Assembly: GCA_003225295.1 (NCBI GenBank)
Contig: QHYZ01000063.1
Location: 1-64,000, forward strand
Direction: 5' to 3'
Length of the DNA: 64,000 nucleotides
Source of the DNA: Acidobacteriota bacterium
GTDB lineage: Bacteria; Acidobacteriota; Terriglobia; Acidiferrales; UBA7541
Within the stretch, counting starts at the first letter, position 1. Each line of letters opens with the position of its first letter. Both the position numbers and the translations under genes were made by a program. Below are positions 1-64,000 of the stretch, piece after piece. The notes below the pieces were generated by a model. The model saw nothing but the letters and a program-made list of their open reading frames with translations, was not told where the DNA came from and did no database searches.

Positions 1-129
1 TACCAACTTGATTCCGATTTTTCTGCTTTGCGCCAGATGACAGTTGGCCAGCCACAACCTCCGGCGATCATCCGTCGCAGGTTTCCCGGCGGCAAATTTC
101 TTGACGCTTTTTTCAAGGGGCCTTTTTGA
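1..129 (+). CDS. possible C-terminal end of an upstream gene (partial)
   Basis: Frame 1 is open from the window edge to a TGA at 127-129. That stop overlaps the TTG start of the next gene as TTGA, a layout typical of translational coupling. The 42 visible residues end in a basic and aromatic tail and carry no motif I recognise. The other two frames close early. It may simply be chance open frame, so confidence is low. Confidence 0.3.
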   Translation, partial: YQLDSDFSALRQMTVGQPQPPAIIRRRFPGGKFLDAFFKGPF

Positions 130-638
130 GCTACGCCGAAAAGCATCTTATCGCGGGCGAAACCGTCCAGTACGAAACCCGGCTGCACTGGATTGTGATG
201 TTGGGCCACGCTCTGATCGCCGCAGTCCTCGCGTTCATTGCAATAGCATTTTTGGTTACTTCGCCCTCAAGTTGGCAAGGAGCCAAAGTTGCAACCCCGC
301 GCGGCGTCATGTATTGGGCTGCTCTCACATGCTTGATGCTGGGAGCGATATTTTTTTGCATTGGACTTCTCAAGCGCAATGCCACGGAGATGGCCGTCAC
401 CAATAAGAGAGTCATCGTAAAGTCGGGGCTCGCAAATCGGCGGACCATCGAACTTCTCTTGCCAAGAATCGAAAGTATCGCCGTCGAGGAGCCTGCGCTG
501 GGAAGGCTCCTGGGCTACGGAACGGTCATCGTGCGAGGCACTGGTGGGACGCCCGAGGTTTTTTCGCAGATTGCCAGGCCCTTGGAATTCAGAGAGCAAG
601 TCCAGCGCCAGATCGCCGGAGAACCAAAACGCTTCTGA
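126..638 (+). CDS. bacterial PH (bPH2) domain membrane protein
   Basis: 170 aa starting at TTG 126, with an AAGGGG ribosome-binding site just upstream. Two hydrophobic segments lie at about residues 20-45 and 60-80, followed by a soluble part with the bPH2 pattern (a TNKRVIVKSG stretch, then a glycine-rich beta region near GYGTVIVRGTGG). Proteins of this class are small membrane-anchored PH-like proteins of unknown biochemical role, often linked to envelope stress. The family call rests on the domain pattern; no specific function is claimed. Confidence 0.75.
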   Translation: MSYAEKHLIAGETVQYETRLHWIVMLGHALIAAVLAFIAIAFLVTSPSSWQGAKVATPRGVMYWAALTCLMLGAIFFCIGLLKRNATEMAVTNKRVIVKSGLANRRTIELLLPRIESIAVEEPALGRLLGYGTVIVRGTGGTPEVFSQIARPLEFREQVQRQIAGEPKRF

Positions 639-747
639 GCGATTGTCGTCTGGCGCAGCGTGATGGAAATAACCGAAACCGGGGAGTAGAATTTAGAAGT
701 ACAGAATGTCGCCAGATCGGAAACTCCTCGATAGGAGAGCGTCAGCC

Positions 748-1494
748 ATGGCCACCCTAATGCGCAGCTCCAACCCAGCGCTCAATGAAAAGGCCTTTAA
801 AGGCCAAGTCACCTTCGGCGAAGCGATGACGCTGCAAGGCACTGTCAACAAGACGGGCTTTCTCCTGCTCTGTGTCGCGACCACGGCCGCGTGGACCTGG
901 GGCCTGTCACACTCGCCGGCGCCGGAAGCGGCTGTTCCGTGGATGATTGGAGGCATTTTCGGCGGCTTCATCGTCGCCCTGGTTACGATCTTTAAACAAA
1001 ATTGGGCTCCGCTCACAGCCCCGATCTACGCGCTCCTTGAAGGCCTAGCGCTGGGGGGCATCTCCGCCATGTTTGAGCGCACGTACCCGGGCGTTGCGAT
1101 GCAAGCCGTCGGGCTCACATTCGGCACGCTTTTCGTGATGTTGCTCGCCTACAAGACCGGCATGATTCGTGCCACGCAAGGATTCAAGCTCGGCGTGATC
1201 GCCGCCACCGGCGGGGTTGCGCTTCTCTATATCGTGGAGATGGTTCTTGGCGGTTTCTTCCACATTCAGGTCCCGGCGATCAACGGCAGTGGGGCCGTGG
1301 GAATCGGTTTCAGTCTCTTTGTGGTCATCGTTGCGGCGCTAAATCTGGTTCTCGATTTCGACATGATCGAGAGTGGCGTCCAGGGTGGGGCACCGAAGTA
1401 CATGGAGTGGTACGGCGCGTTCGGCCTAATGGTCACGCTCATCTGGCTCTATCTGGAGATCCTCCGCTTGCTCGGCAAGGCGCGCCGCAGATAA
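748..1494 (+). CDS. BAX inhibitor-1 / YccA family membrane protein
   Basis: The start is placed at ATG 748 because a TAGGAG box lies about 10 bases upstream; an earlier in-frame ATG at 706 lacks one. The product is about 248 aa with a short soluble N-terminus and seven predicted hydrophobic helices. The order and the conserved acidic residues in the last helices (LDFDMIESG) match Bax1-I/YccA-like proteins. Members act as ion leak channels or modulators of membrane proteases such as FtsH; which applies here is not visible. It is followed by the HD hydrolase gene after 41 bases on the same strand. Confidence 0.85.
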   Translation: MATLMRSSNPALNEKAFKGQVTFGEAMTLQGTVNKTGFLLLCVATTAAWTWGLSHSPAPEAAVPWMIGGIFGGFIVALVTIFKQNWAPLTAPIYALLEGLALGGISAMFERTYPGVAMQAVGLTFGTLFVMLLAYKTGMIRATQGFKLGVIAATGGVALLYIVEMVLGGFFHIQVPAINGSGAVGIGFSLFVVIVAALNLVLDFDMIESGVQGGAPKYMEWYGAFGLMVTLIWLYLEILRLLGKARRR

Positions 1495-1535
1495 GCGAAA
1501 CAATTGACTGCGGGCAATCCATCATCGGAAAGCAG

Positions 1536-2105
1536 GTGCTCACAAACCGTTTTGTCGAAGCGCTTGGTTACGCGGCGGAGCTGCACCTGCACCAGCGCCG
1601 CAAGGGCAAAGGCCAGCCCTACGTCGGCCACTTGCTCGGCGTTGCGGCCATCGTCATTCAGCATGGCGGCGGTGAAGACGAAGTCATCGCCGCGCTGCTG
1701 CATGATGCCGTCGAGGATCAGGGCGGCCTCCCGCGCCTCGACGAAATCCGCGAGAAATTCGGCGTCCGTGTCGCGCGCATCGTCGATGGCTGCACCGATT
1801 CTTATGAAGTCTCCGGCGAAAAACGGGACTGGGGCGAAAGAAAACGCGCCTACATCGAGAAGGTTGCGCATGAGCCCGATGATGTCCGGCTCGTCTCCGC
1901 CGCTGACAAGCTGGCCAACGCTCGCGAAATTCTCTCTGATTATCACGTGGAAGGCGATGCCGTCTTCAACCGCTTTACCGGCCGCAAGGACGGCACGCTC
2001 TGGTACTACCGTGAGATGGTCAACGTATTCCACAAGGCAGGTTCGGGTGCCCTCATCGACGAGCTCGACCGCATCGTGACCGAACTCGAACACCTTGCCA
2101 AGTAG
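1536..2105 (+). CDS. small SpoT/MESH1-like HD-domain hydrolase
   Basis: About 189 aa from a GTG at 1536; upstream in-frame codons run back into the previous gene, so this start is preferred. The HD fold of the RelA/SpoT hydrolase half is visible: the first metal-ligand His in YVGHLLGV, the HD pair in ALLHDAVEDQ, and a later Asp in SAADKLANAREIL. There is no synthetase, TGS or ACT domain, so it is a stand-alone enzyme resembling small alarmone hydrolases that remove pyrophosphate from (p)ppGpp or act on NADPH-like substrates. Substrate is inferred from the family only. Confidence 0.8.
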   Translation: MLTNRFVEALGYAAELHLHQRRKGKGQPYVGHLLGVAAIVIQHGGGEDEVIAALLHDAVEDQGGLPRLDEIREKFGVRVARIVDGCTDSYEVSGEKRDWGERKRAYIEKVAHEPDDVRLVSAADKLANAREILSDYHVEGDAVFNRFTGRKDGTLWYYREMVNVFHKAGSGALIDELDRIVTELEHLAK

Positions 2106-2154
2106 GCGCGCCGCACCGTTGACCCTGAGCTTTGAAACACAGCGCTACCGCGAT

Positions 2155-4494
2155 TTAAAACGTAAGCCGCAAGCTTGCCGAAACGCTCCGTGGTTCTCCC
2201 AGTGCCGTCCCGGAAAACAAACTCGCAAAATTAATCACGTTGAGCCGGTTTGCCAGGTTCGCCACCTGAATCTGCAGGGCCGCGCTCCTCGATTCTTTGT
2301 GATAGATTTCTGCGCCCGCCGCCACGTCCTGGGCAAGATTCGGCCGCACGCGCCTGCGAGCCAGATCCACGCGATCCAGAATCTGTTGCCCGAAGGCCGC
2401 CAGCAGGCTACTGACATTGGCGTTGCCAATATCGGCTGGCAACCCGCTGCCATACTGTGCGCCCATCGCCAGCCAGATGCGCCGGGGCGCCTGAAAACGC
2501 ACACGAGCGCTTAGCGAATTCCGTTGATCCTGCGTCACGGCAAACCTGCTCGTATCGGTCAGAGCATTGGCCGCATCGCTTCCCAGGAACAAGCCGCCGG
2601 TGATCGGCCCCTGCCCGTAGCCGGACTGGTTCGCATAGCTCAAGTAGCCTGAGAAGCGTCCCCAATGCGGGATTTCCACGCGGATTTCCTCTCCGAAGAT
2701 CCGGGCCTTCCTGAAGGCAATCGGAAAGCTCACGCCCGTATCCAGCAGGACGTCGTCATCGGAATATTGGCGAAAATCCCGGCGGAAAATATTGGCATCC
2801 AGCCGCAGCTTGCCAAAGAATGCCTTGGTCACACCGCCTTCGTAAAAATTCCCGCGACCCGGCCTCACTGGCAACCGCAACACCGATGGGCCGATGGCAT
2901 CCAGTAGCGGCGAGCTCGCGAGAAGCAGATTCTCGACGGCTGGCGTTTGAAAAACGCGATCATAGGAAGTATGAAGCAACAGGTTGAATGCCGGCACGAA
3001 TCTCGATACAGCGATTCTCGGACTCCACGCCGACTCATGCACCACAAATCCGTAATCATCGAACCTCAGCCCCGCACTGACGTTCCAGCGCCCCAGGCGC
3101 AGCTGGTCCTGCGCATAAATCGAAGGCTCGACGTCCCATTTCCGTTGATAAGGAAAACGAAAGGTCAGCTGCGTCCCGGGATCGAATTGAGTCGGATCGG
3201 TTATCGTGTATTGCAGGGCCTCGTGCACCGGACCGAAGATGACGTCCACACCCGTCTTCCAATCGTGATGTCCGCGGTGCCCTGCGAGGTCGGCTCGCGC
3301 GTACCCTTCGCGGTAGCCGCGGTCCTGCGAAACGACAACGGGAGTGGAGGGCGCGTTTGACGCCATTGTCGCGTTCGAATCCCTCACGCTTCCCGAAAAA
3401 CTCAGAAACAAATCAGACGAAATTGTGTGCTGGAAGTAGATCTGTCCGTTCGTCTCGATGTTCTGGATATCCTGCCGCTGGCCGGCTTGCTGCTGCACCA
3501 GTTCGTTTGGCACGAGGAAGCGGACGACATTGCGCATCAGGCTCACGCGCAGCCGGTCGCTGGTCGAAAAATCAATCTCGTAGGAAGCCGAGAAGCCGGC
3601 GGCATTTCCTCTGTTCGTGAAATTCCCCAGCACCGGAGGATCGAGATAACGGTCAGTGTGAAATCCCTCGCCACCAACCGAAAACCGCTGTGCTCCCCGT
3701 GCATAGAAAATTCCCGCGGCGCCGTTCAGAGTTGAGAAACTTCTGCCGCCCGCGTCGAGCCGCCCGTGCCATCCCGCAGAGACATCTTTCTTGGTAGTGA
3801 CTTCGACGATGCCTCCCAGTTTCCGCCCATATTCCGCTGGAAAACTTGCCGTCAACACGCGCAAGGACTCAACATCGCCCGCATCCAAGGAGGGCGCAAA
3901 CGCCGGCGAGCGATTCTGCGTCAGTGGCAGTCCGTCCACCACGAATTGCACGTCGTATTCAGAACCGCGCGGGTGAAGCACGCCATTGGCTTCATACAAC
4001 CAACCCGGCTGTTCGGATACCAGGTCCAACAGTTCGCGCCCCGGTTGCGCCGCGTCATGTTCCTCGATCGCCTGCCGGCCGAGGGAGTACAGCGATCCCG
4101 TCGAATAGGGGTCCACCAGGGTCTCCGAATCGTTCACTTGCACTTGTGTTGTCACCGGCGCAACGCCCAGCGTCACGGCCAAGCGCACCGGCACCTCGGA
4201 GCGTATTTCGACCAAATCGTTCCACGGCGCGAATCCTTCCGCCTGCAAACTCAGCCGGTAAACTCCAAACGGAAGATCTTGCGCAATATAGCGCCCCTCA
4301 GGCCCCGCCACAAATGTCCTCCGAAATCCATTGGCTTCGCTGACGAGCTCGCCCGCTGGCGACACCGCAGTCCCATGCGGGTCATGCACCTCAAGCCGTA
4401 GTTCGCCGCGCACGCGCTGTGCCCTCGCGCCCACCGCGCTCAAGAACACCAGCGCAACGGTTCCCATAGTCCGTATAGTTTTTCTCGCGAGCAT
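2155..4494 (-). CDS. TonB-dependent receptor-like outer-membrane protein with carboxypeptidase-regulatory domain
   Basis: About 779 aa from the ATG at 4494, chosen because it begins directly before a signal peptide (MLARKTIRTMG, hydrophobic stretch, cleavage near ARAQ). An N-terminal Ig-like carboxypeptidase-regulatory domain (residues about 25-110) precedes a plug domain with DGLPLTQNRSP, then a long beta-barrel rich in alternating aromatic strands ending in LRLTF, the usual outer-membrane terminal Phe. Acidobacteria carry many such proteins, thought to import large substrates. No TonB box or partner gene nearby reveals the ligand. It is convergent with the HD hydrolase. Confidence 0.85.
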   Translation of the reverse strand: MLARKTIRTMGTVALVFLSAVGARAQRVRGELRLEVHDPHGTAVSPAGELVSEANGFRRTFVAGPEGRYIAQDLPFGVYRLSLQAEGFAPWNDLVEIRSEVPVRLAVTLGVAPVTTQVQVNDSETLVDPYSTGSLYSLGRQAIEEHDAAQPGRELLDLVSEQPGWLYEANGVLHPRGSEYDVQFVVDGLPLTQNRSPAFAPSLDAGDVESLRVLTASFPAEYGRKLGGIVEVTTKKDVSAGWHGRLDAGGRSFSTLNGAAGIFYARGAQRFSVGGEGFHTDRYLDPPVLGNFTNRGNAAGFSASYEIDFSTSDRLRVSLMRNVVRFLVPNELVQQQAGQRQDIQNIETNGQIYFQHTISSDLFLSFSGSVRDSNATMASNAPSTPVVVSQDRGYREGYARADLAGHRGHHDWKTGVDVIFGPVHEALQYTITDPTQFDPGTQLTFRFPYQRKWDVEPSIYAQDQLRLGRWNVSAGLRFDDYGFVVHESAWSPRIAVSRFVPAFNLLLHTSYDRVFQTPAVENLLLASSPLLDAIGPSVLRLPVRPGRGNFYEGGVTKAFFGKLRLDANIFRRDFRQYSDDDVLLDTGVSFPIAFRKARIFGEEIRVEIPHWGRFSGYLSYANQSGYGQGPITGGLFLGSDAANALTDTSRFAVTQDQRNSLSARVRFQAPRRIWLAMGAQYGSGLPADIGNANVSSLLAAFGQQILDRVDLARRRVRPNLAQDVAAGAEIYHKESRSAALQIQVANLANRLNVINFASLFSGTALGEPRSVSASLRLTF

Positions 4495-4803
4495 CTCTGA
4501 TCGATTCGGTCGATAGCTACAATCCTTGCCGCTCTGCATTTGCCACGAGCCAACGCGCATTGATGCACTTTAGAAATTGTCTTTTTACGTTAGCATGAAC
4601 TCCATCGTACTCGGCGCCTCTCCTCCCCCATTCGAATATAACAACACCGGTCCAAGACGTCTGTGGAATCTTTGCGCATTCCGACTGCTTCCCCATCTGG
4701 TTTCAAACCGATTTGTTTCACTAGAAAGTCGTCAGAGTCTGGTGCGAAGATAGGGAACGGGCACGGAGCAATCGAGCGGCCTCGAGGAAAACGAGAATCT
4801 GGG

Positions 4804-5832
4804 ATGACCCAAGGGCCTGCTGGAGACCGAGAGCATCAACCGACGAAAACCGCCAACGTCTCGATCATTTCCTCAGCGGCTGTTACGGGATCCCGCATCA
4901 TTCTTTCCGGGGAGGTCGATCGCGCTTTTGGAATGCCAGTGGGCAAATTGCGTAGCCGCGCAGGCATCGAATCGCTGGCCTACGTTGCCGAAGGCGAGAA
5001 CGAGTTGACGCTTGCCGCGACCGCCGCGCAGGAAGCCTTGCGCGCTGCCTCCTGCGAAACGCAAGCGCTGGATTGGATCGTCGCCACCAGCGAAACGCAT
5101 CACGATTATCCCTCGCTCGCGGCCCAACTTCATTCCCGATTGCTCGTGCGCGAGAATTGTGGTGCGCTGGATGTTGGCGGCGCCTGCCTCGGTTTGCTCA
5201 ATGCCCTGGCCGTCACGCAATCGCTGATCGGTTCGGGGCAGGCGCAGACCGTAGCGGTTGTCACCGCCGACGTCCACAGTCGAGCGCTCACTCCCAGCCG
5301 AGTCGCCGGCGAGTTTGGTGGCTTGTTCGGCGACGGGGCCAGTGCTTTTATCCTGCGAAGCACCGCTAATAACTATTCCGGCAAAGGTTATGGCCTTGGT
5401 GAATTTCTCTTCGGCTGTGCGGGCCAGTACGCCGCCGCCATCCAGGTCAGCGATTCGAAGGATGGCCGCCTGGGCGTGAAGTTCGACGGTGAAGCCCTTT
5501 CTCGGGCGGCGATCACGCGTATGGAAAAAGTGATTACATCGGTGGAGTTGCGCAGCGGGATCGCGCGCGGCTCCGTCGGCGGGTTTGCAACGCACCAGCC
5601 GAATCCGCGTCTAGTTGCTCTTCTCGCGAAGCAGTGCGGCGTTTCCCTCAGCACCTTTCCGCCCATCGCGCGTGTTTCCGGAAATCTCGGTTCATCCACG
5701 TGCGGCGGGGCATTGCACGAAGCTTTGCGGAGTGCTTCGAGGCAACCTCGCGGCGCTCGTCGACCAATCTTTCTTGCCTCGCTCGGTCCTGGCCTGCTGT
5801 TCGGCGGCGGCTGGCTGATCCCCCACGATTGA
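4804..5832 (+). CDS. 3-oxoacyl-ACP synthase III (FabH-like ketosynthase)
   Basis: About 342 aa from ATG 4804; the longer open frame from 4663 adds a low-complexity tail. The thiolase fold is recognisable: the nucleophile Cys sits in GGACLGLLNA, the catalytic His in FATHQPNPR, and the Asn in VSGNLGSSTCGG. FabH-type enzymes condense an acyl-CoA with malonyl-ACP. The sequence is divergent and no other fatty-acid gene is adjacent, so it could instead serve a specialised acyl or lipid pathway. It is transcribed divergently from the TonB-type receptor. Confidence 0.8.
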   Translation: MTQGPAGDREHQPTKTANVSIISSAAVTGSRIILSGEVDRAFGMPVGKLRSRAGIESLAYVAEGENELTLAATAAQEALRAASCETQALDWIVATSETHHDYPSLAAQLHSRLLVRENCGALDVGGACLGLLNALAVTQSLIGSGQAQTVAVVTADVHSRALTPSRVAGEFGGLFGDGASAFILRSTANNYSGKGYGLGEFLFGCAGQYAAAIQVSDSKDGRLGVKFDGEALSRAAITRMEKVITSVELRSGIARGSVGGFATHQPNPRLVALLAKQCGVSLSTFPPIARVSGNLGSSTCGGALHEALRSASRQPRGARRPIFLASLGPGLLFGGGWLIPHD

Positions 5833-6177
5833 GCTGTCCGTCCTGCAGCATCGTGGCGGTCGAAACCAAACCGTTTGGGGCACGGAGCGGCTCGAGACTA
5901 TGAGCCAAAGCTCCCAAACAAGAACTGAATACTTCAAGAACCTCTCTTCAAGGTCTGGGCCATGTCCAGGCGGTAAGTCGAGTCTACCGCGGGCACCGCG
6001 CATCCCGGGAGTCTGCTAGCCAGCCCGGATCGCTAATTTTATTCCGGCAGAGTGAGACCACCGCATTATCTGAACTGCGAAGGATCAGCCGCGCCATTTC
6101 GGCGCTTCCGCATTGCCACACCCCTCGGCGCAAATTCCTGCGTTGACATCTCCGGTCGGGCCTCCAATAATCCGCCC
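5833..6177 (+). other. intergenic region without recognisable gene
   Basis: 345 bases between the ketosynthase-like gene and the next small gene. All frames on both strands give only short or shadow-like peptides. I saw no tRNA-like fold, strong hairpin or clear promoter box here. Confidence 0.5.
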
Positions 6178-6555
6178 ATGCCTCGCCCCGATGCCGTACG
6201 CCGCATCAAGAGCTACTCTGCGGCCGACGGCTACGTCTACCAGTACTACTTCTTCGAAGGAAATCGTGCGCAACGGCACGGCCGTCCCGGTGGCGAGTTT
6301 ACGTACGTGGTTTCCGCCAACCGCCGCACCGCTTTCCCCTTCAAGATCTTCGTCATGCAATCGGTGTTGGACGCCTGGGCAAAGCAGAACGGCCGCCCGC
6401 TCACGAGCAGCGAGGAATATGCCGTCGCCAAGATGCGTCTTTTTCGCGCTTTTGATGAAGGGTCCGTACAGGCCCCACCCGAAGGCAAGCAACCCCGGGA
6501 AGTGCTCGTCGACGAGTCCAACCTTGAAGAGCTGCTCGGGCAATTGGGCATCTAA
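6178..6555 (+). CDS. conserved-looking hypothetical protein
   Basis: 125 aa from ATG 6178; the longer frame back to 6052 has no plausible start signal. The protein is soluble, with an aromatic segment (YVYQYYFFEG), a basic Arg/Gly turn and an acidic C-terminus (ESNLEELLGQLGI). There is no signal peptide or membrane segment. I do not recognise the family. It lies about 105 bases upstream of the sigma-factor gene on the same strand but is not obviously co-transcribed. Confidence 0.6.
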   Translation: MPRPDAVRRIKSYSAADGYVYQYYFFEGNRAQRHGRPGGEFTYVVSANRRTAFPFKIFVMQSVLDAWAKQNGRPLTSSEEYAVAKMRLFRAFDEGSVQAPPEGKQPREVLVDESNLEELLGQLGI

Positions 6556-6660
6556 ACCGCATCATCGGGGACGGCTATCTAACACTGAACCAATCTGGAG
6601 GTGGCGGCGTCTGGTTAGGTGTACGGGAGGGCGTGCGTTCGAGGCTGCGCACGATAACAA

Positions 6661-7281
6661 ATGCAGGAGCTGGTTCTGGTCCAACCAGGTCGCACGGTCG
6701 ACCGCTTTGCGGTCGCGCAAGACGAGGAGGATGAGCTGGCGCGCGAAGCAGCCCAGGCTGATACCAAGCGCGAGTTCGAGGAGCGCCTCGCCGAGTGTGG
6801 CCCGCTTGCCTATCGCGTGGCTCGCGGCGTCTTGCGCAACACGGCTGACGCCGAAGACGTTGCCCAGGAAGCCTTGCTGCACGCCTATAGCAAGTTCGAT
6901 CGACTGCGCGACCGCAACCGCTTCCGCGCCTGGCTCGTTCGAATCGCGTTTCGTCTCGCGCTCGACCGTTTGCGCTCCGGGAAACGCCGCGAACTCCGCG
7001 ACACACTTTGGTCGCAACCGGTGCCCCAGCCGCTTGGAGCGACCGCCGAAGACCTCGCTGTTTCGAACGAGTTCCAAGCGCATCTCGAGGACGCCCTCGC
7101 GGAATTGCCGGAAAAATTGCGCCTGGTCCTTTTGCTTGCGGCCATGGAAGGCCACACCATCGATGAAATTGCGTCCATGCTGGGCATTTCCACGGGCACG
7201 GTGAAGTCCAGAATTTTCTATGCGCGAAGACAGTTAGCGGAGAAGTTGCAATGCCATGCCAACACTATAAGAACGCGTTAA
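6661..7281 (+). CDS. ECF-type RNA polymerase sigma factor
   Basis: 206 aa. Region 2 is seen in RNTADAEDVAQEALLHAY followed by FRAWLVRIAFRLALDRLR. Region 4 is ELPEKLRLVLLLAAMEGHTIDEIASMLGI-type helix-turn-helix, ending in VKSRIFYARRQL. Length and domain order fit a group 4 (extracytoplasmic function) sigma factor. The last 31 bases overlap the start of the anti-sigma gene in another frame, so the two are translationally coupled. Such pairs usually respond to envelope or oxidative stress; the signal here is unknown. Confidence 0.92.
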   Translation: MQELVLVQPGRTVDRFAVAQDEEDELAREAAQADTKREFEERLAECGPLAYRVARGVLRNTADAEDVAQEALLHAYSKFDRLRDRNRFRAWLVRIAFRLALDRLRSGKRRELRDTLWSQPVPQPLGATAEDLAVSNEFQAHLEDALAELPEKLRLVLLLAAMEGHTIDEIASMLGISTGTVKSRIFYARRQLAEKLQCHANTIRTR

Positions 7282-7964
7282 TCGAAGCTGCAGCCAGCGA
7301 CTCCCATCCACAAGGCGAACTGCGCGCTCATCTGGACGTCTGCCTCGATTGCCGCGCCGCATTCGAACGGGAGCAATCCCTGTTCGCCTCCATCAACACC
7401 GGCCTTCACGTGACCGCCAACGCCGAGGTACCTGCCTCTCTCTTGCCGCGCGTCCGCGCGCGCCTCGATGAAGAGATCGCTCCACAACGTCGCTGGATTC
7501 AACCCATGATCTTTGCCGCGGCCAGCGTCGCTCTCGCACTTGTAATCTTGCTGTTTGCACGGCCCCATCACGCAAGCCCAGATCGCCAAGCCAAACAGAC
7601 TCCCCAGTTGCCGGTTAGCGAGACGCCAGTGACAGACGATCGCCATCCAAATTCTGGCTCAGGCTCGCAGATCGTTTCGTTCAACAGGAACAATTCCCAA
7701 ACGCGAGTTCACTCAACTTTATTGCGCCCGGTGGCGTCTAGCCAACCAGAAGTCCTCGTTCCCGCGGACGAGCGCGAGGCGTTTTCCCGCTTCGTTGCCG
7801 TTTTGGATGAGCGCAGGGAAGTGGCTCTTGCTCTCGTGACGCCGGCCCCGCCGACGAAAGACGAGTCGCCCAGTCTGGAGCCGCTCCAGATCAATGGGCT
7901 CGAGATCAAACCGCTCGCAGGAACGGAATCAGAGCAATCCGACGGGGCGGAGCAAGAACAGTAG
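7251..7964 (+). CDS. zinc-finger anti-sigma factor, single-pass membrane protein
   Basis: 237 aa. The N-terminus holds an anti-sigma zinc-finger signature with HLDVCLDC after an N-terminal Cys/His (CQHY). A single membrane helix lies at about residues 83-105 (IFAAASVALALVILLFA), followed by a Ser/Thr/Pro-rich periplasmic tail. It is expected to bind and hold the co-encoded sigma factor until a periplasmic signal releases it. The overlap with the sigma gene supports the pairing. The periplasmic part has no domain I recognise. Confidence 0.88.
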   Translation: MPCQHYKNALIEAAASDSHPQGELRAHLDVCLDCRAAFEREQSLFASINTGLHVTANAEVPASLLPRVRARLDEEIAPQRRWIQPMIFAAASVALALVILLFARPHHASPDRQAKQTPQLPVSETPVTDDRHPNSGSGSQIVSFNRNNSQTRVHSTLLRPVASSQPEVLVPADEREAFSRFVAVLDERREVALALVTPAPPTKDESPSLEPLQINGLEIKPLAGTESEQSDGAEQEQ

Positions 7965-8004
7965 CGGATGGTCGAATCAATTTCGAAGGAATGCGGAGGA
8001 TAAA

Positions 8005-8604
8005 ATGAAGCGATCGATGATTTCGTTGATGGTGCTACTGTTTGGAGTGCTCTCGCCATTCTGCTCGGCCCAGGAAAAGCCGAAAGCCGAAGATGGTCAG
8101 AAGGCGGAGGTGCGGACGACCCCCGTCAAAGTGCAGATCGTCATCACCGAATTGGAAGGCGACAAGAAGATCAAGAGTCTCCCGTACACGCTTTATATCA
8201 ACGCGCCCGACGCGCCCGATTGGAAATCTAGTGGCTTCGTCAAGTTACGAGTTGGAAGTCGCGTGCCGGTATATACGGGCGGCACTGCGGGAAGCATGAC
8301 CTACTTAGATGTGGGTACCAACATGGACGCTCGGTCCGCCTACACAGGCGAGGGCCGCTTATTGCTACAAATGAAGATTGAGCGTTCGTGGGTAGAGGGC
8401 GACGTTTCCGTCCCAGTGGCGAAGTCTGATGGCTCCGCATCGGAAACCTCCAGCGGACATTTCCGGGAACCGATCATCGGAAACTTTACCTCAGAACTCG
8501 ATCTGAAGTTGCGCGAGGGCCAATCCGTCGAGAGCATTATGGCCACAGATCCCCTTAGCGGAAAGGTGCTCAAGATTGATGTCAGTTTCACGATTGTGAA
8601 GTGA
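8005..8604 (+). CDS. secreted hypothetical protein of the sigma/anti-sigma locus
   Basis: 199 aa from ATG 8005, preceded by a perfect GGAGGA box five bases upstream. It has a clear signal peptide (basic start, hydrophobic core, cleavage near CSAQ). The mature part is beta-rich with conserved-looking YLDVGTNMDAR. It starts 40 bases after the anti-sigma gene on the same strand and is probably co-transcribed and controlled by that sigma factor. I do not recognise the family. Confidence 0.75.
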   Translation: MKRSMISLMVLLFGVLSPFCSAQEKPKAEDGQKAEVRTTPVKVQIVITELEGDKKIKSLPYTLYINAPDAPDWKSSGFVKLRVGSRVPVYTGGTAGSMTYLDVGTNMDARSAYTGEGRLLLQMKIERSWVEGDVSVPVAKSDGSASETSSGHFREPIIGNFTSELDLKLREGQSVESIMATDPLSGKVLKIDVSFTIVK

Positions 8605-8617
8605 TTCTCCTTGGGCA

Positions 8618-9532
8618 TTAGTTTGTCTTTACCAGACTCTTCAGTGCGGTGGGCAAATCGGAGTGCAAGAACCTGTGGCCAAGTTTTTCAATGGCTCGAG
8701 GCAAGACGCGCTGGCTGGATAACAGTAGCGCGTCGGCCATTTCACCCAGCGCCAGCCGCAGCGCAAAAGTGGGGGCAGGAAAGAGCGCCGGCCGACGCAT
8801 CGCTTTCGCAAGCACCTTTGTGAATTCCACGTTTTGCAGCGGTTGCGGCGACACAATATTAATGGCGCCCCTCACCGGGGGGTTCTCGATCGCGAATCGC
8901 AAAATCCCGATGACGTCTTCGAGCGTCACCCACGACATCCACTGCCGCCCGGAACCCAGCTTCCCCCCCACGCCAATCTTGAATGGGAGCATCATCTTCG
9001 GCAGCGCACCGCCCTCGCGCGCCAAAATAATCCCGAACCGCGGGAGCACCACGCGAATCCCCAGGGCCTCGGCCTTCAGCGCTTCCGCTTCCCACTCCTG
9101 CGCTAGGCCCGCAAGAAAATCCCCACCCGGCTTGCTGTCCTCCGTCAGAGTTTCGTCGCCGCGATCGCCGTAATATCCAATCGCGGATGCGGACACCAGG
9201 ACGCTCGGGCGCGCATTCATCTTGGTCAGCGCTCCAACCAACGCGCGCGTTGTATCAATCCGACTTGAACCCAGCAGCGCTTTCCTTTGCGCTGTCCATC
9301 GCCCGTCCGCAATCGATGCACCTGCCAGGTTTACAACCGCATCGGCGCCCACGCCCGCGCCGCCCAATTCTCCCGTCGCCGGATTCCACGACACAACAAA
9401 CCCTTCTTTCGCCGCCTCGCCGCCAGCACTCTGCGGTCGAACCAACCGGCACACGGTATGCCCACCCCGCGCCAGCGCGCTCACCAGCGCGGTCCCCACC
9501 AGCCCCGACGAGCCCGTTACCAGAATCTTCAT
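8618..9532 (-). CDS. TIGR01777-family NAD(P)-dependent epimerase/oxidoreductase (YfcH-like)
   Basis: About 304 aa from the ATG at 9532, which has an AAGAGGA box just upstream and begins MKILVTGSSGLVG. That is the Rossmann dinucleotide motif GxxGxxG of extended short-chain dehydrogenases. YYGDRGDETLTE, SWVTLEDVIGILRFA and NIVSPQPLQN are typical of the SulA/YfcH branch, and the C-terminus carries the DUF1731-like tail (SSQRVLPRAIEKLGHRF). The physiological substrate of this family is unknown. It is convergent with the secreted-protein gene, with only 13 bases between the two stops. Confidence 0.88.
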   Translation of the reverse strand: MKILVTGSSGLVGTALVSALARGGHTVCRLVRPQSAGGEAAKEGFVVSWNPATGELGGAGVGADAVVNLAGASIADGRWTAQRKALLGSSRIDTTRALVGALTKMNARPSVLVSASAIGYYGDRGDETLTEDSKPGGDFLAGLAQEWEAEALKAEALGIRVVLPRFGIILAREGGALPKMMLPFKIGVGGKLGSGRQWMSWVTLEDVIGILRFAIENPPVRGAINIVSPQPLQNVEFTKVLAKAMRRPALFPAPTFALRLALGEMADALLLSSQRVLPRAIEKLGHRFLHSDLPTALKSLVKTN

Positions 9533-9764
9533 CTTTTTCCTCTTCGGTCTTCTTTGTCTGGAGCGGACAAAAAGAAAATCTTCCTGCACGCTACGCAACC
9601 CGCTCTCAACGGTCAAGCAATCGAAATCTTCAAATCTTAGCTCGATGATGAAGTTGTTGAATTCTCCGTCGTCCTAAACAGATCGAGCGCTGCAAGGTTC
9701 GGGATTGCACATGCTCAAACCCGTGCCACTGGCCCCCTCAAGCAGCGCGGGTTACAATTCCCCT

Positions 9765-10031
9765 GTGCCACCTGTATCACAAACGATTCGCGTCACGGTC
9801 CTCTTTTTCGGCCGCCTCAAGGAGCTCACTGGCCATCCCGAGCATTCCATCGAGTTCACAGACGCCCCGACCATCGAGCACCTTTTCGCTCTCTATGCCG
9901 CCCGCCATCCCGAGCTCGCAAAATACCGCTCCTCGGTTGTCGCTTCGCGCAACCAGGAATTTGCCGCCTGGGATACGCCTCTCCGCTCCGGTGACGAAGT
10001 CGCCTTTCTCCCTCCCGTGAGCGGCGGCTGA
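9765..10031 (+). CDS. moaD: molybdopterin synthase small subunit (sulfur carrier) MoaD
   Basis: About 88 aa from GTG 9765; an ATG at 9705 would add a 20-residue Pro/Ser-rich tail. The ubiquitin-like fold ends in FLPPVSGG, the C-terminal Gly-Gly that is adenylated and thiocarboxylated to carry sulfur. LFFGRLKELTG is the typical MoaD first strand. It is followed after nine bases by moaE, so the two form the molybdopterin synthase operon. No other molybdenum-cofactor genes are in the window. Confidence 0.9.
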   Translation: MPPVSQTIRVTVLFFGRLKELTGHPEHSIEFTDAPTIEHLFALYAARHPELAKYRSSVVASRNQEFAAWDTPLRSGDEVAFLPPVSGG

Positions 10032-10040
10032 GGCATCAAT

Positions 10041-10517
10041 ATGGCGAAACTCCCTCACGATGACATCTATCAATTGGTGCGTGAGCCCATCGACATGGCC
10101 GCGCTGGCCCGCCACGTCCGCGCTCCCGACGACGGCGCCATGGTCATCTTCGACGGTTTTGTCCGCAATCAGTCTCACAATCGTCCGACTCTCTACCTGG
10201 ACTACGAAGCTTACGAATCCATGGCCCTCGCCAAGATGCGCGAAATCGGCGCCCAACTCCACGAAAAATACCGCATCCATCGCGTCTCCGTGGTCCACCG
10301 ACTCGGGCGCCTGGAGATCGGTGAAACCAGCGTCTTTATTGCCGTCAGCGCGCCCCACCGCGCTGCCGCCTTTGACGCCTGCCGCTTCGCCATAGACACC
10401 CTCAAGCGTACCGTGCCCATTTGGAAGAAGGAGTACTTCGAAGACGGCGCGGTGTGGGCTGACGGTGAACTCCCTCCGGCACCCGCGGCGACGCCTCGCG
10501 CGAAACCTGCATCTTAA
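10041..10517 (+). CDS. moaE: molybdopterin synthase catalytic subunit MoaE
   Basis: 158 aa. MoaE hallmarks are visible: GAMVIFDGFVRNQS, YLDYEAYESMA, the RLGRLEIGE segment, and the catalytic Lys region PIWKKEYFEDG. The enzyme converts cyclic pyranopterin monophosphate to molybdopterin, using sulfur from MoaD thiocarboxylate. The C-terminus is extended by an Ala/Pro-rich tail of about 15 residues. It forms an operon with moaD. Confidence 0.93.
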   Translation: MAKLPHDDIYQLVREPIDMAALARHVRAPDDGAMVIFDGFVRNQSHNRPTLYLDYEAYESMALAKMREIGAQLHEKYRIHRVSVVHRLGRLEIGETSVFIAVSAPHRAAAFDACRFAIDTLKRTVPIWKKEYFEDGAVWADGELPPAPAATPRAKPAS

Positions 10518-10523
10518 CTTCAA

Positions 10524-11588
10524 ATGTCGATAACCCACTTACGCCCCCACCCCCCCCTCCTGCTGGCCGCCCTGGCGCTGTTTTTCGCCGGGATCGCGTT
10601 TACCCAGGACAAGCCCGACCGTCCTCCCTGGGCGCAGAAGCCGAAATCCAGCGCCAGCTCGACTTCCAGTTCGTCTCCCACCGGCGAGCCTGGAAAAATC
10701 GTCCAGCCTACGCCACCGGCCCCAACGGAGAATTCACAGGAGTCCGCTGCGCAGCGCGGACGCATCCGGGTCAACGTCAATCTCGTCAATGTCCTCGTCA
10801 GCGTCCTCGACGAAAAGAATCGGCCCGCCCCCGACCTTTCCCGGGAGGCCTTCCAACTATTTGAGGAGGGCGTTGAGCAGAAAATCGACAAGTTCGAGTC
10901 CGAGACTTCTCAGCCGCTGGACCTGGCGATCATGATCGACGCGAGCCTGAGCGCCCACAAGGAGATCAGCTTCGAGCAGGAAGCCGCCGCGCACTTTATC
11001 CGCCAGGTGTTGCGGCCGGGCGACCGCCTGGCCGTTTTCGCGTTCGATGAAAACGTGACGCAGGTCACAGCGTTTTCGGACATCGTCGCCGATCTGCAAG
11101 CAGCGGTTCGCAGGATTCCCGCCGGCGCCGGCACTTCGATTTACGACGCCGTGCTTCTCGGTTCGCGCTCCCTCGAAAGCCGTGGGGACGACCGCCGCCG
11201 CGTCATCATCCTTGTCACCGACGCCGGCGAAACCACCAGCAGCTCCGACTTCGACGTCGCTCGCAAGGAAGCCGTGCGCGCTAATGCGCTCCTTTACACC
11301 ATCGTCATCCGCCCGGTGAAAAATGAGAGTGGGCGCAACACCGCCGGCGAACACGCGCTGGAAACCATGACCGACACTACTGGCGGTGCCATGTTCTATC
11401 CCGACACGCCCCAAGAGCTGGGCGCCATCTTTGATCGCATCGACCGCGAGCTGCGTACCCAGTATCTCTTGGCCTACTATCCGACTCCACGCGGCCCCGC
11501 CAACACTTTCCGCTCCATCCAAGTCACCGTGACCCCCGCCGATTATCATGTCCGCCACCGCAAGTCCTACCTCACCGGCCCCCAGTAG
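10524..11588 (+). CDS. VWFA-related acidobacterial-type secreted protein
   Basis: 354 aa with an N-terminal hydrophobic export signal (residues about 8-28), then a Pro/Ser-rich linker. The von Willebrand A domain follows from about residue 90, with a MIDASLSAHKE metal-ion-dependent adhesion motif (DxSxS-like) and the later Thr/Asp positions in TDAGETTSSS. The C-terminal QYLLAYYPTPRG is typical of the VWFA-related family expanded in Acidobacteria (TIGR03436). These are presumed extracytoplasmic binding proteins without a known ligand. It begins six bases after moaE, but a functional link to MoaDE is not evident. Confidence 0.85.
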   Translation: MSITHLRPHPPLLLAALALFFAGIAFTQDKPDRPPWAQKPKSSASSTSSSSPTGEPGKIVQPTPPAPTENSQESAAQRGRIRVNVNLVNVLVSVLDEKNRPAPDLSREAFQLFEEGVEQKIDKFESETSQPLDLAIMIDASLSAHKEISFEQEAAAHFIRQVLRPGDRLAVFAFDENVTQVTAFSDIVADLQAAVRRIPAGAGTSIYDAVLLGSRSLESRGDDRRRVIILVTDAGETTSSSDFDVARKEAVRANALLYTIVIRPVKNESGRNTAGEHALETMTDTTGGAMFYPDTPQELGAIFDRIDRELRTQYLLAYYPTPRGPANTFRSIQVTVTPADYHVRHRKSYLTGPQ

Positions 11589-11957
11589 CTCTTCGTGGCA
11601 CGGCCACACCTGCTCTGCGTTTTTCTAGGGGCACGATCTCGCCAATGCGTTTGGCTTTTCTTTTTCTGGAACTACAGCTACAGTTTCTCACTCTCGGAAG
11701 CTTCGGATGCAGCAAAAGAGTGCCTCAGATTGGGCTATCCCATGCCTTGATGGTGTAGTCCGAGAAATCCCAAAGAAGATTTCTATGCCGTCTGCCCCGA
11801 GCATCTCCGAAAGCAGCATTGTGCAAAAGGGACCTGGTTTCGCTTTGCACCTGCAAGAGGCGGTCTGGCCTCCGACGTTTTCTCCCATGGATGGTAAAGT
11901 GAGGAGAGCCGTTGCGCGTCGCGCCGGCCGAGACTTCGGAGAGCTACCCTTCCCCCC
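11589..11957 (+). other. intergenic region
   Basis: 369 bases between the VWA gene and the inositol-monophosphatase-like gene. A frame is open from 11707 to 11961, but its composition is not protein-like and it lacks a ribosome-binding site, so I do not call it. I see no strong hairpin or RNA gene. The promoter for the downstream gene probably lies here. Confidence 0.45.
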
Positions 11958-12770
11958 ATGACCAAGAACTATCTCGACGTGGCCATCGAAATCGCCCAGG
12001 AAGCCGGGAAAATCCTGGTGGAAGAATTGTCACGTCCATTGAACATCGTTTACAAAGGCAATGAAGTCGATCTCGTTACCCAGGCGGACAAGCGCTCGGA
12101 ACGGTTCATCGTCGAAAGGCTGACCAAGTACTTTCCCGACCACGCCATTGCTGCCGAAGAGGGAACCGGGCATGAGAGCGCTTCGGCTTCGGACTTTCGC
12201 TGGCACGTTGATCCGCTCGACGGCACCACGAATTTTGCCCACGGGTATCCCTGCTTTTCCGTTTCGATCGCTCTCGCCCAGCGGGATACCCTTCTTGCCG
12301 CGGCGGTTTTCAATCCCTTTTACCATGAACTTTTCACCGCCGCGCGCGGCGAAGGCGCAACGTTCAACGGCAAAAAAATCCGCGTCTCCAAAGTCACCAC
12401 ACTTTCCACCAGCTTACTCTGCACCGGTTTTCCTGTGCGGAATCGCCAAGCCAGCCCGAATCTTCAATACTACGGCGACTTCACCCAGCACTCTCACGGC
12501 GTTCGCCGCGATGGCTCCGCCGCGCTCGATCTCGCGTCTGTTGCAGCGAGCCGTTTCGATGGCTTCTGGGAATTCGGCCTTCAGAAGTGGGACACCGCCG
12601 CGGGCGTCCTGCTGGTCGAAGAAGCCGGCGGCAAAGTGAGCGATTTCGCCGGAAATCCCTATCAGCTTGGCGGACCCGTCATTCTCGCCACCAACGGGCT
12701 AATCCACGAAGAGATGCGAGCCTTGGCGCTAGAAATTTCGATCCGGCCCCAGGAGCCTTTTCGATCATGA
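11958..12770 (+). CDS. inositol-1-monophosphatase family phosphatase
   Basis: 270 aa. The metal-binding signatures are complete: EEG (ref. residues near 70) in AIAAEEGTG, the DPLDGTTNFAHGYP motif, and the C-terminal WDTAAGVLLVEEAGG. These give a Li-sensitive, Mg-dependent sugar or inositol phosphate phosphatase (SuhB/IMPase fold). Substrate could be myo-inositol-1-phosphate, fructose-1,6-bisphosphate or 3'-phosphoadenosine-5'-phosphate; the sequence does not decide. It precedes the methionine-salvage operon by about 146 bases on the same strand. Confidence 0.9.
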   Translation: MTKNYLDVAIEIAQEAGKILVEELSRPLNIVYKGNEVDLVTQADKRSERFIVERLTKYFPDHAIAAEEGTGHESASASDFRWHVDPLDGTTNFAHGYPCFSVSIALAQRDTLLAAAVFNPFYHELFTAARGEGATFNGKKIRVSKVTTLSTSLLCTGFPVRNRQASPNLQYYGDFTQHSHGVRRDGSAALDLASVAASRFDGFWEFGLQKWDTAAGVLLVEEAGGKVSDFAGNPYQLGGPVILATNGLIHEEMRALALEISIRPQEPFRS

Positions 12771-12916
12771 AATCTCTCGCCCTACTCCCGCATCGGTCGA
12801 CATAGGATGTTCTAGCCGCGCCGCAAGTTCTGCCATTTTTCATCGTCACAGAACCGTCGTAGAATAGACAGGTGCGCAGGTGGCACCGCGCTCGCAGAAT
12901 TCATGACGGCTTGGTG

Positions 12917-13600
12917 ATGAAGAAATCCAAGAGAAACCGCAAGCGCGAGCAGAGCTCCAGAACGATTCCGCAATCCAGTCCCAACCGTCTGGCCTTTGCG
13001 GAAGCAGCCGCTTGCTTGGTGGAGATTGGAAAGGGTTTTCATGCGCGCGGATGGGTTTTGGGCACCAGTGGAAACTTCAGCGCGGTGATTTCCCACGAGC
13101 CGCTGCGGCTGGCGATTACTTCGACGGGCTTGGACAAGGGATGCCTTACGCCTGCGCAGTTTCTGGAAATGGACGAAGCGGCCAACGTCATACGCGGCGA
13201 TGGCCGACCGTCTGCGGAAGCTCTGCTCCATCTCGCCATCGCGTGCGGCGTAGACACCGGCGCGATCTTGCACACTCATTCGGTTTGGAGCACCGTCCTT
13301 TCGGGCTCGCATGCCTCACAGGGCGGCATCGCCTTGGAGGGGTACGAAATGCTCAAAGGACTGGAAGGCGTTCGAACCCACAAGCACCGCGAGTGGCTGC
13401 CCATTCTTGAGAATTCGCAGGACATGGTTGAACTGGGGAAACGCGTTTCGAATACCCTGCGGGAAAGCCCCGGTATTCATGGTTTTCTTCTGCGGGGGCA
13501 TGGGCTTTATACTTGGGGTACAGGCTTGCAGGAAGCCAAGCGCCATGTTGAAATCCTGGAGTTCCTGATGGAAGTACTAGTTCGCTCGGGCGCCGCATAG
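12917..13600 (+). CDS. mtnB: methylthioribulose-1-phosphate dehydratase MtnB
   Basis: About 227 aa from ATG 12917, with a basic N-terminal tail of about 20 residues. It has the class II aldolase fold: TSGNFSA (substrate loop), the zinc ligands in LHTHSVWST, a catalytic Glu in the [10 protein letters not shown] region, and a late His in [11 protein letters not shown]. It dehydrates 5-methylthioribulose-1-phosphate in the methionine salvage pathway. mtnD starts five bases after its stop and mtnC follows, which fixes the assignment against other class II aldolases. Confidence 0.92.
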
Positions 13601-13605
13601 AGTAG

Positions 13606-14208
13606 GTGATTCCCGCGCTGCCTGAGCCTGGAGATAATGCCGTGGCTGTCCTGCGAATCCCCGATGAAAACCGTTCGCTCCGTGAACACGACCAGGTGCG
13701 AGATTATCTCGCCGGGATTGGCATTGACTACGAACGCTGGGAGTCTCCGGCCGACCTCCCTGCGGATGCTTCCGCGGATCAGGTCCTGAGCGCCTACAGC
13801 GACCAAGTCGAGAAGCTCAAGCACCAGGGTGGCTACGTCACAGCGGATGTAATCGACGTCGATGCCGATACCCCCGGGCTGGATGCCATGCTCGCGAAGT
13901 TCAACATCGAGCATACGCACGATGAGGACGAAGTCCGCTACATCGTCGCCGGGCGGGGCCTCTTCCATATCCACCCGCAGAAGGGTCCGGTTGTCGCGAT
14001 CGAGGTCGAGGCGGGTGACTTGATTCGTGTTCCGCGTGGCACGCTCCACTGGTTCGATCTCTGCGGAGACCGCCGCATACGCGCCATCCGGCTGTTCCAG
14101 GATAAGTCCGGTTGGACGCCGCACTATACAAGCAGCGGCGTGGACCGGAATTACGAACCCCTATGCTGGGGACCAAGATACATTCCTCCGCAAGCAGCGG
14201 CGAAGTAG
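13606..14208 (+). CDS. mtnD: acireductone dioxygenase MtnD
   Basis: 200 aa from GTG 13606, five bases after mtnB; a second GTG at 13642 is possible. The cupin metal site shows as [10 protein letters not shown] with a later His in [16 protein letters not shown] lies between, as in ARD enzymes. It oxidises acireductone to the keto-acid precursor of methionine (Fe form) or to off-pathway products (Ni form); metal preference cannot be told from sequence. Its 3' end overlaps, or abuts by six bases, the mtnC start. Confidence 0.93.
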
Positions 14209-14213
14209 CTGGT

Positions 14214-14954
14214 GTGTCGCTGATCAACGAATCCCAGATCCGCATCATTCTTCTCGACATCGAAGGCACGACAACCCCCGTCGATTTCGTTTATCAAACG
14301 CTTTTCCCCTATGCGACCCGCATGCTGGAATCTTTTCTTCGAGAGCGCTCTCAAGATCCCGAAATTCACTCTTTGGTTCAGCATCTGCGTGCGCAACACG
14401 ACCTGGATGAACGCGATGGCCTTAAACCGCCCGGTTGGCTGGACAATACGGAAGAAGCGCGGCTACGTTCGAGCGTCGCCTACGGCCAGTGGCTGATGGC
14501 ACGAGACAGCAAGTGCACGCCCTTAAAATCGCTTCAGGGGAAAATCTGGGAGCAAGGATTTGCGAGCCGGGAATTGCGCGGCGAAGTTTTTTCCGATGTG
14601 CCCGTTGCTTTTGAACGATGGCGGCGGCAGAAAAGGATTATCTGCATCTACTCGTCGGGAAGCGTCCTCGCGCAGCAACTCCTGTTTCGCACTACGACCT
14701 CAGGCGACCTGACGTCGTATGTCTCCACTTTCTTCGACACGCGCGTTGGAATCAAGACCGAACCCGCCAGCTATGAAAAAATCGCTGCTTCTCTCTCGCG
14801 TGCGCTCGGTGAATTTCTATTCATCTCCGACGCGGTGAAGGAAATCGAAGCGGCGCAGTCCGTGGGAATGCAAGCGATCCTGTGCGACCGCGCATCTTCG
14901 CCGGCAACTGCGGGCGGTGTCATTCACAGCTTCGGCGGCATTCTTGCCGATTAG
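14214..14954 (+). CDS. mtnC: enolase-phosphatase E1 MtnC
   Basis: About 246 aa from GTG 14214, six bases after mtnD; an ATG at 14163 overlapping mtnD is the alternative. It is a HAD-superfamily enzyme: motif I is LLDIEGTTTP, motif II is IYSSGS, the Lys lies in GIKTEPASYE, and motif III is FISDAVKEIEAA. E1 enolises and dephosphorylates 2,3-diketo-5-methylthiopentyl-1-phosphate to acireductone. With mtnB and mtnD it gives three consecutive steps of methionine salvage. mtnA, mtnK and mtnP are not in this window. Confidence 0.93.
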   Translation: MSLINESQIRIILLDIEGTTTPVDFVYQTLFPYATRMLESFLRERSQDPEIHSLVQHLRAQHDLDERDGLKPPGWLDNTEEARLRSSVAYGQWLMARDSKCTPLKSLQGKIWEQGFASRELRGEVFSDVPVAFERWRRQKRIICIYSSGSVLAQQLLFRTTTSGDLTSYVSTFFDTRVGIKTEPASYEKIAASLSRALGEFLFISDAVKEIEAAQSVGMQAILCDRASSPATAGGVIHSFGGILAD

Positions 14955-15007
14955 CATCTTGTGGAGCGCGCTCCCGCAGCGAAGCGGGCATGAAAACGCA
15001 CGCACGG

Positions 15008-16174
15008 CTACTTGCCCTGCCACTCCGCGTACAGCTTGGCAATCGCCGGCCCGATCGTGAATCCCCACGCGAAAACAGGGAAGTTCTTGAACTTCTCTGG
15101 CACCACGTAGCGGTGTTGCGCTTCTTCGGCAGGAACTCCCGCCTGGTACATTTTCTCGGCTTGCCCAGCGATGTCGTCAAACACTTCGCGGATCGAAGCG
15201 ATGCCTTCCTGGCCGCAAATCTGGCCGTGACCTGGGACAAAGAGCGTGTCCTTATCGAACCCGGCGAATTTCTTCAGCGTGTCTCGCCACCCTGAAACCG
15301 TGGCTTTCTCGTCGAAGCAGACGGGATACCAGCCGCTGAAGAGTAGGTCACCGGTGTAGACAACATTCTGGTCTGGGACACGCACGAGGATGTCCGTTCC
15401 GGAATGTCCGGGATAGGACTCCATCACCCCCGTCAGACCCCCGAGGTCAATCGACATTGGCAGCTTGGCCGGATCAATCGGATGATTCGGCAGCGACACC
15501 ACGCTTGTATTCGCAACCTGGAAGAGTCCCGTCACCGCGTTCAGATCACTCTGTGCGTGCTGCCGCTGCGCATCCGACTTGGCGTCCTTGACGCGCTTCT
15601 CGAAGGGCCCCAGCGCCGCCTGTTTGTCCGCCCCCTGCAACGGCACATAGTTATCGACCATGCGCTGCGCAGCGGTTGCGTGGGCCCAGAGTGGCACGCC
15701 ATTGGCACCGTAAAACGAATTCCCCATCGAATGGTCATAGTGATAGTGCGTGTCCAGAGCGCCCTTCACCGGCACCTGGCTTACCATGCGCAAGGCGTCC
15801 ATCTGAAAGGATGCGCCCGCCGGCGATATGAATCCTTCGATCAGAAGCGCGCCCTCCCTTCCAGCGAGAAACCCGCCATTGCAGATCGTCGTGGTGCCCT
15901 TCGACGGATCGGAGATCGTGGCATAGAGCCCGTTTCCAATCTTCCGCACCGACGCGAACCCCTTGTCCACAATCGGCGTTGGCGACACCCGCGAGTCGAT
16001 CGCCAGCTCTGCCGCCAGTGCCGGCAAGGGAATCAGCTTGGCCAGCGAATAAAATGCTCCGAAACATGAGGTCTTGGTGAGAAAGCTTCGCCGTGAAAAC
16101 GACAGCGAGTTGAGCAATTGGCGGTCACCTCTGACACCGGCCACTTCACCGCCATTGCTGCTCGAGTTGCTCAT
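15008..16174 (-). CDS. Tat-exported metallo-beta-lactamase-fold hydrolase
   Basis: About 388 aa from the ATG at 16174, or four residues longer from 16186; a GGGAGGAG run lies between the two. SRRSFLT followed by a hydrophobic stretch is a twin-arginine signal. The zinc motif HYHYDHS, the later GHSGTD, the bridging Asp in YTGDLLFSG and the last ligand in VPGHGQICG define the MBL fold. Export of a pre-folded metalloenzyme fits. Substrate is unknown; the gene stands alone and is convergent with mtnC. An inverted repeat lies in its upstream region. Confidence 0.85.
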   Translation of the reverse strand: MSNSSSNGGEVAGVRGDRQLLNSLSFSRRSFLTKTSCFGAFYSLAKLIPLPALAAELAIDSRVSPTPIVDKGFASVRKIGNGLYATISDPSKGTTTICNGGFLAGREGALLIEGFISPAGASFQMDALRMVSQVPVKGALDTHYHYDHSMGNSFYGANGVPLWAHATAAQRMVDNYVPLQGADKQAALGPFEKRVKDAKSDAQRQHAQSDLNAVTGLFQVANTSVVSLPNHPIDPAKLPMSIDLGGLTGVMESYPGHSGTDILVRVPDQNVVYTGDLLFSGWYPVCFDEKATVSGWRDTLKKFAGFDKDTLFVPGHGQICGQEGIASIREVFDDIAGQAEKMYQAGVPAEEAQHRYVVPEKFKNFPVFAWGFTIGPAIAKLYAEWQGK

Positions 16175-16210
16175 GGCTCCTCCCATGGAATTGCGTTTCT
16201 TGTGATGACG

Positions 16211-16239
16211 CTCTCTAGAAGGAGATTATTCTAGCAGAG
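16211..16239. repeat. imperfect inverted repeat, possible operator
   Basis: Arms CTCTCTAGAA and TTCTAGCAGAG with an 8-base spacer, identical apart from one bulged base. It lies 37-65 bases upstream of the minus-strand hydrolase start and overlaps a TAGAAT -10-like hexamer on that strand. Either an operator or a fortuitous palindrome. Confidence 0.4.
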
Positions 16240-16469
16240 CGGTAAAGCCCGAGGCGCAACTGGCACCTCGGCCAGATGGAGACGCCAGCACCTCCGCAAC
16301 CCATTCTGGCGTGAACGCTTCCGGGAACGAAGCTTGTCATTCACAACACGGACACGATGGGGGTGATGGATATACGCGATTCTTTCCGTACTATGGAGTG
16401 TGTCGACGACAACCGTTTCTTGAGTCACTCCGGGGGAATTCCGTCACTCCTTGAGGGAGGCACTCCAGC

Positions 16470-16988
16470 ATGATCAAAATTACAGGTATGGTGGCACTGG
16501 CAATCGGGCTGTTGCTCGCTCCCTCCTGGCAATCGCAGGAAATCTGGCGAGATGCGTGCATCCAGCGGTGTATCGCTCAGCCCCTGATTGGAGATCCGGA
16601 AGTGCAGAGGCAGGAGATCGTCAGCCTGGAAAGAGAAGCCGCGCGCGCCATCCAGTTGAACAATGGCACTTATTTTCAGCGTATCTACAGCGACGATTTT
16701 GCTGGCACACTTTCTCACGGCCAGCAGGTAAACAAGACGCAGTGGATCGATGTCATTCAATCTCCCGCGGTCAAATACGAATCGTTCAACGCCTCTGAGA
16801 TCAACGTCCGGGTCTTTCAAGAGACGGCGGTGGCAACTTGTCTCTGGTCATCGCGAAGTATCATCAAGGGCCAGCACGTAAGCGTCCAGATTCGGGCGGT
16901 GCACGTTTATGTGGATACCCCACGGGGCTGGCATGTGGTCTTTGGCCAAACAACCAACCTGCCTCCGGACGTACAGCAGCCTCTGTAG
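16470..16988 (+). CDS. secreted SnoaL/NTF2-like (DUF4440-type) protein
   Basis: 172 aa from ATG 16470, with a GAGGGAGG box about nine bases upstream. A signal peptide (residues about 1-23) is followed by an NTF2-like fold: VSLEREAARAIQLNN, then FQRIYSDDFAGTLSHG and a C-terminal beta pair ending RGWHVVFGQTT. Many such proteins are small ligand-binding or assembly domains without catalysis. No partner is evident. It precedes the nucleoside-salvage operon by about 80 bases. Confidence 0.75.
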   Translation: MIKITGMVALAIGLLLAPSWQSQEIWRDACIQRCIAQPLIGDPEVQRQEIVSLEREAARAIQLNNGTYFQRIYSDDFAGTLSHGQQVNKTQWIDVIQSPAVKYESFNASEINVRVFQETAVATCLWSSRSIIKGQHVSVQIRAVHVYVDTPRGWHVVFGQTTNLPPDVQQPL

Positions 16989-16990
16989 CG

Positions 16991-17021
16991 CGAGTTGTGG
17001 CTTGCGAGTTGTGGCTTGCGT
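16991..17021 (+). repeat. tandem 14-base direct repeat
   Basis: Two adjacent copies of GAGTTGTGGCTTGC follow directly after the stop of the SnoaL-like gene, in the leader of the nucleoside-salvage operon. Could be a slippage duplication; no function is implied. Confidence 0.6.
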
Positions 17022-17070
17022 TGACGCCCCCTAAAGCGGATGTTACGCTCGCCGCTCGCTTTCCAAACGC

Positions 17071-18381
17071 ATGCGCGCCGTCGACCTGATCCGCAAGAAA
17101 CGTGATTCCGGTGAACTCTCCCGCGAAGAAATCAATTTTCTGGTTTCCGGCTACACCCGCGGCGAAATACCCGACTACCAGATGGCTGCTTGGCTGATGG
17201 CTGTGTGGATCCGCGGGATGAACCGCTCCGAGCTCGCGGCCCTCACCGAAGTGATGCTTTACTCCGGAGAAGTCCTCAACCACTCTGAAATTCCCGGCAA
17301 GAAAGTGGACAAGCACTCCACCGGGGGGATTGGCGACAAGACTTCTCTCATCCTTGCTCCCATTGTGGCCGCGGGCGGCCTAACGGTTCCGATGATCAGC
17401 GGCCGCGGCCTCGGCCATACCGGCGGCACGCTCGACAAACTGGAAGCGATTCCGGGCTTCAACGTGAATTTGTCGCTGGACGAATTTCGCCGGGTTCTGC
17501 GCCAGTGCGGAATGGGGTTGATCGGCCAGACCGCGGAGATTGCTCCTGCCGACAAGAAGATCTACGCGCTGCGTGACGTCACTTCGACGGTCGAGAATAT
17601 CGGCCTCATCTGCGCGTCCATCATGAGCAAGAAGCTTGCCGAAGGCATTGACGCGCTGGTGCTCGACGTGAAGACAGGTTCCGGCGCTTTTATAAAGCAA
17701 GAGGAGGATTCGATTCGCCTCGCCGAAGTCATGGTGGAAACCGGCAAGCGCATGGGCAAGAAAGTGGTGGCCCTCATCACCGGCATGGATCAGCCGCTTG
17801 GCCGGATGGCTGGCCATTCGAACGAAGTTGCCGAGTCCGTCGAAGTCCTCAAAGGCCGCGGCCCCGCCGATCTGCGTGGCTTGAGCCTCGATCTCTCCGC
17901 GTGGATGTTCTATCTAGGTGAAAGAACGAAAAGCGTGGAAGAAGGCCGCCGCCTCGCCGAAACCATGATCGCCACCGGCCAGGCACTCGAAAAATTCCGG
18001 CAAGGGATTCGCCTGCAAGGAGGTGATGAACGCGTCATTGACGAGCCAGAACGCCTGCCCACCGCGCGCCTGCATTTCCACGTATCGAGTTCGGGTAGCG
18101 GCTTCATCACGGGCGCCAACTGCGAGCAGTTTGGAATCGCGCTCGCCATGCTCGGCGGAGGCCGCGAAAAAAAAGAAGACCAGATCGATCACGGCGTGGG
18201 CCTCGAATTCCATAAGCGGATCGGTGATCGTGTGAAAAAGGGAGAACCGCTGGCCACGATTCATTACAATAGCGACGCCAAACTTGCCGAAGCGCAAGCG
18301 CTTATTGCCGGCAGCTATTTCGTTGGCGAAAATGCGCCGCAGGACGAGCGGCCCCTGGTGCGCCGGATCATCGGCGCCTAA
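17071..18381 (+). CDS. pyrimidine-nucleoside / thymidine phosphorylase
   Basis: 436 aa. The phosphorylase signature is intact: SGRGLGHTGGTLDKLEAI, with the phosphate loop KHSTGGIGDKTSL and MSKKLAEG-type active-site Lys. The small alpha domain (residues 1-65) and C-terminal swivelling domain (from about 340) are also present, so length is normal. It cleaves pyrimidine (deoxy)nucleosides with phosphate. It heads a five-gene operon with a nucleoside transporter, purine-nucleoside phosphorylase, cytidine deaminase and an amidohydrolase. DeoA-type and Pdp-type specificity cannot be separated by eye. Confidence 0.93.
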   Translation: MRAVDLIRKKRDSGELSREEINFLVSGYTRGEIPDYQMAAWLMAVWIRGMNRSELAALTEVMLYSGEVLNHSEIPGKKVDKHSTGGIGDKTSLILAPIVAAGGLTVPMISGRGLGHTGGTLDKLEAIPGFNVNLSLDEFRRVLRQCGMGLIGQTAEIAPADKKIYALRDVTSTVENIGLICASIMSKKLAEGIDALVLDVKTGSGAFIKQEEDSIRLAEVMVETGKRMGKKVVALITGMDQPLGRMAGHSNEVAESVEVLKGRGPADLRGLSLDLSAWMFYLGERTKSVEEGRRLAETMIATGQALEKFRQGIRLQGGDERVIDEPERLPTARLHFHVSSSGSGFITGANCEQFGIALAMLGGGREKKEDQIDHGVGLEFHKRIGDRVKKGEPLATIHYNSDAKLAEAQALIAGSYFVGENAPQDERPLVRRIIGA

Positions 18382-18403
18382 ATCGATTGCGGGAGGATGG
18401 TTC

Positions 18404-19636
18404 ATGGGAAGATGGACGGGCGTGCTCGGCATGGCCGTGATTCTCGGATTGGCGTGGCTGTTCTCCACCAGTCGTCGCGCGATCAAGCTCAAGACCATCG
18501 CTTGGGGCCTCGGGCTCCAGTTGGCTCTTGGATTTTTCGTGCTCCGTTCCAGCGTTGGCAGTTCGGTGTTTGGTTTCCTGGGTGCCGGCGCAAATAAGTT
18601 GTTGAGCTTTTCCTATGCGGGTTCCACCTTCGTGTTTGGCGACATTGGCATGCCCAAGGAACTCTCCCGGCTCGGCTTTTCGTTTGCCTTCCAAGTACTC
18701 CCCACAATCATCTTTATTGCCGCCTTCTTTGCTGTTCTCTATCACCTCGGGGTGATGCAACTCATCATCCGCGCCGCCGCGTGGCTGATGACGCGAATCA
18801 TGAGTGCGAGCGGCGCGGAATCCCTCAATGTGGCTGCCAGTATTTTCATGGGCCAAACTGAAGCTCCGCTGACCATACGTCCATTTCTTCCCAAACTCAC
18901 CAAGTCCGAACTGATGGTTGTCATGACCAGCGGGATGGCGCACATCTCTGGTGGCATGATGGCCGGGTATATCCAAGTGGGTGGTGCCGATCCCAAAAAC
19001 CTCCTAACCGCAGTCATCATGACGGCACCCGGAACGCTGCTCATGGCCAAGATGCTCGTGCCGGAGACCGAGCAGCCGCTCACCGCCGGCCGCGTGGAAA
19101 TGCCGCCGATGGAAAAGGAGTCCAACATTCTCGGGGCCATCGCACGAGGGACGGTCGATGGTTTGCACCTCGCGCTCAACGTCGGTGCCATGCTCATCAC
19201 CTTCATCGCCTTGCTTGCGTTGCTCAACGCCATCATGGGCGGCGTTCACAACTGGCCTCACATGGCCTGGTTCCCGGAAAGTCTGCAGACCGTTTTCGGC
19301 TGGGTCTTTGCGCCCGTTGCCTGGCTGATCGGAGTGCCCTGGCATGATGCCGCGAAGATTGGCAATCTTCTCGGGACGCGCATGGTCATCAATGAATTTG
19401 TCGCCTTTGGCCAGCTTGGCCCCTTGAAAGGCTCGCTCGATCCGCGCACTTTTGCAATCGCCACCTTCGCTCTCTGCGGCTTTGCTAACTTCAGCTCCAT
19501 CGGCATTCAGATCGGGGGCATCGGCGCGCTCGCACCAGAGCAGCGCAGCCAGCTCGCAAGGTTCGGCATCCGCGCCATGCTCGCCGGCACTATGGCAAAC
19601 TTAATGTCGGCTTCCATCGTGGGGATCCTTACGTGA
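18404..19636 (+). CDS. concentrative nucleoside transporter (NupC/CNT family)
   Basis: About 410 aa from ATG 18404, with a GGGAGGA box seven bases upstream. About ten membrane helices are visible. CNT-specific motifs are the GQTEAPLTIRPFL region, NVGAMLITFIALLALLN, and GTRMVINEFVAF near the C-terminus. It imports nucleosides with a proton or Na+. It sits between two nucleoside phosphorylase genes and overlaps the next gene by four bases, so uptake and cleavage are co-expressed. Confidence 0.93.
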   Translation: MGRWTGVLGMAVILGLAWLFSTSRRAIKLKTIAWGLGLQLALGFFVLRSSVGSSVFGFLGAGANKLLSFSYAGSTFVFGDIGMPKELSRLGFSFAFQVLPTIIFIAAFFAVLYHLGVMQLIIRAAAWLMTRIMSASGAESLNVAASIFMGQTEAPLTIRPFLPKLTKSELMVVMTSGMAHISGGMMAGYIQVGGADPKNLLTAVIMTAPGTLLMAKMLVPETEQPLTAGRVEMPPMEKESNILGAIARGTVDGLHLALNVGAMLITFIALLALLNAIMGGVHNWPHMAWFPESLQTVFGWVFAPVAWLIGVPWHDAAKIGNLLGTRMVINEFVAFGQLGPLKGSLDPRTFAIATFALCGFANFSSIGIQIGGIGALAPEQRSQLARFGIRAMLAGTMANLMSASIVGILT

Positions 19637-20556
19637 GCGCAAGAAAGAGCCCTAAGAAGAACACTGCGAATACGATTTCATCCGGAAAAATCGCGGCTCC
19701 AAGCCAAACCGGCAGTTCGCCGGGCGGCGAGTTCGAGCGCGCGGGCCAAGCTGCGGACTTCATCTTTTCTCAAACATCTGTCCGGCCCCGGATCGCGCTG
19801 GTTCTTGGCTCGGGCCTAGGCGCGTTTGCCGATGAATTTGCTAGCGCTACAAAAATTCCTTACGCCAAAATTCCGCGTTTCCCGCAATCCACGGCCATCG
19901 GCCATGCCGGAAAGCTCGTCATCGGAAAGGTGGGAACAATTCCCGTTGTCGCGATGCAGGGCCGCGTCCATCTTTACGAAGGGTATTCCTCGAAAGAAGT
20001 GGCCTTTCCCATCCGCGTTTTCGCGCGCATGGGCGTACAGGCCGTGATCCTCACCAACGCCGCGGGCGGCATCAAACGGGAATTCGTACAGGGCCGGCTG
20101 GTGGTGATCAGCGATCACATCAATTTGCAGGGCGTTAATCCGCTCATCGGACCAAACGACGAGAGATTCGGCTTGCGGTTTCACGACATGACCTCGGCGT
20201 ACGACCGCAGATTTCGTGAAATGACTGTCGCTGAAGGAAACCGCCTGGGCATTGGGATGCATGAGGGGGTGTACGCAGGTCTCCTCGGGCCGAGCTACGA
20301 GACACCGGCGGAGATACGCTACTTGCGAGCGATCGGCGCCGATCTGGTAGGTATGTCCACGGTTCCGGAAGTGATTGCCGCGCGGCACAGCGGCATTCGC
20401 GTGCTGGGCATCTCCTGCGTGACCAATGCGGCGGCGGGAATACTGGATCGGCCACTCAATCACCTAGAAGTGCTGGAAACCGCAGCGCGCGTGAAAGGGC
20501 AATTCATCGGCTTGCTGAAAGCGGTCATTCCGCGAATTGCCGAGGCCATTGCGTAG
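19633..20556 (+). CDS. purine-nucleoside phosphorylase (inosine/guanosine type)
   Basis: 307 aa from a GTG at 19633 that overlaps the transporter stop (GTGA). The first 35 residues are a Lys/Ser/Pro-rich extension not usual for the family; an internal start is possible. The trimeric PNP family is shown by LVLGSGLGAFADE, GRVHLYEGYS, TNAAGGI, and GPSYETPAEIRYLRAIGADL with MSTVPEV. Phosphorolysis of guanosine and inosine feeds purine bases to salvage. Confidence 0.92.
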   Translation: MSARKSPKKNTANTISSGKIAAPSQTGSSPGGEFERAGQAADFIFSQTSVRPRIALVLGSGLGAFADEFASATKIPYAKIPRFPQSTAIGHAGKLVIGKVGTIPVVAMQGRVHLYEGYSSKEVAFPIRVFARMGVQAVILTNAAGGIKREFVQGRLVVISDHINLQGVNPLIGPNDERFGLRFHDMTSAYDRRFREMTVAEGNRLGIGMHEGVYAGLLGPSYETPAEIRYLRAIGADLVGMSTVPEVIAARHSGIRVLGISCVTNAAAGILDRPLNHLEVLETAARVKGQFIGLLKAVIPRIAEAIA

Positions 20557-20587
20557 AATATTTCGGGGCGTGCCGGGAGACGTTGGC

Positions 20588-20980
20588 GTGAGCGAGAATG
20601 AAACTCTGATTTCGGCCGCGAGGCAAGCAAGGGAAAACGCGCATGCGCCGTACTCCAACTTTCGCGTCGGCGCGGCGCTGCGTGCCACTTCGGGAAAAAT
20701 CTTTGGCGGCTGCAACGTCGAGAACGCTACCTACGGCCTCACCGTTTGCGCCGAGCGCATCGCCATTTTCAAAGCCATCAGTGAAGGCGAGCGCGGGTTC
20801 GATGCTATTTCCGTCGTCACTGACACCGATGCCCTCACGCCTCCCTGCGGCGCTTGCCGCCAATTGATCTGGGAATTTTGCGGCGACATCCCCGTGATCA
20901 TGGCGAATCTGAAGGGCAGAGTGGAGATCATGCAGATGCAAAACCTCTTTCCTAGACCGTTTGATTCTTCCCATTTGTGA
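20588..20980 (+). CDS. cdd: cytidine deaminase
   Basis: About 130 aa from GTG 20588 (the open frame reaches back to 20537). It has the homotetrameric type signature: substrate loop NFRVGAAL, zinc motif CAERIAIFKA with catalytic Glu, and PPCGACRQLIWEF giving two more Cys ligands. It deaminates cytidine and deoxycytidine so that the products can be cleaved by the phosphorylase upstream. The stop overlaps the start of the downstream amidohydrolase by four bases. Confidence 0.95.
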   Translation: MSENETLISAARQARENAHAPYSNFRVGAALRATSGKIFGGCNVENATYGLTVCAERIAIFKAISEGERGFDAISVVTDTDALTPPCGACRQLIWEFCGDIPVIMANLKGRVEIMQMQNLFPRPFDSSHL

Positions 20981-22446
20981 TGAGACGAGGCATGACCGTG
21001 GAAATTGCAATTTGGAGATGCAAGGCTAATTTCGCAGCCGTTGCGCTCCTAATTTTCATTCTCAGTCTTCTATTTTCGGTTCGCCAACCCGCACAAACTG
21101 AGAAGCAGGCAATCAGCTTCGACCTCCTGGTCAAGAATGGAACCATTGTCACGATGGATGGGGAGCACCGTATCTTCGGAGACGGCGTGGTTGCCGTGCG
21201 GGGTGACGTGATCGCCTTTGTCGGCAAGAGCTCTGACTTTGTGCTGGGCCAGGTGAAAGGTGTTACCACCAGGCTGACCATCGATGCACGTGGAAAGCTC
21301 GTCTTGCCGGGATTTGTGAATGGCCATACGCATGTGCCCATGACCTTGCTCCGCGGTTTGCGTGACGACGTGCCCCTCGATGAATGGCTGCAGAAGTACA
21401 TCTTTCCGGCCGAAGCAAAGAACGTTACCGAGGATTTTGTCCGCTGGGGCACGCGGCTTGCGGCAGCCGAGCAAATTCGCGGTGGCATCACCACGTTTGC
21501 CGATATGTATTACTTTGAAGATGTCATTGCCGAGGAGACGAAAGCAGCAGGGATGCGCGCGGTGCTTGGCGAAACGGTCGTTGATTTCCCTGCACCGGAC
21601 AATAAGAACAACGAGACGATGCTCGAATATGCTGAGAAATTTCTGAAGCGCTGGCAAGGCGACCCGCTGATTCACACCGCGGTCGCGCCTCATGCGATTT
21701 ATACCTGTTCGCAAAAGACGCTTCAGGATTCAGCGGCGCTGGCGCGGAAGTACCGCGCGCGGATTCTCATCCACGTCGCAGAAATGAAAAAAGAGTTGGA
21801 CGACAGCCGCGCTCAGAACGGCACCACACCGGTACAGTATCTCGATAAGCTCGGTATTCTCGGGCCGGACATGGTGGCGGCGCACTGCATTTTTGTTGAC
21901 CAGACGGACCGCAGGATCCTGGCGCAGCGGCAAGTGGGTTGCGTGCACAATCCTTCCAGCAACATGATGTTGGCGAGCGGTGTTGCTCCGGTGATCGAAG
22001 AGCGCGCGGCCGGCGTAGCGGTCGGGCTGGGCACGGACGGGCCGGCGGGCAGCAACAACGATCTGGACTTGATGGAAGAGATGGACCTGGCGGCGAAGCT
22101 CCAGAAGGTCACCAAGATGGACCCGCAAGCGCTGGGGGCGAAGGCCGTCGTCGAAATGGCCACCATCGAGGGAGCGCGGGCGCTGCACATGGAGAAGGAA
22201 ATTGGTTCGCTCGAACCAGGGAAGAAAGCGGACTTTATTTTTATCGGCCTCGATGCGCCAAACGCTGTGCCGATGTATGACGTCTATGCGCAATTGGCGT
22301 ACGCTTTGAAGGGAAGCGATGTAGAGACGGTAATCATCGGCGGCCGCGTGGTGATGCGCGACAAAAAACTGCTCACCGTGGATGAAGCGGCCGTGATCGC
22401 CAAGGCGAGAGAGTTCAAGAACAAAATTGAGGCCTCGCTGAAGTAA
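20977..22446 (+). CDS. membrane-anchored or exported amidohydrolase (guanine/SAH deaminase-like)
   Basis: 489 aa. The TIM-barrel amidohydrolase metal sites are present: GHTHVPMTLLRG, HVAEMKKE, MVAAHCIFV and GTDGPAGSNND. This is the pattern of the MtaD/SsnA/TrzN deaminase branch, which acts on aminopyrimidine or purine substrates (S-adenosylhomocysteine, guanine, cytosine-like). Unusually for a normally cytosolic enzyme, residues about 18-37 form a strong hydrophobic segment, suggesting anchoring or export; an internal ATG at 20992 would retain it. It closes the nucleoside-salvage operon. Confidence 0.85.
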   Translation: MMRRGMTVEIAIWRCKANFAAVALLIFILSLLFSVRQPAQTEKQAISFDLLVKNGTIVTMDGEHRIFGDGVVAVRGDVIAFVGKSSDFVLGQVKGVTTRLTIDARGKLVLPGFVNGHTHVPMTLLRGLRDDVPLDEWLQKYIFPAEAKNVTEDFVRWGTRLAAAEQIRGGITTFADMYYFEDVIAEETKAAGMRAVLGETVVDFPAPDNKNNETMLEYAEKFLKRWQGDPLIHTAVAPHAIYTCSQKTLQDSAALARKYRARILIHVAEMKKELDDSRAQNGTTPVQYLDKLGILGPDMVAAHCIFVDQTDRRILAQRQVGCVHNPSSNMMLASGVAPVIEERAAGVAVGLGTDGPAGSNNDLDLMEEMDLAAKLQKVTKMDPQALGAKAVVEMATIEGARALHMEKEIGSLEPGKKADFIFIGLDAPNAVPMYDVYAQLAYALKGSDVETVIIGGRVVMRDKKLLTVDEAAVIAKAREFKNKIEASLK

Positions 22447-23009
22447 GCCAGGAAAAAATGGACCCGGAAAACTATGAAGTTCGAGCTCCGCAAAGAAGAG
22501 AAGGAAGGAAACAAGACTCAGGCATGTGCGCGCGCGCCCGGCAGTTCTCTGACCCGCAACATCTCGTTGCCCAAGAGCTTGGCAGGGTGGCCGATGAGAA
22601 CGCCGACCAACCCAAGCCTGATGGCTGCGTCAACCGGGGATTCTTCTGGGATATGGCCATTCTTTATACGCCACATTCCAAGGGGCGGCAGACACCGACG
22701 GCTGTTTTCTCGAACGGTCCGGTCGTCCACGTGGCTTCTGCGCTCGAGAAGGCGCTCCAGAACCGTCCATAACGGTGCGCGCCCAGGACTTGGTGTAGCG
22801 ACCGCGCAGCGGAAGCGTCACTCCTTCTCCAGTTCCTCGACGTAGGCGATTGCGCGGGCACGAAATAGCGGGTGCGCGGAAGCCGATGCCCGTCGCGGAC
22901 CTGAAATTCTTGCCATTACCGGCACCTGCCAGCGTATGATAGCGCTGTCGTCGTTCCCACCCCCGACACCCATCCTCCCCATTTTGGCGGGTGTCCCTTG
23001 CAAGCCATC
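22447..23009 (+). other. intergenic region, no supported gene
   Basis: 563 bases downstream of the amidohydrolase. A forward frame (22458-22772) and several reverse frames are open, but none has a ribosome-binding site, family motif or coherent hydrophobicity. The reverse frame ending at 22818 has a tail resembling a protein C-terminus and could be a gene remnant. Confidence 0.4.
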
Positions 23010-23288
23010 GTGCGCCGATTGGAAGAACGCATTCCCCTGGCAGTAAGAGTCGATCTCTGCAGCCTGGACCTCCGTCATCGTGCCGATGAAGCCCTTACAG
23101 AAAACGTAAGCTCCCACGGCGCGCGCGTCGTTTCAAGCAATCCGTGGAAACTGCGGGATCGGCTGAACTTGTGGTGCCTGCGGGGACACTTCCGGGCCCG
23201 GGCCCGGGTAGTCTATTGCGAGCCCCTTGGACCCGCTTCATTTGCCATCGGTCTGCAACTGCTAGCCTGTGCGGGAGAATGGAAATAG
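23010..23288 (+). CDS. PilZ-domain protein
   Basis: About 92 aa from GTG 23010 (TTG 22998 also possible). The cyclic-di-GMP motif is complete: an Arg pair near the N-terminus (VRRLEER), then ENVSSHGARV, which fits (D/N)xSxxG. The rest of the beta-barrel follows (FRARARVVYC, FAIGLQLLACAG). It is a single-domain PilZ protein that probably relays c-di-GMP levels to a partner. A GAF-GGDEF cyclase gene is in the same window at 51.8 kb. Confidence 0.75.
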   Translation: MRRLEERIPLAVRVDLCSLDLRHRADEALTENVSSHGARVVSSNPWKLRDRLNLWCLRGHFRARARVVYCEPLGPASFAIGLQLLACAGEWK

Positions 23289-23344
23289 CTCCGCAACGAG
23301 CTCTATTGATGGTCCCGCTAGATTCGTGGAAAAACCCTTAGAGC

Positions 23345-23623
23345 CTAGCGGAAAAGTGCCAGCAGCGATTCGTTGAGCTGGGTCAAGTCGGAATCGAGTC
23401 GATAGTAGCCGGGTCGCAAGCCAGCCGGAGTCTCACTTGATGTGATGTTGAGCACGGCAAAATCGTTTGCTGCCCTTGGCTCGTTGGCCAGCTCCGGAAA
23501 CTGATCGCCAACATAGGTGGCGGGGTGCAGACTGACGACGAGCTCACACTCGTTCACGGATAGAACAGCGCGGAGCATGCCCTGGTTTCTTGCGTGGGGT
23601 TGGCAAAAGTAGAGATTTGGCAT
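23345..23623 (-). CDS. small hypothetical protein
   Basis: 92 aa, with no strong ribosome-binding site before its ATG. The sequence is soluble and mixed in composition with no repeats or membrane helix. I do not recognise it and the neighbourhood gives no clue. It could be a chance open frame. Confidence 0.3.
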   Translation of the reverse strand: MPNLYFCQPHARNQGMLRAVLSVNECELVVSLHPATYVGDQFPELANEPRAANDFAVLNITSSETPAGLRPGYYRLDSDLTQLNESLLALFR

Positions 23624-23950
23624 ACGTTGAAATAGTAGGTGTTGGTACGGAAATATTAAATAGTACTATGGGACCATTGGTGGAACGGGGTAGCTAAAGA
23701 CGCTGGAAAACAGCTCTAATTTTCCTGAAACTCATTAGATTCAATGATTTAGTGACTAATCCGGATTTCTCTGGGCCCGCGCGATCACTCAGTGGAACAA
23801 TTCCCAAAATGAACCACATTGCGGCCATCCCCCAACTGTGGCTCAGCGTTGCACGCACGGCCGTCAAACGGAGCAGGGCGGAGGGATAATCGGAGAGGGA
23901 TCCCTATCGGCCCAGACGGCAAGCGCGATGAGCCCGGAAGGCGACCAGGC
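23624..23950 (+). other. intergenic region, comparatively AT-rich
   Basis: 327 bases. The first half has several A/T runs unlike the GC-rich surroundings, such as the segment 23640-23770. I see no gene, RNA fold or clear hairpin. Confidence 0.45.
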
Positions 23951-25189
23951 TTACCGCCTGAGCACGTCCATAGCTGTCAGCGCATAGATCGCGGCGCAAT
24001 CGATCACTTTTCGCAGGTCCACATATTCGTTCGGGCCATGCGCGACAGAGAGCAGACCGGGACCGTAAGCATAGGCCGGGACGCCCAGCGCGATATAGAA
24101 ACGAATCTCCAGCAGGCCGGGGCACATCTCAAAAGGCGGCGCTTCGCCGGTGACCGCCCTAGCGCTGCGAGCCAGCGCCTTGCCAAGCGCATCATCCTCG
24201 CGGCAAGCGGAAGAACGGCCTTCCTGCAGTGTCTCCCATTCAAGCGGGATACCCTCGCGCTTGCAACTCTCTAGGACCGCGATCAGCTTCGACCCTTCCT
24301 CCCGAGAGTCTTCCTCCGGATTGATGCGCCGGTCGATCGTGAACCAGCACTCTTCCGGCACCACGTTGAAGTTTGCGCCGCCGCCGCTCTGTCCCCCCAG
24401 CATCAGAATCGAGTTGCGCGCTTGTTCCGCCCCAACGTTGAAGTTGGTGACGCGCTGCTCCACCTCTCGCTTCAACTCTTGGAGCTGTCCAACGACGCGA
24501 TGCATGCGCTCGAACGCGTTCTCACCCAGGTGCTGCAGGCCAACGTGTGCGGATTTCCCGTGCACTCGGACGCGCAACGAAATTGCGCCGCGATTCGCGT
24601 TCCAAACGACGCCGCTTGTCGGCTCAGCCAAAAGCATGCCGATTCCGCCACAGCCTAGCCGTCCCTGCGCCGCCAGCCACGCCGAGCCCCCCTCGCCTCC
24701 CGTCTCTTCATTGGGAACCAGCGTCAAGCCGATCCTGCCATTCAGTTTGGCAGCAGTTTCTTTCAGCGCCAGAATGGCATACAGCATGGCGACAATCCCG
24801 CCCTTCATGTCGCAGGAGCCGCGGCCAAACACGAAATGCTCCTTGCGCAAAGGCCGGAATTGTTCGGGGGTTTGCGCGGGAACGACGTCATAGTGTCCGT
24901 GGAAATAGAGAGTCCGTTCCCCGCGTCCGTACCCTGCCAGCAGGCATACGGAAGACTCCGCGCCATCTTTTGTCAGGTCGGCGGTGTCCACACGCTCGCA
25001 TTCGATGCCAAATTCTCGCAACCGTTTCTCGAGGGCATCCGCGCACGCGCGATAATTTCTCCCTGGCGGATTTTCCGTGGGGTTGGCAACCAGCTCGGCT
25101 AAGAGTGCAGCCATGTCCTCCTCGCGCTGGCGTAGCCAGTCAAGAATCGGGCCGGTTCGTGCTTCACGCTCGCTCGATCGTCTGCTCAT
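23951..25189 (-). CDS. M20-family zinc peptidase/deacylase (ArgE/DapE-like)
   Basis: About 412 aa from the ATG at 25189; the frame runs on upstream without a good start. Metal-binding motifs are FHGHYDVVPAQ, GRGSCDMKGGI and PNEETGGEGG, followed by the dimerisation (lid) domain with HGKSAHVGLQHLGENA and the final ligand in VAHGPNEYVD. The family removes acyl or peptide groups from amino acids (acetylornithine, succinyl-diaminopimelate or dipeptides). Specificity is not clear, and no arginine or lysine biosynthesis genes are nearby. Confidence 0.88.
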   Translation of the reverse strand: MSRRSSEREARTGPILDWLRQREEDMAALLAELVANPTENPPGRNYRACADALEKRLREFGIECERVDTADLTKDGAESSVCLLAGYGRGERTLYFHGHYDVVPAQTPEQFRPLRKEHFVFGRGSCDMKGGIVAMLYAILALKETAAKLNGRIGLTLVPNEETGGEGGSAWLAAQGRLGCGGIGMLLAEPTSGVVWNANRGAISLRVRVHGKSAHVGLQHLGENAFERMHRVVGQLQELKREVEQRVTNFNVGAEQARNSILMLGGQSGGGANFNVVPEECWFTIDRRINPEEDSREEGSKLIAVLESCKREGIPLEWETLQEGRSSACREDDALGKALARSARAVTGEAPPFEMCPGLLEIRFYIALGVPAYAYGPGLLSVAHGPNEYVDLRKVIDCAAIYALTAMDVLRR

Positions 25190-25856
25190 CGGCCCACATG
25201 CTAGAATCCCGCGCCGATGACTCCAACCGCCATATTGGTGCTGCGCTAGGCAAGACCCGTTTCGGGCCATGCAAGAAGAGAACAGCCTGGAGCATCGCGG
25301 GCCGTCGCTCGATGTTCGCCGAGTTTTCTCGAAGTTGAGCTTCCTGCCTTTGCATGACACGAGGATGGCGTGGTGAGCCAATCTCATTGAAGTTCACCTG
25401 CCAGTTGCTTTGCTCCCGCCGGTTTAGTTGATCTCGAAGGACATAGGTTTGGTACCGACTGGAGCGGTAGCGCCAGGAAATATCTCGGTCGGCGTTGCCG
25501 GGCCCAGGCGCCACCAGCACGAGTGGCGCGTAGTTTCGGCTGTTGAGGGAGAGGTACCGGAGTTGGGTGCCGTTGATCAAGCCGGTCGCGGTGGCGGACT
25601 GCCGCTAGACTCGCAACGGGTTAGCTTCGACGGTTACACTTTCGCTCAGCGTGCCAACTCACAGAGTGACATGGACGGCCAGTTTATCGTTGACGTTCAA
25701 TACGACGCCGCTTTCGGTAATCTTCATGAATCGAGCGATCTCGGCGGTAACGGAGAGTTGCTTGCCAAAATTGCCACGGTGCTAGCTCGCCTGCATGCAA
25801 CAGCAGCCGCCTGTGGTAGGCTGTGCCGCAATGGAAGCATCAAGTGGAGAAGACCT
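25190..25856 (+). other. intergenic region, no supported gene
   Basis: 667 bases between divergent genes. A forward frame is open from 25428 into the membrane-protein gene, but its first 140 residues look unlike the rest and carry no family motif, so I start that gene at 25857. Promoters for both neighbours must lie here. No RNA gene or hairpin stood out. Confidence 0.4.
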
Positions 25857-26468
25857 TTGACCACCGGCGCAATCGCATTCCCCGTGTTGCGGTGGGTGGG
25901 ACTGCTGTGGACGGTGGTGTGGCTGCCGACCTATATACGCGTGTGGGGCTGGGCCAATCTGCTGCACTTGTGCGATATCGCGGTGATCCTTGGCTGCGTG
26001 GGGTTGTGGTGGGGAAGTTCCTTGTTGATTTCCAGCCAGGCCGTCAGCTTGCTGGGGGCGGGGATTTTTTGGTCCATCGACATTGGTTGGCGGCTTGTGA
26101 CGGGACGATTTCTGGTTGGCGGAACGGAGTACATGTGGGATACACGCGTACCGCTTTGGGCGCGGCTCCTTTCTAGCTTTCACATCAGTCTACCCTTGGC
26201 ACTGCTCTGGGCGATGCGGAAAATTGGATACGACCGCCGCGCTCTGGCATTGCAGGCAGCGATTGCCGGGGTTCTTCTTGTGGCCTCGCGGTTCTTGCCT
26301 TCGGGATTCAATATGAACTATGTGTATCAAGATCCTCTCTTTCATCGCTCATGGGGTGCTGCTCCCGTGCATCTCGCGGTGATTTTTGTCGGAGCCTTCG
26401 CGCTTGTTTATTGGCCGACCCATCTTCTCTTGAGCTGGATGTTTCCTGTTGCCGCCACTGCGAAATAA
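25857..26468 (+). CDS. polytopic integral membrane protein of unknown function
   Basis: About 203 aa, start placed at TTG 25857, which has a GGAG box about ten bases upstream and directly precedes the first hydrophobic helix. Five or six membrane helices are visible with many Trp residues (GLLWTVVWLPTYIRVWGW at the start, HLLLSWMFPV at the end). A basic loop lies around residues 115-125. No known family is recognised. The next gene is a cytosine-deaminase-like enzyme 33 bases downstream, so co-transcription is likely, but transport of its substrate is only a guess. Confidence 0.65.
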   Translation: MTTGAIAFPVLRWVGLLWTVVWLPTYIRVWGWANLLHLCDIAVILGCVGLWWGSSLLISSQAVSLLGAGIFWSIDIGWRLVTGRFLVGGTEYMWDTRVPLWARLLSSFHISLPLALLWAMRKIGYDRRALALQAAIAGVLLVASRFLPSGFNMNYVYQDPLFHRSWGAAPVHLAVIFVGAFALVYWPTHLLLSWMFPVAATAK

Positions 26469-26501
26469 AGTGACGAGGCGCGAATTCAGAAGCGGAGGAA
26501 A

Positions 26502-26972
26502 GTGCATACGGACGCAGAAAAGAATCAAGAGCAATATCTCGTCATGCTCAAGACAGCAATGGAAGAAGCGCGCCTCGGGCTTGGCGAGGGAGGAATTCCC
26601 ATCGGTGCGGCGCTATTCGAGGGCAATGGAAAACTGCTGGGAAGGGGTCACAACCGCAGAGTGCAGGAAGGAGATCCTTCGGCGCACGGTGAAACGGATG
26701 CGTTTCGAAAGGCGGGCCGGCAGCGGAGTTACCGCGACAAAATCATGGTGACGACCCTGGCGCCGTGCTGGTATTGCAGCGGCTTGATCCGCCAGTTCGG
26801 GATTGGCACCGTAGTCGTGGGGGAATCCGTGAACTTCCGCGGCGGGATCGATTGGCTGGTCGAAAACGGAATCGCGGTCATCGATCTGCACTCCAAGGAA
26901 TGTGCGCAAATACTTACGAAATACATTGCGGACCATCCTGAGATTTGGAACGAAGATATTGGTGAGGGCTGA
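26502..26972 (+). CDS. cytosine deaminase of the yeast FCY1 type
   Basis: 156 aa from GTG 26502 with GGAGG about five bases upstream. The deaminase zinc motif is HGETDAF (His, catalytic Glu) and TLAPCWYCSGLI (two Cys). Beyond the motif, the protein resembles yeast-type cytosine deaminase rather than tRNA or guanine deaminases: GEGGIPIGAAL near the start, VVVGESVNFRG, and the ending HPEIWNEDIGEG. It probably converts cytosine to uracil, or a similar base. Neighbours are a membrane protein upstream and an acyl-CoA ligase nine bases downstream. Confidence 0.85.
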   Translation: MHTDAEKNQEQYLVMLKTAMEEARLGLGEGGIPIGAALFEGNGKLLGRGHNRRVQEGDPSAHGETDAFRKAGRQRSYRDKIMVTTLAPCWYCSGLIRQFGIGTVVVGESVNFRGGIDWLVENGIAVIDLHSKECAQILTKYIADHPEIWNEDIGEG

Positions 26973-26981
26973 AGGCCCAGT

Positions 26982-28562
26982 GTGGTGCCGTCAGAACAGT
27001 CTATGTACGGGGAATTGCCTGAATATTTCAACGTGGCGGCTCATTTTCTGGAAGCGCCGGCAGCGTCGCACCCTGAGCGCCTGGCCATCGTTGGCGAGCC
27101 AGCTGAGGTAACCTGCGCCGAACTGGCAGCGCTTGCCAATCGCACGGGGAACGCGCTGCGTGGCCAGGGCATTTCTCGAGGCGATCGTGTTCTGATCGTG
27201 CTGCCGGATTCGGCGGAGTTTGTGGCCGCCTTTTTCGGTGCGGCCAAAATCGGCGCCGTGGCTGTGCCCGTGAATCCCTTCGCGCGATCCTCCGACTATA
27301 TTCATTACCTCGAGAATAGCCAGCCGCGAGCGGCGATTGTTCATTCTGAGGCGCTCGCGGAGTTTTTGCCGGCATCCAGCGTGCGCCCACAAATGCCGAT
27401 TGTCGTCGTCGGCAAGGAAAAAATCGACCTGCATCATGTGGCCGGCGCAAAGTGGAGCACGTGGACAGCGGCGGCGAGCGAACACCTAACGGCGGCAAAC
27501 ACTTCGCCTCACGATCCGGCATTCATGCTCTACACCTCAGGAAGCGGTGGCAGGCCAAAAGCGGCAGTGCATGGTCATGCGGACATGTTGGTCAGCAGCC
27601 GGAATTATGCGCATGCCGTGCTTGGGCTGTGCGCCGACGACCTGACGTTTTCCGTGTCGAAACTGTTCTTCGCTTACGGCCTCGGAAACGGGATGTATTT
27701 CCCGCTTTCGGTGGGCGCACGGATGGTGTTGAACCCAGAGCGAACCAATGTCGCGCATGTGATCGAAATGGTAGCGCGGTACCAGCCGACCGTTTTCTTC
27801 GCGGTGCCGACCTTTTATGCAGCGGTCCTGCGGGAATCGAAGCGGCCGGGCCTCCGCGTGGATTTTTCTTCGGTGCGCCAGTGCGTGTCGGCCGGTGAAA
27901 CGTTGCCCGCTGAAATCTTCAACGCGCGGAAGCGGCAATTCGGAATCGCCATCCTCGACGGAATTGGTTCGACAGAGATGCTGCACATTTTCATTTCCAG
28001 CCGTCCGGGAGAATGCAAGCCAGGCAGTTGCGGCGTTCCCGTGCCGGGTTACGACGCGAAGATCGTGGATGACATCGGAGAATCGGTGCGGGAGGGCGAA
28101 ATCGGCAATCTCTGGGTACGCGGGGCTAGTGCGTTTGCGGAGTACTGGCAGATTCCCGAATTGACGGCGCGCACGAAACGCGGGGATTGGGTTGTGACCG
28201 GCGACAAATTCTTTTCTGATTCGGACGGTTACTACCACTACTGCGGGCGTGCGGACGACATGCTGAAAGTGGCGGGAATGTGGGTTTCGCCGATGGAAGT
28301 GGAGAATGCTCTGTTGGGGCACCCGCTGATCGTGGAATCCGCGGTCGTCGGTGAGATGGATGCACGCGGTCTGATGTACTCGGTGGCGCACGTGGTGCTG
28401 CGCCCAGAGTGCGAAGGATCGGGAAAGCTAGCGGCGGAAATTTGTGAGCACGTCAAGGCGCGGCTGGTGTCGTACAAAGTACCGCGTGAGGTGCGGTTCT
28501 GCCGGGAGCTGCCGAAGACCGTGACGGGAAAAATTCAGCGCTTCAAACTGCGCGGTACGTGA
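26982..28562 (+). CDS. benzoate-CoA ligase family acyl-CoA synthetase
   Basis: 526 aa; start could instead be ATG 27003. AMP-forming ligase motifs appear in order: YTSGSGGRPKAAVHGH (P-loop type), GIGSTEMLHIF, the adenine loop GDWVVTGDKF, and the catalytic Lys in PKTVTGKIQRF. The layout (PVNPFARSSDYIHYLENS, FSVSKLFFAYGLGNGMYFP) is characteristic of the benzoate-CoA ligase family, suggesting an aromatic acid substrate. No degradation genes surround it, so substrate is unproven. It is convergent with the nicotinamide phosphoribosyltransferase gene. Confidence 0.85.
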   Translation: MVPSEQSMYGELPEYFNVAAHFLEAPAASHPERLAIVGEPAEVTCAELAALANRTGNALRGQGISRGDRVLIVLPDSAEFVAAFFGAAKIGAVAVPVNPFARSSDYIHYLENSQPRAAIVHSEALAEFLPASSVRPQMPIVVVGKEKIDLHHVAGAKWSTWTAAASEHLTAANTSPHDPAFMLYTSGSGGRPKAAVHGHADMLVSSRNYAHAVLGLCADDLTFSVSKLFFAYGLGNGMYFPLSVGARMVLNPERTNVAHVIEMVARYQPTVFFAVPTFYAAVLRESKRPGLRVDFSSVRQCVSAGETLPAEIFNARKRQFGIAILDGIGSTEMLHIFISSRPGECKPGSCGVPVPGYDAKIVDDIGESVREGEIGNLWVRGASAFAEYWQIPELTARTKRGDWVVTGDKFFSDSDGYYHYCGRADDMLKVAGMWVSPMEVENALLGHPLIVESAVVGEMDARGLMYSVAHVVLRPECEGSGKLAAEICEHVKARLVSYKVPREVRFCRELPKTVTGKIQRFKLRGT

Positions 28563-28568
28563 GCGAAA

Positions 28569-28592
28569 ACGGGCGGGCCAAGGCCCGCCCGT
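28569..28592. terminator. GC-rich perfect palindrome between convergent genes
   Basis: An 11-bp perfect stem (ACGGGCGGGCC and its complement) with a two-base AA loop, immediately after the ligase stop and 21 bases from the end of the oppositely oriented gene. It lacks a U-tract on either strand, so it may act with Rho, as an mRNA-end stabiliser, or be a REP-like element. Confidence 0.55.
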
Positions 28593-28612
28593 ACACATTA
28601 CCCTGCGAGCCA

Positions 28613-30055
28613 TCAGTCGGAATCATTGTAGGTGTCGTAGGAAGCAGCGATGGCGCGAACTTCCGCGAGAGTTTGATCGCGCAGGAGTTTGCCGTCTTCG
28701 AGAATGGTTTCGAGGACGTTGTTGGACGGGATCGGAGCGCCGTCAACGACTTCGACGGTAGCGAAATCCTTTTCGTTTTGAATGAGGTTGAAGCGGCCTC
28801 CCCTGCTGGCTTTCGACGGATCGGTTTTCGGGTTCTTGTAAACGTTGTGCCATTGGCCCTTGCGGTCGATGGCGGAACACTTTAGTGCGAATTTCAGCGT
28901 GTCACGGTTGACTTGTTGCAGCAGAGCGCCGCCCATGCCGTAGCTCCAGATGTCCTGCGACCAGCCCTTGCGCGTGAGTTGCGTGGTAATGTTTTGGATG
29001 GTGTAGAAGTTGACGCCGTCGCCCTGGATGAAGCGCACGCACGGAACGGTGGTTTTCCAGCCTTTGCGGTTTACTTCGTAGCCGAATTTTTCGCTGACAA
29101 TTTTGAAGAGCTCCTCGAGGACGGTCACCGCTTCGCCGGAATCAGGGCGAATCACCAGCGTGCCTTTCCTTTGCATGACTTTGTCGCGCAGCGCGCCGCC
29201 CCAGAGGTTGCGGACGGCATTGTAGATGTCGTAGGAATCGCTGACGCACGCCACGACTCCTTGGGGACAGTTTGCGAGGATGTTGGCGTAAGCGTCGAGC
29301 TCATGCGCTTCGCCCCACGCGGTGATGGTGGAATGCTCGGAAGCAGGGATGCTGTAGGCGGCACAGTCGAGCGGATTCTGAGCGCCGAGATCGGCGGAAT
29401 AAAACTGATTGAGAATCTGTACGGCGGCAAGCGTGTCGGTGCCGAGAAAATTGAGCAGATGCGCGGCGCCGCCAATGGCGGCAGATTCCTTGGACGAGAC
29501 GCCGCGGAATCCGAAGTCGTGGAGCTTGAAGGGAAGAAGCGAGAGATCGCCGGTGCGGGCGAGGGCTTTGCCGATCACCTGTTTGATCGCACGGGAGAGC
29601 GTGGCGACAGTGATGGGATACCAGACTTGCAGGAGAACAGTTTCGGCCCAGTTGGTCAGCCAGTAAAACTCCGGGTCGGTGTTCTCTATGGTTATGAGAG
29701 CGTTGTGGCTTTTGACTACCGTGCCTTCCTTGACGGCGCGGATGCGGAGAGGCAATCGCCCGCCGTGCTTCGCGTAGAGAGATTTGAAGCCCGCGTAATT
29801 GAAAGTTTTCGTGTGGCCGGAGAAATGCGCGTGGGCGATACGGCGGGCTTCTTCGACATCGTCGAGGGTGAATACGTGGCCGGCGAAATTGGACTTGATG
29901 ATGTATTGCAGCATGGCCAACATGGTCTGGTCGAACATGCCCCCGCGGGATTCGACATAGGAATAGATGTGGCGAGTGTCCGGGGGATATTGCCACCAGT
30001 GGGTGAGCTTGTAGGAGTCCGTGTTGAGGATGGGATTCAGGCGAAGCGACTGCAT
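28613..30055 (-). CDS. nadV: nicotinamide phosphoribosyltransferase (NadV/NAMPT type)
   Basis: About 480 aa from the ATG at 30055 with AAGGAG upstream; a longer frame to 30175 has no such signal. The length and motifs are those of NAMPT: NTDSYKLTHW at the start, GFRGVSSKESAAIGG, SIPASEHSTITAWG, VSDSYDIYNAV and the phosphate-binding RPDSGE. It makes nicotinamide mononucleotide from nicotinamide and PRPP, giving a one-step NAD salvage route that avoids deamidation. No nadM or repressor gene is adjacent. Confidence 0.92.
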   Translation of the reverse strand: MQSLRLNPILNTDSYKLTHWWQYPPDTRHIYSYVESRGGMFDQTMLAMLQYIIKSNFAGHVFTLDDVEEARRIAHAHFSGHTKTFNYAGFKSLYAKHGGRLPLRIRAVKEGTVVKSHNALITIENTDPEFYWLTNWAETVLLQVWYPITVATLSRAIKQVIGKALARTGDLSLLPFKLHDFGFRGVSSKESAAIGGAAHLLNFLGTDTLAAVQILNQFYSADLGAQNPLDCAAYSIPASEHSTITAWGEAHELDAYANILANCPQGVVACVSDSYDIYNAVRNLWGGALRDKVMQRKGTLVIRPDSGEAVTVLEELFKIVSEKFGYEVNRKGWKTTVPCVRFIQGDGVNFYTIQNITTQLTRKGWSQDIWSYGMGGALLQQVNRDTLKFALKCSAIDRKGQWHNVYKNPKTDPSKASRGGRFNLIQNEKDFATVEVVDGAPIPSNNVLETILEDGKLLRDQTLAEVRAIAASYDTYNDSD

Positions 30056-30301
30056 GGGGCTCCTTGCGGTTGCACAGGCGGATGGGTTGGGGGCCGCAAG
30101 CCACTTGCGACATTCAGCATAGCAAAAGCGGGTGACGACTGGTCTAATCGCCGCTCTTCCCGTCACCGACCGCAATGCTGGTAGGCGCTAAGCCGATCGA
30201 CCTCGCAACTTTCCTCACCATGGCCTGAGCGGTCTTCACCGATCGCCGCCATGGTGTCCTGGCTGCCCGCATGGCGGGCGGCGGGTCGCGATCTACTGTG
30301 G

Positions 30302-30760
30302 TTAAGAGTTCCAGGTGACGCGGGACAACTGTTTCTTGCGGGATTCCCACTGAGCGCCGGAGAGCACGCGCGGGGCTACGTCGATCAGGCGGGGCGTGAG
30401 TTTGAAGACGCCAGCGGCGGTCCATGGTCGGCCGTCGCGCGTACGATACTCGCGGACGTTTAGGGCGTCCGCCATGCTCGTGAAAGAGACGTCCTGGACG
30501 ATCATTTCCGCGAGGAACTTGAGAGTTTGCATTTCCAAGGGATCGTCTTCTAGATGGCGGCAGTCGGAGGCAATGCGAAGGCCGAACGGGATTTCCTCAG
30601 AGGCGCTGGGAGCTTCCTGCTCTTCAGGCGTGGCGGAAGTTTCCACTTCGCGTTCCCATTCCAGGGCGACCAGGCTCCAACCCGCATCGTGCATCTTCGA
30701 CAGGTAAACGGAAGTCGGCAAGATGCTGACTTTCTCTCGCATACGATCGATCTTTTTCAC
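30302..30760 (-). CDS. hypothetical protein with recombinase-like helix-turn-helix tail
   Basis: 152 aa from a GTG at 30760 with a clear AAGGAGG box upstream. The N-terminal half is acidic; the C-terminal part (residues about 85-140), with ADALNVREYRTRDG and RPWTAAGVFKLTPRLIDV, looks like the winged-helix part of large serine recombinases, but no catalytic serine domain is present. It may be a stand-alone DNA-binding protein or a domesticated fragment. It stands 246 bases upstream of the nadV start on the same strand. Confidence 0.65.
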   Translation of the reverse strand: MKKIDRMREKVSILPTSVYLSKMHDAGWSLVALEWEREVETSATPEEQEAPSASEEIPFGLRIASDCRHLEDDPLEMQTLKFLAEMIVQDVSFTSMADALNVREYRTRDGRPWTAAGVFKLTPRLIDVAPRVLSGAQWESRKKQLSRVTWNS

Positions 30761-31023
30761 GGAAGCCTCCTTGAGGGGGCGTTTTTTAGATGCGGCGGAC
30801 GAACTTTCCCGCAGAGCATCAAGGCAATCTTGATGCCGCAGGCGGAAAAGGCGGAAGCCATAGAATCAAAAAGACTTCTGGCAAGAACCAAGGGACTCTG
30901 CGGGTTTGCCTGCGTCCGTTGGCGGGATGAGACTGTCGCGTTGCCGGACACCCTACTAAGTGGCAGAGAAAGACCCCGGCCGCTAATCAGGTAGAATCGC
31001 ATCTCAGATTTCCTGGGGAGGAG

Positions 31024-31470
31024 ATGATGCCGAAAAAACCGACTATCGATGATGCCAGGTTGATACTCGAGCTTTACGACCTGAGGCGCGAGCCGGAGCT
31101 TCGGAAGGCCAGGCAATGGTGGCTGATCACGTTCTGGCCCAAGAATGCGGATGATTTCGTGAAAGTGGCAACGACCATGGGGTCAGAAGAGAACAACTGG
31201 CTGAGACAGGTGGGCAGCTACTGGGGAATTGCCGTGTCATTTGTTCTGAATGGGGTGGTGAGTGAAAAGCTTTTCTTTCAGCTGTCCTTTTGCGGAGAAC
31301 TATACTTTATCTTTGCCAAGGTGCGGCCCTTCCTCCCAGAAATTCGCGAGAAGATGAAGAATCCCGATCTGTTTCTCACGATGGAAAAGGCCATTCTGGG
31401 ATCGAAGATGGCGAGAGCGCAATTTGAAAAAGTTGAGGCGCGTGTGGCGGCGATGCGGGAGCAGCGATGA
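31024..31470 (+). CDS. hypothetical soluble protein
   Basis: 148 aa; ATG 31024 or the adjacent ATG 31027, with GGGGAGG upstream. It is helical, with many Trp and Lys residues (ARQWWLITFWPKNADD) and a hydrophobic stretch near residues 68-100 around VSFVLNGVVSEKLFF, possibly a membrane-associated hairpin. No family recognised. It overlaps the start of the peptidase gene by four bases, so the two are coupled. Confidence 0.65.
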   Translation: MMPKKPTIDDARLILELYDLRREPELRKARQWWLITFWPKNADDFVKVATTMGSEENNWLRQVGSYWGIAVSFVLNGVVSEKLFFQLSFCGELYFIFAKVRPFLPEIREKMKNPDLFLTMEKAILGSKMARAQFEKVEARVAAMREQR

Positions 31471-32399
31471 GCTCGCAAGGCAGAACGATAGTCCGAAAGC
31501 AGGGGATGTTCTTCGCCCTGGCGTGTCTGGCCGCCGCCGCGTTGCTTCCACCCGGAGCCATGGCGAAAGGGGCCGGCACTTGCACTGCGGGAACAACATT
31601 GCGATTGAGCGCGCCCGAATCAAGCCAGGGAAGTTTGCTGCTGATAGAGGTGAAAAGTGCGAAGCCCTTGTCGGAAGTGCAAGGAGATTGGGGCGGGCGG
31701 AGCGTCCCGTTCTGGAGGGAGGTTGCAAGTGAAACCCGGCGAAAAGGTTTGCTGGGAGTTGACCTCGAAAAGGCGCCCGGCGCATACGCGTTGAAGGTCA
31801 CCGGGCAAACGACGCGCGGGGAGAAAATGAGCTGTAGCGCGACGGTGACCGTGAGGAAAGGCCGGTTCGCGACGGAAAAATTGCAGGTGGGGAAACAGTT
31901 CGTGGAGCCCAGCCCGGAACAAATCAAGCGCGCGGACGAAGAGCGGCAAAAGTTGCGCGATATTTTTGACCGCGTGACGCCGGAGCGTTTATGGGACGGA
32001 AAGTTTCGAATGCCGCTGGATGGTGTGACCACGGGCTCGAATTTTGGGAGGCGGCGAATTCTGAATGGGAATCCCGGGACACCACATGGCGGGGTGGATT
32101 TGCCCGGGACCACCGGAACCCCCGTGCACGCCGCGCAGCGCGGGAAGGTGGCGCTGGCAGAGGAATTGTTCTTCTCCGGAAATACCGTGGTATTGGATCA
32201 TGGTCTGGGAATTTACACCTTCTATGGGCACCTCTCGGAGATCGACGCGAAGGTGGGAGACACTTTGGAAGCTGGCGCCGCCCTGGGTAAAGTCGGAGCG
32301 ACCGGGCGCGTCACCGGGCCGCACCTGCACTGGGGACTCACGGTGGAAAGAGCGCGGGTGAACCCGCTGCATATTGTGAAGTTGCTAGAGAACGAATGA
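31467..32399 (+). CDS. secreted M23-family (LytM-type) peptidase
   Basis: 310 aa. A signal peptide (residues about 15-35) is followed by a beta-rich M23 N-terminal domain and then the lysostaphin-type peptidase core: NFGRRRILNG, HGGVDLPG (zinc His and Asp), FYGHLSEID and GPHLHWGL (catalytic and zinc His). All the metal ligands are present, so it should be active on peptidoglycan cross-bridges or stem peptides. It overlaps the small upstream gene by four bases; the combined function is unknown. Confidence 0.88.
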   Translation: MSSQGRTIVRKQGMFFALACLAAAALLPPGAMAKGAGTCTAGTTLRLSAPESSQGSLLLIEVKSAKPLSEVQGDWGGRSVPFWREVASETRRKGLLGVDLEKAPGAYALKVTGQTTRGEKMSCSATVTVRKGRFATEKLQVGKQFVEPSPEQIKRADEERQKLRDIFDRVTPERLWDGKFRMPLDGVTTGSNFGRRRILNGNPGTPHGGVDLPGTTGTPVHAAQRGKVALAEELFFSGNTVVLDHGLGIYTFYGHLSEIDAKVGDTLEAGAALGKVGATGRVTGPHLHWGLTVERARVNPLHIVKLLENE

Positions 32400-33306
32400 G
32401 CGTTTGAATGTCCAGGATTTCGAAGGCCGGCCGTGATGGGGAGGAGATCACTGTTGAGCCACCCGTGGGAGAGGACCAGCGCGGCGATGAGCAACATGCT
32501 CCGATGTGAGTTGCCCGCAGAAACGGCGCTCCGCTCCTGCCTTCTGAAGTGCGAGCCCGAGCAGCGGCTCAACCTGTTCGACCTAGATGCTGTGATCAGC
32601 GCGGACCAGGCCTGTGACATGTGATGACCGCCCCGGAATGAATACAGTTTGTGCGCCCATGACAACTTTGGTTTGCGATTCGGATTGTATCGTCACAGGA
32701 GTCGTGGTGCGCTTGTAGACTTCCTCCGTCTTCCAGTAGCTTGCGCTTGATGTCCCATCTGTTGGACTCGGTGAGGAGCGCGTTTCTCACGTATTTCCAC
32801 AATGTGGGCGCACCAAGCAGGCTTCCCAGCACGGGAAGACAAAGCCCCATTGAACGATAGGCCAGTGAGAGACACTGCATAAAGCGAGCCCCCTCGGGCC
32901 CTAGCTGCGGCCGGCATCTATGAGGAAGAGGTCCCCCGGGGCGAGCCGCCAAGTTGCCGAGAATGTTGCGTTTCGGACGAGGTAGGGGGTAGGTGTGGCG
33001 GCGGAATCGAGATTGTTACCGGGCCTGGTAGCAAGCAAGTGTGGGAAGATGGGCGAGGTACGGGGAGGTAGGGGAGGTACGAGGGTACTGTTATAGGGCT
33101 TCCTCTTGTGGTACCGTTCCGCCATTGTTTTTGAAGTTGTAAATAGGCAGTCTTGGGGTGTGTGGGCAAGGTTAGTGCTAGTCACTTCTATTTTGTCATT
33201 CTGTCTTTTTAGCACCCTGCTGACACGACTCGGTAAGAGTAGACGTGTGGGTTGAAGTTGGCCAAACGTCGTGGATTCATAAATCAGATTTGAGGTCGAA
33301 GCCGAA
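32400..33306 (+). other. long intergenic region, partly purine-rich repeats
   Basis: 907 bases with no gene I can defend; small open frames on both strands lack start signals. The second half (about 32950-33240) is more AT-rich in part and holds a G-rich repetitive stretch listed separately. It could be an acquired or decayed segment. Confidence 0.45.
33041..33085 (+). repeat. G-rich run with GGTA repeats, possible quadruplex
   Basis: Successive runs of three to four G are separated by short spacers (GAGGTA, AGGTA, AGGTACGA). Related GAGGTA words also occur near 32980. On the plus strand this could form a G-quadruplex; no gene overlaps it. Confidence 0.5.
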
Positions 33307-33684
33307 ATGTCCCTGCTTCACTTTCGTTGCAAAGAACGTCGTCGTACCCTGCGGGTAGCACTGACCGTGCCGTTGACCGTCCACGGAAAGACGGACGCTG
33401 GCGAGAAGTTCTCCGCGCAGACCCATTCGCAGGCGGTGAACCGGCACGGGGCGTTGTTTCAGCTTGAAGAGATCGTGTTGGTGGGACAAACGCTGATCCT
33501 GATGAATGATCACTCCGCGCAGTCCATGGAGTCCCGTGTCGTCTCGATCCATCGGGCTCGCGACGGCAAGCAGTATATCGGGGTGGAGTTCATCTCGCCG
33601 GAAATAAACTTTTGGCACATGCAGTTCCCGATTCCAGGCTCCAAACCGCTGCGTCGAATCGTTCCCACCAAAATCTCCGCGTAA
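33307..33684 (+). CDS. PilZ-domain-like protein with degenerate motif
   Basis: 125 aa. The beta-barrel layout of PilZ is recognisable: RCKERRRTLRVALTVPLTV, then QAVNRHGALFQL, MESRVVSIHRA and QYIGVEFISP. The N-terminal Arg run is present, but the (D/N)xSxxG motif is reduced to VNRHG, so c-di-GMP binding may be weak or lost. It is convergent with the decayed permease gene. Confidence 0.7.
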   Translation: MSLLHFRCKERRRTLRVALTVPLTVHGKTDAGEKFSAQTHSQAVNRHGALFQLEEIVLVGQTLILMNDHSAQSMESRVVSIHRARDGKQYIGVEFISPEINFWHMQFPIPGSKPLRRIVPTKISA

Positions 33685-33763
33685 ACCGGAGCGCGGCATT
33701 CCCGCTCCTCGGGTCAATTCCTCTTTGCGCTCAGCCCATACCTCTTTTCAGCCTATCCCATAC

Positions 33764-36481
33764 CTACTCATTTCTTAACGCCACCATCGGATCGAGCCGA
33801 GAGGCGCGCCGGGCGGGCAGGAAACTTGCCAAAGCCGCAAAGGCCGACAGGCTCGCCACTGCCAGGACGTAGGTGACAAAGTCGGTCGGCTTTAGTCCGA
33901 ACAACATCGCTGCGGCCACCCTGCTGCCTGCCAGGGACAGCGCCATTCCGATCAGCAGACCGAGGCCGAGCAAAACGGAAGCTTCCCGCAGCACCAGGTG
34001 CACAATGCTTGCGCAATCCGCTCCCAACGCCATGCGAACACCGATTTCGCTGGTCCTCCGTTCCACCATGCAGGTGATCACCCCGTACAAGCCTACGCTG
34101 GCCAGGAGCACAGCCAGCAGTCCAAAGAATCCGGAAAGGTGGGCCATCAGGCGGTCTCGCTGAAGAGACACTTCCACCATACTGTCGAACGGCGTAAAGT
34201 CCATGTCAATCCCGCGATTGATTTGCTGGACGGTGCTCTTCAATACGGAGATGAGGCCGAAGAGCGAAGCCTGGGATCGAATGAGGATGGTCACGTCCTG
34301 CTCGGGGTGTTCCTTCTGGGTGACCGGCATGAACATCGTGGGCAGATATTCTCTTCCCGCAGATCGTAAAGTTTGGCATCTTTCGCTAGTCCGACGATCT
34401 GGAATAGACCGGTCTCTTTGCTTTCCGACTTTACGCGCAACGTGGCACCGACCGGATTTGCCCCGGCGAGATACTTGCTGGCAAAACTCTCATTGACGAT
34501 GGTCACCTTGGGCGATGTCAACGTATCGCGATCGTCAAAATCCCGCCCGCCAGAATCGGCGTATGCCACGTCGCGAAGTACTTTGGGCTGATCTCGTTCA
34601 GCTCGCTCTTGCCCTCGATGACCTGTCCGGCCCTGTCCACCAGCACTTGCCGGTTCATTCCCTTGCCGCTCAGCGGGACGATTCCTGCTTCAGCGGCAGA
34701 CTCCACGCCGGGAATCGCTCGAACCCGCCGCAGCACCAGCCCCTTAAATTCCGCGCGTCGGTCGACGGGTAAATGGAGCGCAGTCAGGTCCAGATCCAGC
34801 TCCAGCACCCCGTTTTGCGTGAATCCCGCATCCAGCGTCGCCAGTTTTTGCAGGCTCCTCGCAAAGAGAATCGCCCCAACAACCAGCATGAGCGACATGG
34901 CGATCTGCGAAACCACGAGAACGCGCCGCAACCCAAACCGTGCTCGACCGCTCGTGGCGCTCCGTCCGCTCGACTTTTGCACCGCTCCCGGGGACACTCG
35001 CGTTGCCCGCAACGCCGGAGCCAGCCCAAACAGGACACACGTCAGCACGGTGATCCCTGAGGTGAATCCCAGCAATCGCCAATCCATGGCCAGGTCCACA
35101 AACAGGGGAGCGCTGTCTGTGCTGATCGAAGCCACCAGCAAGCGAGTCAATCCATGCGCGAGTTGAGCGCCCAGGAGCGCACCTGTAAGACCAAGGAGCA
35201 GGCTTTCCGCCAGCAATTGCCGGATCAATCGGCCTCTGGTCGCCCCTACAGCCATGCGCATGCCCATTTCCCGTTCGCGGGCACTGGCCCGCGCCAGCAT
35301 CAGGTGGCTAGATTCGCCGAAGCAATCAGCAGTACCAGCGCCCCCAGCCCCAGCATCAGCCAGAGTGGGTCCTCGTACGTCTCGCGCAAGCCAGAGATAC
35401 CTGTACCGGCAGGAAAGGCCCCGAGTTTGTAGCCGAGAAAGTGTTTGGCATCGCCAGGGTCGAACTCGGAAGGCAACGTAGCCTCGAAAATTGCTGGCGA
35501 AATCGCGCGTAAGTGCGCCGATGCTTTCTCCATGGTCCAGCCGGGCTTCCGTCTGCCCATCACTGTGAGCCACCAGCCATCTCGCCGGTTCAGCACGCTG
35601 AACTCGCTGCGAATCGTAGGTTCCGCGCAGAGGGGCACGGCTACATCGAAGTTCCGTCCGACCTCCACACCGTAGAAACTCGCCGGCGCCACTCCGGTTA
35701 CTTCGAAGGGATGCTTCTCAATGGTGATCTTGCGTCCGACGATAAATTCGTCGCCACCGTACTCACGCTGCCAGAAGGCGTGGCTGACGACTACTCCGGG
35801 AGAGGCACACTCGGCGCGGTCATCCTCAGGCAAAAGGAATCGTCCTCTTTCGGGCACAATTCCCAATACGCCAAAGAATTCACCGCTCACCCAAAGGCCC
35901 TGGACGGGGTGGACTGGGCCGCCGGGAGAGATATTGAAGCTCGTTGGTCCCCAGGCGAATACGCCCGAGAGCGCCTGCTGCTGCGCTCGAATCTGGCTCC
36001 ACATGGGGTTTGTCAGATTGGGATAGCGCGACACGAAGGCACCGGTTGCACCGTTGCGTTCCGCGATGCGCACCTCGGTCAGTTCCTGAGCGTTTTTTAC
36101 CGGGAGCGCTCTTAGACGAATCGCATCCAAGAGCTGGAAGATGGCGGTGTTGGCTCCAATGCCTAGCGCCAGAGATAAAATCGCTGCGGCCTCAAAAGCA
36201 GGACTGAATCGCAGCAGTCGCAAACCAAACTTCAGATCCTGCCAGAGTGTTTCCACCAGCGACTCCCAGCTCGCCGCACGGACTCGTTGTTTTACACTCT
36301 CCGCGCCGCCCATCTCGATACGCGCGGCCCGCACCGCTTGTTCGCGGTCTAACCCGCGGCGCATCTTCTCGTTCACGGCGGCGTCCAGATACCCGCGCAG
36401 TTCCTCATCCATTTCGCGTTCTACCTGTTGCTTGCGGAACAATCCCCGCAGACCACCCGCCAGATTTCGCAGCAGTGACAT
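33764..36481 (-). pseudogene. MacB/FtsX-type permease (acidobacterial orphan permease), frameshifted
   Basis: Translations in three reading frames join into one complete ADOP-like permease of about 800 aa. It runs from a MSLLRNLAGGLRG start and MacB-type periplasmic domain, through the first FtsX helices (SANLA, then LMLARASARERE), to the C-terminal FtsX part ending PARRASRLDPM. Continuity needs three single-base deletions on the coding strand, near 35303, 34550 and 34345. Apart from these there are no stops, so decay is recent or the assembly has errors. Upstream lies the usual PadR partner. Confidence 0.85.
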
Positions 36482-36491
36482 CGCTTACCTC

Positions 36492-36827
36492 CTACGACTC
36501 CGCCTCGAGAATCCGCGCGATAGCCGCTGCTTGTCTCGCCCATTCGCGGGTCTCGCCCTTGAGCTGTTTGCGCCCGAGCGCTTGCAAAACGTAATACTTA
36601 GCGCGCCGATTGTTCGCAGTGTCCCGCCATTCGCTCTTGAGCCAGCCGGCCCGTTCCAGCCTGCGGAATGCCGGAAACAACGATCCCGGATTCACCTGGA
36701 AGACGCCTTTACTGATCTGCTCGATACGCATGGCGATACCATATCCATGCATCGGCTCCAGCTCCAATGTTTTCAGGATCAACATGTCCAGCGTGCCCTG
36801 AACCAGGCCGCTCGGCTTGTCCGCCAT
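36492..36827 (-). CDS. PadR-family transcriptional regulator
   Basis: 111 aa, with AGGAG eight bases before the ATG at 36827. The winged-helix N-terminus is typical: GTLDMLILKTLELEPMHGYGIAMRIEQIS, followed by FPAFRRLERAGWLKSEW. Acidobacteria often have such a gene directly upstream of MacB/FtsX-type permeases, as here (ten bases). It probably represses the permease; with that gene broken, its local role may be lost while the regulator remains intact. Confidence 0.9.
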   Translation of the reverse strand: MADKPSGLVQGTLDMLILKTLELEPMHGYGIAMRIEQISKGVFQVNPGSLFPAFRRLERAGWLKSEWRDTANNRRAKYYVLQALGRKQLKGETREWARQAAAIARILEAES

Positions 36828-36917
36828 GAAATGTACTCCTCTCGAGCGTCAGGAGGAAGATGGCATGGATACCCTAGATTGTCAAGAGGAGCGGTTCGTT
36901 TCGCCGGGTTTCATGCC

Positions 36918-37322
36918 ATGCCATTCATTCCGCGGTACGATCTACGTGTGCCAGATGGTGTGAAAAGGATCGGTTTAATTTCGGATACCCACGGCTTACT
37001 GCGCAAAGAAGCAGTGGAAGCCCTGCGTGGGTCGGAGCTGATCATCCACGCAGGAGACGTGGGGAAGCCGGCAGGCGCGGCCATGATCTACGTTCTACAC
37101 AATGTGAACGCCCTGGATTTGAATCCTGCCGCAGCCGGTTTTCAAATCGTCGTCAGTGGCCATTCCCACAAACCAGGAAAGACGGAGCGCGAGGGCGTGC
37201 TCTATGTCAACCCTGGAAGCGCGGGACCGCGCAGATTTCAATTACCGGTCACGGTGGCACATCTGCGATTGGGAGGGATACCGTACGACGTGGAGTTCGT
37301 GGATCTCGAACCATCCCGGTAA
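36918..37322 (+). CDS. YfcE/MJ0936-type metallophosphoesterase with internal deletion
   Basis: 134 aa from ATG 36918 (GTG 36960 gives a typical MKRIGLISDTHG start). Present: the DxH site ISDTHG, the next Asp in HAGDVG, and the C-terminal VSGHSHKP and VNPGSAGP. Family members are about 155-165 aa and carry a GN(H/D) motif in the middle. Here the reading jumps, in frame, from HAGDVGKPAG directly to MIYVLHNV, so about 30 residues including that metal ligand are missing. It is probably inactive. Frame is kept and no stop is visible. Confidence 0.8.
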   Translation: MPFIPRYDLRVPDGVKRIGLISDTHGLLRKEAVEALRGSELIIHAGDVGKPAGAAMIYVLHNVNALDLNPAAAGFQIVVSGHSHKPGKTEREGVLYVNPGSAGPRRFQLPVTVAHLRLGGIPYDVEFVDLEPSR

Positions 37323-37475
37323 CCCCAGCGGCACGGCCTGCGCAGACACGGATGCGCCGCTCTAGGCAGCTCAATCGGCGCCATCAACGGAAGACCAACA
37401 GAAGGCGTGGGTTTCTGGGTTTGGCGCACAGACATTCCTGCATGACAATTTCGTCTTTGTCACGTTGCGTGACTC

Positions 37476-38489
37476 TTAATGTGAAGCAGGAACCCACGCA
37501 AGGCCATCGACGCCCGGAGTGAGGTCGATAGGCGGCTGCATTATCCAGGAGCGCAGGTCGAGCACGGCGATTTTGCCGGCACCGGTCCCGCTCACGTAGG
37601 CGATTTCTCCGCCCGGTCGAATCAGGATTTCCGAGGATCTCTCCGGAACTTCCAGTGAACGCACCACCTTCAGAGTGCGCAAATCCACGACATGGAGCCG
37701 ATTGGCGCCAAGGCTGACGGCCAGCAACCAGCGCCCATCGGGAGTCGGCGCCGACGCATACGCCACGTCCGGCAATTCGATCCAGTTCGTAATTTTGTTC
37801 GTAGCCGTCGCGATGACCGCGATGCGGGGAGCACCTTGATCGTGGGTGAAGATGCGGAGGCCATCTGGTGAGATGGAAATGCGCTGAACACTCTTTGCCA
37901 CGGGAATCGTGGCAAGGAGATTGCGCTTCACCAGATCGAGCACGCTCACGCTGCCGGCGCTGACGTTGGCGGTGTAACCGCGGTGGCCGTCGAGCGAAAG
38001 AACCAGCATGTGGGATTGCGGCTCCCCCGTCGGAATTTCCGCGACCAGCTTGCGCGTGGAAGGATCAATAACGCCGACGGCATTTGCAAGCTCGGCGGTG
38101 ACGTAAAGAAGACCATCGGGCCCGAATTCGGCGCGGTGCGGGCGAAGGGGCTTACCCAGGTCGATCGTGGCCGCGAGTTTGCGCGCCTGCAGATCAATCA
38201 CATCAATCGTGCTGCCGTCCGTCCCAGGCCTTCCGACGCCAGCGTTTCCGTAGATCGGAACGTAAGCAAAGCGACCGTCTTGGGACACGATGACCTCATG
38301 TCCGTTCACGCCCACAGAAATCTTTGCCAGTTCACGGCGATTTTCGGGATCGACGACCACTAGGGTGTGCTCCTTCTGATTGGCCACGACCAACAGACCG
38401 CCCGCAGGTGACGCTACTCTTGCGTCTCGTAGCTCAGATGAAGCGACAACCATCATGGAAGCAAGGAGCAGTGATAGGCGTACCAGCAT
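37476..38489 (-). CDS. secreted YVTN-type beta-propeller protein
   Basis: 337 aa with an N-terminal signal segment (residues about 1-20). Repeated blades of about 40 residues follow, each with an xVxDL or VIDP turn (VVVDPENRREL, VIDLQARKLAAT, GVIDPSTRKLVAEI, VLDLVKRNLLATI). Propellers of this kind bind partners or metals and are mostly of unknown role in this phylum. No neighbour suggests a substrate. Confidence 0.82.
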   Translation of the reverse strand: MLVRLSLLLASMMVVASSELRDARVASPAGGLLVVANQKEHTLVVVDPENRRELAKISVGVNGHEVIVSQDGRFAYVPIYGNAGVGRPGTDGSTIDVIDLQARKLAATIDLGKPLRPHRAEFGPDGLLYVTAELANAVGVIDPSTRKLVAEIPTGEPQSHMLVLSLDGHRGYTANVSAGSVSVLDLVKRNLLATIPVAKSVQRISISPDGLRIFTHDQGAPRIAVIATATNKITNWIELPDVAYASAPTPDGRWLLAVSLGANRLHVVDLRTLKVVRSLEVPERSSEILIRPGGEIAYVSGTGAGKIAVLDLRSWIMQPPIDLTPGVDGLAWVPASH

Positions 38490-38560
38490 CGACCACCTCG
38501 ACGGAACATCCTTTTCCTTCGAATGTGCCGAATCCCAGGGGAGTATATCTTTTACCGAAG

Positions 38561-38974
38561 TCAGCGGCTACGGCTGCGTTTCTTGTTCACTGGTTTCTTG
38601 CTTCGAGCCCTGCGCACCAACGGCTTTGCGTTGGAGACTGCATCGCGTGCCTTCTTTGGAAGTTTCGCGAATACCAGGTCATAAGAATCGCGCAGCAAGC
38701 GCGCGAGTTCGTCCGCCGGCAAAGCATCCTTGGTTTGAAGCCCGACCCATTGCGCTCGCGCCAGGTAAGGCGCAGGAATGATGTTGGGTCGTTCCGTGAG
38801 TTGTGCAAAACTTTCCGGCTCCGCCTTGAATGAAAGAAACACCGGAGCCGGCTCCAGCGGTGTCGCGGCGAACATCTTTCCGCCTACTTTGAACAGCAAG
38901 TCGCTGCTCCACTGAATCTGTTCCGTGGCACCCGGAAAGGAAAGGCAAACCTCGCGCAGCCAATCGACGTTCAT
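38561..38974 (-). CDS. MmcQ/YjbR-family DNA-binding-fold protein
   Basis: 137 aa from the ATG at 38974. The MmcQ/YjbR pattern is visible: an early WLREVCLSFPGATEQIQW, then LLFKVGGKMFAAT, ARAQWVGL and LLRDSYDLVFAKLPKKAR. The C-terminus is a highly basic tail (RRARSKKPVNKKRSRSR). The family has a CyaY-like fold and is of uncertain role. Confidence 0.8.
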   Translation of the reverse strand: MNVDWLREVCLSFPGATEQIQWSSDLLFKVGGKMFAATPLEPAPVFLSFKAEPESFAQLTERPNIIPAPYLARAQWVGLQTKDALPADELARLLRDSYDLVFAKLPKKARDAVSNAKPLVRRARSKKPVNKKRSRSR

Positions 38975-39047
38975 GAGCAAGATTCTAGGACAAAGAGAGG
39001 CTTGCTTCAATCGACGAGACGGCATCTCCCCCGACGTCGCTTCCGGG

Positions 39048-40081
39048 TCATCCTTCCCAAGCGATCTCCTTCACCGGGCCAATCACAAAGAAATAAGAAA
39101 CAGCAGCGAGCAGTGCGACGAAAGCCATGATCACGAATGCCACGAAGAACCGTCCGGTGTAATCGATTACGAATCCGGTCACTGCCGGCGCGCTGACACC
39201 GGGCAAGATTTCCGAGGGAATTCTGCCAGCCCGTCCATCGGCCCGCCATTCTCGGACCGGCCAGCGTTTGTGTGATCGCCAAATATTGGATCCGCACATG
39301 CCACCGGCTGCGAACGCTAGTAGCAGCAGAATAACAGAGACCGTGGGACCGGCGAGGGTGCAGCCAAGGAGGAATAGCCCGGCAGTCCCCGCTCCGGCAC
39401 GCGCAAAAGTTTTGCGAACAAGAGTCGGCGATCCACCGGTCGGAGATCCAACCGAAAACTACCGCGGCAGCCGCGTAGCACAAGTATCCCAGCCCGCCAA
39501 TTTTCGCCATCGTACCCATCGAAAGGTGGCGCTCACGCACCAGATAAAATGGCAGCCAGGTGATCTCGAAGTACAGCACGTAGTTTGCGCCGAACAGGCC
39601 CCCGCAGGTTCCCCACATCGATCGTTGCATCAGGAGTTCGAGAAATCCTGCGCCGCTTTGTTCTACGCGGGAAACGACGGTACGTCCTAGCGGGATCCAT
39701 GCGAACCAGGGAACCAGCAGGCCATGCTGACGACGCCAAGAACGATGAAGAAGGAACGCCATCCGAATCGCGCCAAGAGCGTGCCCCCGAAAAATGTGCC
39801 CAAGGCCGGGCCGCATCCAACTCCGGCAGCGATGGGCGCGTTTGCAAATCCACGGCCCACCTCCGGAACGTGTCGCACCAGCATTCTCGCATAGCAGGGA
39901 TAGGCTTTCAGCAAAGGTGCGGCGATGGAGAGGCTACCGCGATCGATGTAATTGATAAGGGCGGAAAGAGCCAGGAGCGCAATCGCCCGCGTGGCCGGAC
40001 GCGAAAGCCTGCTGTTCTCGTTGGCGGGTGCGGTGGGCAAGTGTGAACGCCGGACATTTCTTTCCGTCCGGGTGTCTTCAT
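39048..40081 (-). pseudogene. MFS transporter, frameshifted with internal deletion
   Basis: Pieces of one major-facilitator protein occur in successive frames. ATRAIALLALSALINYIDRG (helix 1) is followed in frame by YPCYARMLVRHVPEV, skipping about 80 residues of helices 2-4 near 39905. Then come VPWFAWIPLGRTVV (shift near 39720), TFARAGAGTAGLFLLG (shift near 39420), AITQTLAGPRMAGRWTGWQN (near 39283) and APAVTGFVIDYTGRFF (near 39215). A further shift near the N-terminus is needed for the ATG at 40081. It is clearly dead. It follows the S9 peptidase gene by ten bases. Confidence 0.9.
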
Positions 40082-40090
40082 CCGTGCGAA

Positions 40091-42067
40091 TCAGTTGGTT
40101 CCCTTGAGGTATTTGTCGAACCACGCCACCGTGCGCCGAATCGAATCGATCTGATTCTCACGTTTTTCGAAGCCGTGCCCTTCGTTCGCGTAGTAGTGCG
40201 CATCCACGGTCTTCCCATCTCTCTTCAACAGAATGACAACTTGCTCCGCCTCTTCTTTGGGGACGCGCGGATCGTTTTCCCCCTGTAACACCAGCAGCGG
40301 CGCCTTCACACTGTGGATATAAGTGATGGGAGAGGCCGCATTGTAAGCGGCGCGATCTTTCACGGGATCACCGAGCAGGCTCATTTCGTATTGCTGCAGC
40401 ATGGGATCCTCATGTTCCAGCATGGTCATCCAGTTAATGATGCCGTACATCTCCACCCCCGCCGCCCAGATGTCCGGAGTCCTGCCGATGGCCATAAGGG
40501 TCATGAATCCACCGTAGGAACCGCCAGTGATCCCGATCTTATTCGGATTTACGTAACCGGTAGCTTCCAGGAACTTGGCGGCGTAAACCTCATCTTGTAA
40601 GTCTCCGCCGCCCAGGTCCTGGTAGTTGGCCTTCTGAAACTCCATGCCATAGCCGGTCGAACCACGCACGTTGGCCTCAATGCAGATGTATCCCCGGGAC
40701 ACCAAGGCAGCCACTCGCGGACTCCAGTAGTCTCCGGACTGGCCGGTCGGCCCGCCGTGGGGCAAGACCAGCGCAGGGTTCGAGCCGTCACGTTTCAGGT
40801 TGAAGGGCATCCATAGCAGCGCGCTTATCGTTTTTCCATCGAAGGATTTGTAGCTGATGATCTGTGACGGTGATCGTGGCACAGAGTTCAAACTTGCAAT
40901 TGCAGAGTACGTGAGCTGTTTCGATTTCCGTGATGACACATGGCAAATCCAAAAATCACCCGGCTCAACCGAGCTCTCGTGCGATAACAGAAGCCGGTCT
41001 CCGGAGGGCGAAAAGGAGCTGGGGTAGCCGGCGAAACCGTTCACGCCTCCGGGCACTGGGATTTTTTCCGAGTGCAGCGTGGCCACGTCCGCCACATACG
41101 TATCTACGCGCCCGTCCGCGTTGATCGTATAAGTAAGCCAATTGCCGTCGGGAGAGAAGTCACCCGAACTGGCCTCCCACTTGGTATCCGTGACCCACGC
41201 GAGCTTTCTCCCGGGGATATCCAAGAGGGCCACGTTTTGGTAGCCGCTCTTTTCGTTGGAGGTAATCAAAAGCTTTTTCCCATCCTTGGACAAGGAAGAT
41301 GCTATGTTGAGCACCTGTCCTTGGTGCGCGGTCAGGTTCGTGGTTTTTCCAGTTGCGACCTCAATCGCGTAGACGTCGGCGTCCGTAAAACTCACTTCCA
41401 GACGGTCCGCGTAGAGCGTTTTTCCGTCGGGACTCCAGGCCACCGATTGCCACAGATGGTTCGGAGTGCTTTCGTGGGTGAGAGGCGTCATCTTCCGCGT
41501 GGCCCAATCCAGCAGCGTAATGTCGTACACCGTGGCTTCCTTCGGCTTGGTGTTCAGTGCGATGGTCTTCCCGTCGGGAGACCATCGGGGGCTCTCTTCG
41601 CGAATTTCGGGAGTGTTGCTCAGGTTGATCACTGCGCCACCATCACTCGGGATGGCGAAGATATCCCACAACTCATTTCCACCGGTATCCTGTTGAAAGA
41701 CGATCCACTTGCCGTCGGGAGACCAGGTGTCGCCGTACTGCCTCTCGTCTGACTGCGCCAGTTGTATCGGCCATCCTCCGTCTGCGTTCACTTTCCACAA
41801 ATTCGCTCGGCCGGAGATGTCCGTGGTGAACGCAATCTCTTTGCCGCCGGGAGACCACGACGCGCTGGAAACGCTCCGCGTGAAATAGAGATCATCAATG
41901 GGAATGGGGCGCGCGTTTGGATTGGACGCCGATGTGATTGTCTTTGGATCGCTGATTTGGCGCGCATCCGGGCCCGACGACTGGGCAACCGCGGAACCGC
42001 AAACCAAGAAAGCCAAGAAAGCCAAGAAAGCCAAGAAAGAAAGACAGGTACTTCGCACCGACTTCAT
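40091..42067 (-). CDS. secreted prolyl-oligopeptidase family (S9) peptidase
   Basis: About 658 aa from the ATG at 42067 (GAGGT upstream). It has a signal peptide made largely of a LAF repeat, then a WD40-like beta-propeller (several SPDGKxIxF blades), then the alpha/beta hydrolase domain. The catalytic Ser is in GGSYGGFMT, Asp in ENDPRVP and His in NEGHGF. The enzyme should release dipeptides or oligopeptides from peptide substrates in the periplasm. Members of this family are common in Acidobacteria. All active-site residues are present. Confidence 0.92.
   Translation of the reverse strand: MKSVRSTCLSFLAFLAFLAFLVCGSAVAQSSGPDARQISDPKTITSASNPNARPIPIDDLYFTRSVSSASWSPGGKEIAFTTDISGRANLWKVNADGGWPIQLAQSDERQYGDTWSPDGKWIVFQQDTGGNELWDIFAIPSDGGAVINLSNTPEIREESPRWSPDGKTIALNTKPKEATVYDITLLDWATRKMTPLTHESTPNHLWQSVAWSPDGKTLYADRLEVSFTDADVYAIEVATGKTTNLTAHQGQVLNIASSLSKDGKKLLITSNEKSGYQNVALLDIPGRKLAWVTDTKWEASSGDFSPDGNWLTYTINADGRVDTYVADVATLHSEKIPVPGGVNGFAGYPSSFSPSGDRLLLSHESSVEPGDFWICHVSSRKSKQLTYSAIASLNSVPRSPSQIISYKSFDGKTISALLWMPFNLKRDGSNPALVLPHGGPTGQSGDYWSPRVAALVSRGYICIEANVRGSTGYGMEFQKANYQDLGGGDLQDEVYAAKFLEATGYVNPNKIGITGGSYGGFMTLMAIGRTPDIWAAGVEMYGIINWMTMLEHEDPMLQQYEMSLLGDPVKDRAAYNAASPITYIHSVKAPLLVLQGENDPRVPKEEAEQVVILLKRDGKTVDAHYYANEGHGFEKRENQIDSIRRTVAWFDKYLKGTN
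42003..42038. repeat. 9-base minisatellite inside the signal peptide
   Basis: Four perfect tandem copies of CCAAGAAAG (plus strand). On the coding strand these give a repeated Leu-Ala-Phe in the hydrophobic core of the S9 peptidase signal peptide. Gain or loss of units would keep the frame and alter the signal length. Confidence 0.85.
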
Positions 42068-42159
42068 CGTGACCTCATTTTCAAGCCGGCATCTTGCCAG
42101 CATTGCGTGGCGACTCTTGAAAAGATTCCGCAGCCGGTTTCTCCTGTTGGAGCACGCCC

Positions 42160-42585
42160 TTAACTCCAAACAGTGAGGATCGCTCCCATGACAAGGTAGC
42201 AGACGAGCTGGTAGCCCGTGTTGATGGCGAAGAGCTTCATGCTCTGCTTCGCGAACAGCGCGCCAGTCAATTGCACGGTGGCGACGAATCCGAGCCACAC
42301 ATGGAAGCTAACCATCAAGCCGAAGTGTGCGCTTTCCGCGCGAAGCCCGTGAAGGATCAGCGCCAGCGTGAAGGCCGACACAATGCTGGCCAAAAGAGAA
42401 CCCGCATAGGCCGGGCCGGCGCTCTTCTTCATTTCGTTCATCCGGGCTTTGTCGTTCGGGTCATAGCCCATCTCGCGCACCCAGGCATTTGCGAACAGCA
42501 GGGGCGAGTACCACAGGAATCCCACCACCATTGTGGATATCGCGGCTACCAGGATCGCCAGCCAATTCAAGCTATGCATGTGCAT
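42160..42585 (-). CDS. DUF1761-like membrane protein
   Basis: About 141 aa from the ATG at 42585, which has a GGGAG box nearby. Four hydrophobic helices are visible, starting WLAILVAAISTMVVGFLWYS and ending YLVMGAILTVW. PLLFANAWVREMG is the conserved loop of DUF1761 proteins. Function of the family is unknown. It lies upstream of the S9 peptidase gene on the same strand, separated by 92 bases. Confidence 0.75.
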   Translation of the reverse strand: MHMHSLNWLAILVAAISTMVVGFLWYSPLLFANAWVREMGYDPNDKARMNEMKKSAGPAYAGSLLASIVSAFTLALILHGLRAESAHFGLMVSFHVWLGFVATVQLTGALFAKQSMKLFAINTGYQLVCYLVMGAILTVWS

Positions 42586-42861
42586 GAATGATTTTCTCCC
42601 GTCAGCAATGCGGGGAACTGCGGGCGCCATCCTATGATGCGTTTCGGTATGATGCAATGGAAAATTAGGTGGCGGAAGTCTTTCACAGTTTGCTGCCAGC
42701 CGCGTTCCTGCCCGATCATCTCGCTCCAAAGTCTTAGAGTTAAGTCCTTGCGTTCCGGGCTGCCAGCGAGGTTCTTTTCGTCACGCTCCCTGAGAATTTT
42801 CAAGTCGAGCAAAATGGAGTGAGCCAGGTCCGAGCCGAAATTCGGACGAGAGGAGTGGTTC

Positions 42862-43158
42862 ATGAGCACAAGAATGGTGCGTCTGCCGGCTTTGGCATCC
42901 TTGATCCTCGCGTTTGTGTCCTCGCAACGGCGCCGGCCGCGCCAAGCAAGGCCAACGTTCCGGCCACGCCGACGGGCAAATCCGACGGAACGGCATCGGC
43001 AAATCCGCGAGGCACCCGCGGCGCTCAGCGGGGCGAAGGAACATTCGGAACATGGCGCACGTGGCTTTTGGGGTCATCATGGGGAAGCTGTCCGCGCCAC
43101 CGAGGAAGCCATCCGTCAACTAGAACTAGAACTCCGCCTGAAGTACGACAAGGACTGA
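42862..43158 (+). CDS. small secreted protein, possibly frameshifted
   Basis: 98 aa from ATG 42862 with a good hydrophobic signal core (LPALASLILAFV). After the signal the frame turns Arg/Pro-rich, while another frame there reads a plausible TAPAAPSKANVPATPTGK linker; the original frame then resumes as HHGEAVRATEEAIRQLELELRLKY. Two compensating indels would explain this. An intact but odd protein is the alternative. Confidence 0.35.
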   Translation: MSTRMVRLPALASLILAFVSSQRRRPRQARPTFRPRRRANPTERHRQIREAPAALSGAKEHSEHGARGFWGHHGEAVRATEEAIRQLELELRLKYDKD

Positions 43159-43216
43159 GCAGCAAGAGAGATGCTTCGCTTCTCTCGCAAACAAATCTCC
43201 ATCAAAAAAACAAAGA

Positions 43217-43250
43217 CCCAGCCGAATTTATTTTCGGCTCGGGCTTTTCT
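43217..43250. terminator. bidirectional intrinsic terminator
   Basis: A stem CCCAGCCGAA / TTCGGCT(C)GGG with a six-base loop and one bulge. It is followed by CTTTTCT on the plus strand and flanked by an A-run (AAAAAAACAAAGA) that serves as the U-tract on the minus strand. It lies between the convergent genes ending at 43158 and 43268. Confidence 0.75.
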
Positions 43251-43267
43251 AAGTTTGGATGCTTGAA

Positions 43268-43816
43268 CTAGGGGGCGCGACGGAACTCCACGTAATCGCG
43301 ACCGATGTATAGCCGGTAGCCGCCCGCAGTGCTGGAGACAAGCACCTGCAGCGGCACGGGGCGCTTCATTTCGGCGTCGTGCTGCGAGCCCACCTGCAAG
43401 ACGTCATTTGCGCCTAGGTCCATCACCACAAACTTTCCGCCGGTGATGAAACCGATGCCGTAGGCGCCGGGCTTCAAAGTTTGACCGGCTATTTCGAGAG
43501 TGACCTCGTTAAGGAGATAGGCTTGGTATTTCTCCTTGATTCCCGAGGAGTAGCCGGAGCTGTCCACCAGTCCCACGAGAACATAAAAGTCGTCAGCAAA
43601 GTGAACGCCGCCACTGTTGCGGAACTGCACCGGCGCACTCTGGCCTCGAAAAAAAACGCGTTCCGGGAAGATTTTCGGAGTGATATCAGCGGCCTTGAGG
43701 ACCACCTCTTTGCCGGCAGCGGGGGGATTGTCAGCCCTGGAGCCGTGGAGATGCCGGAGGGGAAAACCCAGAAGCAAGAGTGCGAGGAAAACGGAAGACC
43801 TCGTAAAACGCGTCAT
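43268..43816 (-). CDS. secreted hypothetical protein
   Basis: About 182 aa from the ATG at 43816, with an AAAGGAG box. A signal peptide (basic MTRFTRSS, hydrophobic core) is followed by a beta-rich soluble domain with KPGAYGIGFITGGKFVVMDLG and an Arg-rich end. No recognised family. The downstream terminator separates it from the opposite gene. Confidence 0.7.
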   Translation of the reverse strand: MTRFTRSSVFLALLLLGFPLRHLHGSRADNPPAAGKEVVLKAADITPKIFPERVFFRGQSAPVQFRNSGGVHFADDFYVLVGLVDSSGYSSGIKEKYQAYLLNEVTLEIAGQTLKPGAYGIGFITGGKFVVMDLGANDVLQVGSQHDAEMKRPVPLQVLVSSTAGGYRLYIGRDYVEFRRAP

Positions 43817-44075
43817 GGAAACTCCTTTCAGAATGCCGGAATCGTATAACACTCCCCAGGGTCAGCGCAAAAACGCTGCTGCAGGCCGGCGGAAGACAGC
43901 GCGGCGACCGAGGACGAACAAATGCGCAGGGCGTGGCGAGTAGGAACCCATCGGGTGTTTAACTCGCCATAACGCAAGTTTTGCAAATGCTTCATCAACA
44001 GTCAGACGCCGTGTGGCACCGTCTTGCGGCGAATGAAGGGCTACCACGCGATTTCGTTTATTAGGAGGGACACCC

Positions 44076-44480
44076 TTGAAAACGGCGTTCAAGATTTTCG
44101 TCGCGATAGCCGCCTTTTTGTGGCCGCGTTTGCGACACAGGACACGTCTCGGATGGTGCTCCATTCTTAGTCCAGCGAATGTGATCTTCGGACGTTAGAA
44201 CAATCAGGGGTTGCAGTCGGTTTGAAGTCGGCGGGATACTGCGACACGAACGGAATCCAGATCGGAATCCGGGTACGCAACGGATGCCACCGTATTATTT
44301 TCGGTTCGTCACCGGCCACGGAAAGTACTTGCAGGGCTATTTCGATTGGCGGCCGAAGGATACGGATGAAGCGGTTGCGGCAGCCTCCTCGGACGATGCG
44401 GGTTTTACGTGGACGTTTCAACAAAAAGTGCTGGAGCTGACCAAGACATGCGAAGTGGGTGTGGACAATGGTGTGGTATC
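44076..44480 (+). pseudogene. remnants of a secreted Asp-box (BNR-like) protein
   Basis: A strong AGGAGGG box precedes a TTG at 44076 that begins a signal peptide (MKTAFKIFVAIAAFL). The signal continues plausibly only after a frameshift near 44120 and then meets a stop. Further on, another frame (about 44280-44460) reads RFVTGHGKYLQGYFDW and SSDDAGFTWTF, a perfect Asp-box SxDxGxTW, then ends without a stop in register. The pieces suggest a degraded secreted glycosidase-like or BNR protein; its exact family is not recognisable. Confidence 0.35.
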
Positions 44481-44521
44481 TTACGCGCTCGCCTGCGGGA
44501 TTGCACAAGGGGAGGATAGGG

Positions 44522-46381
44522 ATGCTGGATTGGCGAAGTTTCATGAAGACGTGTTCGGAAATGGGTCTGCTAGGAACACTTTTTCCAGGGGTGTTGTGGG
44601 CACAAGCACAGGCGCACGCGGCGAAGAAGATCACCAAAGAAATGATTGAAAGTGCGGCCGTCGTCGCGGACGTCCAAATTTCCGAAGAATACAAAGAGAT
44701 GATGCTCGAAAGCCTGAATAATCAGGCCAAGGGCTATGAAGAAATTTACAAGCTGCATATTCCCAATTCGGTTGACCCGGCCCTGATTTTTGATCCCGTT
44801 CTTCCGGGGATGAGATTCGAAACCGAGCGAAAGCCCATGCGGATGTCCAAAGTCGCGAATGCCGCCACGGCGAGCGCGCCGAAGAACCTCGAGGACTTGG
44901 CGTTCGCGAGCGCGCGCGAATTAGGTGAGCTGGTTCAAGCGAGAAAAGTTTCGTCGCTCGCCCTGACCGAGATGTACCTGGGGCGGTTGAGAAAATATGA
45001 CCCGGCGCTGAAGTTTGCCGTGACGCTGACGGAACAACGCGCGCTCGCGCAGGCCAAACAGGCAGACGCGGAAATTGCCGCGGGAAAGTACCGCGGGCCG
45101 CTCCACGGCTTGCCTTGGGGCGCCAAGGACTTGCTGGCGACAAAGGGCTATCGAACAACGTGGGGCGCGGGCGGATTCGAAAGCCAGAGGATCGATGAAG
45201 ACGCAACGGTTGTAAAACGTTTGGATCAAGCGGGCGCGGTGCTGGTGGCGAAATTGACGCTGGGCGCGCTGGCGCTGGGCGATGTGTGGTTCGGCGGCGT
45301 AACGCGGAATCCCTGGAACACGAATCAGGGATCGAGCGGCTCTTCTGCAGGTCCTGCTTCTGCAACCGCGGCGGGATGCGTGGCATTCAGCATCGGGTCG
45401 GAAACGCTCGGCTCGATTTCGTCACCATCGACACGCTGCGGATGCACGGGACTGCGGCCGTCGTTTGGCCTGGTGCCGCGGACGGGTGCGATGGCACTCT
45501 CTTGGAGCATGGACAAATTGGGGCCCATCTGCCGAACCGTGGAAGACTGCGCACTCGTCTTGGACGCGATTCAGGGACCCGATGGCCTGGATCGAACGAC
45601 ACGGCCCGCGGCTTTCAATTGGGACGCCAACCTGAATTGGCGAAAACTGCGAGTAGGCTACTTGAAAACAGAATTCGAACGGAAACCGGATGAGCAGCAA
45701 GAATCCGCCAAGGAAGAACCAGACGCGACTCCCGAAGAACAGAAAAAGCGTGAAGAGCAGAAGAAACGCCGCGAAGCAAGGCAGGCAAGGGCCGAGTACG
45801 ACAGAAAGTACAACGATGCAGCCCTCGCAAAATTGCGAGAAATGGGGGTGAATCTCGTGCCGGTAGAGATGCCGAAATTCCCTTACGATGCCATGGTAAC
45901 GATGCTGACGGCGGAATCTGCGGCGGCCTTCGATGAACTAACGCGCACGGGCAATGACAAACTGCTGACCTCGCAGAAAGACTATGACTGGCCGAATACG
46001 TTTCGAGCGGCGCGGTTCATTCCGGCCGTGGAATACATCCAGGCCGCAAGAGCGCGCAGGATGGCGATGGATGCGGTCTCAAAAGTGTTCAACGATTTTG
46101 ACGTAATCGTGGCGCCGACCAACGGCGAACAACTGGTGATCACTAATCTGACCGGACACCCGGCAGTGATTTTGCCGAATGGGTTGCGCGGAAAGGACGC
46201 GCCGAAGCCGCCCTTCGAAGAAGCGAGCGATTTCCAGAACGCAGGCGGCCCCGGAACGCCCACCAGCTTGACCTTTCTCGGAAAATTGTACGGCGAGGCA
46301 AAACTACTCGCGTTCGCGCGCGGCTACCAGGAAGCGACGGATTTCCATCTGCAACACCCGAAGCTCGGGCCCCCGTCCTAA
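44522..46381 (+). CDS. exported amidase (amidase-signature family)
   Basis: About 619 aa from ATG 44522, with AGGGGAGG before it. N-terminal residues 1-30 look like an export signal (cleavage near WAQAQA). Amidase signature: catalytic Lys near residue 200 in GAKDLL, the GSSGSSAG loop (about 270-277), and the SETLGSISSPS segment with the cis-Ser and Ser nucleophile (about 293-303). About 110 residues precede the core and an acidic-then-basic coiled segment is inserted at about 385-430 (EEQKKREEQKKRREARQAR). It probably hydrolyses amides or peptides in the periplasm; substrate is unknown. Confidence 0.9.
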   Translation: MLDWRSFMKTCSEMGLLGTLFPGVLWAQAQAHAAKKITKEMIESAAVVADVQISEEYKEMMLESLNNQAKGYEEIYKLHIPNSVDPALIFDPVLPGMRFETERKPMRMSKVANAATASAPKNLEDLAFASARELGELVQARKVSSLALTEMYLGRLRKYDPALKFAVTLTEQRALAQAKQADAEIAAGKYRGPLHGLPWGAKDLLATKGYRTTWGAGGFESQRIDEDATVVKRLDQAGAVLVAKLTLGALALGDVWFGGVTRNPWNTNQGSSGSSAGPASATAAGCVAFSIGSETLGSISSPSTRCGCTGLRPSFGLVPRTGAMALSWSMDKLGPICRTVEDCALVLDAIQGPDGLDRTTRPAAFNWDANLNWRKLRVGYLKTEFERKPDEQQESAKEEPDATPEEQKKREEQKKRREARQARAEYDRKYNDAALAKLREMGVNLVPVEMPKFPYDAMVTMLTAESAAAFDELTRTGNDKLLTSQKDYDWPNTFRAARFIPAVEYIQAARARRMAMDAVSKVFNDFDVIVAPTNGEQLVITNLTGHPAVILPNGLRGKDAPKPPFEEASDFQNAGGPGTPTSLTFLGKLYGEAKLLAFARGYQEATDFHLQHPKLGPPS

Positions 46382-46412
46382 TCAAATTCGAATGGACCGT
46401 GGCTGAGCCGGG

Positions 46413-46970
46413 CTACATCCCTTTTTGAATGGGATAGCCCTTGTCGACCCAGTCGGTGGCGAAATTTGTGGGAAGAACGAGGACCCGCAACTTCTTGAAT
46501 CCCATGTTGCTCAAAGCCGTGTACGCGGGACGTATATTTGGACACTTGTCGAATGGACAGCAGCCGCAGTAAATGACCAGATTCACGGATCGCGGGAGAC
46601 CGTCCGCCCACTTTTTCAAATCCGCGAACCCTTGCTGGGGGGAAGTGGAGCCGTGGAACGAAGCACCAGGGATATGACCGCCCGCGAAGAGCGTGTGGAA
46701 TCCGACACAGATGACCGTGGAAGAAGCCCCACTCTGGTCCGAGATTTCTCGTATAAAGTCGTCGGGCTTCAGGGCTTGAGCGCTCGGCCACGGATCTGAG
46801 GACCGCTTTTGGTCTTCGCGGATCGCTGGAACGGAGACGAGCGCCGCGGGAGCAGCGAACAAGGCGGCAAGGACTGAAACAGAGAAAAGAGTTTGGAAAC
46901 GGCTTCTTGCTGGCGCCAAAAGGGTCCGCCGAAGAATGCCCCGATACCAAACCGCATGGACTTGTGGATC
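46413..46970 (-). CDS. rhodanese-like domain protein, membrane-anchored
   Basis: About 185 aa. In this frame the first practical start is a TTG at 46970, with AGGGGG nine bases upstream; the frame runs further back without another start signal. A signal/anchor segment (SVSVLAALFAAPAALVSV) precedes a rhodanese fold with GGHIPGASFHG, KKWADGLPRSVNLVIYCGCCPFDKC (active-site Cys loop, three Cys) and VLVLPTNFATDWVDKG. It is likely extracytoplasmic sulfur chemistry or a regulatory fold. It is the last gene of a three-gene minus-strand operon. Confidence 0.8.
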   Translation of the reverse strand, partial: DPQVHAVWYRGILRRTLLAPARSRFQTLFSVSVLAALFAAPAALVSVPAIREDQKRSSDPWPSAQALKPDDFIREISDQSGASSTVICVGFHTLFAGGHIPGASFHGSTSPQQGFADLKKWADGLPRSVNLVIYCGCCPFDKCPNIRPAYTALSNMGFKKLRVLVLPTNFATDWVDKGYPIQKGM

Positions 46971-46986
46971 CAAAGATAATGACCCC

Positions 46987-47958
46987 CTATTTCTTGAGAT
47001 CGGCGCGAGTGCGCTGGAGCTTGACGGCCGTGGTGCGGAGAGTTTCGGGAACGTTCTTGTTGGTGGTGAGGCGCTTGAGATCGACGGCGTTGAGCATGGG
47101 AAGCATGTGCATGGTGACGTCAAGAGGTGCCTTGGGATTGTTGATGAGGTTGCGGACAACGGTGTAGTTCTTGCGGAAATTGCGGTTGCCGGCGATAAGG
47201 CGAAGGATCTCATCGGTGAGGCTAGACATTGCAGCGAAAGCTTCGACTTCCTGGTCGGTGAGGCGGGGAGACTGAAGGACCGCGCGCTGGACAACTTTGT
47301 TGTTGTCGCGAATGAGCGTGCGGCGCGCTTCCGGGCCGCCTTTCATCGCGAACTGCACACGCTGCGCGACGGTCATTTTCGCCAGGCGCTGAATCAGAGT
47401 CTGCCGCCTTTGGACGTCGGGTTCAACCGCGGCTGCGGCTTCCGATAGGGCCGCTTCGTCGACAGGATTACCGGGGCCGTGTAGTTCGTGGAGCTGATTT
47501 TTTTGATCGGCGGTCAGTGACGTGGAGTGTTCGAGAGCGGAGGCCAGCGCCGGAGATTCGCTGACGCGTTCAAGTTCTTCCATCAGCGCCTGGATGCCCA
47601 GAGCCGAGAGGTGGCGAACAAGAGGAACGAGATGTTCGGCAGGACAGTTTCTGTTTTGCACCATGGCGTCGCAGACACCGGGTTTGTCAGCAAGATTCCT
47701 TGCCGCATAGGAGAAGAGTGTAGGCAGAGCCTGCTCCCGCTTCAGGGCTTCGACGAAGGTTTCTACGGGCTGTGAGAGAATCGCATCCTGCGCGCGGTTT
47801 GCGACGATTTCGTCGGCGTCGCCAGCGAGAACCGCGAGAATCTCCGCGCGTTCGGCGGGGGCAAGATGGGCACCGCCAGTGCAAACGGCGATTTTTCTTT
47901 CGCGCGTGGCGCGGCCGTGGCGCAGATCCTCGAGAATTTCAGGGCTGAGAGTTTCCAC
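46987..47958 (-). CDS. helical-repeat hypothetical protein
   Basis: 323 aa, entirely helical, with repeated pattern elements such as RNLADKPGVCDAMVQNRNCP, NRNFRKNYTVVRNLINNP and LTTNKNVPETLR that suggest tandem HEAT/LRV-like repeats. It has no membrane segment, signal or enzymatic motif. It sits between the RodZ-like gene (gap 4) and the rhodanese-like gene (gap 16). I do not recognise it further. Confidence 0.7.
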   Translation of the reverse strand: METLSPEILEDLRHGRATRERKIAVCTGGAHLAPAERAEILAVLAGDADEIVANRAQDAILSQPVETFVEALKREQALPTLFSYAARNLADKPGVCDAMVQNRNCPAEHLVPLVRHLSALGIQALMEELERVSESPALASALEHSTSLTADQKNQLHELHGPGNPVDEAALSEAAAAVEPDVQRRQTLIQRLAKMTVAQRVQFAMKGGPEARRTLIRDNNKVVQRAVLQSPRLTDQEVEAFAAMSSLTDEILRLIAGNRNFRKNYTVVRNLINNPKAPLDVTMHMLPMLNAVDLKRLTTNKNVPETLRTTAVKLQRTRADLKK

Positions 47959-47962
47959 CAGA

Positions 47963-48694
47963 CTAGGGCCTCAAGTCCTTCTGACTAAGCACCATTGTAC
48001 CGGAGGCGCCAGGCGCGCCAAGGGGCGGCATGGCCTTGCCGTTCAATTTCAGCAATACCGCGGAGGAGTCCCCAGCGGTCACTTGGAATTGCTGACTAGC
48101 TGAAAAGTGACGGGTCTCGCCGGCAGGCAACTCGGAGTCGAGAAGAAGTTTGTCGTCGGCGAGGATGCGGACGCGCGTGGTCGCGGAGGTGGAGATGGAA
48201 AGGTCGAGAAGTGCTGCGGAGGCGGATTGTTCTGCGGATCGCTCCGAAGCGGAACGGGGTTGAGGCTGCATCTCCAAGGAACCAGACACGGATTTTCTTG
48301 TGTCGCGATAAGCGGTGTAGCGGTGCCAGCCGTAGCGGGTGGCAAAGAAAAGTCCTGCGAACAGAAGAAGGGCGATGAACACGGCCAGAACCGGGAGCCA
48401 CTTCGGCGGCGATGGAATGCGTTCCTCGGGTTTGGGGAAAGGCGCAGTCGAGTGTTCGGCGCGGGCAAGATCGTACTCGCCGAGGAGTGCTTCTTCACTG
48501 AGGCCCAGATAACGCGCGATGGTGCGCACAAAACCGTGGCCGAAGACGCCGCCGGGCAGCTTTGCCCAATCTTCATTCTCAAGCGCTTCAACAAAACGGG
48601 CACTGATGCGCGTGGCCTTGGTGAGTTCGTCCAGGGAGACTTCGCGTATCTCGCGCTCGCGCTTCAGGCGTTCACCGAAATTTCCCCTGGCCAT
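47963..48694 (-). CDS. RodZ-like helix-turn-helix membrane protein
   Basis: About 243 aa from the ATG at 48694. An N-terminal HTH of the RodZ type (FGERLKREREIREVSLDELTKATRISARFVEALENEDW) is followed by a charged linker, one membrane helix (about residues 104-125, VLAVFIALLLFAGLFFA) and a periplasmic domain with the RodZ-like DUF4115 beta fold (RVRILADDKLLLDSELPAGETRHF). In other bacteria RodZ links the MreB cytoskeleton with the membrane. Here it leads an operon with an unknown helical-repeat gene. Confidence 0.82.
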   Translation of the reverse strand: MARGNFGERLKREREIREVSLDELTKATRISARFVEALENEDWAKLPGGVFGHGFVRTIARYLGLSEEALLGEYDLARAEHSTAPFPKPEERIPSPPKWLPVLAVFIALLLFAGLFFATRYGWHRYTAYRDTRKSVSGSLEMQPQPRSASERSAEQSASAALLDLSISTSATTRVRILADDKLLLDSELPAGETRHFSASQQFQVTAGDSSAVLLKLNGKAMPPLGAPGASGTMVLSQKDLRP

Positions 48695-49300
48695 GAACTG
48701 AAACCTGTCCTTGATGAATCGGCGGGCGCCTCGGTCTCCAACGCCCCGACCCCGGTCAGGGCAATCGGGTAGGCGGCGTGGGATCCCTGAACGGACTATG
48801 GGCGGAGGAATCCAATACTTTGACGCATCCTCCCCGCCATAAATGGCAGGGATTCCTACGGAGTCCCCGCGGGTTTTGCGGGAATCTCTTCGGTGGGCTC
48901 CTCCCACAACCGCCTTACTTCAGCGGAGGACGACGAAGAGGCTTAACTTTCGGGCTATCCGCCCGTAGCTCTTTTGGACGCGAAGAATATATACCATGCC
49001 GAAAAGAAAGGCAATCGCTTACACCGCCCAGAAGGCCGGGGCTTGCGCTCACCATGGGTCAAACGGGGAAGAAGGTAAGGTGGGCAGTGAGCCGTTCCGA
49101 CGACGGCCCGCAGGTGATTCCGCAGAGCTATGGCGTGATTGACTTGGCCATGGGAAATGCTTAGGCTGGCGACTTGCGCGAAGGGCGCATCCAGTCCGCG
49201 GAAAGGGCCGTGCCCACCTTAGCAAAACGTCGAAGGTTACGAACCTTCTTTCAGCCTGACTCGGGCGGACTCCAGGCGCAGTCACGAAAGGAAGGTCGTA
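48695..49300. other. intergenic region around the element relic
   Basis: 606 bases between divergent genes (RodZ-like operon and ankyrin gene). Apart from the IS-like relic listed separately I see no gene. The last bases carry an AGGAAGG box for the ankyrin gene. Confidence 0.5.
48820..49045 (-). mobile_element. relic of an IS200/IS605-type (TnpB) element
   Basis: Read on the minus strand, the segment ends with a hairpin (TCCCTGCCAT, AA loop, ATGGCGGGGA, one G-T wobble; plus-strand positions 48831-48852). Before it is an open stretch ending LWEEPTEEIPAKPAGTP and a stop, the type of C-terminal tail I associate with TnpB-like proteins. At the other end (about 49020-49045) is a second GC-rich partial palindrome and a TTGCCT / TATATT promoter-like pair. 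The main coding part is absent, so it is a deleted, non-autonomous remnant of about 225 bases. The TnpB link is recalled, not searched. Confidence 0.45.
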
Positions 49301-50965
49301 ATGGATGCAAAAGTACTGCCCGCTCGTCCTAGCCTGGAACAATACAAGAAACAAGCCAAGGAGCTCGTCAAGGCCTTCCGGACCGGTGAGTCAGGTGATC
49401 CGGAGGCGGTTCAGCGAATCAAGAAGCACCACCCTCGGCTATCGAAACTGTTGGACGCGGACATTCGCAACGCGAAATTTGCTCTTGTGGACGCGCAATT
49501 GGTGGTCGCCCGGGAGCACGGCTTCGTCAGCTGGCCGAAGTTTGCGAAACACGTCGAAGCGCTGATTCGTGAGGGGTCCGTTGTCGTCCTGGACAATCCG
49601 TGGGCGGCGTTCATCGAGGCCGCGTGTGTTCCGCGCGACTCTGGGCATGCCTCGGGGACTCTCGAGCGCGCCGAGGCGATCCTGGCCGCGCACCCAGGGG
49701 TTGCCAGCAGCGACATTCACGCGGCGGCAATTCTTGGCGACGAAGCCGGCGTGCGACGGTTCCTCGCCCTCAATCCGGGGAACGCCACGGCGAAGGGCGG
49801 CCCCCACGGTTGGGATGCCCTTACGCACCTCTGCTTCTCGAGATATCTGCGGCTGGATCGCGCGCGGTCGGACGGCTTCCTACGGGCGGCGACGGCGCTG
49901 CTGGATGCAGGGGCGAGCGCCAACACTGGGTGGATGGAGAAGTCTCATCAACCCCGTCCGGAGTGGGAGAGCGCGCTCTACGGCGCCGCCGGAGTTGCGC
50001 ACCACGCGGAGCTGACTCGCCTGCTGCTCGAGCGCGGCGCGGACCCGAACGATGGGGAAACGCCCTATCATGCTCCGGAAACTCACGACAACGCCGCCCT
50101 AAAGGCCCTGGTGGAGAGCGGAAAGCTCAATGAGGAGAGTCTCGGGATGATCCTGCTCCGCAAGACCGACTGGCACGATTATGAAGGAATCAAATGGCTG
50201 CTCGAATATGGCGTTGACCCCAACCGAAGGACGCCATGGGGGAAGACGGCAATTCACAATGCCGTGTTGTGCGACAACGACCTGAAGATCTTCGAAGTGT
50301 TGTTGGACCATGGTGCCGACCCGACGCTCATTGCAGACTGCCCAGATCGCTCACGGCACGCATCTTCAGGGAAGTCCGCCGTGGCGATGGCCGCGCGAAG
50401 AGGACGCCGTGATGTGCTCGAGTTATTCGAACGACGAGGCATTCCTATTGTGCTCCAAGGCGTCGAGCGACTGATGGCTGAATGCGCGAGAAACGATGCG
50501 GCGAGAGTTCGTTTCATGGCGGGGCGCGAACCTCAGCTGGTTCGCGAAATGGTGGCAGAGGAAGGCAAGCTGCTCGCGGAGTTCGCGGGTGTCGGGAATA
50601 CTGACGGGGTTCGGCAGCTCCTCGATCTCGGGCTGAGCGTCGCCGCGCTGTACAAGGAAGGCGACGGCTATTTCGATATGGCCAAGAACAGCACGGCGCT
50701 GCACGTAGCGGCTTGGCGCGCGCAACACGCCACAGTGAAACTCCTCATCGAACGCGGGGCGCCAGTGGACGTTCCGGATGGCCGGGGACGCACGCCGTTG
50801 GCTCTCGCCGTACGTGCCTGCGTGGACTCGTATTGGACGTGCAGGCGTTCGCCCGACTCTGTTCAGATGCTGCTCCATGCGGGAGGGTCGGTAAGCGGCA
50901 TCGATTTTCCATCCGGTTACGCGGAAGTTGACGAGCTGCTCCGGCGCCATGGCGCCAAACCATAA
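49301..50965 (+). CDS. ankyrin-repeat protein
   Basis: 554 aa from ATG 49301, AGGAAGG upstream. Residues 1-90 form a charged helical N-terminal segment (SLEQYKKQAKELVKAFR). Ankyrin repeats follow in two blocks, at about 130-360 (ELTRLLLERGADPN, EVLLDHGADPTL) and 430-550 (ALHVAAWRAQHATVKLLIERGAPVDVPDGRGRTPLALAV). There is no signal or membrane segment, so it is probably a cytosolic protein-binding scaffold. The glyoxalase-fold gene starts 20 bases downstream. Confidence 0.9.
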   Translation: MDAKVLPARPSLEQYKKQAKELVKAFRTGESGDPEAVQRIKKHHPRLSKLLDADIRNAKFALVDAQLVVAREHGFVSWPKFAKHVEALIREGSVVVLDNPWAAFIEAACVPRDSGHASGTLERAEAILAAHPGVASSDIHAAAILGDEAGVRRFLALNPGNATAKGGPHGWDALTHLCFSRYLRLDRARSDGFLRAATALLDAGASANTGWMEKSHQPRPEWESALYGAAGVAHHAELTRLLLERGADPNDGETPYHAPETHDNAALKALVESGKLNEESLGMILLRKTDWHDYEGIKWLLEYGVDPNRRTPWGKTAIHNAVLCDNDLKIFEVLLDHGADPTLIADCPDRSRHASSGKSAVAMAARRGRRDVLELFERRGIPIVLQGVERLMAECARNDAARVRFMAGREPQLVREMVAEEGKLLAEFAGVGNTDGVRQLLDLGLSVAALYKEGDGYFDMAKNSTALHVAAWRAQHATVKLLIERGAPVDVPDGRGRTPLALAVRACVDSYWTCRRSPDSVQMLLHAGGSVSGIDFPSGYAEVDELLRRHGAKP

Positions 50966-50985
50966 GCATTCGACAGGGGGATCAC

Positions 50986-51390
50986 ATGGCCATTGAGATT
51001 CGCGGAATGGCGCCGCTGCTGCAAGTCTTCGACATGCCAACATCCATCGGGTTTTACCGGGATGTGCTGGGGTTCGAGGTGGAGAGCACCTCCAAACCTA
51101 GGGGAGAGCGCTTCGATTGGGCGCTGCTCAAGCTCAATGGCGTGGAGTTGATGCTAAACACGGCTTACGAAGATCACGCGCGGCCGTCAGTTCCTGATCC
51201 CGCTCGCATTGCTGCCCACGACGATACGGCGATTTACTTTGGTTGCCCGGACGTGGATGCGGCGTACGCTCACCTGCGCGCGCGCGGCGTGGCTGTGAAG
51301 GAACCCGAAGTGGCGCACTATGGCATGAAACAGTTGTACGTCAGCGATCCCGACGGGTATAACCTGTGCTTTCAGTGGCCAGCTAGGTAG
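50986..51390 (+). CDS. VOC/glyoxalase-fold protein
   Basis: 134 aa with GGGGG upstream. The VOC double beta-alpha-beta-beta-beta repeat is recognisable: PLLQVFDMPTSIGFYRDVLGFEVES, VELMLNT, then YFGCPDVDAAYAHLRARGVAV and YVSDPDGYNLCFQWP. The metal-ligand positions look partly conserved (Glu in VELML, Glu equivalent replaced in NLCFQ). It could be a bleomycin-resistance or dioxygenase-like protein; substrate is unknown. Confidence 0.82.
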   Translation: MAIEIRGMAPLLQVFDMPTSIGFYRDVLGFEVESTSKPRGERFDWALLKLNGVELMLNTAYEDHARPSVPDPARIAAHDDTAIYFGCPDVDAAYAHLRARGVAVKEPEVAHYGMKQLYVSDPDGYNLCFQWPAR

Positions 51391-51780
51391 CGCGTTGCGA
51401 GTTCGCGTGCTCCTTCGGTCGAAAGATAAAGTACCTAGCAGCGAGTTCAGGAGAGAACATCCCGACCAAGTCGGGGCAGTCGCCGGACACGGAGTGTAAT
51501 GGCCGCCTTTGAGCGCGCCTGTCGACCCGTCATGCCGGCAGCCGCGTGCGAATCCCGGCCTGAAGGTCGGCACTACGAGAGCCAGGGCGAGGATGGCGAG
51601 ATAGCCACGCCTGTACCACGAGCGGGTTGCATGGTTTTTTCGGAGGGGCCTATACTGGCGGAGATTCCCTACGGTTCGTGAGAATCGGTCGGGTTTGTGT
51701 TTCTCGGCGATAATACGCCTGCCAGGACCGGGCGCGGGCATTGCCAGGCGTGGAATCGCAAGGGAGAGGAAGAAACGCGA
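51391..51780 (+). other. intergenic region
   Basis: 390 bases. A small open frame 51499-51681 has no start signal or protein-like composition. A better ribosome-binding site (GGGAGAGGAAG) lies just before the diguanylate cyclase start at 51781. Confidence 0.45.
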
Positions 51781-52902
51781 GTGGAGGAAGTAAACCAGTT
51801 TCCGGCCGTCGAACGCCGCCGCAATCCTGCGGTGCCGTCCGAACAGCGGGAAAAGGGAGAGGTTGCCGTCTTCCAGGAGTTGGGGAAGGCGCTGACGTCC
51901 TCGCTGCAACTCGATCAAGTTCTCCGCACGATTATGGAGAAGATCGATGAATTTCTGCGCCCGGACAATTGGTCGCTGCTGCTGCTGGATGAGGCCAAGC
52001 AGGAACTGTACTTTGAGCTGGCGGTGGGGAAAGCCTCCCAGGCGCTGAAGGACGTACGGATCAAGATGGGGCAGGGAATTGCGGGCTGGGTGGCGAAGCA
52101 CGGGGAGACCGTGGTGGTCCCGGATACGACCAAGGACACGCGCTTTTTCTCGAAGGTCGACGAGAAGACCAAGACCGAGACGCAGTCGATCGTCGCGGTG
52201 CCGGTGAGGTTTCGCGACACTTGCCTGGGAGTGATCGAGCTCATCAATTGCATCGGTCCGGAGGGATTCGATCCGCGGGACCTGAAGCTGCTCGAGGCGC
52301 TTTCGGACTTTGCGGCCATTGCCCTGGAGAACGCCCGGCACGTGAAGAAAATTCACGAGCTGACCATCACCGACGACTGCACTTCGCTTTATAACGCGCG
52401 GCACATGGGCTTCATTCTGGAGACGGAGATCTACCGTTCGCAGCGCTACAACTACGAATTCTCGATCGTTTTCATCGACCTGGACCATTTCAAGCAAGTA
52501 AACGATACGCACGGGCACCTGGTGGGCTCCCGGCTGCTGGCGGAGATCGGAAATGCGCTGAAGGAGCATTGCCGCTTGATCGATTTCGCGTTCCGTTATG
52601 GCGGGGACGAGTTTGTAGTCCTACTGCCGCAGACATCGAAAGACAATGCGTTGAACGTGGCGCGACGTTTACATAAATTGGTGCGCGAGGCCATCTGGCT
52701 TGTGCCGGAAGGGTTGAACATCCGGCTGACGCCCAGCGTGGGCGTGGCGTCCTATCCCGTGGATTCGCGAACCAAGGAAGGATTGCTGCACCTCGCTGAT
52801 GAGGCCATGTACCTGGTGAAGAATACGAAGCGCGACAGCGTCGCCGCGGCGAATATGGGGATTTTGCCGAATCCTGTGGCGAGCGCCGAGTCGGCCGGTT
52901 AA
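51781..52902 (+). CDS. GAF-GGDEF diguanylate cyclase
   Basis: About 373 aa from GTG 51781 (GTG 51697 is a longer option without better signal). A GAF sensor domain (about residues 25-180: ALTSSLQLDQVLRTIMEKID, VPVRFRDTCLGVIELIN) precedes the GGDEF domain (about 200-350). The active site is YGGDEF, the nucleotide loop IFIDLDHFKQVNDTHGH is intact, and RLID gives an RxxD inhibitory site at the usual spacing. So it should make cyclic-di-GMP with product inhibition. PilZ proteins at 23.0 and 33.3 kb are candidate receivers. Confidence 0.92.
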   Translation: MEEVNQFPAVERRRNPAVPSEQREKGEVAVFQELGKALTSSLQLDQVLRTIMEKIDEFLRPDNWSLLLLDEAKQELYFELAVGKASQALKDVRIKMGQGIAGWVAKHGETVVVPDTTKDTRFFSKVDEKTKTETQSIVAVPVRFRDTCLGVIELINCIGPEGFDPRDLKLLEALSDFAAIALENARHVKKIHELTITDDCTSLYNARHMGFILETEIYRSQRYNYEFSIVFIDLDHFKQVNDTHGHLVGSRLLAEIGNALKEHCRLIDFAFRYGGDEFVVLLPQTSKDNALNVARRLHKLVREAIWLVPEGLNIRLTPSVGVASYPVDSRTKEGLLHLADEAMYLVKNTKRDSVAAANMGILPNPVASAESAG

Positions 52903-52971
52903 TGCACCGCTGTTTCTGAACGAACATTCCATCTTCTATACACTCCGCCGAAATTTTGTTTAACTGAAGAC

Positions 52972-55365
52972 ATGAAGCGAAGCGAAGCGGCGAAGTATGC
53001 GCGCTGGTCTGCGGTGGCGGCGTTGCTACTGGCAAGTCTGACGGTGGGCGTGTATCTGGACCGCCAATGGGTCGCTCATCGAGAAAAGCAAAAGGCGCCT
53101 CCGCCGGCTCCGCAAGGTGTGACGCGCAGCTCGAACGGGCTCACCTTTTCGAAGATGGAAGGAAACCAAAAGATCTTCACGGTGGAGGCTTCGAAGGCCA
53201 CAGATTTCAAGGGCAAGGAGGCCAGCTTGCTGGAAGAGGTAAAGATCACGATCTTCGGAAAGAAAGGAGAGCGGTACGACACCATTCATACCGAAAGCTG
53301 CCAGTACGAAAAAGAGGGGGGAAGCATGGCATGCAGCGGCGAAGTGCAGATCGACCTGGAGAGCAAGGCGGAAGCCGAGCGAGCCGCAGAAAATCGGGGG
53401 ATAACGGTACAGCAGAAAGTACACGTGGAGACCCGCGGCGTGGTCTTCAGCCACGCCAGTGGGATGGCGCGGACGGAGCAACCCGTGAAGTTCGTCTTTC
53501 CGAATGGGCATGGGGAAGCCGTAGGAGTCGAATATCACTCCGAAGAAGGGACGGTGCGGCTGCTGAGAGATGTGCAGTTTTCTCTGGCACCGCCGAGGAA
53601 TGACATCGCGGAGAAAAAAACGGCGCGTGCGAATGCGAAAGAACCTATTCGTGTGACCGGGAAGAGCCTCGATTTTGAGCGGGACTCCCGAGTAATGCGA
53701 TTGTACGGACCGGTGGAAGCGGATACCCACACAGCGCATTTGCGTGCGGGCAAGCTGACTCTCTCGCTAGACGCGGCGTATCGCGCGGAGAAACTGGTGG
53801 TTACGCCGGGGCCGGACGGGAAAAACCCGGAATTGGAATCTCGGGGAGCAGATGGTTCGACAAATCTGAGCGCAGTGACAATCACGGCACAGTTTTCCCC
53901 CGAGGGGTGGCTGACGATCATCGAGGGAGTGGGAGATGTGCGCGGTTCGCGGCGCACCGGAAAAGAGGTAGATGACTTCCGCGCGGAGCACGGCACGATG
54001 GAGCTGTGGCCGAAGGTAAACCAGCCGAGACAAATGAACTTAAAAGGTAGCGTGCAGCTGACCACGCAAGCAGACACGTCGGGTGAGGCCAGAATGCTCG
54101 AAACGCGCGAATTGCTTGTGGAATTCGCCGATGGAAAAAAAGGCCAGGGCAGCAAGCCCAAACGAGCGGAGACCCTAGGGACGGGGAGTATCGAATGGAC
54201 GGATGCACAGCGGCAAACGGGAACGCCGGGCCCTCCCGCGAGCAGCGAGGCTGCGCGCACAAAACTGCAGGCGGATAAACTCGAAATGGAATTCGGAGAG
54301 GAGGGCAAGGCGAGACAGCTGGTGGCGACCGGCAACGTATTGACGGAGCGGGCGGCGGCCGGCAAGCTCCTACAGACAGCAACCGCGCATAGCGGAGTGG
54401 CTCACCTGTTAGCGAGCGGCGGATGGTCGCAGATGGATCTGCAGGGAGAGGTAAGACTGAAGGAGGGCCAACGGAGTGTGCAAGCGGACCACGCGACGTT
54501 TGTCCGGGCCACGCAGACGGTTCTGCTAACGGGAAAGGCGCTGGCGCGCGACACAACCGCGGAGACGCAGGCGCCGCGGATCACCTTTGTCCAGGCTAGT
54601 GGAGAGATTCGTGCCGAGGGAGGTGTTCGGTCGACCGATTTTTCGACAGCAGGGAGCGGAGCGCAACTTGCCGCCGTTCCGGCGAACATTTCTGCGGACG
54701 CGATGCAGGCGAATTCGAAAACGGGACGAGCTTTGTACACGGGACATGCGCGTTTGTGGCAGGGCGATTCGGTGATGGAAGCGGATTCGATCGAGCTGCT
54801 GCGCGAGGAGCGGGTGATGAATGCCGTGGGAAATGTTCGCGCTGTTTTCCCCCAAGCCGCGGGGCCATGGCCGGCGCAAACCGTGGCCGTCGAACCCAGG
54901 CCGAAGAAGCCGAGGTTGTGGCATGTAACGGCGGGGACACTGACCTACCGCGACGCAGAGGGCCGCACGCATCTGGAGAAGAACGTAGTGGCGCAAGCGG
55001 CGGAGCAAAAGATGCGCGCCGCGGCGGTGGACTTATATTTTACGAGAGCCGAGAAGCCCAATTCGAACGTGGTCATTGGATCCGCTGCGGCAAATCCGGC
55101 GGCCGGAGCCCAACAGATCAGCCGGGCGGTGGGCACGGGCGGCGTAATTGTTGAGCAAGGGACGAGGAAAGCCACTGCCGAGCGCGGAGAATACAGCGCT
55201 GCGGACGGAAAATTCGTTATGAGCGGCGGAAATCCCACGATTTACGATGCCGTGGAAGGGACCACTACGGGTCGTCAATTGACCTTCTTTTTAGCGGATG
55301 ATACGATCATCGTCGACTCAGAAAATGGTCCGCGGACGTTGACGAGGCACCGAGTCGAGAAGTGA
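52972..55365 (+). CDS. LptC/LptA-like fusion, LPS export periplasmic protein
   Basis: 797 aa. An N-terminal membrane anchor (about residues 12-30, VAALLLASLTVGVYL) precedes an LptC-like domain (NGLTFSKMEGNQKIFTVEAS, DTIHTESCQYEKEGGSMACSG). Several LptA/OstA-type beta-jellyroll repeats follow along the rest of the protein (ITVQQKVHVETRG, VTGKSLDFERDSRVMRLYG, KLQADKLEMEFGEEG, LLREERVMNAVGNVRAVF). That is far longer than single LptC (about 190 aa) or LptA (about 185 aa). It probably forms the periplasmic bridge for lipopolysaccharide, and lptB follows after 32 bases. Confidence 0.85.
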   Translation: MKRSEAAKYARWSAVAALLLASLTVGVYLDRQWVAHREKQKAPPPAPQGVTRSSNGLTFSKMEGNQKIFTVEASKATDFKGKEASLLEEVKITIFGKKGERYDTIHTESCQYEKEGGSMACSGEVQIDLESKAEAERAAENRGITVQQKVHVETRGVVFSHASGMARTEQPVKFVFPNGHGEAVGVEYHSEEGTVRLLRDVQFSLAPPRNDIAEKKTARANAKEPIRVTGKSLDFERDSRVMRLYGPVEADTHTAHLRAGKLTLSLDAAYRAEKLVVTPGPDGKNPELESRGADGSTNLSAVTITAQFSPEGWLTIIEGVGDVRGSRRTGKEVDDFRAEHGTMELWPKVNQPRQMNLKGSVQLTTQADTSGEARMLETRELLVEFADGKKGQGSKPKRAETLGTGSIEWTDAQRQTGTPGPPASSEAARTKLQADKLEMEFGEEGKARQLVATGNVLTERAAAGKLLQTATAHSGVAHLLASGGWSQMDLQGEVRLKEGQRSVQADHATFVRATQTVLLTGKALARDTTAETQAPRITFVQASGEIRAEGGVRSTDFSTAGSGAQLAAVPANISADAMQANSKTGRALYTGHARLWQGDSVMEADSIELLREERVMNAVGNVRAVFPQAAGPWPAQTVAVEPRPKKPRLWHVTAGTLTYRDAEGRTHLEKNVVAQAAEQKMRAAAVDLYFTRAEKPNSNVVIGSAAANPAAGAQQISRAVGTGGVIVEQGTRKATAERGEYSAADGKFVMSGGNPTIYDAVEGTTTGRQLTFFLADDTIIVDSENGPRTLTRHRVEK

Positions 55366-55397
55366 CGCAACTCCGCCGCGGCCGCCCGTGAAGAGGT

Positions 55398-56123
55398 ATG
55401 CTGAAGCTCCAGGCCGTCGATTTGAGCAAGTCGTACCGTGGCCGTAAGGTCGTTGACGACGTTGAACTGGAGATCGGGCAGGGTGAAGTCGTCGGGCTGC
55501 TCGGCCCAAACGGGGCTGGCAAGACGACAACATTTTATATCCTGGTAGGTCTTGCGCGGCCCGACTCCGGCCGGGTACTCCTCAACGACGACGAAATCAC
55601 GGATCTTCCCATGTACCTCCGGGCCCGCAGTGGAATCAGTTACCTTCCTCAGGAACCCTCCGTTTTTCGCCAATTGACCAGTGAAGAGAATCTGCTCGCC
55701 GTGCTGGAAACGCTGCCGCTGACCCCGGAACAGCAGCGCGACAGGCTGGAGGAGCTCCTGGTGCAGATGGGACTCGAAACGGTGAGAACCAGCAAGGCTT
55801 ACACGCTTTCCGGCGGAGAGCGCCGGCGGCTGGAGATCGCGCGATCTCTTACCCTGCAACCTTCTTTTGTTCTTCTCGACGAACCTTTTTCGGGAATCGA
55901 CCCTCTAACAGTCAAGGATCTTCAGGAAACCATCCGGGATCTGGCCAAGTCGGGAATTGGCGTGCTGATTACCGATCATAACGTCCGGGAAACTCTCAGC
56001 GTGACGGATCGCGCGTACATCCTGAAAAGTGGGAAAATATTCCGGAAGGGCCGCCCGGACGAATTAAGCAACGATGCCGAAGTCCGGCGCGTTTATTTGG
56101 GCGATCATTTCCGCTTGAACTAG
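55398..56123 (+). CDS. lptB: LPS export ABC transporter ATPase LptB
   Basis: 241 aa. Walker A is [11 protein letters not shown], the signature is [15 protein letters not shown], Walker B is [13 protein letters not shown], and the switch His is in [10 protein letters not shown]. The last pattern and the length match LptB rather than other ATPases. It energises extraction of lipopolysaccharide by LptFG, which is not in this window. It sits directly after the LptC/A-like fusion and before rpoN, the order common in many Gram-negative bacteria. Confidence 0.93.
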
Positions 56124-56151
56124 GGTTAGAAAAGGAAACACGGGACCATCC

Positions 56152-57594
56152 ATGGCCTGGCAGGGACTCAAACTCAACCTCCGAGTGGCGCAGAAGCAGA
56201 TTCTGACGCCCGGCCTCGTGCAGATGGTGAGCGTCCTCGCGCTGAACCGGTTGGAGCTGCGGGAAATGATCAACCAGGAGATGATCGCTAACCCGGTCCT
56301 GGAAGAGCAGAGCGAAGAACCCACGCAAACTGACAACTACAGCGACGAAACCTTCCTGAAAGCGGAAACAGAAAAAGTTCCCGAAAAACCCGAGGCCAAT
56401 CCCTTTGATGAGTTTGACGTGGGAACCTTCTTCAACCAGTACCTGGATACCGGTGGGGACGGCGGGCAATCGCAAGAGCGCGAAGTTTCCGAGCGGCCCT
56501 CCTTTGAAAAGTTCCTCTCTTCACCGAGCGGGTTGACCGACCATCTCCAGTGGCAATTGAGCGTCACCATCTGTTCGGACGCGGTAAAAGAGATCGCCGA
56601 CAGCATCATCGGCAATCTGGACGAGAACGGCTATCTGACGGCTTCCACCGAAGAGCTGACACAGAACGGAAAGTATTCGCAGGATGACCTGGATGACGCG
56701 CTGGCCGTGGTACAGGACTTCGACCCGATCGGAGTGGGCGCGCGGGACCTGCGTGAATGCCTGCTGCGGCAGTTGAAAGCCTTTGATCCCCAAAACACGT
56801 TGGCCCAGCAGATCGTTTCCGAGCATCTGAAGCAAGTGCAATCGAACCAGTTGAAAGAGATCGCGCGGGCCTTGAACCGGCCGCTGGAAGTCCTGAAGCG
56901 CGCTCTGGAGGTAATCAAGAAGCTCGATCCCCGGCCCGGGCTGCGTTACAACAAGACGGAGCCGCGCCTCGTTGAGCCGGACGTCTACTTCCGCAAAGTG
57001 GATGATCAGTGGCAGGCGTTCTTGAATGAAGACGACATGCCTCAACTCCGGCTGAGCCCCACGTACCGGAGGCTACTGGTCAAAGATGCCGCGGACCGCG
57101 ACGTGCGCAACTACGTAAAGGAACGGTTTACGGCCGCGGTCCAGTTGATGAAGAACATCGAACAGCGAAAACACACCATCCTGCGGGTGTGCCAGTCGAT
57201 CATCGCGCGCCAGGGCGAATTCCTCGATCACGGGCAGGATGCGCTGAAGCCCATGATGATCAAGGAAGTGGCCGAAGAGGTCGGGGTGCACCCCTCGACG
57301 GTGAGCCGCGCAGTGGCCAGCAAGTATGCGCACACGTCACAAGGTGTGCTGGAGCTGCGGTCGTTCTTCAGCGAGTCCGTAAATGGGCCGGAGGGCGGCG
57401 GGATGTCGCTGCTGACGCTTAAGCGGCTGGTTAAGAAAATGATTGAAGAGGAGGATTCCGCGAAGCCGCTGACCGATGAGCAGATTGCCAAGAAGCTGGA
57501 TGATGCGGGCATTCACGTCACCAGGCGGACGGTCGCGAAGTACCGCGAGGACATGAGAATTCCCAGCACTCACCAACGTCGGGAAAAGAGCTGA
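56152..57594 (+). CDS. rpoN: RNA polymerase sigma-54 factor RpoN
   Basis: 480 aa. Region I is Gln/Leu-rich (LNLRVAQKQILTPGLVQMV), region II is acidic, the core-binding domain contains YLTASTEEL and PIGVGARDLRECLLRQL, and the HTH precedes the RpoN box, seen as VTRRTVAKYREDM near the C-terminus. Sigma-54 needs enhancer-binding activators; none is encoded here. The gene lies between lptB and rapZ. Confidence 0.95.
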   Translation: MAWQGLKLNLRVAQKQILTPGLVQMVSVLALNRLELREMINQEMIANPVLEEQSEEPTQTDNYSDETFLKAETEKVPEKPEANPFDEFDVGTFFNQYLDTGGDGGQSQEREVSERPSFEKFLSSPSGLTDHLQWQLSVTICSDAVKEIADSIIGNLDENGYLTASTEELTQNGKYSQDDLDDALAVVQDFDPIGVGARDLRECLLRQLKAFDPQNTLAQQIVSEHLKQVQSNQLKEIARALNRPLEVLKRALEVIKKLDPRPGLRYNKTEPRLVEPDVYFRKVDDQWQAFLNEDDMPQLRLSPTYRRLLVKDAADRDVRNYVKERFTAAVQLMKNIEQRKHTILRVCQSIIARQGEFLDHGQDALKPMMIKEVAEEVGVHPSTVSRAVASKYAHTSQGVLELRSFFSESVNGPEGGGMSLLTLKRLVKKMIEEEDSAKPLTDEQIAKKLDDAGIHVTRRTVAKYREDMRIPSTHQRREKS

Positions 57595-57606
57595 GCGGCA
57601 TCACCA

Positions 57607-58482
57607 GTGAAGCCGCAGACGCTCTACGACGCCCGGCAACTCGTCATCCTTACCGGACTTTCCGGTTCCGGCAAAAGTACCGTGTTACACGCTTTCGAGG
57701 ATATGGGCTTCTACTGCGTGGACAATCTTCCCGTGGAGCTCATCCCGATCTTTGCGGAATTGCACGCGGCGGGTGAAGGAGACTTTGCGCGAGCGGCTCT
57801 GCTGGTAGACGCGCGCGAGGGCATGCAACTGGAAAAATTGCCGCCCCTTCTGAAACACCTGAAAAAAGATCATCCCATCACGCTTGTTTTCATCGAAGCC
57901 AACGAGGATGCCCTCCTGCGGCGATACAGCGAGACCCGCCGCCCGCATCCTCTGGGAAAGAATTTTTCCGTACGGGAAAGCTTGTCGCAGGAACGTGCGC
58001 TGATGGCGCCAATCCGCAAGCTCGCGGACGTGGTCATTGAAACGACGCAATTCAACGTGCATGAATTGCGCAGCTTCGTCACCGCGAGATTCAAGAATCC
58101 GGACAAACGGCCGATGCTGGTTTCGGTCGTGAGTTTTGGATACCGCTTCGGTGTGCCGTCGGATGCGGACCTGGTTCTCGACGTGCGATTTCTGCCCAAT
58201 CCACATTTCGTGCCGCGGTTGCGGCCCTTCACGGGCAAACACCTAAAAGTGCAGAGGTATATCCGGTCGTTTCCGCAGACTGGGGAATTCCTGCGTCGCA
58301 TCGAAGGCTTGCTGACCTATTTAATTCCGCATTACATCCGCGAGGGAAAAAGTTATCTGACCATCGCGTTTGGATGCACCGGCGGGAAACACCGCTCGGT
58401 AATGCTCGCGGAGTCGGTGAAGAAGTTGCTGGCGAAGCGTGGATTTTCCGCCAAAGTCGTGCACCGCGATATCGATAAGTAA
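57607..58482 (+). CDS. rapZ: RNase adapter RapZ (UPF0042 nucleotide-binding protein)
   Basis: 291 aa from GTG 57607. A P-loop GLSGSGKST lies at about residues 16-24, followed by ALEDMGFYCVDNLP-like sequence (here AFEDMGFYCVDNLPVEL) and the C-terminal domain with GCTGGKHRSVMLAE. In enterobacteria it guides RNase E to GlmZ; in others it binds nucleotides and cell-envelope precursors. Position right after rpoN is the classical arrangement, but the usual intervening hpf gene is not present. Confidence 0.94.
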   Translation: MKPQTLYDARQLVILTGLSGSGKSTVLHAFEDMGFYCVDNLPVELIPIFAELHAAGEGDFARAALLVDAREGMQLEKLPPLLKHLKKDHPITLVFIEANEDALLRRYSETRRPHPLGKNFSVRESLSQERALMAPIRKLADVVIETTQFNVHELRSFVTARFKNPDKRPMLVSVVSFGYRFGVPSDADLVLDVRFLPNPHFVPRLRPFTGKHLKVQRYIRSFPQTGEFLRRIEGLLTYLIPHYIREGKSYLTIAFGCTGGKHRSVMLAESVKKLLAKRGFSAKVVHRDIDK

Positions 58483-58588
58483 GCGAACCAGTACGCCGCA
58501 CCATCTCGTGTTCGACCCGCGGTGGAAACTTGACAGGCCGCTATGCGGCGCATAGCGTAGCAAGTGGGTGAGTCAGGGAGCCTCGAGC

Positions 58589-60463
58589 GTGGCCTCGTTG
58601 TTATCACCGCAATGGAAGCGATTGCTGAGTTACGTGCGGCCGTATTCCTTTCGGCTGGCGGTGGGCGTGGTGTTGGTGGCCATCACCGCGCTGGCGGACG
58701 GTATTGTGGCGCTGATGCTCCGGCCGGGATTTGATTACGTCCTTAACCCCACCGTTGTCGGTTCGACCCTGCCACTGGTGACCTTTCCCAACGGTTATAC
58801 CATCTATCTCAACCGATTTTTTCCGCGCAGTATCCACCATGTGTGGACGATTTTTGCGCTGACGGTGGTCTTTCTTTACGTCGCCAAAGGCATCGCGGAG
58901 TATGTGGGTGTCACCCAGATCCAGTACGTGGGGCAAGCTGCGGTGACCAGGCTGCGGAATCAGGTGTACGCCAAGATCATTCGCCAGCCGATTGGATTTT
59001 TTCAGAGCAATCCGACGGGGCGCTTGCTTTCCACCACCATCAACGACGTGGAGCGGACGCGCATCGCGCTCTCGGAATACCTGGCCGACCTGTTCCAAAA
59101 AGGGTTCACACTGATGGTATTTCTGGTGGTCATCGTGGTGCTGAACTGGAAGATGGCGCTGGGATCGGCCATTTTGGTGCCTCTGGTCATCGTGCCGGTG
59201 GGAAAACTGGGAAAGAAGATTCGCCGCTCTTCGGAAAACAGCCAGACCAGGCTTGGGGACCTCAGCCAGATCCTGCAGGAGACGGTCAGCGGAAATCGCG
59301 TTGTGAAGGCCTTCGGAATGGAGGATTTTGAAATCGCCAAATTCAAACATACGGCCGAACGGCTGCTGCGTGAAAATATGCGCTGGGTGCGAGCAGCGGT
59401 GGCTACCGGTCCGACGATGGATTTGCTGGGGGCCCTGGTCATCCCGCTGCTCATTTTGTATGCTCGTGATCAGATCAAGCACGGTCTGATGACCCCAGGA
59501 ATTTTTATTGCGTTTCTTTTTGCCATGTTTAATGCCTACATGCCGCTGAAGCGCATCGGCCAGGTATATCAGCAATTTCAGCTCGCGCAGGGTGCCAGCA
59601 TGCAGGTGTTTGCCTATCTCGACCGGGCAGAAGAGCAGAGCGAGCAGCCGGGCGCGAAATCGCTGGCGCCATTCTCGCGGGAAATCGTTTTTGAGAACGT
59701 GGGTTTTGCGTATGACGCCGATTCGACTCAGGTGCTCGAGCGGATTTATTTCCGTGCACGCTGCGGAGAAGTGATTGCGCTCGTGGGCTCGAGCGGGGCT
59801 GGAAAAACGACGTTGGTGAATCTGCTGCCGCGATTTTATGAGCCCACGTCAGGCGCAATTCGCGTCGATGGCGTCGACGTTCGCGCTGTGACGATCAAGT
59901 CGCTTCGCGAGCAGATCGCCATGGTGACGCAGGAGAATATCTTGTTTCACGACACCGTCTGGAACAATATCTGCTATGGGTTGACAGATATCCGCGCGGA
60001 AAGAGTCACCGCTGCAGCGCAGGCCGCGCTGGCGCACGATTTCATCATGGAGCTCCCACAAAAGTACGACACACTGATTGGCGAGCGGGGAACGCGCTTG
60101 AGCGGGGGACAGAGACAGCGCATCGCCATCGCGCGTGCGATCCTGAAAGATTCGCCGATTCTGATCTTGGACGAGGCCACCTCGGAGCTGGACGCGGAGT
60201 CCGAAATGTTCGTGCAGAAGGCGCTCACCAACCTGATGGTTGGGCGAACCACGTTTGTAATCGCGCATCGCCTCTCGACAATTCGCCGCGCGGACAAGAT
60301 TCTCGTCTTGGAAGACGGGCAAATTCGCGAAAGCGGAACGCACACGGAATTGATGGCCCGGGGCGGAACGTATGCCCGGCTTCACGATCTGCAGTTTGCG
60401 GACGACGCCATGCTGGCGCCGGCCGCACCGGGAAAGCTGAATGTTCGATCGGATTCCTTATGA
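58589..60463 (+). CDS. MsbA-like ABC exporter (fused permease-ATPase)
   Basis: About 624 aa from GTG 58589 with AGGGAG upstream (GTG 58568 is a longer option). Six transmembrane helices in the first 330 residues are followed by the ATPase half: Walker A GSSGAGKTT, signature LSGGQRQRIAIARAI, Walker B ILILDEATSELD. The N-terminal half with VTRLRNQVYAKIIRQPIGFF is typical of lipid A flippase-type exporters. Its location after lptB-rpoN-rapZ in an LPS-export operon favours MsbA function, but the substrate is inferred. Confidence 0.88.
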   Translation: MASLLSPQWKRLLSYVRPYSFRLAVGVVLVAITALADGIVALMLRPGFDYVLNPTVVGSTLPLVTFPNGYTIYLNRFFPRSIHHVWTIFALTVVFLYVAKGIAEYVGVTQIQYVGQAAVTRLRNQVYAKIIRQPIGFFQSNPTGRLLSTTINDVERTRIALSEYLADLFQKGFTLMVFLVVIVVLNWKMALGSAILVPLVIVPVGKLGKKIRRSSENSQTRLGDLSQILQETVSGNRVVKAFGMEDFEIAKFKHTAERLLRENMRWVRAAVATGPTMDLLGALVIPLLILYARDQIKHGLMTPGIFIAFLFAMFNAYMPLKRIGQVYQQFQLAQGASMQVFAYLDRAEEQSEQPGAKSLAPFSREIVFENVGFAYDADSTQVLERIYFRARCGEVIALVGSSGAGKTTLVNLLPRFYEPTSGAIRVDGVDVRAVTIKSLREQIAMVTQENILFHDTVWNNICYGLTDIRAERVTAAAQAALAHDFIMELPQKYDTLIGERGTRLSGGQRQRIAIARAILKDSPILILDEATSELDAESEMFVQKALTNLMVGRTTFVIAHRLSTIRRADKILVLEDGQIRESGTHTELMARGGTYARLHDLQFADDAMLAPAAPGKLNVRSDSL

Positions 60464-61398
60464 GCCAAACGACTCCAGTACCAACAAAAAAATTTGAATG
60501 TTTCTCGATGACCGGCTACGCACAAGCGCGAGCCCAGCAGGATGGCTGGGCCGTGCGCGTCAGCGTCAAGAGCGTCAACCACAGGTTCCTGGATCTCAAG
60601 CTGCGGATGCCGGAGGGATTTGATCTGTACGAGCTGCGGTTGCGGCAGATCGTGCGCGAAAAGATTCACCGCGGACACGTGGAAGTGACCGTGGGCGTAG
60701 AACCTGGGAACGCGGCGCCGGTACAGGTAAATAGGGATTTGGTGCAATCGTATCTGAAAGCGGCGGAAGCGCTGCGGCAGGAAACGAGAGCGGCAACGGA
60801 TATGGACGTTGTCGCCCTGTTGCGACTGCCCGGAGTGATCACTGGTGTCACCGCCACCGTGCCGGAGCGGGAAGAAGAGCAAGAGCGGCTTGGACGATTG
60901 TTGGACGGCGGGTTGCGGGACGCGCTGGCAAAGCTGGATGATATGCGGAGGGCGGAAGGGCGTCATCTGGTGGAGGAGTTGCGCAATCGCCTGGCGCGGA
61001 TCGGCGGTCATGTTGAGCAGGTGCGCGGACTCGCCACGACGCTGCGGCCGGCGTTCTCACGTCGCCTCGATGCCAAACTGAAGGAATTGCTGGGCGGGAC
61101 GGGCATCGATCCGGCGCGGCTTGCGCAGGAAGCGGCGCTGCTTGCCGAACGCAGCGATATCAGTGAAGAATTGGACCGGCTGAGGAGCCACTTGCAGCAG
61201 TTCGGGAAATTGCTTGACGGCGCGGGCGAGATGGGCAAGAAGCTGGATTTTCTCTTGCAGGAAATGCATCGCGAGGCGAATACCATGCTGTCAAAAACGC
61301 CCGGCGTGGAAAGCGAAGCGTTGGCCATCACGAGCTTGGCGCTGGAGATCAAGGCGGAGATCGAGAAACTGCGGGAGCAGGTGCAAAACATCGAATGA
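60460..61398 (+). CDS. yicC: YicC/YloC family endoribonuclease
   Basis: 312 aa, start overlapping the previous stop (ATGA). MTGYAQARAQQDGW at the beginning, VNHRFLDLKLRMPE and the DUF1732 end EMHREANTMLSKT...EIKAEIEKLREQVQNIE mark the YicC family. These proteins act as endoribonucleases that influence small RNAs, including in the RapZ/GlmZ sphere in enterobacteria. Its stop overlaps the start of gmk by four bases. Confidence 0.93.
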   Translation: MSQTTPVPTKKFECFSMTGYAQARAQQDGWAVRVSVKSVNHRFLDLKLRMPEGFDLYELRLRQIVREKIHRGHVEVTVGVEPGNAAPVQVNRDLVQSYLKAAEALRQETRAATDMDVVALLRLPGVITGVTATVPEREEEQERLGRLLDGGLRDALAKLDDMRRAEGRHLVEELRNRLARIGGHVEQVRGLATTLRPAFSRRLDAKLKELLGGTGIDPARLAQEAALLAERSDISEELDRLRSHLQQFGKLLDGAGEMGKKLDFLLQEMHREANTMLSKTPGVESEALAITSLALEIKAEIEKLREQVQNIE

Positions 61399-62033
61399 GC
61401 ACGGGGACAGAGATTGCGCCGCTGGTGTTGATCGTGTCCGGACCGTCGGGATCAGGAAAATCGACTTTGGTGCAGCGAATCCTGGAACTGCCCGGCACCA
61501 TGCCATCGATCTCATGTACTACACGGGCGCGCCGCGCGACCGAGGCCAGCGGGAAGTGCTATGATTTTGTGACGGAAGAGGAATTCGACGCCATGGTCGC
61601 GCGCGGAGAATTTCTGGAGTATGCGCGAGTCTTCGGAAAATATTCTTACGGCACGCCGAGGAAGTGGCTGGAAGTATCGCGGAAAAAGGGAGTCGATTTG
61701 GTGCTGGAGATCGATGTTCAAGGCGCGGCGCAGGTGAAACAACAGCTCCCAGATTCGGTGGCGATTTTCATCTTGCCGCCGTCGCGCGAGGAACTGGAGC
61801 ACAGGCTGCGCGACCGTGGACAGGATTCAAGCGAAGAGATCGCGCGACGACTGGCGCAGGCGCGCGACGAAATTGCGCAGTTGGGCAAGTATTACGATTT
61901 TTGCGTGATGAATGAGGACGTGGAACGCGCGGGACGCGAAGCGCAGGCGATCATTACCGCTTTGCGCTGCACCAGCGCACGGCGAAGGGCCCGGGTGGAA
62001 AAACTTCTGGCATCGTTTGGGGGGAAAGACTGA
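61395..62033 (+). CDS. gmk: guanylate kinase
   Basis: 212 aa. The P-loop is SGPSGSGKST, the GMP-binding part is TRARRATEASGKCYDF and EYARVFGKYSYGTP, and the lid Arg region lies around IARRLAQARDEIA. It phosphorylates GMP to GDP. It overlaps yicC by four bases and is followed by rpoZ two bases after its stop, a highly conserved gene order. Confidence 0.95.
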   Translation: MSTGTEIAPLVLIVSGPSGSGKSTLVQRILELPGTMPSISCTTRARRATEASGKCYDFVTEEEFDAMVARGEFLEYARVFGKYSYGTPRKWLEVSRKKGVDLVLEIDVQGAAQVKQQLPDSVAIFILPPSREELEHRLRDRGQDSSEEIARRLAQARDEIAQLGKYYDFCVMNEDVERAGREAQAIITALRCTSARRRARVEKLLASFGGKD

Positions 62034-62034
62034 A

Positions 62035-62262
62035 ATGACTGTGCAGACAAAAGCTCCGGAGAGCCAGTTTGCGTACGTGGTGCTGGCGGCGAGGCGTGCG
62101 CGGCAGATCATGGCAGGCGCGCCGCCGCTGATCGAGAACCCAAGAACATTGAAGGCCACGCGGATCGCGTGCGAAGAGCTAGAGCACAGCCTGATCGAGT
62201 ACGAATTCACAGAGCCGGCATCGATCGATACGGATAAGGACGGCAATAAGCGACGGAAGTAG
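62035..62262 (+). CDS. rpoZ: RNA polymerase omega subunit
   Basis: 75 aa from ATG 62035, two bases after gmk, with GGGGAAAG upstream. AYVVLAARRARQIMAGAPP and ATRIACEELEHSLIEYEF are the omega signatures (Arg-Ala-Arg helix and conserved Ala-Glu-Glu). It stabilises the beta-prime subunit and, in some bacteria, binds ppGpp. Confidence 0.9.
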   Translation: MTVQTKAPESQFAYVVLAARRARQIMAGAPPLIENPRTLKATRIACEELEHSLIEYEFTEPASIDTDKDGNKRRK

Positions 62263-62281
62263 CGGGCCGAGAAAGGCAGTG

Positions 62282-63520
62282 ATGCGCATCACGCTGGGTG
62301 TGACCGGCGGAGTGGCGGCTTACAAAGCCGCGGAGCTCGTGCGCCGTTTGCAGCAGGACGGGTTCACCGTGCAGGTGGTGATGACCCGCGGGGCTCGGGA
62401 GTTCGTCACGCCGCTGACGTTTGCGGCACTGAGCGGACAGAAGGTCATCACCGACCTCTTCGGCGACTCTTCGGGCGGCGAAGCAAATCTGGAAAGCGCC
62501 ATCGAACACATCGCGGTTGCCCAGCGGACGGATCTGCTGCTGGTCGCGCCGGCCACGGCGGATATCATTGCAAAATTTGCGCGCGGGATGGCTGACGACT
62601 TTCTGACGACTTTGTACCTGGCATCAACGGCGCCAGTGGTGGTGGCGCCGGCCATGAACGTGAACATGTGGAACCATGCGGCCACGCAAGAAAATGTCGA
62701 GGTGCTGCGCGCGCGCGGCGTAAAAATCGTTGACCCCGCCGAGGGCTACCTCGCGTGTGGCATGACCGGCGCGGGACGGCTGGCCGGGCAGGAAGATATT
62801 GTCGCCGCCGTAGGCGAGGCGCTGAAAACGCAGCGGGATTTGGAGGGAGAGAAGGTTCTGGTAACGGCCGGCCCGACTTGCGAAGACCTTGATCCAGCTC
62901 GCTACATCACCAACCGCTCGTCCGGGAAGATGGGCTATGCGGTCGCGGAGGCAGCGGCGCGGCGCGGCGCGAAGGTCATGCTCGTGAGCGGACCAGTGAA
63001 TTTGGAAGCCCCCGCGGGTGTGGAATGCCTTGGCGTGCGCAGCGCGAAAGAAATGCATCAAGCCGTCGTAGAGCGGATTGCCAATTGTTCCGTCGCCATT
63101 CTTGCAGCGGCGGTGGCGGATTACCGTCCGGTAGAGCAGCACGCGGAAAAGATCAAGAAGAGCGACGCGGTACTGACGATTGTACTTGAGCGGACCACGG
63201 ACATTCTGGCGGAGGTGGCGAGAAACAAAGGCCAGAAAATCGTGGTGGGCTTTGCGGCGGAGACGGACCACGTCGCGGAGAACGCGCGCAAGAAACTCTC
63301 CGCAAAGAACGCCGATCTGATCGTGGCCAACGACATCACCGCCGAAGGCGCAGGGTTCGATCATGATACGAATATTGTGACACTCTTTTCCCGCGATGGA
63401 CGCGACCTGGCGCTTCCGAAAATGAGCAAGAGCGAAGTGGCGCAGCGGATATTGGACGAAGTCGTGCGTTTGCGAAGCGTGCTGCACGCAACGGCTGCAC
63501 TGAAGCGCTCCGGCGTTTGA
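62282..63520 (+). CDS. coaBC: bifunctional CoaBC (phosphopantothenoylcysteine decarboxylase / synthetase)
   Basis: 412 aa from ATG 62282 (a GTG lies just before it). The CoaC half shows [35 protein letters not shown] and [10 protein letters not shown] with the catalytic Cys. The CoaB half begins near residue 190 with [24 protein letters not shown] and contains the VLERTTDIL dimer/Lys region. It makes 4'-phosphopantetheine for CoA. It follows rpoZ by 19 bases and precedes the glycosylase by seven. Confidence 0.95.
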
Positions 63521-63527
63521 TCTCGCC

Positions 63528-64000
63528 ATGCCCGAGCGCATTCCCGAAACCCTCCAGAAGAGATTAGCGCACCGCCTCAGTTTCTACCAAGACCTCGGAA
63601 TCCCGTTGTTCTATCGGGACCGCGGAAAGGGTGCTGCGCCGGATATCGCGCGCCGGCTGGAAATTCCTGCCGTTGCCCAACTCTCAACCATAGATCTTCA
63701 AAGGGAAACGACCTTGCCGAAGCCCACGGGAAAGCTCGCATTGCAAAAAATTGCCCCCGTCGTGGCGCCGGTAAGCCTCAAGATCGCGTCCCTGCCGGTG
63801 GCTGCGGGACCGTCGCTTTTCGACGCCGCGGACAGGATTGCGGACGACACGCTGCTCAAGATTCGTGAGAATCTTGGCGAATGCACCCGCTGCAAGCTCC
63901 ACAGCACGCGGCACAAAATTGTTTTCGGCGACGGAAATCCCAGGGCCCAGCTGGTCTTTGTGGGCGAAGGCCCGGGCGCTGATGAAGACGCCCAAGGATT
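63528..64000 (+). CDS. type-4 uracil-DNA glycosylase, N-terminal part (partial)
   Basis: ATG 63528 begins a frame open to the window edge, so only about 157 residues are visible. The first 120 form a variable extension. Then [21 protein letters not shown] supplies two Cys of a [4Fe-4S] cluster, followed by [16 protein letters not shown], the start of the family-4 UDG active site. It removes uracil from DNA. The rest, including the last two cluster Cys and catalytic motif B, lies beyond the window. Confidence 0.88.

What the first reader, a model, noticed from the sequence alone, without database searches (positions are those of the whole stretch)
36918..37322. Metallophosphoesterase that has lost the GN(H/D) motif through an in-frame deletion
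DxH, the GD-type Asp, and GHSH motifs are present, but the segment that should hold the GN(H/D) metal ligand, about 30 residues, is gone and the reading continues in frame. This would remove a bridging or catalytic ligand while leaving a protein. It may be inactive, or a binding-only derivative.
Basis: partly seen in the sequence, partly recalled or inferred. Interest (0 to 1): 0.5.

Follow-up and report, generated by a model that had tools for sequence, protein, structure and literature searches.

The report
Phosphoesterase gene broken by recent deletion
A common bacterial phosphodiesterase gene has lost a 105-base piece holding a catalytic motif in this one soil bacterium, most likely an ordinary, recently disabled gene and not a new kind of protein.

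Summary
The nearest genome, G015 (94% and 97% identical DNA on either side of the gap), has the complete gene in the same place. All 27 genus orthologues read keep the motif. Of 127 matched genomes among 299 of the class, only the window's has no match across the motif's positions. "Inactive" is likely; "binding-only derivative" has no support. The missing stretch also holds two helices and two strands, and model confidence is lower (pLDDT 76 against 94 for an intact relative). The short form was seen once. Elsewhere in the genus the gene is truncated (G035) or unmatched (7 of 36), and G024 has a damaged second copy. Two nearby genes, an ADOP permease and an MFS transporter, are broken, while 30 of 39 compared ORFs are intact. 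One in three random deletions keeps frame, so the open frame is no sign of function. Best explanation: a recent null allele, an early pseudogene, of a dispensable phosphodiesterase. Misassembly is not excluded without reads. Low interest.

The parts
36984..36992 (+). DTH motif (metal ligands D, H)
   Evidence: invariant in the 38 intact relatives of A3
37053..37058 (+). GD motif (bridging Asp)
37070..37072 (+). deletion junction 37071/37072: 105 bp present in G015 are absent
37098..37100 (+). lone metal-ligand His (H61)
37158..37169 (+). GHSH motif
33767..36568 (-). broken neighbour: ADOP-family MacB/FtsX permease, split over three frames (938 aa in one frame in G028)
36492..36827 (-). PadR-family regulator, unbroken, divergent neighbour
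37476..38489 (-). beta-propeller protein, unbroken, convergent neighbour
39036..40073 (-). broken MFS transporter: 77 residues missing in frame at 39905/39906, then frame changes

Best explanation
A recent 105-bp deletion, specific to this lineage among the genomes seen, in a dispensable YfcE-family phosphodiesterase gene. Shown: the deletion, its absence from every orthologue whose motif was read, and truncation or absence of the gene in some other genomes of the genus. Inferred: the product, if made, cannot hold the di-metal centre (it lacks the GN Asn ligand and the following acidic residue), probably folds poorly, and the locus is an early pseudogene that still reads through only because 105 is a multiple of three.
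For: G015 has the complete gene at the same place. In the genus, 27 of 36 genomes have a match along the gene, 1 (the window's) has the deletion, 1 is truncated (G035) and 7 have no match at E up to 0.001; 5 of those 7 are listed as at least 90% complete. RGNxD is in 27 of 27 genus loci read (28 of 28 with one locus, L030, of another family), and [RK]GNxD in 80 of 80 named-genome loci, the best 80 kept of 554. In the class, 126 of 127 matched genomes (299 searched) have a match that spans the motif's positions; the window's genome alone does not (ranges from the table, residues not read). The removed stretch holds nearly all of helix 41-48, strand 53-56, helix 64-67 and strand 72-77 of the intact relative L060. 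AF2 gives 93.7 pLDDT / 0.90 pTM for L060 and 76.2 / 0.74 for the window protein, under 50 at the junction. Other damage in the genus: G035 (L053), a second copy in G024:C48 (L054), a 32-residue match in G018:C77. Two broken genes nearby. G000 has four other PF12850 matches, none of them found with this protein as the query. Rv0805 N97A is reported as catalytically inactive (PMC3776917, passages; that N97 is the GN Asn is recalled).
Against: Apart from the deletion the frame is undamaged. Of four codon differences from G015 in the 119 retained codons, two are derived in G015 and two are ambiguous; none is clearly derived in the window. So there is no sign of accumulated decay: the allele is very young or still constrained, and the data cannot choose. 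Expression is unknown.
Confidence: 0.8

Rival explanations
1. Assembly or consensus artefact: the organism has the complete gene and the contig is wrongly joined.
For: G000 is in 385 contigs and no reads were available.
Against: In a 180-base stretch of G015 around the deletion the longest exact repeat is 8 bp, and no repeat of 6 bp or more has its two copies at the two breakpoints, so an overlap misjoin is hard to obtain (inference, if the window's organism is like G015 there). The assembly is not generally poor: of 39 G015 ORFs of at least 120 aa with a match of 55% identity or more, 30 are single-frame, without stops and over 85% covered in the window. In G000, tblastn with this protein found no further match better than E 0.059.
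Confidence: 0.14
2. A catalytically dead but retained binding protein (VPS29-like scaffold or metal/nucleotide sensor).
For: Open frame kept; DxH, GD, His and GHSH kept. The family includes VPS29, a non-enzymatic scaffold (PMC3101248, passages), and catalysis-independent effects of Rv0805 were shown with the inactive N97A form (PMC3776917, passages).
Against: Those are a natural member and a point mutant, without such a deletion; here core strands and helices go with the motif. The form occurs in one genome only, and I saw no candidate partner gene beside it (not searched for systematically).
Confidence: 0.04
3. A shortened enzyme that remains active with other ligands.
For: Six other motif residues remain.
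Against: N and D of GNxD are invariant in the 38 intact relatives of A3, and the alignment shows no replacement motif at the junction.
Confidence: 0.02

Closest known systems
YfcE / MJ0936 phosphodiesterases (COG0622, TIGR00040, PF12850)
   Same: Homologous along both retained parts; DxH, GD, H and GHxH. The G015 orthologue scores over the TIGR00040 (84.4 against 56.25) and PF12850 (120.3 against 27) cut-offs. Solved relatives found with the intact profile include MJ0936, TM1076, YfcE and VPS29.
   Different: Lacks the 35 residues with GNxD, two helices and two strands; the short protein falls just under the TIGR00040 cut-off (54.4 against 56.25 bits).
VPS29 (retromer scaffold)
   Same: Same fold family as the intact relative; a non-enzymatic member.
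   Different: VPS29 has no such deletion; its solved structures align along the intact relative.
Bacterial pseudogenes made by internal deletion
   Same: Internal deletion seen in one lineage of a gene that relatives also lack or have broken; the MFS neighbour shows the same kind of exact in-frame loss beside frame changes.
   Different: No second disabling change in this gene yet.

Membership tests
YfcE/MJ0936 phosphodiesterase | sequence similarity over the family's cut-off | tested here: inconclusive
   PF12850 73.7 bits over cut-off 27; TIGR00040 54.4 bits, under 56.25
YfcE/MJ0936 phosphodiesterase | DxH and GD motifs | tested here: met
YfcE/MJ0936 phosphodiesterase | GN(H/C/x)D motif | tested here: not met
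   absent in the window; present in 27 of 27 genus loci read
YfcE/MJ0936 phosphodiesterase | lone His and GHxH motifs | tested here: met
YfcE/MJ0936 phosphodiesterase | complete alpha/beta-sandwich fold | tested here: not met
   two helices and two strands of the intact relative fall in the deleted stretch; the model of the short protein has lower confidence
YfcE/MJ0936 phosphodiesterase | Mn-dependent phosphodiesterase activity | not testable with these tools
   needs purified protein
Pseudogene | disabling change against intact orthologues | tested here: met
   that the change disables is inferred
Pseudogene | relaxed selection after the change | tested here: inconclusive
   too few differences
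VPS29-like scaffold | complete fold with lost catalysis | tested here: not met

The most novel reading that the evidence does not exclude
The short protein is a retained, non-enzymatic mini-phosphoesterase whose remaining half-site binds one metal or a partner, fixed in this species by selection.
Probability: 0.03. Interest if true: 0.4.

Novelty: new member of a known kind. Interest (0 to 1): 0.1.

Why it matters
Little beyond annotation: the gene should be flagged as a probable pseudogene and not annotated as a phosphodiesterase. If the short form proved stable and conserved, it would be a small test of how much of the metallophosphoesterase core can be removed.

Tried and rejected
Shared short form in relatives: none found in 36 genus genomes, in 299 class genomes or in the 80 named loci kept of 554.

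Intact second copy in G000: none found; the next matches have E 0.059 and 0.45. The other PF12850 matches are different proteins, three of them with GN motifs (GNTD, GNHD, GNHE) and one with GEHD.

Slippage between direct repeats: the longest exact repeat in the 180-base G015 stretch is an 8-bp pair. Its first copy lies over the left breakpoint, but the second ends 15 bp before the right one, so simple slippage does not give this junction. A gapped near-repeat at the breakpoints is no better than chance (131 of 500 shuffles as good). Mechanism left open.

Selection between G000 and G015: 1 synonymous and 3 non-synonymous differences, pN/pS 1.03, against 0.39 and 0.36 for the propeller and YjbR neighbours; four changes give no power. 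MAFFT shows 36 gap columns where direct counting gives 35 codons.

In-frame gaps elsewhere: against the G015 ORFs only this gene shows a gap of 10 or more residues inside one match, but against more distant relatives other window genes show gaps of 11, 14 and 18 residues (G027 and G011 ORFs). Such gaps are therefore not unique to this gene; these were not followed up.

Structure as proof of misfolding: AF2 is not reliable for deletion variants, so searches are support only. Both models used alignments with 38 of the 80 loci, picked by me.

Papers: a search holding at least 3 of 'in-frame deletion', 'pseudogene', 'Acidobacteria', 'metallophosphoesterase' gave two listings, not on this subject by title. 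One search's long alignment and one search's translations had minus-strand loci the wrong way round; redid them.

Full report
What is there. The reading frame at 36918-37322 gives 134 residues that match Pfam PF12850 in two pieces (73.7 bits) and NCBIfam TIGR00040 (YfcE) just under its cut-off (54.4 against 56.25 bits). DTH, GD, a lone His and GHSH are present; GN(x)D is not. Five relatives have ATG where the window has GTG at 36948, so the true start is probably 36948. The organism is probably an uncultured soil acidobacterium of group 2: contigs of two genus members have the same lengths as named gp2 records (G032:C377 and QHYM01000354.1, 10,930; G017:C20 and QHYI01000129.1, 132,661). This is an inference.

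The deletion. The nearest genome, G015, carries the complete gene in the same place. DNA identity is 93.9% and 96.6% over the two blocks on either side of the gap, and 87-99% over pieces further out. Aligned with it, the window lacks exactly 105 bp (35 codons) after base 37071, with no other gap in the gene. Orthologous ORFs of five genomes of the genus match along the window in largely the same order.

How unusual it is. In the genus, 29 of 36 genomes match at E up to 0.001: 27 along the gene (one, G025, at a contig end), the window's own with the gap, and G035, whose match stops shortly after the GN motif; 7 have no match, of which 5 are listed as at least 90% complete. The 27 genus loci all read RGNxD, as does one locus of another family (28 of 28), and 80 of 80 named loci read [RK]GNxD, the best 80 kept of 554. 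In the class, 127 of 299 genomes match at E up to 1e-12. In 126 of these a match spans the motif's positions, by the ranges in the table; the window's genome is the exception. One of the 126, G302, was read: it has GNIE, with a change of frame and masked bases around it. The short form is private to this genome among those seen.

What is lost. In A3 (38 intact relatives) D and H of DxH, D of GD, G, N and D of GNxD, the lone His and both His of GHxH are invariant. The deleted stretch corresponds to residues 42-76 of L060, which in its model hold nearly all of a helix (41-48), a strand (53-56), the motif, a second helix (64-67) and a strand (72-77). AF2 gives 93.7 pLDDT and 0.90 pTM for L060, and 76.2 and 0.74 for the window protein, with under 50 at the junction. 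Against MJ0936 (1s3l) the TM-score by query length is 0.81 for L060 and 0.64 for the window protein. VPS29 is a non-enzymatic relative (PMC3101248, passages). In the wider superfamily the Rv0805 mutant N97A is reported as catalytically inactive (PMC3776917, passages); that N97 is the GN Asn is recalled. The motif order of class III phosphodiesterases and the activity of YfcE are from PMC4320098 (passages).

Context of decay. The ADOP permease (938 aa in one frame in G028) lies in three frames in the window, and only short pieces of it match in G015 and G011. The MFS transporter (single frame in G028, G013 and G027) lacks 77 residues by an exact in-frame loss at 39905/39906 and then changes frame. 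So a clean in-frame loss occurs here in a gene that is otherwise clearly broken. The assembly is not generally poor: of 44 G015 ORFs of 120 aa or more, 39 have a match of 55% identity or more in the window, and 30 of these are single-frame, without stops and over 85% covered. The other 9 are this gene, one cut by the window's end, and seven with partial cover, a stop or a frame change; some of these may be shadow ORFs, and I did not sort them. Against G015 this gene alone has a gap of 10 or more residues within one match. Against the more distant G027 and G011, gaps of 11, 14 and 18 residues occur in other window genes. In other genomes, G024:C48 holds a second, damaged copy (two stops) and G018:C77 a 32-residue match.

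Selection. Over the 119 retained codons there are 1 synonymous and 3 non-synonymous differences from G015. Two non-synonymous ones are derived in G015; the third and the synonymous one are ambiguous. No test of constraint after the deletion is possible; the deletion is young or the sequence is still constrained.

Verdict. It is best read as a recent null allele, an early pseudogene, of a dispensable YfcE-family gene. The binding-only reading is possible but rests only on an open frame, which a third of deletions would keep, and on retained motifs that a young deletion would leave anyway. An artefact needs reads to exclude.

Noticed in passing
window 33767-36568 (-): ADOP-family MacB/FtsX permease broken over three frames in the window; only short pieces match in G015 and G011; in one frame in G028.
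   Followed up: partly
window 39036-40073 (-): MFS transporter, clearly broken: exact 77-residue in-frame loss at 39905/39906 followed by frame changes.
   Followed up: partly
window about 37340-37389: About 50 bp of intergenic sequence just downstream of the gene is present in the window and absent from G015.
   Followed up: no
L053 (G035:C17), L054 (G024:C48), L055 (G018:C77): Truncated orthologue in G035, a damaged second copy in G024 and a short match in G018: the family is damaged more than once in the genus.
   Followed up: partly
window 8630-9532, 20845-22443: Two further window genes show in-frame gaps of 18, and of 11 or 14, residues against relatives G027 and G011; these may be ordinary length differences.
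   Followed up: no
   Followed up: no
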